A stretch of DNA of 64,000 bases from Lamellibrachia columna. Lineage: Eukaryota > Annelida > Polychaeta > Sabellida > Siboglinidae. The notes below the pieces were generated by a model. It was given only the letters and a program-made list of their open reading frames with translations, did no database searches and was not told the origin of the DNA. The stretch is from assembly GCA_963662155.1 (NCBI GenBank), contig OY759262.1, forward strand, positions 13,220,282 to 13,284,281, written 5' to 3'. Shown piece by piece: positions 1-64,000 of this stretch (within the stretch, counting starts at the first letter, position 1; each line of letters opens with the position of its first letter). A program made the translations under genes and the position numbers.

Positions 1-46
1 AACAGGTAAGTAGGAGAACTCATTGTGTTATGATAACCGATGTTAC

Positions 47-3000
47 CTGATGTTATATCAATATTGTGTCGATCTTCTTCCAGACGTCGTATTTTATCTT
101 CTAGATCCTGCTTCACTTGATCATAGAGCAACATCTTCTCACTCTGAAAGTACATAGACTGATATATGTTCCACGAATGACCTCCCAAGGCAGTTGGTAT
201 CAATGTTCACGCTAGTTCTTTGAAGACTAAGTTTCTTTAGCCATGTACACCCAGAATACGTACATCATGCAATAGCACACATCCTCTGTTATACCCCTGG
301 TTGATTACCTAAATTTAGACTATGAAAATGTAGTAAACGGCAATGTGCACATAGTGATTTTGTTGTGGGTGTTTTTACTGATATAAGTCTTTTATTAGCC
401 TCCTGTCCAGCCCTGTATGTCACTCAACAATTCACTCATTCAGAATGCAGCAATTCAACTGTGATGACAAACCTCATAGTTCTGCCTGGCTGCCTGCATC
501 TCTGCTTCATACTTGTTCTTGTTGTTCTGTATCTTCAACTCCCTCAAGATTGCTGCAGTAGAAACAACAAGCAATGTATAACTTATCAACTCTGATAACA
601 ACCAATGTATAACTTATAAACTCTGATAACAACCATCCTCTTCATTCTCATATCACCAGTGGATTCTGTCACATCAACACCAGGTGGAAATCTGAAACAC
701 TGTTGGGCGATTCCAGCATTTAATGTGTGACATTCAGACAACATTTTTCATCTCTAAAACTCTGCAGATCCTTGTTAATTTATTGCTGACTGTTTTAATT
801 TTACCAAAGCATTGTTCTACATGTTGTTTAATAAGGAAGGTAGACAAAATAAATTTGTCAATAATGGATTTTAAAAATATATTAGATGGAGCATTACGTG
901 TGTGATGCAGAATAATAAAAATTCATTAGTTATTGCCAAAAGCCTGTGAAATTATGGAAGTATGTTAATAAGTTGTTTTACCATAATCAAGCATATATGT
1001 ACAGGTATACTATGTACATGCACGTGACTGTCATTGATTATTTCTCATAAAAAATGTGGTGTTACGTGTGTGACACATTTTCTTTACGTGTGACGAGTGT
1101 GAAATAGTCTTAGTAATGGACAATTTTCTTAGTTGATAATGACTGTTTACATAACAATATGGCATTTTTAGTTTATGTTAGAATAACACAACATAATGAG
1201 GTAAGTTAATTGTGATAAAACAAACAGCTTTGTAACATATTTATTAAACATGCCATGGGTAACACAAACAGTAAGATCTGATCCATTTCATCTTATCTTT
1301 ATTCACCAAACCCACAGTCAAAACAGCATAATAAAAAAACAGTATATCTAGTACTAAACATCATTACAGAACTTATTATCAAACATGTAGTTTGCAAACA
1401 GTGTCAATTATACCGACCTATAGCTAACATTTAGCTGTGTGCCAACCTGTCACCATTTCAAAGCTAATAATTTAAATATGAACTCTGCAACCTTTTTTAT
1501 TATCTCTGCTCCAGAGACTGCACTTTTTCAGGTATACTGCTGTAAATAATAAATAATCTTTTTTATATGATGAGAAAGTAACTTTTTTGTTTTATTATAA
1601 ACTGTTTTCAATAAATAAACAAATTATTTTACACACGATTTCTCACAAGTCCTATTTTCTTCTAAACATTCAACATTTTGATTTTAAAGGTTCAAGTTTA
1701 TGGAAATAACTCTGTGTGAATGTCTTCAATCATTTAATTGACAATATCTTCTATCTTGGTGTATTAGAAATACTATTTGTTTTGCTTCTGGACCTTCCTG
1801 TTTTACCACTATCACATAACCATATACCTTCCTTTGTTTTCGGTTAGACCTTCTCGCCTTCTTTTTGTTGCACATAATGCTGTGCTACCCCACTTAAAGG
1901 TCCCTCCTCAATAAAATTATTTGCTAGCCTTGTTCCAAATTCATTTTGCGAAAAACCTACCTAGCATTAACTGCAACATGCCAACTCATTTGTGCAACTT
2001 TTGTCGATATTGTTTGTGAAATCATCAAATGAACTATTAAATTACTTAATGCTTGATCAAACATTAAGTGAAGTGAAAATGGAAACGCTGAAAAATTACG
2101 AGTTTTACCCTTGGTGAAATTTCGTAACTTTGTTATGTGATCGGCAAGAGGATGGAAGTCATGCCCATGATCAGCATTGACCCACACAGTGTTTACCATT
2201 TTGGATATCCACTATTTTGATCCTTACCAGATCCAACGACTAAAGTCAATTCTTTCGTTGATTTAAAAAAAATGCATTTTAAAAATAAATCGACTATCCA
2301 TCTCTAAATCCAACTATCCACACACTACACATGTGGACACAAACAAACCGGATTTGCGATAGGCTAAATCAGTCGAGGATGGAGTTTTAAAGCCACCCCA
2401 GCACCAGTAATTATGCTGTATAGGTCATAAAGTTCTTAATTGCTACCAAGTAATAGTTTCCATGAACTAGACAGAAAGATCTAGAAGCCGTGTAGAAGGC
2501 TTGTGTACTCCCTACCTGCCACTTCTGTGTAAATGCTCATGTTCTCCTTGAGCTGGTCCAGTGGATTGAGGTACTCGATGGCTTCCCCCTCCTTCACCTC
2601 TTCCAGCTTTGTGTCAATCTGTTGCACTCGTTCCTGATACAACCTGACAACACACGATTTTACCCAATTTTTAAATGTTTAGCAGTGATCAGCTGTCTAA
2701 TACTAATACCCAGATATACTGTATGTGCATATAAAACTACATATTATTCAGTTGATCACATTCACATTGTACCAAAGTGATGCCTTTTCTGTTTTAATAA
2801 CATGAAATGTCCATTAGCTGTTAGGCAGTATCATTTTTCTGCAGGCATCTGCATTACTTTTAGTAACACCCCCCCCAAGTTTCCCTGATATGCCACTTAT
2901 TGGAATTATTTTTGACATGTCTTTCTGTTCTGTTTATTCTGTCTGTTACACCAACATAATTGACTACTTACCCCAAAAAGAACAGAACGTTCTTGAATAG

Positions 3001-6000
3001 TCAGCAATACAATTTAACAGGGAAAGGGTAGCTTGTAAAAACATAACTAATGTTGGTACTTACTGTTCTTTAAGTTCAGAGAACTGTTTCTCGAGGTCAG
3101 ACATGTCATCAAGACATTCTGATCGCCGCCTTTCATACTCTTCATCATCCAACTCTGTGCAATGAAACATACCAGACTCATCAGGATGCGAGTCATCATG
3201 TTTTACAATCACACATTATTACTTGTTTTCAGTATCAGTCACTGAACTTTTCACCTGCACTGGTCATGGCAGTCATGTCACTGGTCACGACAGTCATGTC
3301 ACTGGTCACGGCAGTCATGTCACTGGTCAGGACAGTCATGTCACTGGTCACGACAGTCATGTCACTGGTCACGACAGTCATGTCACTGGTCATGACAGTC
3401 ATGTCACTGGTCACGACAGTCATGTCACTGGTCACGACAGTCGTGTCACTGGTCACGACAGTCGTGTCACTGGCCACGACAGTCGTGTCACTGGTCATGA
3501 AGCCTAAGATACTATTCTTGGTAGATGGTACTGCTGTACCTGCATGTATCCAAGCAAAAGTGTCCGTACATTGCAGGTATCCCATCATGGTAGGGACTGG
3601 CATGCAGGAGTGGAGGGTTCAGTACTACATGGTAGAAATGTGTCCGGGCATCTATTAATTAATAATTAAAAACTACACATGTTGTATAATAAGGATATCA
3701 CAGTGGTACCACAAAATAAGTAAAACAAAAAAAATTACATGTCTTACACAAATTGGTCAATACGGTACCAAATGTTTAACACCACCAACAGACTCGCACG
3801 AGTTATGATACATCAGAAACATTTCCACACAAGACTGTCCGCCCAACTCCGCTCTCCCTTAATGTCCGCACACACACACACGTAGCATTAGCCTATGCAA
3901 CTGGGCTTGTATTCTTGAAGAAATTGCTGCATATTGTCAGATTTAACGCAAACATGGCAAGAAAACATCTCAGCTGTGACATTTCATCAATCTCGAAGGA
4001 CTCAGATTTTTCTCAGCTAAGATACTTTGTCACTAAGTCTTAAGTTATTTACGAAATTATGACAATGTCATCAGCTAATGCAAATAAAAAATAATAACCT
4101 GGAGATGAGCAGTCGGACACGAATATCAGTTGACAGACGCAGTATGAAAGTTGATTATGCATTAAAAACAACAATAGGTACAATCGATAATTGTTTCACT
4201 TCACCATTCAACCAATGATTCAGGAATGCACATATCCAGTGCCACTTGACATTGGGATTCACCGTTTCATATGCAGGTGACCAATTCATATTTTCTGCGG
4301 ACCGTTTGGCATAGGATTTTTATGATGCTGGCCTGCAGATCAACGGGAACATTATTATTCTTCCTCGTCAATTCACCAGTTTTGTATTGGCGTTGCCTAC
4401 TCAACTACATCTTGTACAAGGCATATTTGTGGATTTCAATTGCAATTGACAAGCCACTGGCACCGGACCCAATAGAACTGCTGAAACCGAAGGGAAGCCA
4501 CCTGCACTGGCGAAACACTGTTGATCCATGCAAGTGCAAGACAAACATCACCTCGCTTCCACATTCATTGTACTTAAAGTTTACTGAGCACCATCAAAGC
4601 AAGTTAGTTGTTTGGACAAACATGAATAGTACAGTGAGGCGAGACTGTTGCACGGTCATTGAAGTTATGCGACTTCTTGCAATGCATGACTGCGACGACC
4701 AGCCGCACACCGGTTTGTTTGTCTGTCATTTTCTAAACAAAATTATGAAATTAATTACTGCCGCCTGCCCTAACAAGGACATATAACCAAAATATTGTGT
4801 TCGCAGTCTGTGTTCACCAGGTGGCCCCTCGCCAGAGGGACATTAACATTGAGAAAATTGAGAAAAAAGGTGTCCACTCGTCAGAGGGTCCATTTAAGGC
4901 AGGTAGTACTGTAAAGCTCAGTTAGATAGGCCTTGACTAATAAGTAATTATTGCAAACGTTAACACAACAGATAATTCTAGAGTATGACCTCTATTTCCT
5001 GTCCTGAAGGATGCATCCTCCCATTTTAAGAGTTTAGATGAAGATTCGTATCATTTTTTAAAAACTTCAATCATATCGCCTCGTAGATGTCTGTATGATA
5101 ATGAGGGAAGTTTTAATAATTTTAATCTTTCTATATAAGTTAAGTTTCTCATCCCTGGTAATTCTTTTGTTGCTCTTATTTGGATGTTTTCTATTGCAAT
5201 ATGTTTTTTGTAAGGGTACCATACTGCTATGGCATAGTCAAGATGCGTTCTTACCATTGTTTTATACAATGGCAAGAACGGATCGTTGTCAAGAAACTGG
5301 GAAGTTCTGCAATTTATTTTTGTCATCTTTGTTGCTCTGTTTATTGCTTGGTTATTGTGGTCATCAAAGGATAGCTTTGTGTCTATAATAACCCAAGTCG
5401 TTTTGTTTTTGAATTGTGTCAAGCGGATATATGGAGTTGTTAAGTGTCATAGAATATTTTATTTCTCCAATGTTATTATTTCCAATAATCATGTTTACAT
5501 TTGCTTGGATGAAATTTTAGTAACCATTTGTTGCTCCACTGCTCTAAGGTATTTAGGTCATGTTGTAAAATGCCCTGGTCATTTTTATCAGGGATATAAT
5601 GTTTTTTATCGATGTTTCAAATATTGTATATAATGGGTGCGAGATTGATTTCGAAAGTTCCACCAGTAGCCTGGCTCCTATCCTATCATCTAGACCAGGG
5701 GATTTGTTTATATTTAGGCTTTTCAATGCCAATAATATTTTACTTTCAGTTATTGTTAACTCTTCCATCATTGTATTGGTCTCAACTCTTGGTATAGTTG
5801 GTATTTCCCCTGGTTCTTCAGTTGTAAATATGCTAGCGAAGTAGCTGTCTGTCTTGCAGTCTCCATACCCACACCATGGATAAGTTTACGCTGAGCACTG
5901 TGTTTTAAAGGCAGTTTAGGTAAGGAGGTGTGGTAAAAGGGAGTTCCATAATAGCTTCTTGAAATGATTTTGGGTTTTTTAGGTAGGTAATTTTTGGTGG

Positions 6001-6598
6001 AATCATATTCCATATGCGAATGGCTCGGGGATAAAATGAAAAGACCATTTCATTTATACGACACCTGGGGGCTATGTATTGTTCACGGGTATGAGAGCGG
6101 GTTAGTAGGCCTGGAGGGGTGATCTCAATAATGTTATTTAGAATTTTGTAGAAGGTTGTGGCTTGTTTAATGATACGTCTTCGTTCGAGGGTTGGCCATC
6201 CAAGGGCAGTAATTAGATTTGCTGGATTTGTGTTCCGTCTGTAATCATTTTAACAAATTGAGGATTGGTTGGATCTATATGATTTCTCAGCATGTTTCTT
6301 GATATTCATCGGTAAACCTTTACCAAGTTTTATGGTGGTTACATAATGTAGTGAAAACATATATAGGGCTAATATATGTTGCCGCATTAGTGTGAACAAT
6401 ACAGAAAACACACGGCGGGCGATAATAGGATAACACTAATTTGCACTGTTGTCAGTGTTGACACTTCCTACCTGAACTTGCGTCTTCATCGGACCCGCTG
6501 CCAGATTCAGAATCATCATCATCGCTCTTATCACTCTCTGGTGTATCTTGCTCCATTTCTTCATCTTCTGTTTCGTTCTTTTCCTCAATTCCAGGCAT
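47..6598 (-). CDS. BRMS1L: BRMS1/BRMS1L-like Sin3-HDAC subunit, 5' five coding exons (partial)
   Basis: Coding exons on the minus strand are 6598-6472, 3154-3064, 2643-2516, 552-473 and 143-47, each with GT-AG borders and phases 1, 2, 1, 0, 1, so the frame stays open for 174 codons. The start is the ATG at 6598-6596 in an upstream exon. Exon 1 encodes an acidic Asp/Glu/Ser-rich N-terminus. Later exons encode a charged coiled coil with [40 protein letters not shown]-like and [18 protein letters not shown] segments, ending in [13 protein letters not shown]. These are the diagnostic blocks of BRMS1/BRMS1L (Sds3 family), nuclear scaffold subunits of the Sin3-HDAC corepressor. Choosing BRMS1L over BRMS1 is from memory of ECLDEM-like residues; invertebrates usually have one gene. 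The remaining C-terminal exons lie left of the window. Intron 1 (6471-3155) holds a LINE fragment and intron 2 starts downstream of a 21-bp minisatellite. Confidence 0.93.
3259..3500. repeat. 21-bp minisatellite in BRMS1L intron 2
   Basis: About 11.5 copies of a 21-bp unit (ACTGGTCACGACAGTCATGTC, with CGTGTC variants towards the right) run without indels. The unit length is a multiple of three, so all frames stay open and give spurious ORFs on both strands. The array lies left of the 3064-3154 exon's upstream intron boundary, within intron 1 of the gene as numbered on the minus strand. Confidence 0.95.
4271..4786 (+). other. Unrecognised 171-codon open frame inside BRMS1L intron 1
   Basis: A 171-codon plus-strand frame lies antisense to BRMS1L within its first intron. 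The predicted product has a hydrophobic stretch at about residues 25-60 and several Cys residues, but I recognise no domain. There is no clear promoter, polyadenylation signal or splice pattern, and the local composition does not stand out. It may be a chance frame or a piece of an old repeat. I would not call it a gene without transcript evidence. Confidence 0.2.
5040..6240 (-). pseudogene. Degraded CR1/L2-like LINE reverse transcriptase fragment (family A)
   Basis: Minus-strand frames contain RT and C-terminal LINE blocks in the correct order: [19 protein letters not shown], then [30 protein letters not shown] and [12 protein letters not shown]. They are interrupted by frameshifts, and a deletion has removed the catalytic palm region. 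The same peptide blocks occur in the longer copy at 49370-52375 and in the short piece at 45588-45760, so these belong to one family. The insertion lies in BRMS1L intron 1 in the same orientation as the gene. It is a dead copy. Confidence 0.85.
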
Positions 6599-6666
6599 TT
6601 TAGAACCAGATATTTAAAGCACCAACGATCTATCAACAGAATACAAACACCTAGCCGCTCATTTTC

Positions 6667-6678
6667 TGCGCATGCGCG
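6667..6678. promoter_or_regulatory. NRF-1-type palindromic site in BRMS1L promoter
   Basis: The sequence TGCGCATGCGCG matches the palindromic NRF-1 consensus and lies about 70 bp upstream of the BRMS1L start codon in a local CpG-rich patch. NRF-1 sites are common in TATA-less housekeeping promoters. Factor binding is inferred from the motif only. Confidence 0.6.
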
Positions 6679-6945
6679 CGCTATGCGTAGTTCTAAACGT
6701 CCTCTCAGGAAAGCGTCGACATTGTTCTAGCTCTTTGAAGTCTTATCCAACTGCAGTGACACTGTTATGATAATCATGGCTCCGTGTACACAATAAAATG
6801 CGATTATATGGTGTTTTAGAAAATAAATATTTGCATAAAGGCCACCGCCGTTTCTTCGGAGTTCTTGTTCCTGAGGCTGATTAACAGGGTTCAGCCTACT
6901 GTTACGTTTCCCATTGGTGATCATGCTAACATTTTGTACGATTAT

Positions 6946-7320
6946 AAGAGGGGTAAGACCACAGTTGACCTTCCTGTTTATTGTTTCACATATTCACAGG
7001 TTTGTTTGTAGAAGCTATTGGCTGTGAAATGGTGAATTTTTTGAGAGTTTAAAAGGCGGAGGGATTTATGGGAATTTTTCTGCTATGGGCCACGTGGGCG
7101 CATGAATACAAGGCTATTTTTGTCAAAATTGATGGGCATCGCACGTCGGGGCGTTTTAAAAGAGCTGGAGGTATGTGATTTTGATAAAACTTGGTCAGCA
7201 TTTCAATGAGATGATGGCAGATGCTGTGAAAAAGTTTCAGAATTTTTAGTGGTCACGTTTTCTTATAATCTAACAAAACGTTAACATGGCCACCAATGCA
7301 ATTTTCAAATGTGGTCTGAC
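6946..7320 (+). mobile_element. Inverted-end MITE, copy A (same family as the one in CIMIP1-like gene 4)
   Basis: The left end GGGGTAAGACCACAGTTGACC-like (first 20 bases from 6949) and the right end ...AAATGTGGTCTGACTCC (about 7303-7319) are inverted relatives of each other. Internal blocks such as TTATTGGCTGTGAAATGGTG-like sequence and GGCATCGCACGTCGGGGCG match the copies at 29636-30090 and 58645-59100. This copy lacks about 100 bp near its left end compared with the 29636 copy. It sits about 350 bp upstream of the BRMS1L start codon. I found no coding capacity. Confidence 0.85.
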
Positions 7321-7904
7321 TCCAAGAACACGGGACCATACAAATTTCTGAAATTTATTTCCTGCCGTTGTCATCATTTCGTTGACATGTTGGTCGAGTT
7401 TTGTCACATATTTCTAATGCTTTTAAAACGGCTGAACGTGCCATACTCGTCAATGTGTACCAATGTCTGCATAAATTACTACGTAATCGTGCCTTGTGGC
7501 GAAAAAATTGCCAAAAATCCTTCCGCCTATTGAAATCATCTAACAATCCACAGTTACACTGCTAACATGTTCTACCAGCAAACTTCCCAATGTGTCTGCT
7601 CAAATGCAGTTATGTCAGATGATATGATTTTTTTTAATTACACATATCTAAAATTACTGTGCCCTACATAACATTCAGGAAGTCTAACTAAGTCTAAGGC
7701 ATGATCCCATCAACGACAAACGTGACGCGCTTGGCCTTTCCTGGCCCGTCCTCAGGCTCAATGTTTTGAAAAGGGGGTTTCGGGCGTACATAATCAGCAA
7801 GGGATTTCGATCTGGAATGATTTTTTTTATAAATGTTACAGTAAAAATTATCTCAAAAGGGGTTCGTTCGAACTGAGGACCGGCGTACTTTCCTACTGGG
7901 CAAC

Positions 7905-7970
7905 CGTGAATTGAAGGTAGGGGAGACCGGGTCTTGTTGTATACAAGGGCAAGTTGCGACAGAGTCGTTT
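7905..7970. repeat. Transposon-terminus-like repeat sharing ~60 bp with the window's right end
   Basis: The sequence TAGGGGAGACCGGGTCTTGT followed by a GGGCAAGTTG block closely resembles 63945-64000 (TAGGGGAGACCGGGGCTAGT then GGGGCAAGTTG). Two unlinked copies in the same orientation suggest the end of a dispersed element. The matching inner parts could not be delimited. Confidence 0.55.
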
Positions 7971-8214
7971 ACGAAAACACAGCACACGTATGGAGATATC
8001 ATCGACAGTAGTTGATTGGAAGTTCATCAGCAGATACACTGTCCACAAATCAGGAGTTAGGAAGACGGAATTAACGAGGTGTGGACAATAATGACTTTTT
8101 ATCCGCCTTACATTTTTTTTGGGGATACTCACATAATATGGCCATCTCAGGCAACCACACTTTAGCCCCATTTGAGCAGTTAATAATAAATATTTCACGA
8201 TTCACTGAACTGTG

Positions 8215-8650
<436 letters not shown>

Positions 8651-8789
8651 TGTTGAGGATGCATGGCGTATTAAGATATTTTGTTTCCTCTATTATTCTT
8701 TGAAGGTCATCTTCGTCTTTTCGGTATTCTCATTGTCTAAGATCACAAGAAAAGACAAAGGAGCTGCGCCGTGGGTGACATTTGCACAG

Positions 8790-10062
8790 CATCTACTGTG
8801 ACAAAAAAGGTCCGATTTTTGAGTGGGAGTCTCTGCTACAGACCGTACATGTTTGATAGTTTGATGAGGCTTGGTAGTCGATGGCCTTTCTCTCCGACGC
8901 TCTTTCTTCTCCGTCCATAGTTCGTTTCTTCTTTCTTCTGCCTTCCACTAAGCTCAGCCTGTCGCCAGTTGTTGCGGTCTGCTGCAGCAGATTCCTAGCA
9001 CTAGATGCTGATCTGAACAGATTTGATATCTCGGTTGCCTGCATCCCTGAACCGCAGAGCTGGACGGCCGACACGTATTGCATCAGAGGACGTCCTTTGG
9101 AATACGTCCACCTTCCATACGACAGTCATAGCCAAGCCAACGCAGACGTCGCCGACTTAGAAGGGCGAACATGCTGGGGATGTCTGCACGCTCCTTGTTT
9201 GGTGTGTGCTCCTGACAGGTGATGCCAAGTATGCGTCTGAGGCATCGGAGATGGAAACTGTTGAGACGTTTTTTTTTGTTTCGCCTTTCGTTTTGTTGTC
9301 CACGCTTCGCTACAGTAGAAGAGGGCGCTTAGGACACATGCCTGGTATACTCGAACCTTGGTGTTCTCAGTGAGCCTGCTGTTCTCCCATACCCTCTTGG
9401 ATAGCATTCACATGACACATGCTGCCTTTTAAATGCGCTTATTTATCTCTATAAGTTGATGACGATAGTTGGCTCTAGGTAGGTGAACTCCTGCACCACT
9501 TCCAGAGCGTGGTCATCAATGCTGATGATGGTTGACCCCAGGTAGGTGAACTCCTGCACCACTTCCAGAGCGAAGTCATCAATGCTGATGATGGTTGACC
9601 CCAGGTAGGTGAACTCCTGCACCACTTCCAGAGCGAGGTCATCAATGCTGATGATGGTTGACCCCAGGTAGGTGAACTCCTGCACCACTTCCAGAGCGAG
9701 GTCATCAATGCTGATGATGGTTGACCCCAGGTAGGTGAACTCCTGCACCACTTCCAGAGCGAGGTCATCAATGCTGATGATGGTTGACCCCAGGTAGGTG
9801 AACTCCTGCACCACTTCCAGAGCGTGGTCATCAATGCTGATGATGGTTGACCCCAGGTAGGTGAACTCCTGCACCACTTCCAGAGCGAGGTCATCAATGC
9901 TGATGACTGGAGCTTCGCTGACTTCTTGGCCCATGACATTGGTCTTTTTCTTGCTTGTGATCAGGCCAAATTCTGTGCACCCCTGGGCAAGTTGGTCTAT
10001 GAACCTTTGGAGGCCCTCTTCAGTGTGCAATATTAGCGCTGCGTCATCAGCGTAGAGCATCT
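8790..10062 (-). pseudogene. LINE reverse transcriptase C-terminal half with an internal 7-fold duplication
   Basis: Reading on the minus strand, the frame opens with the RT catalytic box LYADDAALIL. It continues with a linker ending KKKTNVM, then seven copies of a 21-residue segment ISIDDLALEVVQEFTYLGST, then after a frameshift ENTKVRVYQACVLSALFYCS and further degraded tail sequence including GRIPKDVL in another frame. The order matches the palm and thumb of RTE/CR1-type non-LTR retrotransposons, in which VQEFTYLGSTI normally occurs once. The N-terminal endonuclease and fingers are absent, so this is a 5'-truncated dead copy. Confidence 0.85.
9466..9906. repeat. 63-bp tandem repeat inside the LINE RT
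   Basis: Seven copies of a 63-bp unit (21 codons) are nearly identical; they differ mostly at one codon (Leu, His or Phe after IDD). The period keeps the RT frame open on the minus strand. The array arose by local duplication of a piece of the RT thumb coding sequence. Confidence 0.95.
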
Positions 10063-10563
10063 CCCTGTTCAGTACCTATCATACTTAGGTTTTCGAACGC
10101 TGACGGGCCATGTTAAGCAGCTTGCCATCAGTCCTCGAACGCACGCATTACCTGAAGATGAGCCGAATGCACATAAATGCAGCAGGGAGAAGAATATAAA
10201 GGACGGTATTGCCTGTTCTCCTTCTATCGATCTTTAGACTCCCCATGGGTATGAAAAATTGGTTCCTTTGAATTTGAGCGTTGCTGTACCTGTGCATGTT
10301 TAACGTTTCAGAGACTTAAATAGTGTTCCATCATTAGCATTTCGTCATTCATGACATCAATTAGCTAATGTACATATCCGATATCCTACGCGTTGCCTCA
10401 ACCTGCCGACGTCATCGTCGCGCAGCGCCCGCGAGATTGTCAATGTAGAGCGCGAGGTTATCGTTTTTAAAAATAGCGTACTCACATCTTGCGTTGTATT
10501 TCTACACATGTGTACTGTAAATACACGGACATAACACGCATACATACCAATTCTTGACACAAA

Positions 10564-12531
10564 ATGACTTTCCTGCCTGAGCACCACAAGTGCACACGGT
10601 TTCATTTGCAAGGTTTGACTGGTGATGATTTGGTACGCATCGGAAAAAGCTGGTAAGAGCACACAGTTTCATTTGTAGCCGAGCATAGTGCCAGTTGAAA
10701 GACTTTTAAAGCAGAAATATTTCGAAACTCGTTTTATTTATTGTAACAAATGACATGCATGCGTTAGCGTACACATATATTCAGCAACTATATGCATGTT
10801 TAAGCACATCCAACGTATAACGACTTTAGTGAGGAACTCTCCCTTCTTTTAACTAGCACGGTGAGCGGGGATAGTTGAAACAAACGCCAAGTGACTCCCA
10901 GCATACGATACATCGTGCATGGCTATGCATGTTGTCCACAGTCAGTATCAGGTGTTTACTGGTCGCCTTCCGTTTTTTACTTTCATTTTAAATAAGTATT
11001 TCTTGTTTGTCAGGAATATCAATTAGAGATACCCAGCTTGAATGACTTCGCAACCACGTGTTCAATGGTGAGGCACCGGGAAAACCAAGTATGATAACTA
11101 AAGCAGTGAAATGCGTTAAGGATTTGTCAGTTAACGTTGCCAAGGAACTCGGTACATTTGTATTGTGACCTGGAGCTTTAATAAAAGGTCCGACCTTATC
11201 GGACATATGACGTCATTGTTATACATGCATCATGCATCTGTTGTGGTTTATCTGTAGGACGTACGTCATCAAGAAAGAGAAGCTCACGCAGAGAAGGAGT
11301 TGGCCTAAACACTGGGACTCGTTAGTTGAAGAGTATCACAAAGTAAATAATTTGTCGGTGTATTAAGTTGAAATGGTACTAAAGCGAACTGGCGACTAAA
11401 TGCATTTGACCAACAGAAATGCGTAAATGTCAGCAGAAATGGGAAACACAATTCAATTTGCGGTGCATTGCGCTGTAACCATTTATTACAGGACTAGTAA
11501 CACTATCCATCCGGGTCAAACTTATATAACAGACGCAACGTGTATTTTATTACTTGCACCCTCCGAGGAAACTACCACGAAAAATTGGGCGGTGGAAATG
11601 TTGAATTCCTTATCTGAAAAGTAGGATTGAATAAGAATTTCCCGTGAAAGTCGGAACTTGACACCCATGTGCGTCCTTCTATCAGCTAATTGCTAAACAA
11701 TTTGTTTGAGTAAAATTATATATCGAGAATACAAAGTATGTATTTCATAATATATCTTTGACATATCTGAATTGTGTAATGCACAATTCACACCTTGTGA
11801 TTGTCCTGTTGCAGTTGGACAGGAAGTTCGCCGATAAACCGCTGAGACCCGATGAAATGCCAACCCCGCCTGCAATACGAAATACGTACAGCTACTACCC
11901 GTGGCTGTCTTTGGACATGGACCCGACAAGATGCACACAGCCCGGCCTGAAGCTGCCGCCACCCGCGCCACGGGCACACAGCGTGCCGACAGCTGGGCCG
12001 TGCCAGGAGTCTCTGGAGCAGGAGCATTGTGAGCGAGCGTGTCACGGACGGCTGGCGCCGCGTCGGGCCGTATGCCCGGGAACGACCGATTCGCCCACGT
12101 GTCGAGACGTGGTGAAGCGTCCCGCCTCGTCACACCCAGCCGTTTGCAGAGTCCTGATGCCGGATCCACCGAAACCGCCAGAGCCAGAGACGCCTTCGCC
12201 GCAGACGACGCCAACGCCGTCGCCAACGTGGCGTTCCCCGCCGCCAGAGCCACCGGCACATCGAAGGCCCAGTACGGCACCGTTGGCGCGGTCGCCGGCA
12301 ATGTATGGCCTTAAAAAACGTAGTCTCGACCTCGACAGGAGCCAATTGTCGCTGATCCCGTTCAGCGAGGTGGCGAATCCAGGCATTGTGCCGTCCACAG
12401 CCGCGGCCATGATCGGCTGGAAGTCGGACCATACGCTCGAGGTGTATCGGAAGTGCAACGAGTGGGCGCGACCACACAGGGAACTGTACAAGACGTTCAA
12501 GTGGCCAATCGAAAGCCTCGGTTACATGTAA
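10564..12531 (+). CDS. CIMIP1/LLC1-like ciliary microtubule inner protein, paralogue 1 (proline-rich)
   Basis: Exons are 10564-10652, 11258-11342 and 11815-12531 (89 + 85 + 717 nt, 296 residues). All borders are GT-AG, with phases 2 then 0 as in the three downstream paralogues. The codon split at the first junction is TG|G (Trp), followed by TYVIKKEKLTQRRSWPKHWD, the R-x-x-WP-x-x-W block seen in LLC1 (C20orf85/CIMIP1). The C-terminus has the family's second block, MIGWKSDHTLEVYRKCNEW, ending in a KWP motif. This paralogue is much longer than the others because exon 3 encodes about 130 extra residues rich in Pro, Ser and Thr (about residues 80-230). CIMIP1 lies inside ciliary doublet microtubules. 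Exons 2-3 are well supported. Exon 1 (MTFLPEHHKC start, donor GGTAAGAG) is chosen by phase and the Trp codon only. Confidence 0.78.
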
Positions 12532-12545
12532 CCGCTGCGCTGTAG

Positions 12546-12806
12546 GGTAGGGCGGGGGAATACGCCCACCTTAAGCAAGAAATTGAATAACAACACATAC
12601 TAAAGTTTATTCGAAAAAACAGTTTAATACTCCGAAAGAGGCAGTTACACTCAATTAAAATAAACAGTATTGAAAGTCTGATTACAAACAGTTTTCAAGT
12701 TAAACGCATTCTAAAAAAGTCTTATGTGGGCGTATTGCCCCTTTGCCGGGGCAATACGCCCACAGAAAGGGGCAAGTCGCCCAGTCGTAGGCGTTTCGCC
12801 CCACAA
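12546..12806. repeat. GC-rich palindromic repeat just 3' of CIMIP1-like gene 1
   Basis: The stretch contains GGCGGGGGAATACGCCCACC at its left and GGGGCAAGTCGCCC and GGCGTTTCGCCCC at its right. Inside is a perfect 16-bp inverted repeat: GTGGGCGTATTGCCCC at 12726-12741 and its complement at 12748-12763, with a 6-base loop. Repeated GGGGCAATACGCCC motifs in both orientations suggest the remains of a small inverted-repeat element rather than a transcription terminator. Confidence 0.6.
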
Positions 12807-13097
12807 GAAATCAGGGAATCGTGTTGAGATCACATATGTCACGTATAACATATATCTGGGACCTACCAATTAAGCAAATATATTTGCGTATTATACGACT
12901 ATTAGCAGTATGGTATAATTGATACAATTAAACAAATGTGTCGTGCATACTGCAAGTCGTCTCGTTTATGTCAAGCCAGCACAGTTCCTATTATCGTCGA
13001 GTATAACATTATATTGAAACAAATGTCATAATTGAAAGGCATTACGGTAATGTTTTCTCCGTTGCTGTGAGACATTACATGACATGATGTGACTGTC

Positions 13098-13790
13098 CTA
13101 GTCCTCGTCTGATTCACAGTTGGGACACATAAACCTGTTGTAGCCTGGTGTGCACTGCTCGTGTAGCCTGGTGTGCACTGCTCGTGTAGCCTGGTGTGCA
13201 CTGCTCGTGTAGCCTGGTGTGCACTGCTCGTGTAGCCCGGTGTGTACTGCTCGTGTAGCCTGGTGTGTACTGCTCGTGTAGCCTGGTGTGCACTGCTCGT
13301 GTAGCCTGGTGTGCACTGCTCGTGTAGCCCGGTGTGCACTGTTCGTGTAGCCTGGTGTGTACTGCTCGTGTAGCCTGGTGTGCACTGCTCGTGTAGCCTG
13401 GTGTGCACTGCTCGTATAGCCCGGTGTGCACTGCTCGTGTAGCCTGGTGTGTACTGCTCGTGTAGCCTGGTGTGCACTGCTCGTGGGCCCATTTCTTGCA
13501 CATTTGACACTGGACCCATTTCCCCCGCGATTTGCTATTTGAAAAAAGGCTCGCCACATACAAGGCCAGGCCACGTTACGTCTTCGTCGTCGCTGCTTTC
13601 GGGTGTAGCTTGTTTCTTTGTCTTGCGTTTCTTTCCCGAAGCAGAGCGGACGGCGGTTGTCTTCTTCTGTCTTTTTTGGACGTCGTCCTTCTCCACCAAA
13701 CTCCGTTTGTCTGGAGACGACGTGAGACACGCCGCAGATTCAGCCTCCGCGTACGAGTTCTGACTACACCCGTCCTTCGGGTAGTTCTTT
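13098..13790 (-). pseudogene. Pogo/Tigger-like (DDE_1) transposase C-terminus relic with zinc finger
   Basis: One minus-strand frame reads ESAACLTSSPDKRSLVEKDD, a basic KKRKTKKQ tract and ESSDDEDV, typical of the linker in pogo-type transposases. After one extra T in a homopolymer (around 13537-13542) the frame shifts to FSNSKSRGKWVQCQMCKKWA and HEQC, half of the C-terminal CxxC zinc finger. Its other half, NRFMCPNCESDED, lies 345 bp further on beyond a 23-bp tandem repeat. The catalytic DDE domain is not visible nearby. This is a dead relic, antisense to the CIMIP1-like genes and lying between genes 1 and 2. Confidence 0.72.
13141..13487. repeat. 23-bp tandem repeat splitting the zinc-finger relic
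   Basis: Fifteen copies of TAGCCTGGTGTGCACTGCTC plus three bases run at exactly 23-bp spacing. Sixty-nine bases (three units) encode 23 residues, so the same peptide appears in all three minus-strand frames. The unit is the DNA for HEQCTPGY of the zinc finger, duplicated in place. Confidence 0.95.
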
Positions 13791-13819
13791 GGTTATTTGT
13801 CTCTCTATACATTTAGACA

Positions 13820-14940
13820 AGTTTTCCCGATGTCTTGAAACACTATCTAAAAGTCCGTTTTGAATCACGTACAGCATATTCTATTTTAGCATTAACACGG
13901 ATTAAAATGAAGCAGAGAATACGTAATCCCAACGATATCTTAAACACAAATCGCTGAAGCATTATACTTTAAAACTCGGTATTCTTATTAACGGCCCTGT
14001 CTCTAAATAACACATAATCATCAAAATTCCTTCTATCAAGTCTTTGTATTTTAATTTAAGACCCATGTGGAAACGGAAGAGTGGAGATAATAGTTTTGTG
14101 GTAGGTCACCACTCAGACAAGTTACTACGTCTGTTCATTTGTTTGTGCAGGTACTCAAATACAAAGCTTAGGGAAATGCAACGAATGAATATAACACATT
14201 CTACTTTGTCTGAGCTATGTCTAATGCAATACAGAACAGTACACCAATAAGGAAATTAAATGACACTGTATGAGGAAGTTGAAATGTATTAGACACTAAA
14301 TATATGTCTTGCTCCCAGACGATAATATGGTTTTTCCATCGTTAAATATCCAAACGAGGTCGATTCGTCTGCTTGTCGTGACTATTATATAGAAATCGGT
14401 CAACTTACGCATCATTATAGCGACAGCTAAGCAAATATGAATGAGGTAAATAAACCCCACGATGATAGCGCACAATCCTGAAGAATGACTAGGGTAAAGG
14501 GCTAAAACGGAACAGCGTGAAAACCGCTCTATACTGGGAACTGTTTTATTGTTCCACGACAGGATCTTACCCCGCCATAATCGCCACCATTACTTAAACG
14601 TTCGATCCTAAAAGGGTAGCTATACGATGTTACAATCCTACGTAAAGGAAAGCAGGAATTACGGTATTATTCAACCTTAGAAATGTTACGCCTAATAACA
14701 CACACATGCGTAAACATTACACGAATTATGATAAAAACATTTCATGAATTCGGTTAAAAATATATCCAACAACAACTATTATACTGTGGCATGAGAAATC
14801 CAAGCGGCGTGTGTCGTGAGTGCGTGTACGTCACCCTGTTTATTAACGTCGACAACGAAACCTACGTACTAGCTCGCGTAGGCCAACGTCACTGATTGAT
14901 ACAACGAAAAAAAGCAAGCCAATCCCTGCGTTTATTCAAT
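13820..14940. other. Intergenic stretch before CIMIP1-like gene 2
   Basis: There is no coding frame of weight, repeat array or recognisable element. The sequence is AT-rich and unique-looking, with a CpG-richer patch at about 14800-14900 just upstream of gene 2 exon 1 that could include its promoter; I see no TATA box at a convincing position. Confidence 0.5.
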
Positions 14941-16044
<1,104 letters not shown>

Positions 16045-16081
16045 TCGCTAAAGGCGATATATTGTAACACAATTACGGTCC

Positions 16082-16087
16082 ATTAAA
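16082..16087 (+). terminator. Candidate polyadenylation signal of CIMIP1-like gene 2
   Basis: ATTAAA lies 38 bp after the gene 2 stop codon, a plausible position for a short 3' UTR. It is a common variant hexamer and is not diagnostic on its own. Confidence 0.4.
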
Positions 16088-16691
16088 TATCACTCACATG
16101 ACGGTGGAGCTTAATTGTTCCTGCCTTACACAGTTCTGCGAATATCACGAACATTGCAGATACGAAACATATCAACGTTGTAAGTATGTGAAGAATGTGA
16201 ATTGTAGGTCTGGTTCTAACATGTTAACAACGTGCGTCTCGTACAGAGTGTGCATTCAGTAAAAAAGCTGCGTAAACGAACCTTCTCGCGGTCGGCCAGT
16301 TCAGTTGTAGACTCAGCAATGCTTTAATGAACCATGCACGATGTTGCGACGTCAGTGGCGTATTGGGGGGGGGGGGTGTCAGTGGCCACCCTTTGGATTA
16401 ATTTGTTTCCGTATTTTCCCGTTGCGCCGCTACAAGGTAGCATGGGTGACTATGCGTGCCCCCCTTGTCCCCCTCTTTGCCACAATTTGCTATAATATAG
16501 ATGACAGGTGGTGGTGGGTTGGCTCCTTTAGCCAGAGTGAGGTGTTGAGCCACCTCTACCTCCCTAGCTCGTTCCAACTGTTCTAGTCCTTATTCTCTTC
16601 TCGACATCCAATTGGCAAAGGAACTAACTTTTAATCGAATTTAGGGTAGAGGCGTCCGATCGCAGGAAAGATCGAGACATCACATCTGGGG

Positions 16692-16920
16692 TACATATAC
16701 ACAGATCCCCAGTTGATGGTGAAGGCGTATCCCCATATGAATTATAGTATGGGTCCCCAGTTGATGGTGAAGGCGTATCCCCATATGAATTATAGTATGG
16801 GTGCTGATTGGATGTTATAGTATGGGTGCTGATTGGATGTTATAGTATGGGTGCTGATTGGATGTTATAGTATGGGTGCTGATTGGATGTTATAGTATGG
16901 GTGCTGATTGGATGTTCGAC
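16692..16920. repeat. Two adjoining minisatellites (about 50-bp x2 and 25-bp x5)
   Basis: A unit with GATCCCCAGTTGATGGTGAA / CCCCATATGAATTATAGTAT occurs twice (16704-16801). It runs into five copies of the 25-bp unit TATGGGTGCTGATTGGATGT plus TATAG. The array abuts the start of a LINE fragment. Confidence 0.9.
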
Positions 16921-16929
16921 TTTGCTTAA

Positions 16930-18245
16930 AACTCGCCAACCTGCAAATGTGGCCAGCATGTCGAGTATAGACCACAAACCCTCAAGCAGTTATGGCAGCA
17001 CGACCAAAACAACGGCCTCAGTCCCCAGCAGTTCTCAAGTCAACAGCCACGGGAGCGGTTGCTCTGAGGAGAGAGCAGAGAGTGGTAAAAATCCATGGGT
17101 TCGGATAAGCTTCATGAAGAGCTTAACAATAGGCACGTACAACACCAGATAACTACTTGGAGATCAACTGGAAAATTCTTGAGAACAGTGACGCAAGGAG
17201 GAGAGGGGAAACCTAGATCAGCTTAAAAGTGGGAACTTACTCTATACCAAAGGAAATGACAATAACAGCCACGGAGGACTAAGATTTCTTGTACATCGAG
17301 ATCTAGCAGCAAACGTCATCAGTTTTAAAAACACTTCTTCAAGAGTTGCGCATATGATTATCAAGCTTTCAAAAAGACAGAGGTTGCGTATTATTCAAGT
17401 CTATGCACCAACATCTAGTCACCCCGAGGAAGAAGTAGACGCTATGTAAGAAGAAATGAACGATATCCTGAACCAAGATAAAACACATCATATCATCATC
17501 ATGGGCGATTTCAATGCCAAAGTTGGACCAAAAGCTCACAATCAAGAACGAACCACGGGAAATATCGGAATAGGTCAACGAAATGAAAGGGGTGACAGGC
17601 TAATAGAGTTCACTGAAAGTAGAAACTTCAAAATCATGAATACTGTCTTCAAAAAGAAACCTACACGGAAATGGACACGGAAAGGTCCAAATGGAGAGAC
17701 CAAGAACGAAATTGACTTTATCCTAGCTAACAACCAAGACATTGTGAAAGACGACTCAGTGCTTTTTCGTTTCAACACTGGAAGTGATCACCGCCTAGTT
17801 AGGGCAAAAATCAAGATCAACATGCGTATAGAAAGGGCGATACTAGTGAGAAAGAAGACCCCACAAGTAAATTTGCAAAATCTTCAGCAAAAAGCAGATG
17901 ATTATCAGATAGAATTACAAAACAAGTGTGAAGCCTTGTATGATAAAGTAGACATAGATTTATGGTGTGAGAAAATCACGGACACCATCACACAAAGTGC
18001 AATGAAGGTAGCAACGAAAGAGACACAGAGCAAAGCAGAAAATCTTCCTGAGGGAACACTCAAACTGTTGAAAAAGAGAAGGGAGTTGAAACATTAAAAA
18101 GGAAATCAAAGGATAGAATACGCAGAAACATGTAAAACCATCAAGAAACGGATGAAAGATGAAATCTGCCAGTACAACATGAAAAAGATTGAACAAACCA
18201 TTCAGAGCCCAGAAACCTCAAACCTCTCGGATGGGACATTGTTGG
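16930..18245 (+). pseudogene. RTE-like LINE endonuclease fragment (3'-truncated)
   Basis: Plus-strand frames, broken by stops around 17150-17455, contain an apurinic-endonuclease-type series: SLTIGTYNTR, GGLRFLVHRDL, RVAHMIIKLSKRQRLRIIQV followed by YAPTSSH, IIIMGDFNAKVG, then RKWTRKGPNGETKNEIDFIL and GSDHRLVRAKI. This is the endonuclease of RTE/BovB-type retrotransposons (often mislabelled craniofacial development protein 2-like). A 213-codon frame survives at 17456-18097. No RT follows; the copy ends near 18245 before a different repeat and microsatellites. Confidence 0.88.
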
Positions 18246-18424
18246 ATTGACTCTAGGATTTGGTCATTGATTTCGGAGAGTCGGTTTAGCAGCGTCGCAT
18301 AGTAGTCCTTCCAACGGCTCAGGATGTCCGGTTTGCTGGTCAACAGAGTATTTCTATCAGCGGTCAGCGTCGGGGTGCTTGTATGTCGGCACGGCCCGTA
18401 AATACTGAAAAGTATTTACGAGTC

Positions 18425-19033
<609 letters not shown>

Positions 19034-19458
19034 CAATTTATCTGTCAATGTTATTCTTAAACATAACTGCTAGCATTCACACAATCATTTGTTCCATACA
19101 TGTGTCGTCCTCTGTGAAAAATTAGTACTTTATAATATCCAACCTACACTGTTCCTTAACTAATGCTGTCACGGAAAATCAAAGGGGAGACAACTGAGAA
19201 AGATATCGTTCAACCCAATCATGCCGATACCCGGACACCTCAGCGTGATGCACGAAATTCCATGCATGCGCAACCCATTGCTCCACACAATGGCACGTTA
19301 TGACGACACGACGTTTGTTTCCGCGGAACAATGATTGCCCGTAGAGACCCGAGCCAACACGTGAGAATCGCGAAGTATCGCACAAGAGCGTTTGTGTCTC
19401 GTAAGGTTTCGCACATATCGTATAACGAACATATTCGCAGTTGACCGACACAGATAAA

Positions 19459-21175
19459 ATGAATGGTTCGTATGATCCAAACAACCCTGATCGTGTTGAT
19501 AGGAGATGGTAAGTAAACTGATAACCGTTATTAATACCAATACAGCCATATAACAAAGTATTTGCATATTATGTTTTATACGCTATTTAAAGTATCATTG
19601 GTACTTCAATTAATTAATGTCAATTAATAAAACGCGTATGGTTTCAGTGTGTCGGTAACGACAGCGCGACATGAGATAGATAACATTATTCTAAGAAACA
19701 GCGGGAACAAAACGCCACCTAACACAGGCTAAGCAAGTCTGCAGTTCTCTGCCGTCTGATCTTTACCGTCTTCTGGCTGCATGCTATGCTAATCTGCGCG
19801 TTTGATGGGTGTATGTTTAGATAAAGATTCTTATTAAAATACGATTCATTGAAGGCAACTTTGTTGTACGCGGGGTGCGAAGCGTTTTATTTTGTCATAA
19901 CATAGCTTCTTGCGATCCGACCGACCATGTCGCGAAAACAGAAATGTGTATGGACTTGGCGCTGGAATTAGTCAGGAGCGAAGCAACATGGTGATCATGC
20001 GAACTACTTTCCTCACGTGAAGCTTACGTTGCTTAACGAACACTTGACTATATAGAGAATGCAATACGTCAGTGAGTCTAGAAGGCAAGTGTTGCGAGTG
20101 CTTGTCGATGTTAAGCACGGCGACGCAGACACATTTAACAATGATTATAGCGAAAAAATCAGCTTTAATATCTGACACTACGTCGCTGACTGAGTCTTGA
20201 TAAAAAAATATCTCACTGTGAGATTTGTGATTGGTAATCTAGCAAAGTGGTTAACCATGACTCTCACAGTGACATATATTATATGTGAGCTGGCCACGAA
20301 GCTGTTGGCTGAACTCTCTGAGCACCAATCGGCTAGTTACAATGGTTTGAGTTGTATTAATCGGCCGAGTAAGACCATGGATGTATTTGCAGGAAATTGC
20401 AAGTGGCGAAAGAGAAGATGATCGCCAGGAAGCGGTGGCCTTACCGGTGGAGCTTCTTGGTTGATGAGAACCGACAGGTACAAAGGTGTCGCACACAACA
20501 CGCACGGGGCCCTACACACACGCTGCTCTGCACGCTTGTAGCCCTACACGCACGGATCCTACACTCATGGGACCATAAACGGACACGCTGTGCAAGCCAC
20601 TGTTGCGGGAAATTAACTTAAGATATCACGTCTAATGCAAGTCCGCGTTATGACAAAGTACACTTATGATATAGCAGACGACATTTATGAGATCACATAC
20701 AATATAAAACCGTTTTGTGTCGAAGTGGGTTACACTAACTGCATTACACCCAATGCGAGAAAAAGCGTCGTCAAGTAAATTAAAGGTACGCGATCGTACA
20801 AAATACAATACAGCGTTGCATGACCGTGAAATATGCATTGTAACGAGTGCAGTGTATTGCACGGAAATATAATCTCGGTTTCAGATGACCAGGCAGGTAG
20901 AAGGATTAGCTCCGTTGAGCCAACACCAACTCGACGAAGCCCGTACTGCTGTTGACTGTTTCCGTCCCGCCAAGAAGCCGCTGCCGTTCCACCTGCCGCA
21001 AGTGACTGTCCTCGCCGCGCCTCCGCCGTTGCCTCCAATGCCCCGGACCATGGCGCACCGGGTCGGCTGGTTGACAAGCAGCCCAAAACATAATCTCGAA
21101 ATCTACGGGTTGGGTGGGAGCTCCAAGGGAAACCTAATTAGACAGTTTGGTTGGACGCTAGACAATTGCTATTAA
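19459..21175 (+). CDS. CIMIP1/LLC1-like ciliary microtubule inner protein, paralogue 3
   Basis: Exons are 19459-19508, 20393-20477 and 20885-21175 (50 + 85 + 291 nt, 141 residues), with phases 2 and 0 as in the neighbours. The first donor is a strong GGTAAGTAAA. The product begins MNGSYDPNNPDRVDRRW, continues KLQVAKEKMIARKRWPYRWS (LLC1 block 1), has a Pro-rich linker (VLAAPPPLPPMP) and ends with HRVGWLTSSPKHNLEIYG and RQFGWTLDNCY (block 2). The short first exon was identified by its ATG, the Trp-splitting phase and the donor. By family knowledge the product would lie in ciliary doublet microtubules. Intron lengths are 884 and 407 bp. Confidence 0.85.
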
Positions 21176-21475
21176 GCGGGCCACATCGAGAACTGCATTA
21201 TATACAGTAGATGTCAAAGACGTACGTTAACGCTTTAGATACAAAACGCCACTCATAACGGCGCTGTAGGTAATGGGAACGATAGCGTAATGGTACACAT
21301 ATGTAAAGTGTACGAGTGTGACAGTGTATATAAATGTTCGTGTCTTCCGTACGATGCAATATTATATGTATGATATGTTTGGTTGTTTTGTATATATACT
21401 ATGCTTATAAATTATTACATAGATGCGTCTTTCTGTTTGTCATCTGACGTTGTCACTTTACTTCACTTGCATGCC

Positions 21476-21477
<2 letters not shown>

Positions 21478-21523
<46 letters not shown>

Positions 21524-21588
21524 CTCCCCCCCTCTCTCTCTCTCTCTCTCTATCCCTCCCCCCCCTCTCTCTCTCTCTATCTATCCCT

Positions 21589-21627
<39 letters not shown>

Positions 21628-21787
21628 CAGAGACAAACAGACAGACAGACAGACATATATACAGACAGACAGACAGACAGACAAACAGAAGAGAGACGGA
21701 GACAGGGACAGAGACTAAGAGACAGAGAGACAGTGAGACAGAGAGACAGAGAGAAGGAAATATACGTGCGTGTGTACGTGAGTGAAT

Positions 21788-21874
<87 letters not shown>

Positions 21875-21880
21875 TGTGTG
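21478..21880. repeat. Microsatellite cluster: (CT)n, (GA)n, (ACAG)n, (GT)n, (GCGT)n
   Basis: (CT)n at 21478-21585 abuts (GA)n at 21590-21616, forming an inverted pair. ACAG/GACA repeats (21635-21760), (TG)n (21790-21820) and (GCGT)n (21820-21876) follow. All ORFs across it are low complexity. Confidence 0.97.
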
Positions 21881-22019
21881 TGTGAGCAGAGTCATGGGAT
21901 TGAAATAACTGTTGTAGGAATAATAATAATATTGCAACTGTATGCCACAAATAGATTGAGTATATTCCAATATGAACGAAGAAATCTGGCCATAGACATA
22001 TGATATGTTATATATCCGC

Positions 22020-23130
22020 GGTGTGGTGGACAACAACGTTGGAAACAGAGAGACATATATCGCCAATAACGAGGGAATTCACGGTGAACGTCGGCCTAAG
22101 ACAGGAGAATGCTCTATGTCCACTGTTGTTCATCGCAGTAGTGGAGGTGATCCGCAGGAAAACGAGTGCGGACCTTCTCCGCAAGTTGCTATACGTAGAT
22201 AACCTGGCGGTAGAAGTGGACATGGAGGCAGACCGTCAAGACCGGTTGGTGGAGTGGAAGGAAATCAAAGCAGACATGGACTGAGAGAGAATCTGGAGAA
22301 GACGTAGGTGCTTTAGGTCGGACAGCAAAACAAAGAAGTAGATTATAAGATTGGAAGGGAAGAAATCAAAACAGCGAAACAGCTTTGTATACTTGGATGG
22401 AGCGGTTTGTGGTAAGGCCGGCACGGAGACGGAAATTCGCAGGAGAATATAAGCTTGGGCGAATGCGTGAAGGAAAGTGGGAGGGTTGATGGGAGATAGA
22501 CATATATTTCGGATGCTCAAATGATAGGTGCTTAGCTCATGCGTAACATCAGCCTACAAATACGGAACAGAGACGATGGAGATGACGATGGCGATGACGA
22601 TGGCGATGACGGATAAAACAACAACAGAAAGTCCAAATTTGAAGAAAAAAATAACTGGGTAAGAAGAATTGCGGAAGTGAACAGAGCTGAGGGAGGGGGT
22701 TGGTGTGAAAGAGAATTGCAGGAGGAGTCTGGTGAGGAGCCAGCTGACGGAAGAAGAAAGAAAAAAAATCGACGACCGATATCGGCGCCAGTTTCACCCT
22801 GGACTTCAACGATATAGAGAAAAGCAACAACAACGACAAAACTGGTTGTGCAGTTTTATCAAGTTTTATCAAGCACAAAAACAAAGAAAAATGTTGGCAC
22901 GCTGGATTGGAAAAGACGATTTTTTGAGGGAGACACAGTAGGGAAAAGACGCAGAGGCAAGCAACGACAACGAATGGAGAAGGACATCACGGATGTCTTC
23001 GGAGCGGCGACAGCGGAGGGTAAAATAGACAGAAAAACATTTATCAATTTGGCGAAACGATTTATGCAACGACGTCGTGGACAGAAACACACAACAATGC
23101 GACTACGTAACGTAAGACGTGGAAACTGCC
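22020..23130 (+). pseudogene. LINE reverse transcriptase fragment with degraded C-terminus
   Basis: A plus-strand frame at 22000-22284 reads FTVNVGLRQENALCPLLFIA and LLRKLLYVDNLAVEVDMEAD, corresponding to the RT LRQGxxLSPLLF and YADD boxes (here altered to YVDN). Downstream frames (22705-23177) contain WIGKDDFLRE, KRRRGKQRQRMEKDITDVFG and DRKTFINLAKR, which match the basic C-terminal tail of RTE/BovB-type LINEs. A (GATGGC)n-like stretch near 22575-22612 separates the two parts. The catalytic Asp pair is damaged and the frames are broken, so this is a dead copy just upstream of CIMIP1-like gene 4. Confidence 0.78.
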
Positions 23131-23223
23131 ACTGTTTCCTACGCCTCGCGCACTGTGCGTCAACGCGCACGCCGTAAGTAAGACCAGACCGGGAAGACAG
23201 CCCGCCGCCGCGGGGATGCCATC

Positions 23224-23444
23224 ATGGCGTGGCTCCATACCAGAATCAAGCCGGACTCTAACCGGTACTACGGTATTCCCGACGATGCATGGTATTGTTC
23301 GTTCTGAGTCATTCTTTGTGAACGGCGCGTGGTGTTTTTTAAACAAAATGCTTATATCGTTGGCAGCATTGTGACGTCATGTCTTTCTGTTCTACATAAT
23401 CACTAGATGGCGCATTGGGATTAAGTCAAATGGCAATTGTTGTA

Positions 23445-23543
<99 letters not shown>

Positions 23544-23572
23544 TACACATATTTGTTTTTGTTTTTATTCTA

Positions 23573-23648
<76 letters not shown>

Positions 23649-26600
23649 TTGCTTTTGTTTTATTCTAAGATCTATTGTTCAATTAGCCCAATTTAATTAA
23701 TGGCGTATTCGGATCCATACTTACGTGCGTGCGTGCATTTATACACAAACATACATGCATCCACACACCCGCACATCCACACACCCACACAATCACACAC
23801 CTACAAGGCTACAACCTCCCCCACACACGCAAACAAACACATACATACACACATGCGCGCGCACGCACGCGCGCACGCACGCACGTACGCACGTACGTAC
23901 GTACGTACGTACGTACGTACGTACGTACGTACGTACAAACATAATTATACATAAGTCCTACATACATGCGCACATACATACACATGGATATGCTGTGTTG
24001 TAGCGCAATTGCGTCTAGCATTACTGCTTGTAAAACATAGCCTATTTCATCCCTTGCCTAAACTCAACTTTAATACGTTGTGATGTACCGTTTACTTCTC
24101 TAATACGTTGTAATGTACCGTTTACTTCTCTAATACGTTGCAAAGTACCGTTTACTTCTCTAATACGTTGTAATGTACCGTTTACTTCTCTAATACGTTG
24201 TAATGTATCGTTTACTTCTATAATACGTTGTAATGTACCGTTTACTTCTCTAATACGTTGTAATGTACCGTTTACTTCTCTAATACGTTGTAATGTACCG
24301 TTTACTTCTCTAATACGTTGTAATGTACCGTTTACTTCTCTAATACGTTGTAATGTATCGTTTACTTCTCTAATACGTTGTAATGTATCGTTTACTTCTC
24401 TAATACGTTGTAATGTATCGTTTACTTCTCTAATACGTTGTAATATACCGTTTACTTCTCTAATACGTGGTAATGTATCGTTTACTTCTCTAATACGTTG
24501 TAATGTACCGTTTACTTCTCTAATACGTTGTAATATATCGTTTACTTCTCTAATACGTTGTAATATACCGTTTACTTCTCTAATACGTTGTAATGTATCG
24601 TTTACTTCTCTAATACGTTGTAATGTATCGTTTACTTCTCTAATACGTTGTAATGTATCGTTTACTTCTCTAATACGTTGTAATGTACCGTTTACTTCTC
24701 TAATACGTTGTAATGTATCGTTTACTTCTCTAATACGTTGTAATGTATCGTTTACTTCTCTAATACGTTGTAATGTACCGTTTACTTCTCTAATACGTTG
24801 TAATGTATCGTTTACTTCTCTAATACGTTGTAATGTACCGTTTACTTCTCTAATACGTTGTAATGTACCGTTTACTTCTCTAATACGTTGTAATGTACCG
24901 TTTACTTCTCTAATACGTTGTAATGTACCGTTTACTTCTCTAAATCGCTGTAATGTACCGTTTACTTCTCGCCTTATCGTAATTATCGATTGTTTTGACA
25001 GCAGGTAATTAACACGCATTTACTTGGCTCAGTTATCTTTGTCGAAAGCTACACTGCCACTGTTTGCCTTTACACGTAGATCTGTAAGCAACAGCTGTAG
25101 AGAATGACTGAGGTGAGCGGTTGCTGGCGGAAATTCCCCCAAACATGTACACACGCAATTCGTATACACATGGGGGCCTACTGATGGAGAGCTAATAAGT
25201 GTTGCATTGCGTATACTGCAGGACGGAACATTTGCGCAAGGAGAACAGATATTACCGAGACGTTTGGAAGAAACAATACGGATATAACGAAGTGAGTATC
25301 TCCTCTTAACGTCGGCAGTAGTACGACACGATACAACCCATAACGTCCTCCTCTCTCAACAGTAGTACGACACGATACAACCCATAACGTCCTCCTCTCT
25401 CAACAGTAGTACGACACGATGCAACCCATCACGTCCTCCTCTCTCAACAGTAGTACGACATGATGCAACCCATAACGTCCTCCTCTCTCAACAGTAGTAC
25501 GACATGATGCAACCCATAACGTCCTCCTCTCTCAACAGTAGTACGACACGATGCAACCCATAACGTCCTCCTCTCTCAACAGTAGTACGACACGATGCAA
25601 CCCATAACGTCCTCCTCTCTCAACAGTAGTACGACACGATGCAACCCATAACGTCCTCCTCTCTCAACAGTAGTACGACATGATGCAACCCATAACGTCC
25701 TCCTCTCTCAACAGTAGTACGACATGATGCAACCCATAACGTCCTCCTCTCTCAACAGTAGTACGACATGATGCAACCCATAACGTCCTCCTCTCTCAAC
25801 AGTAGTACGACACGATGCAACCCATAACGTCCTCCTCTCTCAACAGTAGTACGACACGATGCAACCCATAACGTCCTCCTCTCTCAACAGTAGTACGACA
25901 CGATGCAACCCATAACGTCCTCCTCTCTCAACAGTAGTACGACACGATGCAACCCATAACGTCCTCCTCTCACAACAGTAGTACGACACGATGCAACCCA
26001 TAACGTCCTCCTCTCTCAACAGTAGTACGACACGATGCAACCCATAACGTCCTCCTCTCTCAACAGTAGTACGACACGATGCAACCCATAACGTCCTCCT
26101 CTCTCAACAGTAGTACGACACGATGCAACCCATAACGTCCTCCTCTCTCAACAGTAGTACGACACGATGCAACCCATAACGTCCTCCTCTCTCAACAGTA
26201 GTACGACACGATGCAACCCATAACGTCCTCCTCTCTCAACAGTAGTACGACACGATGCAACCCATAACGTCCTCCTCTCTCAACAGTAGTACGACACGAT
26301 GCAACCCATAACGTCCTCCTCTCTCAACAGTAGTACGACACGATGCAACCCATAACGTCCTCCTCTCTCAACAGTAGTACGACACGATTCAACCCATAAC
26401 GTCCTCCTCTCTCAACAGTAGTACGACACGATACAACCCATAACGTCCTCCTCTCTCAACAGTAGTACGACACGATACAACCCATAACGTCCTCCTCTCT
26501 CAACAGTAGTACGACACGATACAACCCATAACGTCCTCCTCTCTCAACAGTAGTACGACACGATTCAACCCATAACGTCCTCCTCTCTCAACAGTAGTAC

Positions 26601-29600
26601 GACACGATGCAACCCATAACGTCCTCCTCTCTCAACAGTAGTACGACACGATACAACTCATAACGTCCTCATCTCTCAACAGTAGTACGACACGATGCAA
26701 CCCATAACGTCCTCCTCTCTCAACAGTAGTACGACACGATGCAACCCATAACGTCCTCCTCTCTCAACAGTAGTACGACACGATGCAACCCATAACGTCC
26801 TCCTCTCTCAACAGTAGTACGACACGATACAACCCATAACGTCCTCCTCTCTCAACAGTAGTACGACACGATACAACCCATAACGTCCTCCTCTCTCAAC
26901 AGTAGTACGACACGATACAACCCATAACGTCCTCCTCTCTCAACAGTAGTACGACACGATGCAACCCATAACGTCCTCCTCTCTCAACAGTAGTACGACA
27001 CGATGCAACCCATAACGTCCTCCTCTCTCAACAGTAGTACGACACGATGCAACCCATAACGTCCTCCTCTCTCAACAGTAGTACGACACGATGCAACCCA
27101 TAACGTCCTCCTCTCTGAACAGTAGTACGACACGATGCAACCCATAACGTCCTCCTCTCTCAACAGTAGTACGACACGATGCAACCCATAACGTCCTCCT
27201 CTCTCAACAGTAGTACGACACGATACAACCCATAACGTCCTCCTCTCTCAACATTAGTACGACACGATACAACCCATAACGTCCTCCTCTCTCAACAGTA
27301 GTACGACACGATGCAACCCATAACGTCCTCCTCTCTCAACAGTAGTACGACACGATACAACCCATAACGTCCTCCTCTCTCAACAGTAGTACGACACGAT
27401 GCAACCCATAACGTCCTCCTCTCTCAACAGTAGTACGACACGATACAACCCATAACGTCCTCCTCTCTCAACAGTAGTACGACACGATACAACCCATAAC
27501 GTCCTCCTCTCTCAACAGTAGTACGACACGATGCAACCCATAACGTCCTCCTCTCTCAACAGTAGTACGACACGATACAACCCATAACGTCCTCCTCTCT
27601 CAACAGTAGTACGACACGATACAACCCATAACGTCCTCCTCTCTCAACAGTAGTACGACACGATACAACCCATAACGTCCTCCTCTCTCAACAGTAGTAC
27701 GACACGATACAACCCATAACGTCCTCCTCTCTCAACAGTAGTACGACACGATACAACCCATAACGTCCTCCTCTCTCAACAGTAGTACGACACGATACAA
27801 CCCATAACGTCCTCCTCTCTCAACAGTAGTACGACACGATACAACCCATAACGTCCTCCTCTCTCAACAGTAGTACGACACGATACAACCCATAACGTCC
27901 TCCTCTCTCAACAGTAGTACGACACGATACAACCCATAACGTCCTCCTCTCTCAACAGTAGTACGACACGATACAACCCATAACGTCCTCCTCTCTCAAC
28001 AGTAGTACGACACGATACAACCCATAACGTCCTCCTCTCTCAACAGTAGTACGACACGATACAACCCATAACGTCCTCCTCTCTCAACAGTAGTACGACA
28101 CGATACAACCCATAACGTCCTCCTCTCTCAACAGTAGTACGACACGATACAACCCATAACGTCCTCCTCTCTCAACAGTAGTACGACACGATACAAACCA
28201 TAACGTCCTCCTCTCTCAACAGTAGTACGACACGATACAACCCATAACGTCCTCCTCTCTCAACAGTAGTACGACACGATACAACCCATAACGTCCTCCT
28301 CTCTCAACAGTAGTACGACACGATACAACCCATAACGTCCTCCTCTCTCAACAGTAGTACGACACGATACAACCCATAACGTCCTCCTCTCTCAACAGTA
28401 GTACGACACGATACAACCCATAACGTCCTCCTCTCTCAACAGTAGTACGACACGATACAACCCATAACGTCCTCCTCTCTCAACAGTAGTACGACACGAT
28501 ACAACCCATAACGTCCTCCTCTCTCAACAGTAGTACGACACGATACAACCCATAACGTCCTCCTCTCTCAACAGTAGTACGACACGATACAACCCATAAC
28601 GTCCTCCTCTCTCAACAGTAGTACGACACGATACAACCCATAACGTCCTCCTCTCTCAACAGTAGTACGACACGATACAACCCATAACGTCCTCCTCTCT
28701 CAACAGTAGTACGACACGATACAACCCATAACGTCCTCCTCTCTCAACAGTAGTACGACACGATACAACCCATAACGTCCTCCTCTCTCAACAGTAGTAC
28801 GACACGATACAACCCATAACGTCCTCCTCTCTCAACAGTAGTACGACACGATACAACCCATAACGTCCTCCTCTCTCAACAGTAGTACGACACGATACAA
28901 CCCATAACGTCCTCCTCTCTCAACAGTAGTACGACACGATACAACCCATAACGTCCTCCTCTCTCAACAGTAGTACGACACGATACAACCCATAACGTCC
29001 TCCTCTCTCAACAGTAGTACGACACGATACAACCCATAACGTCCTCCTCTCTCAACAGTAGTACGACACGATACAACCCATAACGTCCTCCTCTCTCAAC
29101 AGTAGTACGACACGATACAACCCATAACGTCCTCCTCTCTCAACAGTAGTACGACACGATACAACCCATAACGTCCTCCTCTCTCAACAGTAGTACGAAA
29201 CGATACAACCCATAACGTCCTCTTCTCTCAACAGCTTCAAACATGGCGGGGTCACATTGTTCATTCATGTTCAATGATATATAAGTTTCTTTACTTCAAA
29301 ACAGGCCTAGGAAACGATGATTCGGAATTACATTAACCGTTAATGGTTAAGCATTTTGCCTATAACCGATAATTCAATATGAATCTTCAACGTCGAATAT
29401 GAATCCTTAACGTTTTAAATGAAAACCTGATTGGTGGTAGTTGTTCACAGTTATTGGACTGTTTGTGGTACGACAAATAATAAGGCTTCGACGCTGTTTT
29501 CAGCTAAATAAAGAAATTGCCCCGCGGCGTCCACTGCCTCGATTTCCGCCCGTGGTCCCACCGCCGAGACATTGTCCTACTGGCACCGACCGCTTCCTCC

Positions 29601-30232
29601 GAATCCAGTACGACTGTCTGCCTAATGTCGCCCCAGGGTAAGACCACAGTTGACCTTCCTGTTTATTGTTTGACACGAATGTAGGGCATATTAAATTGCG
29701 ATATGTGAATTTAAACAATTCATATGATGTGATATAAGTGCAATTGAGCAGGCATATTCAGAGGTTTGTTTGTAGAAGTTATTGGCTGTGAAATGGTGCA
29801 TTTTTTGAGAGTTTAACAGGCGGAGGGATTTATGGGAATTGTTCTGCTCTGTACCACATGGGCGCATGAATACATGGCTATTTATGTAAAAATTTATAGG
29901 CATCGCACGTCGGGGCGTTTTAAAAGAGCTGGAGGTATGTGATTTTGATAAAATTTGGTCAGTATATCAATGAGATGATGGCAGTTGCTGTAGACAATTT
30001 TCTTAATTTTTGATGGTCACGTTTTCTTATAATCAGGCAAAACGTTAACATGGCCAACAATGCAATTCTCTACTGTGGTCTGTCCCCTAGTGTCGCCCCA
30101 CAACACTATCGCTACCCGCTCTCGACGTCAAGGAACTACGGCTGGATGGTGATGTATAAAGATCTCAATCCACCTTCGCCGTACGGGCGACGGGACATAT
30201 TCAAGGTGTTTGGGTGGCCAGTTCCGACGTGA
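23224..30232 (+). CDS. CIMIP1/LLC1-like ciliary microtubule inner protein, paralogue 4, interrupted by a transposon that may act as an intron
   Basis: Exons are 23224-23291, 25222-25291, 29504-29637 and 30091-30232 (68 + 70 + 134 + 142 nt, 137 residues). The first two junctions have phases 2 and 0 like the paralogues: ...[22 protein letters not shown]. Exon 2 is 15 nt shorter than in genes 1-3, and the usual WP is WK. The C-terminal LLC1 block is [12 protein letters not shown] followed by KVFGWPVPT and a stop. In the other copies this whole C-terminal part is one exon. Here a MITE-like element splits it, and the element's outer ends give AGG|GTAAGA and CCCCTAG|T. Splicing there joins NVAPG to VAPQHY in frame. 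Unspliced, the frame stops at 29639-29641 (TAA in the element's end). Intron 1 holds (TA)n, (ACGT)n and a 30-bp array; intron 2 holds a 44-bp array. The first donor (TGGTATTG) is weak. Confidence 0.8.
23440..23645. repeat. Two (TA)n tracts with a duplicated spacer, in gene 4 intron 1
   Basis: (TA)n at about 23444-23537 and 23575-23640 are each followed by near-identical ACACATATTTG(T/C)TTTTGTTT and TTCTAAGAT sequence, so the spacer and tract were duplicated together. Confidence 0.95.
23725..23945. repeat. CACA-rich tract and (ACGT)n palindromic microsatellite, gene 4 intron 1
   Basis: A CACA/CATACA-rich stretch leads into GCGCACGCAC and then about 13 copies of the self-complementary tetramer ACGT (23882-23936). 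Every ACGT unit is a palindrome, so the tract can extrude as a hairpin. Confidence 0.95.
24062..24970. repeat. 30-bp minisatellite, 30 copies, gene 4 intron 1
   Basis: The unit is TAATACGTTGTAATGTACCG plus TTTACTTCTC. From the first TAATACGTTG (24071) to the last variant unit (24941) is exactly 29 periods of 30 bp, so there is no net indel. Units differ mainly by C/T at one site (GTACCG or GTATCG). A 325-codon minus-strand frame over it is an artefact of the period being a multiple of three. Confidence 0.97.
25300..29236. repeat. 44-bp minisatellite, about 89 copies, gene 4 intron 2
   Basis: The unit is AGTAGTACGACACGATACAA, CCCATAACGTCC, TCCTCTCTCAAC. From the first CCCAT (25337) to the last (29209) is 3872 bp, exactly 88 periods, so no net indel has accumulated. 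Variants are graded: units with GATGCAA and ACATGAT occur in the left half, and the right third is almost uniformly GATACAA. Each unit carries TCCTCCTCTCTCAACAG, which resembles a splice acceptor on the gene's sense strand. The array fills nearly the whole intron. Confidence 0.98.
29636..30090 (+). mobile_element. Inverted-end MITE, copy B, inserted in CIMIP1-like gene 4 coding sequence
   Basis: Flanks carry the 10-bp direct repeat TGTCGCCCCA (29626-29635 and 30091-30100). The left end GGGTAAGACCACAGTTGACC is the inverse of the right end (CTACTGTGGTCTGTCCCCTA). Internal sequence matches copies at 6946-7320, 58645-59100 and a fragment at 48150-48253. CAGGG-type tips and an apparent 8-10 bp target duplication suggest a non-autonomous hAT-like element, but the tip assignment is ambiguous by one or two bases. 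No transposase is encoded. Confidence 0.9.
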
Positions 30233-30819
30233 TGTGATTGGGATATACCTGCACCTGTTATGGACAAGGCATAAACAACATGCGTGTAGTGATTTGTAGA
30301 TATTTCAAAGCAAAGGTAGCTAGACTTCGTACGTTTGAAAAATAACATCAATGCGCCACCTAGTGGGCTATCCAGGACAGTAAAGAGACGACTAGGCACA
30401 TATACAATACACAAATAATCGACATGATGGAAACTGTACGTCTAAGGATTGGTCACGTATGTTGACAGAATCAAGATGAACATTGACAGATTGCTCGAAG
30501 ATGTTTGTGTGCATTGGAAGTTTCTGGACTTAATGCACTAACTAATATTATCATAGTAAGCTGTCCGAGACTATGCATTTCACCATTACGGCCACTAAGC
30601 ATGAATTTCGTGTGACCTCTCTTGCCGGTGGTTTAGACGCATCAAAGTGTGAATAAAAATTGCGAAAATGTGTTTGATGGTGAATATTTTCTGACGAATA
30701 GCAACATGTGTTTTACAGACAAGCCCAACGCATACGACAAGCCCAAATATTTGCCAAACCCACGTCACCTCAAATCTGTTTTGGTTCTGAATGGTACAAC
30801 TCACGTAGTCTTACTTATG

Positions 30820-31930
30820 TCATCTACTTGATGTGGTGACCTGATGATTTCCTTCCAGTGGTTTCTGTTGCTCGTTGCAGTTAGTAAATTTGTCCTGCTG
30901 GAGTTCGTATCTTTCTCTATGGTGTTTTTGCAGCAGAGTTGTTGTTGGTCGACCTCTTCTCCAAGGGCCATCGGGCTTCCAGAGCAGGACTTTGTTGGCT
31001 GCATCGTCATGTCGCATCACATGACCTGTCAGACGAAAACTCTGTTGTCTCACGATGGTGGTGATCCGTGGGAGGGAGCCGTACAGTTCTTGTAATTGCG
31101 CCATGACATGTTTAGGGTTTTCCGCAGTATTCTTGTATAGGTACCACCCAGTGCATTTTCTACTGTTTGTGTTAGCGACCATGAATCGCATCCATATATC
31201 AGTATCGGTTCGACCGTCGTCCTGAAAATTTTTTTTGGGTGAATCTGCAGATGGGCGCTCTCCAAACTTTGTCAAGGGCGTAAACTGCTGCCCATGCTTG
31301 GGCTTTTCTACACTGGATGTCATGTTGTGAGTTTGTGTAGGATATGAGATATTTAAAATCCTGTACTTTCTTAATTTAACTCCCATCTTGAAATTTGGTT
31401 TTCAATGCGAGAGACTACATATTGATTCGTTGTGATTGCATCCCAGTTAAGTCTTGACCTGGTTAGATTCTTCTTTGCCTCTCACGCTCAGCCTTATCTT
31501 TGTACACACAATCCTGTGATCAGAGCCAAAGGGGTCGGACGAGGAGTGTGCTCGAGAATCCATGATGCTGTTTTTCCAACTTTTCCGGCACAGAATGAAA
31601 TCTATTTGAGATTTTAATTTATTCGGTGCTCGGAAAGTCCAAAGTCTTGATTTTGGATTTCAGAAGAGAGTGTTGGTCATCAGAAGGTTGAGCTCGTGTA
31701 TGAAATCAAGAAGATGACCATTTCTGTTAGTGTTGCTGTGGTATTTAAAATCATTTGAGACTTGAGCGTTGAAATCACCTACAATTACAAAACAGGCATG
31801 TGGAGGGATGTGTAATACTGTCTTGTTAAAGCTATCGAAGAACTCTTCAACGTCTGCTTCATCACTGACATTTGCCGGGAAATAACATGATATGACATTA
31901 GTTTTAGGGTTCCCTTTCAAAAGAGCATGT
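30820..31930 (-). pseudogene. Internally deleted LINE: endonuclease piece plus RT C-terminus
   Basis: On the minus strand, 31920-31660 encodes NVISCYFPANVSDEADVEEF and CFVIVGDFNAQVSNDFKYH, an endonuclease core. Then 31265-30820 encodes the RT C-terminal region IFRTTVEPILIYGCDSWSLT, LRKTLNMSWRNY, in another frame RQQSFRLTGHVMRHDDAANK and VLLWKPDGPWRRGRPTTTL. The catalytic RT core is missing between them, and frameshifts occur. This is a dead copy located 3' of CIMIP1-like gene 4. Confidence 0.85.
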
Positions 31931-32279
31931 ATGATGCGGTCTGTAATCTTGGTGACTGATACAAGGTCCTGGACAGTGTAGATTTCACTACTACTCCAAC
32001 GCCCCCAACTGCTTTGTAATATACCTAGAGGTAACCATTAATAATTATAAAAACCATATTGTTATATTATATCTAGAAGTAACAATTAGTAGAGTAGAGT
32101 GGCTATCACATGATCAAACTCAGCGGCTTTGTTGCGCATACACGGCTGAAAACATTCGGAAACCGTGCCTTGTCTAAACCGGCTATGGAACAGTTTCCCT
32201 CAGACAGTGTAATACCGCCGCGTCTTTCAAGACAGACTGAAGACACGCCTTTTTTAAACTGCATACACATATTAATTGA

Positions 32280-32280
<1 letters not shown>

Positions 32281-32326
<46 letters not shown>
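32281..32326. repeat. (TA)n microsatellite
   Basis: About 23 TA dinucleotides without interruption. The stretch 31930-32580 around it otherwise holds no gene or repeat I can recognise. Confidence 0.97.
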
Positions 32327-32328
<2 letters not shown>

Positions 32329-32585
32329 CAGAGAACTGTGTTGTAGAGCGCTTTGAACAAACCAAAGGACTGAAACAGCGCCACAAAGACTTTACTATTA
32401 TTTATATATATTGGAGGACGTAAAAGTTAATACGTCTGCCATGTGTTGAATGAGAGGAATGGGACTAATGTGCAGCTGCTACATCGGTAACGTTCTGAGT
32501 GCTATCGGTCTACTCTGGTATCATGTAGTAAATGGCGCAGCTAAGTCGCCGCTGGTGTGTGAGCAGGGTCAGCAGACAAACGTAA

Positions 32586-32792
32586 TTGTGTGTTCATGTG
32601 AACAAGAACCATGGAGTAGTTGAAGTCTATGTGAACAATTGTGTGTTCATGTGAGAAAGAACCATGGAGTAGTTGAAGTCTATGTGAACAAGAACCATGG
32701 AGTAGTTGAAGTCTATGTGAACAAGAACCATGGAGTAGTTGAAGTCTATGTGAACAAGAACCATGGAGTAGTTGAAGTCTATGTGAACAAGC
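32586..32792. repeat. 33-bp minisatellite, about 6 copies
   Basis: The unit is GAACAAGAACCATGGAGTAG plus TTGAAGTCTATGT. The period is a multiple of three, and each unit contains an ATG, so ORFs with VYVNKNHGVVE repeats appear but are artefacts. One copy is interrupted by a duplicated GTGTGTTCATGTGA segment. Confidence 0.93.
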
Positions 32793-32851
32793 GCTGTATG
32801 TGGGAGACAAGACGAGCACAACGCCCTCGTGGTACACCATGGGTACTGGAT

Positions 32852-33753
32852 GGGGGGGGAGTGTCAGTTGAGCCATTTTTTGTTTGTTTTTGATATATAG
32901 GACAAGTTATATTCATAAGTCAAAATTGTTTTATTCACAGAAACTAAGGTTATTAGTAGATAACCTAGACCACAATAATGTATATAGTATGCATAGAAAA
33001 TTGTATGTAGCTTATTCAAACAGGATTGGTAAACTGGCTCAACTAACACTTGGCGTAGGGTAAGCCAGTATAGCATAAATTGAGTCTATGCTGTATTTTT
33101 ATAATTTACGTAGGCCTTCTACTAAAACTCCATAACTACTCAGTCAACACATCTACACAATTGATAAAACACGTCACTGCCAAGTCAACATGTTTAATTA
33201 ATAAATCAACACAATTAAAGTAGGCCCATCGCAATCAGGGCAGTTTTCAATTAACTGCTAATGTATTGCCTTGTAGTTATCTGCTGTCTCAATTTGTTCG
33301 GAAATATGAATTCTATGATGTATTTTGGAGTAAAGCAACATTTGTCTTCGGTATTTAACCACTGCTTAACGAACCCTGCTTTGGGCCTTTGTTGGCTCAA
33401 CTAGCCTCATTTCCACAAAAAAAAACTTGTTCAATTAACTTCTCATTAATGCGGAAAGTGACGTAAACTAGTTGTCTTCCATGTGCATAGTTAAGCCATT
33501 TGCAAGTGCACAGACAATAAAGTCTAGTCGCATGCGTTGATAGTTTACACACCAGCAGACATTAATCACAATCACCAGAAAAGAATACTTTTAACTCACA
33601 TTTTCTGACTGTTCTGACAAATGGCACCTATTGTACATTAATCGTGTTCTAATAACATGTTCAATCACTGGATCATACTAAGTAACTGTCGCTGCTGTAG
33701 TTTCCACGGGTGGCTCAACTAACCCAGTGGCTCAAGTAACACTACCTTCCCCT
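32852..33753. mobile_element. Inverted-repeat DNA element with GGCTCAACTAAC subterminal motifs
   Basis: The left end GGGGGGAGTGTCAGTTGAGC pairs with the inverse of the right end (GGCTCAAGTAACACTACCTT then CCCC). Extra copies of GGCTCAACTA(A/G)C lie at about 33032, 33403 and 33712. The interior is AT-rich with no transposase. I could not find a convincing target duplication, so superfamily is unassigned. Confidence 0.6.
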
Positions 33754-34029
33754 AGCTTGCGGCTACATGCGAATGTGGTAGGGATCTCCACCAGGAGTCC
33801 CAGTCGTGCAGTGCGCGTGGGGCCAATCAGCGAGTGGACACATCCCGACGCCCACTGCAATGGGCAAATAGCAATAGTTCATTAGGCAAGTGATGCAAGG
33901 ATATTAGGCAATGTCAATCGACACACATTTTTTTCTATCTGGCTGTTGCTGTTGTATAGGCGAAGGACTCGCTCGTCAAAAACGTACGCATTTTCATGAA
34001 AGTGAAACCTTACAAAAATGGCATAAACA

Positions 34030-34570
34030 GAGCAATAAACACGTGTTTCATGTCTGTATGCATTCTTATATGTATATCACTAAAGTTACTTGACAATAAC
34101 CATGTAAAAGTGTGAAATTATTATATTTTTGTCAGAACGCATGTGTTTCTGACAAGTTGACATATAGCCGGATGTTGTAGGAGCACGATTACAAAACGAG
34201 GATCTCGTCTCGTAGGTCAATATAAGGTCAAGCTAAGAATTGCCTTCTGCTGGCCATAGAGTTACATCATTAATCATCCCCCTATAAACTACTAACTTAC
34301 TAACGGGTGTTTTATTTATGTCTATGCTGCTGGCCCACTCTGGCCTCATTCTACACGAAATCGCGTTAGACCATGTGACCCAAAGGCAACATCACGTGCT
34401 CAGTATGGCGGCTATGAAATCTTTTCTATGTGACCAATAACCACATTTCTTCTGCTTCTTGACGCCCAAGTGTCGGTTGTATGTCACAGAATACACATGT
34501 GAAACGGTTAGTGCGTATCGGTTTTAAAACTTAAGTTATTAGTTCCGTAGCCATTTGGCTACGGAAAGCC
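34030..34570. repeat. Dispersed repeat, copy 1 (partner at 44140-44420)
   Basis: Blocks shared in order with 44140-44420 include GTATATCACTAAAGTT, CTTGACAATAACCATGTA, TTTCTTCTGCTTCTTGAC, CACATGTGAAACGGTT (in copy 2 AGACATGTGAAACGGTT) and TAGTTCCG. No coding capacity was seen. It is probably a non-autonomous mobile element. Confidence 0.65.
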
Positions 34571-35114
34571 AAAATCCGCGCGTACGATTTTGACGGACGG
34601 CCCCTAACTCGATAGTGGGGAGGACGATTCTGCCTACAAGGATATAAAATTCTAACAGAAAAACAAAAAAGCTCCCGAAGGCGGTTTGGTGTCAAATATA
34701 CTGTTCTGTATTCCTTTGGCCTCCACCAGTGAGGCAGAGGGGGATTCTGACGACTGGAAAACCGGAGGTCCGTACACTTCGAACAGGCTTGCACGTGGCG
34801 AGTAAACTTCAGTGGCGCAAACCATTGTCTTGCGATACAGAAGGATGCACATGAAGCACTGGTAAATAATAATCACAGGCATATGTCAACATGAACCACA
34901 AATACGGATCAACACGGATTAATGGCACCAGTCTACAAGGACACAGTACTCTGACCAATATGGACCACATGCACGGGTCAAAACAAATAGCAAAAACAGT
35001 TATTTTGTAAGCTTATCGTTAGAAACGGCTTACTTTTATTTCAGACATACGGTGTTTCTCTTTATCTGCACTAGTATAATGAATGCCGACTAGTATAATG
35101 AATGCTATCTTTTG

Positions 35115-35354
35115 TATATTAGCTATATATATATATATATATATGTTAGTACATCTATATTATGTATATATGTATATATATATATATATATATATACTAC
35201 CATCCTTCCATATGCAAGAAGCATTTACATGTCAGCGCTATCCGCTTATTTGTTAGCCATCACAATTCTTGTCTTGTGACAGCTAACAAATAAGCGAACA
35301 GCGCCAATATCTGTAAATTCTTCTTGCATATATATAAATATATATGCACACACA

Positions 35355-35430
<76 letters not shown>
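35115..35430. repeat. Near-palindromic 122-bp hairpin between (TA)n and (TG)n tracts
   Basis: The left arm 35210-35257 (ATATGCAAGAAGCATTTACA ... CGCTTATTTGTTAGC) is complementary to the right arm 35282-35331 (GCTAACAAATAAGCG ... TTCTTGCATAT), with a 24-base loop and few mismatches. It is bordered by (TA)n on the left (35120-35197) and (TG)n on the right (35357-35424). It may be a foldback MITE inserted in a TA tract; a small-RNA hairpin is possible but unsupported. Confidence 0.85.
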
Positions 35431-35439
35431 AATTATGAT

Positions 35440-36680
35440 TCAAATGTATTTTAATATAACACGCATAAAATGGATCTGATTTGAGCTTCATACTACTTAA
35501 AATCAGATGCTAAAATCAAGCTTCACTGACGGTTTGACTAAAATGGTTGAGATGTCGAAGTTTATTTACGATTCACTACAATTCAATAGACATGTACACA
35601 AGGGTCCTACAACTTATCAGGGAAGACAGACATATCACAATATCACATCATCACAGTGGCTGAACCTTGTAAAAGTAATGCATGACATATCAATACACAA
35701 AGTAAGTTCACCGACTTGAATATAACGAATGTAACAACTGTGGTCACAGGAACCAACCAGAACACAAAAGTATTTTTCTGCTACTTCGGTAGCTGTAGAA
35801 CCACATAGCGCTAGACAATCAGATAAGTTATTTAAACATATAAAATGTTTATACTGAAATGTGTAAGTTTGTATGCTGCATAGATTCCATAATGACATTT
35901 CGTGTACAACTGCAAGCACATGTGCATCTAGGGTTTGTTTAAAGTTAGGGGACCACCACAAAATTCCTGTTTCTTACTCAATAACGTTGGTGTCATTGGG
36001 GAGGGGGTTAGCAACTACTCTGTTTAGCGATGTATTTTTCCAAAAACATTGTATATTTAACCATCCCAGTTCATGTGCAGTGTTCTGCTGCTGAGAGGAA
36101 TAAATAAATTGCATTCTGCTGCAAACATGTTAGTATGTGTATGCATGTTAGTATGTGTATACATGTTAGTATGTGTATGCATGTTAGTATGTGTACCAGT
36201 GTATGCCTGTGTGCTTTGTGATGGTAGCAACATGATGGGGACGTTTTCATCGGCATCCGATTTTCAGGTTAACATAATTCAAAGTTTTGTGACGAGGAGG
36301 GAGTTGTCGGGTTAAACGATTCAGTTTCGTGTAGTGTCACATACTGATGTTTTGAGATGGGCCCCTATGAGGGAACACACCGCTTTCAAGCCGCGTGCGT
36401 GTCACTGAGGATGACAATTTGAACAGTACACCAAACATTAATTACTGTTTTCAAAAATGAACAGATTGGTTCACAAAGTAAATTGGGGTTGAACAACTGT
36501 GGAGTGTGGAGTGCCAGAGAAGCTGGAACTGTGAATGCACGTCTGGAACATGCTGAATCCACAACCGAACAGCAGTACCGACTTGCTGGAAAGATATGTT
36601 TTAGATTCATCTAGCAGCCTTGGAAGAAACTACATGTATACAAAGTACACATTAGCGATACTTGTAAATGGGTACCCCAA
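35440..36680. other. Gene-poor stretch with a short 18-bp repeat
   Basis: No supported gene is present. At 36121-36200 there are four copies of the 18-bp unit ATGTTAGTATGTGTATGC with small variations. Short frames on both strands lack recognisable motifs. Confidence 0.5.
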
Positions 36681-37591
36681 ATATCTTTGACCACGCGACC
36701 TACAGCAGTACAGTGCAAGCCACGCCACAGGGCCACGTTTAAATGGAGACCTTACCAGCCCCAAATATCTTTGACCACGCAACCTACAGCAGTACAGTGG
36801 AAGCCACGCCAAAGGGCCACGTTTAAATGTAGACCTTACCAGCCCCAAATATCTTTGACCACGCGACCTACAGCAGTACAGTGCAAGCCACGCTAAAGGG
36901 CCACGTTTAAATGTAGACCTTACCAGCCCCAAATATCTTTGACCACGCGACCTACAGCAGTACAGTGCAAGCCACGCCACAGGGCCACGTTTAAATGTAG
37001 ACCTTACCAGCCCCAAATATCTTTGACCACGCGACCTACAGCAGTACAGTGCAAGCCACGCCAAAGGGCCACGTTTAAATGTAGACCTTACCAGCCCCAA
37101 ATATCTTTGACCACGCGACCTACAGCAGTACAGTGCAAGCCACGCCAAAGGGCCACGTTTAAATGTAGACCTTACCAGCCCCAAATATCTTTGACCACGC
37201 GACCTACAGCAGTACAGTGCAAGCCACGCCAAAGGGCCACGTTTAAATGTAGACCTTACCAGCCCCAAATATCTTTGACCACGCGACCTACAGCAGTACA
37301 GTGCAAGCCACGCCACAGGGCCACGTTTAAATGTAGACCTTACCAGCCCCAAATATCTTTGACCACGCGACCTACAGCAGTACAGTGGAAGCCACGCCAA
37401 AGGGCCACGTTTAAATGGAGACCTTACCAGCCCCAAATATCTTTGACCACGTGACCTACAGCAGTACAGTGCAAGCCACGCCAAAGGGCCACGTCTAAAT
37501 GTAGACCTTACCAGCCCCAAATATCTTTGACCACGCGACCTACAGCAGTACAGTGCAAGCCACGCCAAAGGGCCACGTCTAAATGTACTGC
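36672..37591. repeat. 84-bp minisatellite, 11 copies, just 3' of EIF1AD
   Basis: From the first CTTTGACCACG (36685) to the last (37525) is 840 bp, exactly ten periods of 84 bp. The period is 28 codons, so 312-codon minus and 171-codon plus frames stay open; both are artefacts. Units differ by single substitutions such as CCAAAGG/CCACAGG. The array ends about 110 bp beyond the EIF1AD stop codon, so it may be transcribed in the 3' UTR or downstream flank. Confidence 0.96.
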
Positions 37592-37703
37592 TGCCACAGG
37601 GATTTCATACTCTTCCAACATTCTGGAATTCCTCCTAACATAACATAAATGTTTGCAGCAGCACAAACTTTATAGTTTTCATCTATTTGTAGATTGTGCT
37701 TCA

Positions 37704-40076
37704 TCATGTGTTGTCACTGTCTTCATCTGTACTGCTGTCTTCATATTCGACCTGTCGTCTGTTGGGGTTCACCATCACCATGTCGAGCCCCGCATCGTCT
37801 GAGTCCTCATCACTTGGTGGCAGCATGTCACTGGGTATAATCCCTTCAGTCGAGTGATGTTCACTGGCAAAGGTGGACGGCCTATAATGGGGCAGTGGTT
37901 AGGATATCAGAACATATATATTGTTGCTAATGGTTGAGACTAGGGGAAATTAAGTTGCAAAGTTAATTATTAAAATTCTTTATAACTTCTGTTTCATCAT
38001 GTGAAAAATAGCTTTCAATTTCAAACTTAATTATTTTTTTTACAATTTACACTTAACTATCAATTCTTCCTTCATGTTATTTCAATTGATTCTTTTAAAT
38101 GAACAATTTAACTGTTTCAGTTAAATTAATGTATTGCTTCAGTTACATTATCATTGAAATTGCTGCAGTTAAATTAACGATTAAAAATACAATATCTCAC
38201 AACTATCCTGTTACTGTCCTTCCTGTCTAATGTCTTCATGAGACCTTAAATCTCATCTTTTGGACTAGTGACTGGGAAAGATGTCATTTATATGAACTGC
38301 CTAAAAGGAAGCAAGTTTTTGGGAAGAAAACATGCACAGTGTTCATATACAACAGCGAGACTTATGCCACATTGCATTCTGCACACGCATTAAGCATGCT
38401 ATGATGTACTGCCCAATGATAGTGTAGAAGATGCAGAAGGAACTGCTGTGGTCCACCAAAACTTGATTTGTATTATTTAGTAACAACTTACAGTACTTTT
38501 TTTTTGACAAGTTGAAAATGTTGCTTGCTTTATTCATCCTGTCTGACAAGTGGACTTACTTGTATTATTTATCCTTTAACAAGACAAGATTTTATACGAT
38601 TTGTCATCCAAGCCAAAGGCCCAGATGGCAAGTGGACAAGGAAGCCTTATTCTGGTGGACAAACCTTATCCTGGTGGACAAGTGGATTTTCTTTATTTAT
38701 CCTGGTGGACAAGTGAATTTTCTTTATTTATCCTGGCAGACAAGTAGACTTGCTTTAGTTACATTTCACTTAAACTGAAAATTTGACATTTTGAATTTGT
38801 TTTATTAATTTTGCACACTTTCAATACAATGAAATATGTTTGAGCAAAATATGTTATTATAAACATACATGTTTGTGTGTTGTGCGTATAATATGTATGG
38901 ATTTATATAAACCATGAAATGTTAAACAACTATTTCACTCACCAGAGCCCCTCTTGTTGTATGTATCTAATCTGGTCCTTATACAATATATGAATAATTT
39001 CTGCCTTCACTTTATCTCCCTCTTCAATTGGTTGCACCAGCACAAAATCACCTATAACATCACAATAAAAAGCGTTGATTGGCAATAGTAAAATGTCTGA
39101 ATTGGGTACAGAAGAATACTAACAAGTTAACAGGGTGCATGCATTCCTGCATGCATTCGTCATTCCTGCATGTATGACTGCATGCAAACACTATGGTCAG
39201 GCATAGGGGGAAATTTTTCATCACTGCAGCAGGGTTACACATATTTTTTACCCATACATTGATTTTCTAAAATATAATAAAATTCAGTGCACACTTTATA
39301 TTAATGTTTTTCTAGGTTGGATAAATCACTCCCATCATGACAGCTCACCTAAAATATGGTGCACCGAGAATTCCTAGTGGCTTAACTCTAAGTTAACTTG
39401 CTTAACTGCTTAACTGTCACCATTTAACAACGAAACACCAAGTGTAGTAGAAGAGATGGTATTAACTGTAACTAGCAGGTATGGCTTCTAAAAAGGAATG
39501 GGTGGTGACTAACTATGTTTGTAATATAATCAATTAAAATGTCACTGTAGTGCAAATTGGGTTAAGCCTAAGCGAATCAATTGGGTTAATACCTCGTTTT
39601 ATCCAGACGTTCTTCCTGTACTTTGTGGGCATGCTCACAAGGAATGTGTCATGCTCTGCTGTCTCAACTTCATGCAGATTATTTCCCCGGCTTGCTAGAA
39701 CCTGCACACAATTAAGCCAACCTGAATATGTGCTTCAAAGGGACTAACAGAAGATGAACTACCGGTAGGTTCACTCAAAATGAATTTTTTTTAGTTTGTA
39801 CCATAAAATATACTTTACATGTTCAAACTACTTAGACATCTAACATGCTTGCAAATTTGTGTATTAAATTTATATGAGAACTTTTGGAAGACTCTTATTT
39901 ATCATGCACTCTTTAAACATTTGCAATACTGAAACCACAGACATAAGTGCAACTGGCGTTAAGGCCTTTTACTGCAGCAGCAGGATTACCTTAACGATCT
40001 GTTTGTCACCTTCGGGCAAGACGTAGTCATTAAGCACTTCTTTGGTAACATGCTTTCTTTTTGTAGCTTTAGACAT
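37704..40076 (-). CDS. EIF1AD: EIF1AD (eIF1A-domain protein, haponin), complete
   Basis: Exons on the minus strand are 40076-39990, 39701-39593, 39051-38943 and 37881-37704 (87 + 109 + 109 + 178 nt, 160 residues), all GT-AG with phases 0, 1, 2. The product starts [20 protein letters not shown], then [40 protein letters not shown] and [20 protein letters not shown], with a Trp at the last exon junction and an acidic C-terminus containing [20 protein letters not shown]. This order and length (human about 165) match EIF1AD across its whole length. It has an S1-like OB fold related to eIF1A (about residues 5-105) followed by a disordered acidic tail; the family is nuclear and not a core initiation factor as far as I know. 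A LINE 3' end lies in intron 3, and an almost intact LINE starts about 45 bp upstream of the start codon. Confidence 0.97.
38585..38662 (-). mobile_element. LINE 3'-end fragment in EIF1AD intron 3
   Basis: The block CCAAGCCAAAGGCCCAGATG then GCAAGTGGACAAGGAAGCC is the reverse complement of the 3' end of the LINE at 40120-43530 (GGCTTCCTTGTCCACTTGCC on the plus strand at 43467). It is a severely 5'-truncated insertion, antisense to that LINE. GTGGACAAGT-rich short repeats follow to about 38750. Confidence 0.8.
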
Positions 40077-40130
40077 GATGTTTCATTCATGCGTTAAAGA
40101 CAGTCTACCAACAGAAAAAGTAGCATAACT

Positions 40131-40568
40131 GAGAGGGTAAAAAACATCGTAGGCTCGGGTAAGGGTGGATATGTTTTAGTACACGTAGGGACAAATAACG
40201 TAGAGAGTGAGGGTACAACTGCCATAGTTAGGAAATATAGGCAGTTGGTCAGAACACTAAAACAGACGCGGGTTGAGCAGGTAATACTGTCAGGGATTTT
40301 ACCTGTAATGGGCAGGAGGGGTCACAAATATCGAAATTGTCGGGGGATGGCAATTAACAGGTTAGTCCAGAAACTATGTAGGGAAGAGGAAGTTGGATTT
40401 GTGGATTTATGGGGAAGTTTTGTTGGGAGGGCTGATGTGTACATGAAGGATGGGCTTCATTTAAGTGGAAAGGGGGTGGCAGTATTCGCGGACAAACTTT
40501 CAGCAGCAGTAGATAGTGACTTGGGTACAATGACAAATATTTTTGGAAGTAAACATTCTTTAAACTAG
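40131..40568 (+). pseudogene. LINE ORF1 SGNH-esterase domain, 5'-truncated
   Basis: The frame reads ERVKNIVGSGKGGYVLVHVG then TNNVESEGTTAIV, LSGILPVMGRRGHKYRN and VYMKDGLHLSGKGVAVFADK. GTNN and DGLHLSxxG are blocks III and V of the SGNH hydrolase/esterase domain common in ORF1 of CR1/L2-type LINEs. The block I (GDS) part is missing because the copy begins inside the domain. It ends 24 bp before the ORF2 start. Confidence 0.82.
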
Positions 40569-40592
40569 AAGTGCAGGGGGGGTTACCTAGAG

Positions 40593-43443
40593 GTGTCTCA
40601 AGCAGAACAAGAGGCCACTAGCACAGATAAACCAATATCAAATCATCCGAAAAACATCTCTGAAAAAGGTTATAGATGTGTATGTTTAAATGCAAGGAGC
40701 ATAGTAAATAAGAAAAACGAATTAAACATTATGGTAGAAGATATTGACCCTCACATAATTGGTATAACTGAATCATGGGCCAACATAGATATAACAGATG
40801 CTGAATTAGGACTGACAGGATATGTAATGTTTAGGAAAGATCGAATAGGAAGAAGGGGCGGGGGAGTTATTTTATATGTTAAAGAATCTATTCAGGCTTA
40901 TGAAATAAAACTAGAAAGGGAAGCAGATTGTGATGAAGCTGTTTGGTGCAAAATTGTTTCAGGAAATTCAAAATTAACTATTGGATTAGTTTACCGAAGT
41001 CCAAACATAAACGAAGAGGACAACACAAAAATAAAAAACGCTATAAAGGAAGTTAGTAAAGGGGAATGTATCATAATGGGAGATTTTAACCATGGACACA
41101 TACAATGTAATTCTCTAGAGAGCACAGGGATTGAGGACCAACAATTTCTATTTTTAATCCAGGATAGCTTTCTTACTCAGCACGTACTAGAACCAACCAG
41201 GGGAGAAAATGTATTAGATATAGTTTTGTCATCACAGAAAGAATTAGTGGACAATGTAAAAATATTTGAACCATTGGGTAATAGTGACCATATTCAAATA
41301 CATTTTGACATCAATGTAAAATCAGAAAGTAAAAAAATTAAAACGTACAAGAGAAACTTCCACAAAGGTAACTACAAAGATATGAGAAAATACTTAGCAA
41401 AGCTAGATTGGAATAACATGCTGATGAATAAGACCGCAATTGAATGTTGGAATATTCTAAAATATGAAATTGAGAGTATCATCGATAAATTTGTTCCCTT
41501 CCAAAAACAAGGAAAACGGTGTAGAAAGAAACACTTGTCAAAAGAGGCTATTAGAAAAATAATGGTAAAACAAACTATGTGGAGGGTTTATAGGCATACC
41601 AGAAAGGAAGAAGACTATGCAAAATACAAAGAGGCACTTAATGCAGCTACAACTGAAATCAGACAATCTAAAAGAAGCTATGAGCAAAAACTAGCATGTA
41701 ACATAAAAAATGACAGCAAGAGTTTTTATGCATATGTCAGGAGTAAACAAAACGTACAATACAAGGTTGGACCTCTAGAAGACAGTGCTGGAAATATAAT
41801 ATCACAGGGGTTTTTAATGGCGGAAGACCTAAATGGTTACTTCAGTTCAGTGTTTACCAAAGAAGATATTAGTTCATTACCAGTTGCTGATGCTAAATTT
41901 CAGGGGGCTAAATCTGACTATTTAGGTCTGTTAGTTGTAACTCCAGAATTGGTAGCTAAGAAAATAAAGGCAATGAAGGATAACAAATCACCGGGAGTGG
42001 ATGGGATTCCTCCAAAATTACTAATGGAAAAAGTAGAACAAATCAGTATACCACTTGCAAGAGTATTCAACTTGTCATTAAAAGAGGGAGTTGTTCCGTT
42101 TGAATGGAAAGAAGCAAACATCATACCATTATTTAAAAAGGGTTCGAGAAATAAGTCAGAGAATTACAGACCAGTGAGTTTAACGTCAGTGATTTGTAAA
42201 TTATTAGAAAGGTTAATTAAAGACCATATGGTGGAATTCCTCGTTAAGCATAAATTATTAAATTCATCTCAACATGGATTCCTTAAAGCGAGGTCATGCT
42301 TAACAAATATGTTATGTTTTTTGGAAGAAATCACTAAGTGGATAGACGTGGGATCGCCAGTAGATATTATCTACTTAGATTTTCAGAAAGCTTTTGACAA
42401 AGTGCCACATCAAAGATTACTACTTAAATTAAAAGCCCATGGTATCGGGGATAGCATAACTGACTGGATAGAACAATGGCTGACTGACAGAAGACAACGA
42501 GTTGTAGTAGATGGAGAAGTTTCAAATTGGAAATCGGTTTTGAGTGGGGTACCTCAAGGATCAGTATTAGGACCTATATTATTCTTAATTTATATCAATG
42601 ACTTGGACGACAGTATAACAAGTAACGTACTGAAATTTGTGGATGACACAAAACTGTTTAGAAAGGTTAATACTGATGGTGATAAACAACATTTACAAAA
42701 CGATCTAGACAGATTAGTGAAATGGTCTGAGAAATGGCAGATGCTGTTCAATTTTGGGAAATGTAAATGCCTACATACAGGACATGGGAACTTGAATGTA
42801 AACTATAAAATGGGAGATACTGTTCTGGGTACTACTGTAAAAGAAAAGGACTTAGGAGTTACAATAAGCGCTGATATGAAAGTTTCAGAGCAGTGTGGTA
42901 TTGCAGCTTCAAAGGGTAATCAAATTCTTGGATTGATTAGAAGAAACATAACATACAAGGGAAAAAAGTTAATTATACCTCTTTATAAAGCAATAGTTAG
43001 ACCTCATTTAGAATACTGTATACAAGCATGGAGACCATATCGTAAGAAGGATATAGATACGCTTGAACGCATACAAAGGAGAGCAACTAAAATGATTCCA
43101 GAACTTAGAGACCTTAGTTATGAAGAACGCCTGAAAGAATGTGGTTTAACAACTCTAGAGACAAGGAGGTTAAGAGGAGATCAGATTGAAGTTTTTAAGA
43201 TATTGAATGGGTATGAAAATATTGATAGAAATATGTTTTTCTCACTCAAGAAGGATAGCAGAACTAGAGGACGAGGTAAAATTAGTAAAGGATCAATGTA
43301 GATTGGACATCAGGAAGCACTCGTTCTCACAGAGGACAATAAATGAATGGAACAAATTGTCTACAGATTGTGTAACTGTTAGCAGCGTGAATATGTTTAA
43401 AAACAAGGTTGACACATATCTCAGGAGGGCGGGTTATAAGTAG
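40593..43443 (+). pseudogene. LINE ORF2 endonuclease-reverse transcriptase with one C-terminal frameshift
   Basis: A 902-codon frame runs from 40593 to 43301. The endonuclease occupies about residues 25-245 (LNARSIVNKK, IIGITESW, IIMGDFNHGHIQ near residue 162, NSDHIQIHFD near 230). The RT covers about 480-760, with NYRPVSLTSVICKLLERLI, IIYLDFQKAFDKVPHQRLLL, LSGVPQGSVLGPILFLIYIN and the catalytic LKFVDDTKLF near residue 681 (FVDD in place of the commoner YADD/FADD). Near 43275 one base appears lost; the other frame continues EVKLVKDQCRLDIRKHSFSQ to a stop at 43443. The length is normal for CR1/L2 ORF2. Confidence 0.93.
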
Positions 43444-43549
43444 ATGAACATTGATGGACTCTCGATAAGCCAATGGCTTCCTTGTCCACTTGCCATCTGG
43501 GCCTTTGGCTTGGATGGCAAATCTTGTTAAATATATGTGTGAGTATGAA

Positions 43550-43614
43550 AGTGTTTGTTTGTTTGTTTGTGTGTGTGCACGCGCGCGCACGCGTGTGTGT
43601 GCATGTTTGTGTAT

Positions 43615-43656
<42 letters not shown>

Positions 43657-43675
43657 TGTGTGTGTGTGTTGCAAA
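43550..43675. repeat. (TG)n microsatellite after the LINE
   Basis: TTTG/GTGT-rich and CGCG-rich sequence leads into (TG)n at 43620-43669. It may have begun as the LINE's 3' short repeats. Confidence 0.95.
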
Positions 43676-44139
43676 TAATAAAAGATGGCATACTTAATGG
43701 AAGAAGTAATTCTACAGATATAGAAGACAAAACAAGGAATCTAAGCCTATGCCAACAAACTTTACTTAGCAACTTTAGTATATCAACAGAATATCCAATC
43801 AATATTTTGTGTTTGTTGTGATTAAGAAGTCAGCACGGTAATACCGAAATACTTCTACCATAAATCGCTTAACAAATGTTTGGCATCAATATATAAATAA
43901 AAAAATTGTGATGTATATTGCACACGGCAGTAATATTTATTTTGTGGCATGTTACATCTTGTATTGTAACTACACCTAACTGTCATGTGATTCAAGACTT
44001 TCTCCAAAATCATAAACTAAAAATTGTCGTATTTAAATTTTTTATTATGGAGACGAAAATGTCCAGTTCAAAATTGAACAGAACCCTGGGTACAAAACTG
44101 CCACAGTATGAAATGATTGGAAAGGGTTGGAAGTGCTGG

Positions 44140-44420
44140 AATCAAAAGTGCTATGTCCATATAAATTATTGTATGTATATCACTAAAGTTGCTTGACAAT
44201 AACCATGTATAAATATAAAATCATGAATTTTTATGATAAAACCCGTAACATCATGCACGGGTGGTTGGTTTCGGAAATTATCGCTCATAATCAATTATTT
44301 TGAGCATATTTCTTCTGCTTCTTGACTCCAATATGCAGATCAAGGAATACAAGACATGTGAAACGGTTCGTGCATGTCAGTTTTAAATCTAGTAACTAGT
44401 TCCGAACTTCTAAACCGATT
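44140..44420. repeat. Dispersed repeat, copy 2 (partner at 34030-34570)
   Basis: It shares ordered blocks with 34030-34570 (GTATATCACTAAAGTTGCTT, ATTTCTTCTGCTTCTTGAC, ATGTGAAACGGTT, TAGTTCCG) in the same orientation, but the interior is shorter. It is followed by a (GCATAGCCATA)n-like stretch at about 44570-44690. Confidence 0.65.
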
Positions 44421-44689
44421 TTGGCACGGAAGTCCTGAATCAGTTGCCTTGTATGTTTTCAACTTCAAGCCAGAGGAACTCCACTCCTAGACCTAGTCAT
44501 ACTGGATGGTTGACTCTGCCTAAGGATAAGGCTAAGCCATATTGGCATTTATTATTGGCTAGCCTGAATTATTGCATAGCCATAGCATAGACTAAGTGAC
44601 ACAGGCATAGGCTATACAATGGCATGGGCCTGGCATAGCCATAGCCATAGGGCCGAAAGGCATAGCCATAGCATAGGCTACTAGGCATA

Positions 44690-46110
44690 TTCCCCATGGG
44701 TACTGGTCATAACGGCGACAGATCCAAAACGGCGACAACCAAAACGGCGACAACCAAAACGGCGACAAATCCAAAACGGCGACTAACCAAAACGGCGACA
44801 ATCCAAAACGGCGACATCCTTGGTCAAAACGGCGACAAGTCGAATCGAAACGGCGACACCCAATGGTCAAAACGGCGACAAACTTTGGTCAAAACGGCGA
44901 CAAACCAAAACGGCGACACAAATAAATAATCATCGTGTATAAGCGTCACGTACTCGTATACCCGATGTGGATAAACCCTGATGTGAGTACGTACACTTGG
45001 TTAAATTAAATTATGTTATAAGTGACACAAATAAATAATAGAAATGTATAGCTTTGGCATGCGTCTCCGTTTCGATTGTCGCCGTTTTTTTTTTTTTTTT
45101 TTTTTTATGTTGTCTCTCATTAGTCAAAAATGTAATATTAAATTGCGAATATTATTCAGCTTGCATGTCACATCAAAACTGTGGTTAAATTTATAATATA
45201 TTTCATTTCATTGTGAACAAAAGACAGCAATCAGCATATAATTGGGAATGAGCGGCCAGGCGCCGTTCCTGCTATTGAGTGAGCGGAGCTGGAATGTATA
45301 ACATGTTGTAGCGGAGTAACCAATAGACGCGTGCCTAGGAACAACGAAGGTCAGAGGTCCACAAAATATGAGTAATCCGAGTACGGTTTCTCCAGACTGA
45401 ATAGTCACGAAATAATCTTGTTGTATCTCTTATAATGTTTAACTTACATTATAGGTTTCATTACGCTAATTATTTCAACCGTAACGTTAACGAACACGAA
45501 CAACTTGTAATAACGACTTTTAGAACTATTACATATATAAATGTGCACTGGAATATTGCACGACACCAAATTACATCATATATCCAATCAACAAAATTGA
45601 AAAACATGGATTTAGGAGTCATTGTAGACATTAAGCTGTCCTTTGAAAGTCACATTAACCAAATTGTAAACAAAGCAACAAAGATTACAAAAATAATTCG
45701 ATGAACTTTCCAATTCCTAGACAAAGATACGTTTTTGCCATTTTATTTACTGGTTTCAGCACTACACTGGTCCGTGCACCTTGGCACACGCTGCCACAAG
45801 CTGGTCGATGGTGCGCTCCTCCGCTACGTATTCGTTCCACAGCTTAAACAAACGAGCTTGATAGCGTATGTATGTCACCCGCCGTTTTGACCAATGGTTG
45901 TCGCCGTTTTGACCAATGGTTGTCGCCGTTTTGACCAATGGTTGTCGCCGTTTTGACTTATGCCTTGTCGCCGTTTTGACCACGATTGTCGCCGTTTTGG
46001 TTGTCGCCGTGTTGGCTTGTCGCCGTTTTGGTTGTCGCCGTTTTGGATCTGTCGCCGTTTTGGTTGTCGCCGTTTCGACTTGTCGCCGTTCTGACCTGTA
46101 TCCTATGAAT
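44690..46110. mobile_element. Foldback-like element with CGGCGAC repeat arms
   Basis: The left arm (44712-44920) holds about 13 copies of a ~15-bp unit AAAACGGCGACAACC. The right arm (45887-46096) holds about 11 copies of the exact inverse (GTCGCCGTTTTGG). Outer borders are also inverse-related (TACTGGTCATAACGGCGACA on the left, inverse of GTCGCCGTTCTGACCTGTAT on the right). A lone GTCGCCG(T)n lies at 45080-45106. The middle (44930-45880) is non-coding apart from a LINE scrap. This is the layout of foldback elements. Confidence 0.75.
45588..45760 (+). pseudogene. Short LINE RT fragment (family A)
   Basis: The frame KNMDLGVIVDIKLSFESHIN then QIVNKATKITKIIR continues after a stop as TFQFLDKDTFLPFY. 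It matches the thumb region of the LINE copies at 5040-6240 and 49370-52375. It lies inside the foldback-like element. Confidence 0.8.
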
Positions 46111-46417
46111 CCTTCCCCATATGGCATGCAGCATATACTATCATAATATTAGACAATAGACATAGCCCTTGATAATTAATAACAAAACGATGGTTACTAA
46201 ATTAGAGTGTCACGCGCATTTATATAATACAACCAAATGATAACAAATTAATCACAGAGTCAGAGGCACAGTCCTTTTCGAATTTCCTCACTGTCCTACA
46301 AATAGTTGAGGTGTTGAGTACCACATATTATCGACCACAACGATGCAATGATGACAACAATACAATTGATCATGGCATATTTCCATAGTTTCCACTCCCA
46401 TTCATTTTATGAAAATA

Positions 46418-46481
46418 AATCACATACTTTTAAAAAGAAACCCTGAAAGAAATCACATACTTTTAAAAAGAAACCCTGAAA
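46418..46481. repeat. 32-bp tandem duplication
   Basis: AATCACATACTTTTAAAAAG plus AAACCCTGAAAG is present twice in a row without differences. The surrounding 46110-46580 has no other recognisable feature. Confidence 0.9.
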
Positions 46482-46589
46482 GTTGATGTAGTACGATGAG
46501 TAGGAAACATTTGTTCCGTCAACATCATCATGCGCGAGCAGTTCCAGTGTCACTAGAAATAGTTCACCAGTGAAAATATAAAATCTACT

Positions 46590-47175
46590 TTTATTGCTAG
46601 AGTCCAAAAAAGCTTGTTCACGCTATCGAACAGCTGTACGCAAAAGCCAGCAGTGCAGTACTCGTGCAAAGCAAAATAGATGGTTCCACACATCAGCAAT
46701 ATAGCCTGGGCCCCAACACTCAATAGAGACCAACAGATGATTGAGAACATTCAACGACGAACAATGAAGCTATAGTCCCAGAACTGAAGAACCTCGAATA
46801 TGGTGACAGGCTCAGGGGGCTTAAACTCCCAAGCCTCTACTATAGAAGAGCAAGAGGAGACATGATTGAAACGTACAAATATTTCCATGGAATCTTTAAA
46901 ATTGATAGAATGCCACTAGAGCTGGTCAACACTACGGTAACCAGGGGACACAGCCTGCAACTCAAGAAAGAACGTGTGACTGCAAGGCAACGAAGGCATT
47001 GCTTCAGGCACAGGGTAGTAAACCGGTGGAACACCCTCACAGAGTATGTAGTTTCAGCACCTTCGTTAAATATTTTCAACTCAAGATTAGACAAATTCTG
47101 GTGTGCTTACAGTTTTGAACAAAATGACAACTTCCCACCCATATGCGCACAAACAATTGTCAAGACCAGCTAAAA
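46590..47175 (+). pseudogene. LINE RT C-terminal fragment
   Basis: Frames carry LRGLKLPSLYYRRARGDMIE, TYKYFHGIFKIDR, TRGHSLQLKKERVTARQRRH and CFRHRVVNRWNTLTEYVVSA, ending PSLNIFNSRLDKFW. RRxRGDMIEVYK and RVVxxWNxLPxxVV are standard C-terminal blocks of CR1/jockey-type RTs. Upstream, an AWAPTLNRDQQMIENIQRR-like frame lies at about 46705-46760. It is a 5'-truncated dead copy. Confidence 0.82.
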
Positions 47176-47203
47176 GGCTACTAGATTAGAAGAGCTGAAG
47201 AGG

Positions 47204-47368
<165 letters not shown>

Positions 47369-47369
47369 T

Positions 47370-47497
47370 GTATCAATCAGTCGGAGTCCGTCAAGGATGC
47401 CTCTTGTCACCTACACTATTCAACATATTCCTGGAACGAATAATGACAGATGCACTGGAAAACCACACCGCACCGTTAACATTGGAGGACGCCCGTA

Positions 47498-47548
<51 letters not shown>

Positions 47549-48045
47549 TGCCAATTAATGGACAAGAACTGAAAACAGTGAAACTGTTTAAATACCTCGG
47601 GCCATCATCAGTGACGAGGGATCCAAGACCGAAATCCTTACAAGGTCTGCACAACCATCAACAGCATTGGCAAAACTGAAACCAATTTGGAGTGACAAGA
47701 ACATATATAGCGCTGAAATCCAAATGAAGCTCGTACATGCACTGCATGCATCCTTTTCATCTTCCTGTATGCATGTGAATCATGGACCCTCACAGCAGAA
47801 CTACAAATTTAAGGAAGATCGCAGCAATGGAAATGAGATGCTTCCAAAAAATTATCGGCATATCATGGTGTATTTCTTCATTAGTGACCACGTCACTAAT
47901 AAAACCATCGCTCAACACGTGGGTCACTGTGAAGACCTTTTGACCACAGTGAAGAAGAGGAAGCTGGGATGATATATGGGCATGTGACGAGATCAAGTGG
48001 ACTCTCTAAAACAATCCTTCAGGGGACAGTGCAGGGGAAAATAAG
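47370..48045 (+). pseudogene. LINE RT fragment with a (TA)n tract in place of part of the palm
   Basis: The frame SVGVRQGCLLSPTLFNIFLE then RIMTDALENH is the RT VRQGCxxSPxLFN box. It runs into (TA)n at 47501-47547 and resumes in frame as LPINGQELKTVKLFKYLG, the FKYLG thumb box. The usual YADD-containing segment between these boxes is missing and replaced by the (TA)n tract. Degraded tail pieces such as MRCFQKIIGIS follow to about 48045. Confidence 0.8.
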
Positions 48046-48149
48046 ACGAGGTAGGTAGTTAGACGTTGCATTAATTGTTTCATGTAGGTCATAGCGTCAA
48101 CATTTACTAAAACAGCCATGTAATCATGTGCCCATAACAGTAAAATTCC

Positions 48150-48253
48150 TAATGCACTACTGTTTAATTCCACATATCACAATTTAATACGCCCTATACA
48201 TTCGTGTCAAACAATAAACAGGAAGGTCAGCTGTGGTATTGTCCCACTACAGT
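48150..48253 (-). mobile_element. Fragment of the inverted-end MITE family (copy C)
   Basis: Reading the minus strand, GGGACAATACCACAGCTGAC, CTTCCTGTTTATTGTTTGAC and ACGAATGTA match the left end of the copy at 29636-30090. Only about 100 bp of one end survive. Confidence 0.75.
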
Positions 48254-48469
48254 AGGAAGAGGTATGTAGAGGCACACATTTCGTCATACACTGCTTGCGG
48301 AAGTTAAGTCTGTCGAAAAGCCGCGAAATTAGTTTTGTTTCAAGTCTCAAGATTTAAAACTGACTTAGCCAAGAGTTAGAGGCTGTGTAGATCGTCTTGG
48401 AAATTGCTCAGGTAAGTCATCGTTATGTTAGCCTTATTGGTCGTCCTTTAACTGCTCGTAACAGTATTT

Positions 48470-48770
48470 TGTCGTTTTGCAAATAGCGGTTGATCACTGG
48501 CCTGAAAAGCGTGCCATGTATGATGTTAAATTACAGACGTTATCACCCGGGCGTTATTACTGCCCGCCCCGTCCGGTTATGTCACAAGAATATTCATCAC
48601 AAGTCACTTATGTCAATAGGATCAAACAATGGAAACCAAGGAGAGAGAAAAAAGACTAAACAATGTCATAATTTTTAACCTTCCTAAGTCAAATTCACAA
48701 CTTAAATCCAACAGACTGAAGCACGACAGGGAATCAGGACTGGAACTTAAAAAAGTCCTGACGAGAAACT
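48470..48770 (+). pseudogene. LINE ORF1-like fragment
   Basis: From about 48630 one frame reads METKEREKRLNNVIIFNLPK then SNSQLKSNRLKHDRESGLEL before a stop. This is the coiled-coil to RRM-like start of an ORF1 as found in CR1/jockey-type LINEs. It probably belongs to the family A copy that resumes at 49370. The preceding CAG|GTAAGTCATC donor-like site (48412) and acceptor-like site (about 48486) may be chance or may mark an unannotated exon pair. Confidence 0.55.
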
Positions 48771-48844
48771 AGTTTCTTTTTTACTAGGCCTAATATACGA
48801 CATATTATATAAACAAAATATACGTATATTAAACATATAGATAG

Positions 48845-49330
48845 TCACAAGAAAACATAACACCAATATAAATTAATAGAACAACGTTTAATTAGAAATA
48901 TAAAACAAGAAAACCGATCACACTGCAAATCTTCAACATAGAGATCGTCGCCCCAAGTGTCCACCCCCACTACTCTGGTCTCTGCGACAGTCTCCACCCG
49001 TTTCACTAAACCAGTGAATCCGGGACGCTGCCTCTTCACCGTCCAGATCTGGAAGTCTTCCTCGTATGAAAGCATTCTTAACTATTAGCAGACAGCACTT
49101 CGGTTGCGTCAACACGGTCCGCATATGGGCGATAATCGCCGACTTCGCGTGATCGTTCGCAGTCACGAAGTCCATCTGACACTTTGGCAGCAACATCAAT
49201 CTTTGGTGGTTGGCAGATATCTCGTATTTGCCAAGTCGTACTCGGGCTTGGCGCAGTCCTTCCCGGTAACAAACGCGTTCTTTGCTTTCACATGCACGTA
49301 AACTTTGCAGTGAAACACATGACTTTTGCT
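48845..49330 (-). other. CpG-rich block with open minus-strand frames, unrecognised
   Basis: Minus-strand frames of 64-88 codons overlap here, including ANHQRLMLLPKCQMDFVTAN and VKNAFIRGRLPDLDGEEAAS. An ATTAAA signal lies on the minus strand at about 48885. The base composition is richer in CpG than the flanking LINE pieces. I recognise no family. It might be a degraded transposon ORF or an unannotated exon. Confidence 0.25.
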
Positions 49331-49369
49331 ATTGTATTAGCAACTACTGGAAGAAAAATACGTACCACA

Positions 49370-52300
49370 AATTGAAATCTCTAACCACAGGAAGGGAAAC
49401 TTTCCCCTGAATGCCAAAACTAGAAAGCTGATTAGGCATAACAATAGATTATGGACAAGATATATGGAAACAAGAGATGGGAAGAAATATTTAGAGTACT
49501 GCAAAATTAGAAACAAAGTCAGAGCTTTAACATGAAAACTTTTAAAGGAGTTTGAAAGAAATGTAGCTAATAAAACAAAAAAGAACCCAAAAGCCTTCTG
49601 GCAATATTACAAATCCCAAACTACAATCAAACCAGGAATTGAAAAATTAAATAGAGATCCAACCAATCACAAATCCAACGCTACAACAGTTGATGGTGAA
49701 AAAGCAAATATTCTTGCAAGCAATCAGGGCTGGGGTCAATTCCTTTCAATCAATTCCAATTCCGCTCCAATTCCTTGCAATTCCTTTTCATTAAATTTAA
49801 TTCCTTTTTTTTGCAATTCTTTTTAGTAATTCCAATTCCTTTCAAAATCATTCAATTCCAATTCCAATTCCCGCTCCCCCTCCCGCTCCAATTCCACATA
49901 ACGACAAAAGTCAACAATGAAAGATTAATGTGCATGTAGCATGTCATTATTCTTTGCATAATCATTATGACTATCATACATGTGTAATGTACATTCATAC
50001 ATGGTAATTAAGTTACATAGAAATGAGCAATCCACAAAATTATTTAGAGTCATTTTATTGAAGTGAAACACTGTACCCAGCCCCATTACATTTACAGCAT
50101 ATCATTTATACTATAATTCTAAACTAGTCTCTAATTCTGGCATCACACTGTTCTGATGATGCATATTAGGCAACACATATTTATACTGGCAAGTGGGAAA
50201 CCATTTTCACACATTTGGCTACAGCTAGCTTGCCTATGCTTTGTAGTGTTGGTCAGTGGTCATTGATCTCTGATTAGCAATCAGTGATTACTGATTGATC
50301 AACCACATGGCTGTAGCCTGCCAATAAGTGTCTTTTCATGGGTGTAAAAGGGCTAACTTCCCAGGTCTGTAAACCGTTGAAAATATCTTTGATGTTTCTA
50401 TTAAAGCCAGTCTGGAACCCTTCATTAACCCGCTGGCAAGTGGCAACATAAAGAAATCATAAGATACTGGCATGAATGACAGGATTTCAGTTTTCAGATC
50501 CTCAATGCATGAGTTGATAGCATTATTATACATATAGCCGCCTACTACAGGCTAGAAATATATTGGTTAATGTCACAAAAAAAATCAGATGCTCAATTCC
50601 TTTCCATTCAATTCCAATTCCTTTTGTTCAAAATGTTTCAATTCCAATTCTCATTCAAAATCTTTCAATTCCAATTCCGCTCCAATTCAGGATTTGGACT
50701 TGGAATTTAATTTATTCATCCCAATTCCTTTGGAATTGACCCCAGCCCTGCTTGCAACCTACTTCGCTAGCATATTTACAACTGAAGAACCAGGGGAAAT
50801 ACCAAGAGTTGAGACTAATACAACGATGGAAGAGTTAACAATAACTGAAAGCAAAATATTATTGCCATTGAAAAGTCAAAATATAAACATATCCCTGGTC
50901 CAGATGAGACAGGAGCCAGGCTACTGGTGGAACTTTCAAAAACAATCTTGCACCCATTAAGTAAAATATTTGAAACATCAATAAAAACAGCTAATATCAC
51001 GAAAGAAGGGAAAATTTCAGCTATTTATAAAAAAGGAAACAAGTCGTTAGCAAGCAACTACTGCCCGGTAAGCATTACAAGTATTCTATGTAAATGCATG
51101 GAAAGGATCATTAGAAACCATATTTTTGAACATATGAAGGAAAATTTTCTATTTAGCCAAAAACAATATGGTTTTATAACAGGGCGCTCTACAGTCCTCC
51201 AACTTATAAATGTTTTAGAAAACTGGACCTTGGGATTCGACAATGGAAATTACACAGATGTCATTTATATGGACTTCCAAAAAGCTTTTGACATGGTACC
51301 ATCGAAATGGCCCAATGTAACTTCTGGGATACCCCAGGGTTCGGTTATAGGACCGTTACTTACTTTTTGTACCATACATAAACGACCTACCAGAACTAAT
51401 TAAGTCTGATACATTTCTATTTGCAGATGACATCAAGATATTTAGAGGTATTACTGATAAAAATTACCAGGGCACTTTACAATATGACCTAAATACCTTA
51501 GAACAGTGGAGCAACAAATGGTTACTAAAATTTCATCCAAGCAAATGTAAACACATGACTATTGGAAATAATAACATTGGAGAAATCAAATATTCTACGC
51601 CACTTAACAACTCCATATATCCGCTCGCCACAATTGAAAAACAAAACGACTTGGGGAGTTATTATAGACACAAAGCTATCCTTTGATGACCATATTAACC
51701 AAGTAGTAAACAAAGCGACAAAGATGACAAAAATAATTCGTAGAACTTTTCTATTTCTTGACAAAGATACGTTCTTGCCATTGTATAAAACAATGGTAAG
51801 AACGCATCTTGACTATGCCATAGCAGTATGGTACCCTTACAAAAAAAACATTATTGCAATAGTAAACATCCAATAAGAGCAACAACAAAATTGCCATGGA
51901 TGAGAAACTTAACTTATATAGAAAGATTAAAATTCTAAAAAAATTCCCTCATCATATAGACGTCTACGAGGCGATATGATTGAAGTTTTTAAAATTATAC
52001 ATAATCTATACGACATAGAATCTTCACTTATACTCTTAAAATGGGAGGATGTATCCTTCAGGACAGGAAATAGAGGGCACACTCTAAAATTATTTACTCA
52101 AAGAGCAAAAACAAATAAAAAAAACGCTTTTCCCGTCAGAATGACTGAACCTTGGAATTCCCTCCCGGAAACAGTCGTTCAAGCAAATCTTTAAATACTT
52201 TTAAAAAACACCTGGACCAATTCTGGTCCAAGCAGGAAATTCTGTATAATTTCGAAGCACCATTAATAAAGATACGAACCGGAATTCTTAAACTATTAAA

Positions 52301-52375
52301 AGATGGCGAAGAAGATCTGATCATAGAGGAGTCACAAGAATCCTACACTCAGAACCATCTTAAGGTAAGGTAGGC
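49370..52375 (+). pseudogene. CR1/L2-like LINE (family A), longer copy, interrupted by a nested hAT-like element
   Basis: Pieces in order are: the linker between endonuclease and RT (RKLIRHNNRLWTRYMETRDG, KNPKAFWQYYKSQTT); after the nested insertion, [20 protein letters not shown] and [18 protein letters not shown]; then [84 protein letters not shown] and [20 protein letters not shown]. It has FADD at the active site, but frameshifts near 50890, 51390 and 51640 and several stops. Part of the segment after FDMVP is deleted. The endonuclease is absent. This is a dead copy. Confidence 0.88.
49725..50750. mobile_element. hAT-like non-autonomous element nested in the LINE
   Basis: It starts CAGGGCTGGGGTCAATTCCT and ends with the exact inverse AGGAATTGACCCCAGCCCTG-like sequence (about 50728-50750). 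CTTGCAA is present at both borders (49713-49719 and 50751-50757). Removing it rejoins the LINE frame as NILATYFASIF. Both subterminal regions are full of CAATTCC repeats. The interior has no transposase. Confidence 0.88.
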
Positions 52376-52539
52376 ACACCAGGGTTCCGCACCAGTACTT
52401 GTCAAGTCTGGTTTTGAAGGAGTTTAGAGATGTAGCTGATAATACAGTCTCCGAAAGAGTGTTCCATCGATTTACAATTCTGTGTCTTAACAAGTTTTAA
52501 TTCTGTCTATTTGTACATCTCCCTTTCTTGATTTTTTGC

Positions 52540-53510
52540 TGACTCTTGTATTTGTTTGCATTTCAAGTTCGAGTGACATATGGTCCACGTTGTAGAAGCC
52601 ATGCGCATATTTGTATGTTTCAATCATATCACCACATGCCTGGCGATAAAATAAACTTGGCAGTGTATCAGTCAGTGTATCAGTCAGTGTATCTTAGCTG
52701 TTTTATCTTTGGTACCAGTTTTGTTGCCCTGTGCTGTACATTTTCTAGAAGGTCTAGATCATGTTTCAGTATTGGTGGCCAAGCAACATTAGCATATTCA
52801 AGTATTTGTCTGATCAGACTGGTGAACAATTTCACAAGAGTGTTGCCGTCCATGTATGCGTGCGCATGTCTGATCAGTTCAAGTAGTCTGTTTGCTTTGA
52901 TAAGTGCCAGTTCGACATGTTTGTTGAAGATCAGACCAGGATCCACATGGACTCCAAGGTCTCGTTCATTGATAGTGACTTCAGGAGGTATGTCTGTGCC
53001 ATTTTTTTTCAGTGAGTAGTCCAGATGCGCCTGGTTCTTGTCGATATTACCTTGCACTTTGTTGGGTTAAAGTGGACCTGCCAGGTGTCAGACCATTTCT
53101 CCAGGTGAGACAGATCCTCATGGAGTGCATCGTGTTCGTCTGGCTTGCCAATCCGTCTGTATATCTTGGTATCGTCAGCAAACAGATGTATCATAGATGA
53201 CACCATCTCGGGCATGTCGTTTATATAAATGACGAATAGTATTGGTCCCAGCACATTCAACTGTGGTTTTCCGCTGGAGACCGGTGCCCACGAGGATGTG
53301 CTGTCTTTGATCCTCACTTTTTGGCGTCGTGAGGAATGCCTCTATCCATATGAGGATGTCTCCGCTGATCCCATTTTCCAGTTTGGTCACCGGCCTGCAG
53401 TGCAGGAACGTGTCGAAGGCTTTAGCAAAATCTAAATATATTGCATCAATGTTGTCTCCATCTTCAAGTGCTCTCGTCCACTCGTCAAGTGCTGCCAGCA
53501 GCTGAGTTGA
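52540..53510 (-). pseudogene. CR1/L2-like LINE RT fragment (a different family)
   Basis: Minus-strand frames contain NGISGDILIWIEAFLTTPKS, ILFVIYINDMPEMVSSMIHL and FADDTKIYRRI (RT active site), LSHLEKWSDTWQVHFNPTKC, INERDLGVHVDPGLIFNKHV and QILEYANVAWPPILKHDLDL then LENVQHRATKLVPKIK. Two frameshifts separate them. The 5' part and the last C-terminal blocks are missing or degraded. Confidence 0.87.
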
Positions 53511-53519
53511 ACATGATCA

Positions 53520-54430
53520 GCCACATATAAAACCATGTTGCAAATACGTCAAAAGATTGTTTCGCGTCATGAGTCCCATCACATCGTCTCTTATCATTGT
53601 CTCCATAATTTTGCAGACGATGGACATCAGACTAACTGGCCTGTAGTTCTCTGGTGTGTCATCACTGCTCCAACAGGTGCATTCGTTATGCAAACTCCAC
53701 CCACTTCTTGTGATTTCTTAATTAATTCAACCAATCATATGCATCCCAATCTCCCTCTTACTCTGGATAAAAGCTTGTATAATTTCTGTAAATTATCATA
53801 TTTGATCTTGAAATGGACTGCACAATTTGAACTTTAAATATCATCTTGTGTTACCAAATATAGTGTGCGACAATGGGCAATAATAAGTAACGTTTAAGAT
53901 GTGCAGATATTCCACAGAGTGCCAACATTAGCACAAATAACCACCGATTTATGTTCAGTGCATGAACAGCAAATAAAAACTTAAAATAAATTTGTGTTTT
54001 GTGACATAACACTCCAAATTTATGCCATATCATCTAGGACATAAATTATGTGACTTGTGACATACACCCATTATTTTCATTTGACCCCAACAGTGCCACT
54101 GAAACTGGTTGTTTATTCACAAGAGCATCCTCTCTTTGACTTCTATCAAAGTGCATACTGATATTTGTAACTTGATACCACTTACATGGCTATCTCATTG
54201 CATGGAACACCAAACTTGGGTCCAAAGATTACTTTTCCGTTTCATGGCAATCATGGTTGCTTTTATTTTTCAACCGTTTGGCTACATTTTAATTCATTCG
54301 TTGATGGTGAAATGTCAAAAAAAGTAAATGTCCAAAAAAAATTCAAAGTGTCAAAAAAAAATTACAATTTAATAGGCATAGCATTTTCTGTAGTTAGTTA
54401 TTTGTGGAGGTTCGGGAAGGTGTTACGATT
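53520..54430. other. Gene-free stretch
   Basis: I see no gene, repeat array or recognisable element. The composition is AT-rich with several A homopolymers near 54320-54365. Confidence 0.5.
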
Positions 54431-54439
54431 GAATTTTCG

Positions 54440-54600
54440 GATGAGACGGTAAATGCCCCCTCTGTAAGTGTGGTGCTGTGTGTAGAGCGTCAGACTGTCG
54501 GTTGAGGAGACTGGGGTTCGAAACCGCCTGCAGCCAGTTTGGAAGTAAAAGTTGTTGGTTCCTTCAACCTGGTGTGTATTCCAGGGGTAGTAATACATTA
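54440..54600 (+). repeat. tRNA-derived SINE or tRNA pseudogene
   Basis: GGTTCGAAACC at 54515-54525 is a good polymerase III B box, and GTGTAGAGCGTCAGAC at about 54479-54494 resembles an A box with normal spacing. A cloverleaf cannot be closed cleanly, and 3' sequence continues (GCCTGCAGCCAGTTTGGAAG), which suits a SINE head rather than a functional tRNA. Confidence 0.5.
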
Positions 54601-54768
54601 TACGCAGAGAAATGGAAAAAATCTGTCGGGACTCATTAACTCACTAGAGAAGGAAAACAAACAGATAAACCACTCCTATGTTAATTAAGTCCAATCACGG
54701 AACTTTGAAATTTCGGTATATCATTATCAGTGCACCACAAAATTAACATTTATGTATAACATTTGTAA

Positions 54769-55310
54769 CAGGCTTGTTAACAAATGCATGTCAAAGCATT
54801 TGAATGCAAATGTTTCACTTGAGTCAAATGTGAATGCAAATGCCAGTTTCCAGGAATGCATTCAAATGCAAATGTTTTGGGGTCGCATGCAAATGTTTTG
54901 GTTACACATTTGCAAATACATTTGAATTAATTTCAAATGTTTTGGCTTTATATTAATGATTTGTTTTATTTGGAGAAAAAATACATAATGTATACAAACA
55001 CGTTATTAATTTATTTAATAAATACAGTAGTACATTGTTGTAACCACAAAGTACCACTACATACCAGTCCCACTACATGAACATGTCTGTAGAGTCATAC
55101 ACTGAGTCACGCAGTTCCAGGCCTGCAGAGGTGGTGGAAATGGGAGGGAGGAATAGACCATTGACAGTTTACTGGGAACCATGAAATGAAATGAATGAAA
55201 GGCTAATCCTTCAGGTAGGCCAGAATGGAAGGGGAATCCAAGACAATAGATTGTCCACTGGTGGGGGTCACTGGGAAGATAACCTGGTGGATAATTACAG
55301 CTATCACTAA

Positions 55311-55357
<47 letters not shown>

Positions 55358-55850
55358 CTGTAAATATTCAGGGCTGGCATTGCTAATGTTTACTCCCCCA
55401 GTGAGCTGCCACACCAACAAAGCCAACACAACACAAGGGAGTCATTTGCCTGCATTGTTTGATTTGTTTCATACCAGTTGGTCTTTTCATGTTGCATGAA
55501 TAACAGCTCAGGCATTGACCTGTTGACCTACAGAGCATGTTGTGAAAGTGGATTCACAGATCAGACAATGATTTCATAATCTGCTGAGGGTACTGCTCAC
55601 TACAGAGTAATTTTTCCAATGGCATGTTGTGAACTTGTGAAAGTGAATCTAACAATAATAATTACTCAAAGAATGACTCATGCATTTGATTGCTCATTTG
55701 GTTGTGCATTTGACAAATCAAATGTTTGTGGGTCGCATGCAAATGTTTAAGGTACGCATTCAAATACAAATGCATTAACAATTTTATGGACGCATTCGAA
55801 TGCGCATTCAAATGCACATTCAAATGCATTTGCATTTGTTAACAAGCCTG
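54769..55850. mobile_element. hAT-like non-autonomous element with perfect 8-bp target duplication
   Basis: The ends CAGGCTTGTTAACAAATGCA and TGCATTTGTTAACAAGCCTG are exact inverses. ATTTGTAA lies directly outside both ends (54761-54768 and 55851-55858), the 8-bp duplication expected of hAT. Both subterminal regions are rich in ATTTGCAT/CAAATGCA repeats. A (CT)n tract lies at 55314-55353. No transposase is encoded. It lies upstream of BANF1. Confidence 0.95.
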
Positions 55851-56044
55851 ATTTGTAATGCATCTCTCTGATGTCCCAATGTAGCATATATCTTTATTAA
55901 TCTTCAGTGTGATTTGAGTCAAATGTCCAGTTTCATTTTGTGTAGTTCATGAAAATAATTATACACCCTGTATTTGAAATTGAATGTCTGTATGATGGAT
56001 GTCATTTCCCACTTGGTTAGGTAATTCACTATATGATAAACATT

Positions 56045-56215
56045 GTGTATATGTTACCTTTTTGTATGATGAATTGGTCATTTGTTACCTTTTTGTATGA
56101 TGAATTGGTCATTTGTTACCTTTTTGTATGATGAATAGGTCATTTGTTACCTTTTTGTATGATGAATAGGTCATTTGTTACCTTTTTGTATGATGAATTG
56201 GTCATTTGTTCCTTT
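56045..56215. repeat. 31-bp minisatellite, about 5 copies, upstream of BANF1
   Basis: The unit is TTTGTTACCTTTTTGTATGA plus TGAATTGGTCA, with AATAGG variants. It ends about 380 bp before the BANF1 start codon and probably lies in its 5' UTR intron. Confidence 0.93.
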
Positions 56216-56593
56216 TAGAATTTTATATTTACAAAAGAAGAGAAAAAACTATTTGGCTTACTTCGTCCAGTCTTCAAAAGCGTAAACAAAATCAGTAATA
56301 TTTAGTACAAAAATAAAAAAACAATTACTGACATTATGGTTTTTTGAAAGAGCCTTGTTCACTCAGCTTTTTTATTCTGACATGATTCATGGGTTACCTA
56401 GTGGGCTAGCAACTAGTACCAAGAATATATTTCTGAAAAGAGATATGATCATTATTAATTTATTGTCTGATTTTTGTCTTGTAATGTATTATACGTTATA
56501 TAGAGGTTATTAGCAAAACCAATGCCCCCAAACAGGACACTGGTCACTGGACAATCAAGCATGCATTATAGTTGGGTTGTTTTACTTTCAGAA

Positions 56594-57685
56594 ATGTCGT
56601 CAACATCACAGAAACACAAAAACTTCATATCTGAGCCGATGGGCCAGAAACTGGTTAATGAGCTAGCAGGCATCGGGCCAGTGCTGGGAACAAGACTGAC
56701 AGAAGAGGGCTTTGACAAAGTAAGGATGTCACCAGCAAGTCTTTTGATTGTAAAGACAGTTTTCTGACAGATCTACTTATCACTTGTAATTTGATGACTA
56801 CTATGAGGTTAGTTTTGATTGAATAGCTAACATTGAAAACATTTTGTACAAATCAACAAACTTGTTCAAATAAGCCTGATATCATCTGTACAACTGTTTA
56901 CCTTGCCTTACCTATCCCATTCAGGCCTGGTGGCCCATAAGGCTGCAGTGCTCCTTCCCCAGTTCAGTCTTTGGCCATCTGTTTGGCTTCAGCCCATCAT
57001 GTCATCCATTCTAGTTCTTCTCTCTTTTTACCGTTGTTCACCAGATTGTCTTTGGCATCCCACTTTCCATTTCCGTTTAGCTGTACATATTTGAAACACA
57101 TGAATAGGAATGTGTATGTACAAGATTTTACTGTATTTTAAAATGTTATGGTTTCAGAATACTTTTTTTTTAGCTTACAAACAACATCTTTTATTTTAAC
57201 AACAATAGTGACAGTTTCCTGTATTGCAATTGATTACATTTTAGCCACAGAAAGTAAAAACGGTTTCTACTATAAATAATTTGGGCTGCAAAGGCCACTG
57301 CGAACAAAGTTTTTTGTTTAATGCTGGTATTTTAACCTAACATGTTATATGTAATTATAGTATTTAACATTCACATTATTTCTTTGTTGAATGTTTTCTA
57401 TTTTAATTTGTCACTTGGACATAATCCCACAAATTGGGGAATGTTGCCCAGGATAATATTCTGGGTGTTTTTGTTTTCCATGCAACTGCAACACTATGGG
57501 AAACTTTACCTTCCATGTCGTATAATGTCATGTTGTAGGCCTACGTAGTGCTGGGACAGTTTCTCATTCTGAAGATGAGCAAAGAGTTATTTGTCGACTG
57601 GTTGAAAGACACGTGTGGCGCAAACAGCAAACAAGGAATGGACTGTTACAACTGTCTCAATCAGTGGTGTGATTCATTCCTCTAG
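56594..57685 (+). CDS. BANF1: BANF1 (barrier-to-autointegration factor), complete
   Basis: Coding exons are 56594-56719 and 57539-57685 (126 + 147 nt, 90 residues) with phase 0 and a GTAAGG donor / TTGTAG acceptor. The product starts [20 protein letters not shown], then [19 protein letters not shown]|, [40 protein letters not shown] and ends NQWCDSFL. It is colinear with vertebrate BAF (89 residues). The helix-hairpin-helix DNA-binding motif is [10 protein letters not shown] (about residues 26-35), and the N-terminal Ser/Thr cluster is where VRK kinases act in known BAFs. BAF dimers bind double-stranded DNA and LEM-domain proteins at the nuclear envelope. A TTTTACTTTCAG acceptor lies 2 nt before the ATG, so a non-coding 5' exon must lie upstream, position unknown. 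Confidence 0.98.
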
Positions 57686-57955
57686 TGCACCTTTTCACTC
57701 CTACTCGTGCGTTGTATGATAACTTGTATCTGTTAGGACATGTGTTAAGGTTGGAAACAGAATGACTTGCGGTATTAATTTTTTCATATAAGTTTGAATT
57801 TTCAAAATTGCATGTAGAATGAAAGTCACATGTTTAGTTTTAGTGTCCTAAGAAGTTACAGAGGCTTAAATTAATATGAACATTTGTGGTGCAATTCATC
57901 GTAAATAGTGTATCGAAAACAGTATCATTCAGGCTGACGTATTCATTTATTATAT

Positions 57956-57961
57956 AATAAA
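57956..57961 (+). terminator. Candidate polyadenylation signal of BANF1
   Basis: AATAAA lies 271 bp after the stop codon and is followed within 60 bp by T/GT-rich sequence (TGTGTTTGATATTTTATGTT). It is the first canonical hexamer downstream. Confidence 0.6.
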
Positions 57962-58559
57962 CAAGGTTCAATTTAACTGTACACTTTGATGCATGTGTTT
58001 GATATTTTATGTTGTATTAGGCAAATAGTCAAGCAGTAGACACATTAGTTAACATAACTTATTAATCGTATGTTATTTAATACTTATGTTTGGCTGTGTG
58101 CTTGTAATCCTGTAGTATATTCCACTGCCAGTGTTAACTCAGAGGTGTTGGCATTTTGTATTCCAGCTTTTGTTATACAGTTTCAATCAAGTAAACTATC
58201 ATTGTGGAATCTGGCTTATGTTACTATTGATGCGTGTTAAACATAAATCAATCCATGAGTGTTATGTGACTTGTGCATCACATAATTTTACAGCAGTATC
58301 TATGTCTGGACAAAGGGGGCATGGGTCGAGCATGCCTATGTTTGAATGAACGTCAGGGCTCAATTCTGGTGACAAGTATATTTCCATCAGGTTTTCAGGG
58401 TGAAAAATTACCAAAGGCCAAAATAAATGTGAAAGGTGTATAGAAGTGGAAATGTGTTGTTTTTTGCATATATGCTTATTCTTTACAAACAAATTGTACA
58501 AAACAGTTTTATGAAATCCGTGTTTTTGACATGGAATCCTGTACAAATCTGTCTGCAAA

Positions 58560-59310
58560 ATCGAATTGATTAAGCAGTTTTAAGGTAGACACCTGTCCTG
58601 AAATCAATCGGTGGGATGCAACCGTTTGTTGCACACATCTTCGCCTGGAGGGGACAGACCTCAGATCAAAACTGCATTGGTGGCCATGTTAACGTTTTGT
58701 CTGATTATAAGAAAACGTGACTACTAAAAATTAAGAAATTTTTTCACAGCAACTGCCATCATGTAACTGACATGCTGACAAAATTTTGTCAAAATCACAT
58801 ACCTCCAGCTCTTAAAACGCCCCTATGTGCAATGCCCGTCAGTTAAAAAAAAGCCATGTATTCATGCGCCCACGTGGCCCATAGAAGAAAAATTCTCATA
58901 AATCCCTCCGGCTGTTAAACTCTCCAAAAATGCACGATTTCACAGCCAATAGCTTCTACAAAGTAACCTGTGAATATGTCTGCTGAATTGCACTTATATC
59001 ACACCGTATGAATTGTTTAAATTCACATATCACAATTTAATACGCCCTACATTCGTGTCAAACAATAAACAAGAAGGTCAACTGTGGTCTTTCCCCTGGA
59101 CACAGTGAGGTTTCCATTGTGATGGAAATTTTGTATGCGCCCATATTCTGGGCGCATACATAAGTAGCCTCGATTACCCAGGCTCCCCGCTGTGGACATA
59201 ATCCTACAGATCGGGGAATGCTGCCCGTTCGTCGCACACATCTTCGCCTAGACGCAGTGTACTTTTCATTGTGACATAAATTATGTATGCACCCAGATTA
59301 TGGGGCATAC
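58560..59310. repeat. Duplicated ~120-bp unit, one copy carrying MITE copy D
   Basis: The unit begins GCACACATCTTCGCCT and continues CAGTG...CATTGTGA...ATTATGTATGC, ending near a palindrome of GCGCATACATAA type. One copy (about 59235-59310) is uninterrupted. The other is split at CGCCTGGA by the MITE (58645-59100), so the filled and empty sites lie side by side. Confidence 0.7.
58645..59100 (-). mobile_element. Inverted-end MITE, copy D
   Basis: It begins GGGGACAGACCTCAGATCAA and ends ...CAACTGTGGTCTTTCCCC, the reverse orientation of the copy at 29636-30090. Shared internal blocks include GGCCATGTTAACGTTTTG, CACAGCCAATAGCTTCTACA and CAATAAACAAGAAGGTCAAC. CCTGGA occurs at both borders. No coding capacity. 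Confidence 0.85.
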
Positions 59311-59328
59311 ATAATCAAGTAATTATGA

Positions 59329-60676
59329 TGTAATCCGGGCATTTGGCTAATTCACAAAGAACTGACAGACTGAAAAGTAAAATAAAATAAAAAAAATGGT
59401 TTGTGTAGAATCTCGATATAATGATGCTGATTGGCTGCTGGCGCTTCACGGGAACGCCTACACAAAAAGGAGTGCACGTGGTGACAGCGGGTGACCACTG
59501 CTGCCAGACTCTACACGAAAGCGAGCGAGAGAAGATAAGCGACACTAACTGGCCTTACATTCTCAAATAAAAAAACTGGAATTGCATTACTTCTTGTGGA
59601 TTGAATATTGTCGAAATATATCTAACGTGTCTTAATGATCTTTTAAAGGGAAACGAAGGTCATTGTTTTGGGCCTATGCACCTAAAAGAGTTGCTAAAAC
59701 ATAAACATTTGCATCTACAATTAAGAAAATCACGCCTGTGGTTTACTAGGAAAACCTTGTTGAACACACATCGTCTTAATTTAACGGGCCACGCCATACT
59801 GTTAGATACCCCCTGTTAAAATCTAGCACAATTCGCTCGCCAAATGAAAATATATTTGTATACACCTATTCCTATAGTTGCTAATACAACATGGCTATGT
59901 TATTTGAGTCTAAACTCAACTTATATAACACATTTTGGCCTTTGTTTACTAAACCAGTCTTCTTTCTGGCAAAATAACACGTTTTTTATCTTGGCATTTA
60001 AAACTTTGCACTGCTTTTTATAGAACTGCATATGCGGTTATCGGTCTCGCCGGTTGACGTGTCAGCCCTCGGTTAATCGGAGAAATATTCTCCAACTTTT
60101 GGAGATTCCAGATTCTCCAACTTTCAGAACATATTCTGAGTAAACCACTGGCATGTTATTTTTATTTTAGTTGCACGTGGTTAGTTTTTATTATTTCCTT
60201 GAGGTGCATAACATGACTTGTTTCGCTTTAAAGTTTAAAATTTTGATTTCCGACTCCGCTTGCGTGTCGCCACCTACCAGTCTACGAAATGTTCCTACAT
60301 CAAAACAAATCCGCTAGCGATTTTGCGTAATTTTTAAACAAATTCATATAAATACTAGTCACGCTTGTCCGACTCTCGCTCGCCTTCGTGAATTCGCCGA
60401 GATGAGAGTCTGGCCTCAAAGGCGTGGTGTCGTTGTTACCCACTGTGACCACTCTATTTTGTGTAGGCGTTCCCGTGAAGCGCCAACAGCCAATCATCGT
60501 CATTATCGAGATTCTACTCTAAACATTTGCTTTGCCTGATTTAACTTTTCAGTCGGACAGTGTGTGTGTCAATATAATCGAAGTTTACAATTAATTCGAA
60601 TTGCATCGTATCAACTGATAAAAGTTAACTCTTACTTTACGAATTAGCCAAATGCCTGGATGACACCGTAATTAGC
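59329..60676. mobile_element. Element with long, imperfect terminal inverted repeats
   Basis: The left 59329-59560 and right 60340-60676 regions are inverse copies. Shared blocks are CGGGCATTTGGCTAATTC, AGAATCTCGATA, CTGGCGCTTCACGGGAACGC then CTACACAAA, and GAGCGAGAG. TAATTATGA flanks both ends (59320-59328 and 60677-60685), a likely 9-bp target duplication. The interior has a few short frames but no transposase I recognise. Confidence 0.75.
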
Positions 60677-60719
60677 TAATTATGAGATGAGATGATACGA
60701 CGGTCGTCTTCTACCGGAG

Positions 60720-61640
60720 ATACGATGACAGACACCAATGAAAGCCGTCCGACGGAAGTTGGTGCCCCGAAGACCAGGATTATGACGGCAAAGAGTAAGA
60801 CCCGTATCGGATATTGGAATGTCCGAGCATTATGTGATAGTTCAAGGCTCGCACAATTGACTAAAGAGATGGAAAACTACAAGATCAACATACTAGGTCT
60901 CAGCGAGGTTCGCTGGACTGACTCAGGAAAATTTAAATCGGGGGGGAACAAGACCATACGGTTCTCTGGAACACAAGACAACACCCATCGTGGTGTTGTC
61001 GCCGCCATCCTTGACAAAAAGACGCAAAAAGTGCGCTTACAGAATGGACCCCAGTGAATGAACGATTAATTACGGCAAGATTTGTATCATTGTATGCCAA
61101 GTTCACCATCATTCAGTGCTATGCACCACCCAACAACCACGATGACTATGAGAAAGACAGCTTCTATGAGCAACTACAAGTCCTGGTGGAAGATTCCACA
61201 CCATGATATAACCATTGTTATGGGCAACATGATACTGCTGTCAATACCAGGAAACTGTCAGATGATGCTGAACCGAATGCGAGATATGGTAGACGGCGAA
61301 CTGCGTGAGGAACAAGCAAGCTTTAGGCCTAAACACTCTTGTGCTGAGCAAATATTCACAATCAGACGCATTACAGAGAAATATCAAGAGTACCAGTTAC
61401 CCCTCGCAGTCAGTTTCATAGACTTCACCAAAGCGTTCGACAGCATCCACAGACCTTCCATGTGTAAAATCATAATCATGCGGCTGGTAACCAGAGGCGA
61501 CGAAGGGATTACTTGGGTTAAGGAGGAGTGTTTGTCAGACCTGGACTTTGCTGATGACACTGCCGCCCTCTCAGACACTACCCAGGGCCTACAATGTCTC
61601 GTGGAATCAGTCGGCAGATACGTTGATGGCTGGTACTAGT
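60720..61640 (+). pseudogene. Internally deleted LINE: endonuclease N-terminus joined to RT
   Basis: 60692-61057 encodes KSKTRIGYWNVRALCDSSRL, AQLTKEMENYKINILGLSEV and RWTDSGKFKSGG (endonuclease start). After a frameshift and deletion, 61260-61639 encodes EEQASFRPKHSCAEQIFTIR, LAVSFIDFTKAFDSIHRPS and CLSDLDFADDTAALSDT, the RT boxes with FADD. The last FIDFTKAFDS to FADD distance is too short, so a second deletion lies there. It ends abruptly at the motif-rich block. Confidence 0.87.
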
Positions 61641-61649
61641 AGTATATGT

Positions 61650-62690
61650 GTCTTTTTCAATCCTCAAAAATGAGCAGATTTTGGGTAAGCTTCTGATTGG
61701 TTGAAATTTGAAATGGAGCGTTCTGATTGGTCGTGCGCTTATTGCCGCCAGGGGGCGCCACGGTACAATCCCCTATTAATCGCTCAAATGAGCAGATTTT
61801 GGGTAAGCATTTGATTGGTCGAGAGCAGTTTCACCACCAGGAGGCGCCACGGGGTAATTGGGTCGACGGATCTGATTGATCGAGAGCCGTCACGTGACCT
61901 ATGACGTCACAGCTCATTTGCATAAATGAGTATAAATCACACCCTTTTGTGGTGAAACCGTCGCCAGAGGGCGCAACGTGTCATCCCCTATTATCGCCCC
62001 TGAGACACTGTTTTGCGGTAATATTGTCATCAGGGGCGCTACGGGTCAAGTGTGTCGACGGCTCTCATTGGTCGAGAGCAGTCACGTGACTTATGACGTC
62101 ACAGAGAGCCGTCACGTGACCTATGACGTCACAGCTCATTTGCATAAATTAGCATAAATTACACCCTTTTGTAGTGAAACTGTCGCCAGGGGCGCCACGT
62201 GTCATCCCCTATTATCGCCCCTGAGGCACTGTTTTGCGATGATACGGTCACCAGGAGGCGCTGCTACAACGTCACAGTTCCTCATTTGCATATCACGTGA
62301 CCTCTCTATGGAGGCTGCCATGTTGTTTTGGTGCCATGTTGTTTTCCTGCCATGTTGTTTTGCGATGATACGGTCGCCAGGGGGTGCTGCTACAACGTCA
62401 CAGTTCCTCATTTGCATATCACGTGACCTCTCTATGGAGGCTGCCATCTTGTTTTCCTGCTATGTTATTTTGCGATGATACGGTCGCCAGGGGGTGCTAC
62501 AGGTCAAGGTCAAGGTCAAAAATGTTGAGATTTTGGGTAAGCATTTGATTGGTCGAGAGCAGTCACGTCACCCTTTTGCGGTCATACTGTTGGTGACCAC
62601 TCTATGGAGGCTGCCATCTTGTTTTGCTGCCATGTTGTTTTGCGCTGATACGATTACCAGACGGCGCTGCGGGGCAAGGTCGAAGGTCAA
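61650..62690. repeat. Motif-dense repeat block: CTCF-like, CRE, E-box, octamer and CCAAT motifs
   Basis: Similar 100-200 bp units repeat here. They share GAGCAGATTTTGGGTAAGC, TGATTGGTCGAGAGC, TCACGTGACCTATGACGTCA, CTCATTTGCATA and a CCAG-N-GGCGC core. The core occurs about nine times (near 61748, 61836, 61964, 62029, 62184, 62250, 62375, 62485 and 62657), the best being CACCACCAGGAGGCGCCAC at 61832-61850. It may be a degraded tandem or mobile repeat; the motif matches are seen, regulatory function is not. Confidence 0.7.
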
Positions 62691-62721
62691 AGGTCACCGA
62701 CCTTTTGTACTTATACAATTG

Positions 62722-62812
62722 TCGGTTAGGGTTAGGGTTAGTAACCCTAATTATGTCGTCTGTAGTGAACCCTATTACGAACCCTGTAGGGTTAGTAACC
62801 CTAATGAAAGAT
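62722..62812. repeat. Short telomere-like (TTAGGG) stretch
   Basis: GGTTAGGGTTAGGGTTAG is followed by AACCCTAA in inverse orientation, with GTAGGGTTAG and AACCCTAA again at 62787-62803. Only two to three units occur in each direction, too short to call a former telomere. Confidence 0.6.
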
Positions 62813-63269
62813 CAAAGATCACCGACCTTTTGTACTAATACAATTGCCAGTTATGTGCGCATATTGTCTTCTTGGTGAACAACTGGCATAGGACCCGTCA
62901 TCGGGCCGAGTAGATGATGATGAGATGACTGACTTGCTTAACGCCGGGTTACAGTAACACGGGCGATTTGTGCGCCAAATGGTCAGGCGACACCGCGTCC
63001 CATAACAATACGCAGCTAAATCATGTGTGCATTTAAACGAACATGTCTAGACACCTGCGACCTAGATCTTGACTGTCGATTTGAGTTTTGATGACATATC
63101 ATGTCGGTTGCTGTTTGGCCACTGTTTCAAAATCGCCGCCGACTGTCGGTCAAATTGGACCCATCCCCAATTCGCGCGACACTATCGTAACAACAAATTG
63201 GCCTCGCTAATTGGTCTCCAGAGGGAGAGTCCGTGTCGGCCGACCAATTGGGCAATGAATCGCCTTTAG

Positions 63270-63305
63270 TTGTTGGTGGTGTTGTTGTTGTTGTTGTTGT
63301 TGTTA
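63270..63305. repeat. (GTT)n microsatellite
   Basis: About eleven copies of GTT with one GGT interruption. Confidence 0.95.
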
Positions 63306-63584
63306 ACATACGTTGTGAAGTTTTAATGGACACTTTGGACTAAAATCTTAATAGACTAATTGTTGTTATAAATACATCATGAAACACCAAAGACAGTGTA
63401 CGTTTATGGTATGGATTAATTTTGACCAAACGGGTACAGCCCATATGATAAGAGGTCCCGGGCATGCTTTCTTCTACTGTGGAATGGGACATTCTGGGGC
63501 AGAATGGGGACCGTGCCCCCCCCCCCACACACACACGTCCCTTCGATCAGCGCATGAGAACTATGCATATAAATATGCGTCCAT

Positions 63585-63645
63585 TATTTGTAATTCCCAG
63601 AATGCAATGCGTATCTCGCGGTTTGCTAAAAAGGTCTGTGGTAAG
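63585..63645 (+). promoter_or_regulatory. Possible promoter and first exon of a gene right of the window
   Basis: AATTCCCAGAATGCAATGCG resembles the ZNF143/STAF promoter element, and TCTCGCGG just after it resembles the TCTCGCG promoter motif. A good donor (CTGTG|GTAAGCG) follows at about 63640. Two short open ATG frames (ATGCAATGCG, ATGCGTATCTC) end at this donor. No second exon is visible before 64000, so the gene would continue off-window; this is an inference from motifs. Confidence 0.35.
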
Positions 63646-63944
63646 CGCGTTGCATTCCCGACGTACCAAAACAGATGGCGTGACGTCACAAGACTCGATT
63701 TGAAGTCAGAACGGAAGAATTAGAATTGCACAAGCCAGATAGTTGCCGGCACTTTGTGTACACTGCAGGGGAGGTAATTAATAGTTGTGTCACGGGTGGT
63801 ACTCCATAACGCATTTTAAGGTACGTTTTTATTAATTATTGTTCTGATTAGTGGTACTCGTCTTAGATGGTAAGAATTAACTTGTAAGCCACGTCTTCAC
63901 GACTACTGATGAAGCGTTTTCTGTTTTTATTTAGTGTAATGAGA

Positions 63945-64000
63945 GTTGATAGGGGAGACCGGGGCTAGTTGCATACAGGGGCAAGTTGTTACAGAATCGT
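63945..64000. repeat. Transposon-terminus-like repeat at right edge (partner of 7905-7970)
   Basis: TAGGGGAGACCGGGGCTAGT, GCATACAGGGGCAAGTTG and ACAGAATCGT align with 7911-7965 in the same orientation. It is cut by the window edge. Confidence 0.55.

Follow-up and report, generated by a model that had tools for sequence, protein, structure and literature searches.

A MITE interrupting the final coding exon of a CIMIP1-like gene of Lamellibrachia columna, likely spliced out as a spliceosomal intron

The terminal coding exon of a CIMIP1-like gene of L. columna (gene 4) contains a MITE that is likely to be spliced out as a spliceosomal intron. The window analysed, meaning the whole stretch of 64,000 nucleotides to which the positions below refer, belongs to chromosome 2. 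For this case the MITE and its family can be compared with the duplicated target, with a homologue whose site is apparently empty and with a related species that has the same predicted product. A further and more tentative proposal concerns the birth of this intron, which might have taken two steps, a frame-breaking MITE insertion being brought back into frame by a scar of templated repair, for which the duplicated target would have served as primer.

Gene 4 is CIMIP1/LLC1-like, and its joined exons give 137 codons plus a stop, open throughout (Table 1). The final codon of exon 1 is split, with a GT directly after position 23291, and exon 2 is flanked by a CTGCAG acceptor and a GTGAGT donor. 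Exon 3 was found at a single locus in genome searches that covered the 879.7 Mb assembly in 30 contigs. Against Pfam, the spliced product was aligned to LLC1 (CIMIP1) over residues 20-135 (E 7.6e-5), with a score of 23.8 bits, below the curated cutoff of 27.3, whereas exon 3 alone gave its top score with SPMIP1, likewise below cutoff. A profile with the paralogues added led to C20orf85 in the PDB (E 0.004). The gene is therefore named CIMIP1-like only. Most of intron 2 is taken up by tandem repeats that extend over almost 4 kb (25316-29234); where tested, the repeat unit is 44 bp long. Elsewhere in the window, a 910-codon open frame (40569-43301) was judged by eye to be LINE-like, with endonuclease and reverse transcriptase.

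Table 1. Positions of gene 4, its predicted intron and the MITE copies of the window
Feature	Position	Strand	Remarks
Analysed window	chromosome 2, 13220282-13284281		L. columna wsLamColu1.1
Gene 4 coding exon 1	23224..23291	+	91% over 23 aa in tblastn with the N terminus from L. satsuma
Gene 4 coding exon 2	25222..25291	+	tblastn 83% over 23 aa
Gene 4 coding exon 3, first part (before the MITE)	29504..29637	+	TTTTCAG acceptor; P0001 match
Gene 4 coding exon 3, second part (after the MITE)	30091..30232	+	TGA at end
MITE copy in gene 4	29636..30087	+	CCCC-right-end subfamily; full copy of 454-bp family
Predicted intron	29638..30090	+	donor AGG|GTAAGA, acceptor CTGTCCCCTAG|T
Left target-site copy TAGT, here TAAT	29623..29626	+	family TSD usually 4 bp
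Copy of GTCGCCCCA, 9 nt	29627..29635	+	putative filler from repair, or else belonging to a long TSD
Right target-site copy TAGT	30088..30091	+	supplies predicted acceptor AG
GTCGCCCCA, exon sequence behind right target copy	30092..30100	+	
Competing in-frame acceptor AG inside element (TTTTCTTATAATCAG)	30035..30036	+	product 155 aa
Second MITE copy of the window	6950..7323	+	internally deleted, TSD AAGA
Third MITE copy of the window	58650..59096	-	TSD TCCA
MITE fragment of the window	48103..48240	-	

The predicted donor AGG|GTAAGA is formed by the left end of the element and agrees with seven of nine consensus positions, by a crude count against the general splice-site consensus. In the predicted acceptor CTGTCCCCTAG|T, the C tract is derived from the element and the TAG from the target. 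The first-pass annotation of this DNA had described AGG|GTAAGA on the left and a pyrimidine-rich CCCCTAG|T on the right, and both were found; its claim that the element carries both splice sites held for the donor, but not for the acceptor AG, which lies in the duplicated target TAGT. It was also right in that the unspliced frame stops, with a TAA immediately after GGG, and in that joining 29637|30091 restores an open frame, ...LPNVAPGVAPQHY..., in which splicing at the predicted borders leaves four extra residues, VAPG. We infer that gene 4 transcripts are spliced at 29637|30091. Nine donor/acceptor pairs would leave gene 4 open, and the top crude score is a tie between the border pair and the same donor with an inner acceptor (first exon base 30037). 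Similarity to the other copies extends near both predicted splice boundaries (element 29636-30087 vs. predicted intron 29638-30090). Folding of the predicted intron gave no signal of RNA structure (z = -1.19), with 12 of 100 shuffles folding equally well.

The family consensus is 454 bp long, with terminal inverted repeats and ends GGGGTAAGACCACAG / CTGTGGTCTGNCYCC. It starts with GGGGTAAGACCACAG, its left end reading GGGGTAAGA, and finishes with a right end CTGTGGTCTGACTCC or, in a second subfamily to which the gene 4 copy belongs, CTGTGGTCTGNCCCC. Exact right ends CTGTGGTCTGNCCCCT were counted 573 times in the genome, compared to once for a reversed control pattern. From 4483 first-look candidates, 40 near-full-length copies were scored, that of gene 4 included; the closest other scored copy is 95% identical, and one diverged match is at 68%. 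The gene 4 copy differs from its subfamily consensus by 20 substitutions over 453 positions and one indel; ten other members of this subfamily carry between 7 and 25 substitutions.

Target-site duplications were read from the same number of fetched copies (40, including gene 4's), one of which was excluded for having no left end. A perfect TSD was present in 21 of the 38 other two-ended copies, always of 4 bp but for one longer (TATATA), with T as first base in 18 and A as last base in 17; the duplications of 8-10 bp that had been expected for the family were thus not borne out. TAGT itself is the perfect 4-bp TSD of two other copies (L091 and L115). The element is a MITE, being short, with terminal inverted repeats, a fixed-length TSD and many copies, although the copy of gene 4 deviates from the TSD length of the family (12-13 bp vs. 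4 bp). Among the 17 copies without a perfect TSD, 11 are composites with a recurring neighbour, and such neighbours of other copies (CCCTATTT on the left, AAATAGACGGAAGT on the right) point to longer composite elements. Within the window, the three further members that had been reported were all recovered (6950-7323, 58650-59096 and the fragment 48103-48240). In 6950-7669, the MITE copy is directly followed by an inverted relative with 67% similarity.

At gene 4, the element is surrounded by a direct repeat, CCTAATGTCGCCCCA / CCTAGTGTCGCCCCA, with 14 of 15 positions matching. Its left flank TAATGTCGCCCCA and right flank TAGTGTCGCCCCA show a duplication of 13 bp with 12 matching, so that the inverted-end element within a direct repeat of the first-pass annotation was confirmed, but with a repeat of 12-13 bp instead of 10. 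Only one other equally similar pair of 12-mers, a poly-T, was detected at the same spacing among 45,431 positions of the window, from which tandem arrays and simple repeats had been excluded beforehand. In 78 distinct complete copies, a sample that is not random since it joins the best-scoring copies with those having an AG near the right border, the duplications measured less than 4 bp in 39, 4 bp in 23, 5 bp in 13, 7 bp in one and 8 bp (7 matching) in L067, gene 4 with its 13 bp (12 matching) being the sole case above 8 bp. The flank duplication of L067 (G000:C1:14340046-14340063, plus strand) extends as AAGATTTA/AAGATTTG, 7/8, and is arranged like that of gene 4.

The length of the duplication matters for the reading frame. 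With a plain 4-bp TSD of TAGT, splicing at GGG|GTAAG and TAG|T would add GGGT to the mRNA, that is, 4 nt, and the frame would be broken. In gene 4, GTCGCCCCA is present a second time after the left TAAT, and GGGG is shorter by one G, resulting in a gain of 12 nt. At the left target copy, the L. satsuma gene model has a Ser, which fits AGT, as compared with AAT in the window. An acceptor supplied by the TSD gives a multiple of three (+3) only if the TSD ends in AG, and this was the case in none of the 21 perfect TSDs, AG being present at positions 2-3 in three of them. Likewise, for 15 right ends followed by NNAG, a left end was found in six and a matching TSD in none. This arithmetic suggests why a MITE would rarely yield introns in spite of a good donor, if its acceptor has to come from a 4-bp TSD.

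The product expected from splicing at the element borders has a counterpart in L. satsuma. The gene model LSAT2_003678 (P0001, 'hypothetical protein') is 137 aa long and identical to the gene 4 product at 129 of 137 residues; at the junction it reads ...LPSVAPGVAPQHY... (SVAPGVAPQHY), and thus has the same four extra residues. This sequence fits the border acceptor and not the inner one. Of the eight differences between the species, two lie within the split exon (91 residues) and six in the other 46 residues. As the L. satsuma model agrees with this spliced product, the MITE probably gave rise to the intron, and the intron became fixed, before the split of L. columna and L. satsuma, and from its protein model L. 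satsuma would be expected to carry the same MITE. An intron restricted to L. columna was also considered, but is doubted given the equivalent product of the L. satsuma model. Hence, the proposal of a young intron made by a DNA transposon is well supported, by the sequence and by the L. satsuma model, in what concerns its origin, but the intron is probably not very young.

A second homologue, P0002, is 66% identical, with 94 aa encoded on a 549-nt contig, and reads MPGYVPQAYRY at this place, the four residues being absent. Its start, MHPRRCFQ, resembles RRCFQ, the translated 3' end of intron 2 in the window, so that P0002 looks like the translation of unspliced DNA in which the site is empty; possibly it comes instead from a transcript that kept intron 2. 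Further homologues were sought with a profile, which returned the same two proteins only, out of 29 candidates. The three neighbouring paralogues, said by the first-pass annotation to have no intron at this place, are indeed uninterrupted in their DNA across the aligned stretch, but with an identity of just 24-31% and an alignment that is gapped at the insert site. In neutral simulations (n=4000) the frame stayed open in 8.6% at 4.4% divergence and in 54% at 1%, making the survival of the gene 4 frame weak evidence.

Exonic copies elsewhere in the genome were sought among right ends followed by NAG or NNAG, of which 65 of 66 were fetched and 43 were complete, with both ends. From these 43, 17 with CTATTT as left neighbour were dropped, and for the 26 kept, with gene 4 and some near-duplicates among them, the flanks were put together as an empty site and translated in all six frames; most of them showed some open frame across the junction. 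Seven loci chosen by eye, plus the gene 4 product, were scanned against Pfam, L078 in spliced form and the other six as empty sites, and one clear domain resulted among the seven, a Sushi in L087 (G000:C7:2076509-2076526, minus strand). Here the MITE lies in sense within the Sushi exon, with TSD TAGA, and the joined frame gives E 6.6e-9. Eight acceptors were tried near the right end, and the lone in-frame one is 74 nt inside the element, with a stop soon after. L087 is probably a broken gene or allele, the outcome expected from an ordinary insertion. The genome search that had been recommended for exonic copies thus yielded this one, but no second in-frame MITE intron among the 65 right ends (43 complete, open frames in 26, Pfam for seven loci). 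Because coding sequence was sought by open frames in 26 copies and by Pfam for seven loci, other MITE introns may have been missed.

Several other readings of the gene 4 copy were weighed. The MITE could have broken the gene, leaving a pseudogene or a truncated protein, with the splice signals at its borders a matter of luck. Such an outcome is in line with the immediate stop of the unspliced frame, and L087, whose Sushi exon is left without a usable restoring acceptor, indicates that the family can break genes. However, gene 4 is open in all four coding exons and has its other splice sites, the split exon departs from L. satsuma at 2 of its 91 residues, and the spliced product is matched by the L. 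satsuma model; a broken gene is considered unlikely. It is also improbable that the donor of the element works with the internal acceptor at 30035-30036, by which the right 54 nt of the predicted intron would be exonic and 18 residues would be added. This acceptor, TTTTCTTATAATCAG, is present in the family consensus, is in frame (155 vs. 137 aa) and equals the border acceptor in crude score, but it is not used in the L. satsuma model, whose sequence is the one expected from the border acceptor. Finally, insertions of transposable elements into pre-existing introns are common, and the MITE might have inserted into, or replaced, an older intron at this site. Yet the element extends as far as the predicted splice site on either side, the target TAG being followed by no remnant of another intron; P0002 is continuous here without the four residues, and the paralogues are uninterrupted over the aligned stretch. 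An older intron is considered very improbable.

For the favoured reading, that of a MITE spliced out at its borders, the +12 nt could have arisen as follows. The MITE would insert at TAGT with the usual 4-bp duplication, giving a spliced product with 4 nt more and out of frame; then, or during the insertion itself, repair of the left junction would copy nine nt from behind the right TAGT, by synthesis primed at the duplicated TAGT, and would also lose one terminal G, which would bring the gain to 12 nt, in frame. The filler step has one clear copy, that of gene 4, and one weak parallel in L067 (7/8) on its side, and the two-step birth is proposed as a possibility with somewhat less than an even chance. 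The same sequence would result from a single staggered target duplication of 12-13 bp in place of 4 bp plus filler, with the intron reading unaltered. The two duplicate copies adjoin the element on both sides and L067 has an 8-bp version, as such a long duplication would have it, but the family TSD is usually 4 bp, gene 4 stands alone above 8 bp among the 78 copies, and a 4-bp TAGT occupies the normal place at the right end, being a perfect TSD in two other copies; a long duplication is likewise given somewhat less than an even chance. If the two-step birth is true, an element whose geometry adds 4 nt at TAGT could have turned into an intron that an animal gene tolerates.

With gene 4, the introns known to be of transposon origin gain a probable new case from an annelid. 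Titles and abstract openings of the retrieved papers on introners in annelids and on intron gain in Lamellibrachia report no such intron, and no counterpart of the frame-setting duplication was met in those parts of the literature that were compared. Ds, a hAT element of maize, differs from the MITE of gene 4 in belonging to a plant; by the title of Giroux et al. 1994, this DNA transposon reportedly made an intron, as is proposed for gene 4. One predicted MITE intron has been found in the L. columna genome (43 complete AG-border copies, 26 of them frame-screened), compared to at least four similar introns per genome in the definition of introners given by Gozashti et al. 2022 (PMC9860276). Since the usual TSD is of 4 bp and an ordinary insertion breaks the frame, gene 4 represents so far a single probable intron gain and not a demonstrated introner family. 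The closest likenesses are with the introners described in that work. Those of Chrysochromulina have a 4-bp TSD, carry the 5' splice site and co-opt the 3' splice site, as in gene 4 with its 4-bp family TSD, element donor and co-opted acceptor; in contrast, they form an intron family for which there is no evidence of TIRs (PMC9860276, Fig. 2C), whereas gene 4 shows clear TIRs, one intron and a duplication longer than the usual TSD. In Aureococcus, insertion and splicing add 12 nt, or four amino acids, with respect to an element-free orthologue, the same gain as in gene 4, but there the element brings along its 5' and its 3' splice site, with 4 of the 12 nt contributed by the element and 8 by the TSD (PMC9860276, Fig. 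2F-G), unlike gene 4, in which the target provides the acceptor AG and the TSD typical of the family measures 4 bp. The introners of Symbiodinium microadriaticum share TIRs and 4-bp TSDs with the MITE of gene 4, but with the origin of the splice sites reversed, the 3' site being carried and the 5' site co-opted (PMC9860276, Fig. 2B).
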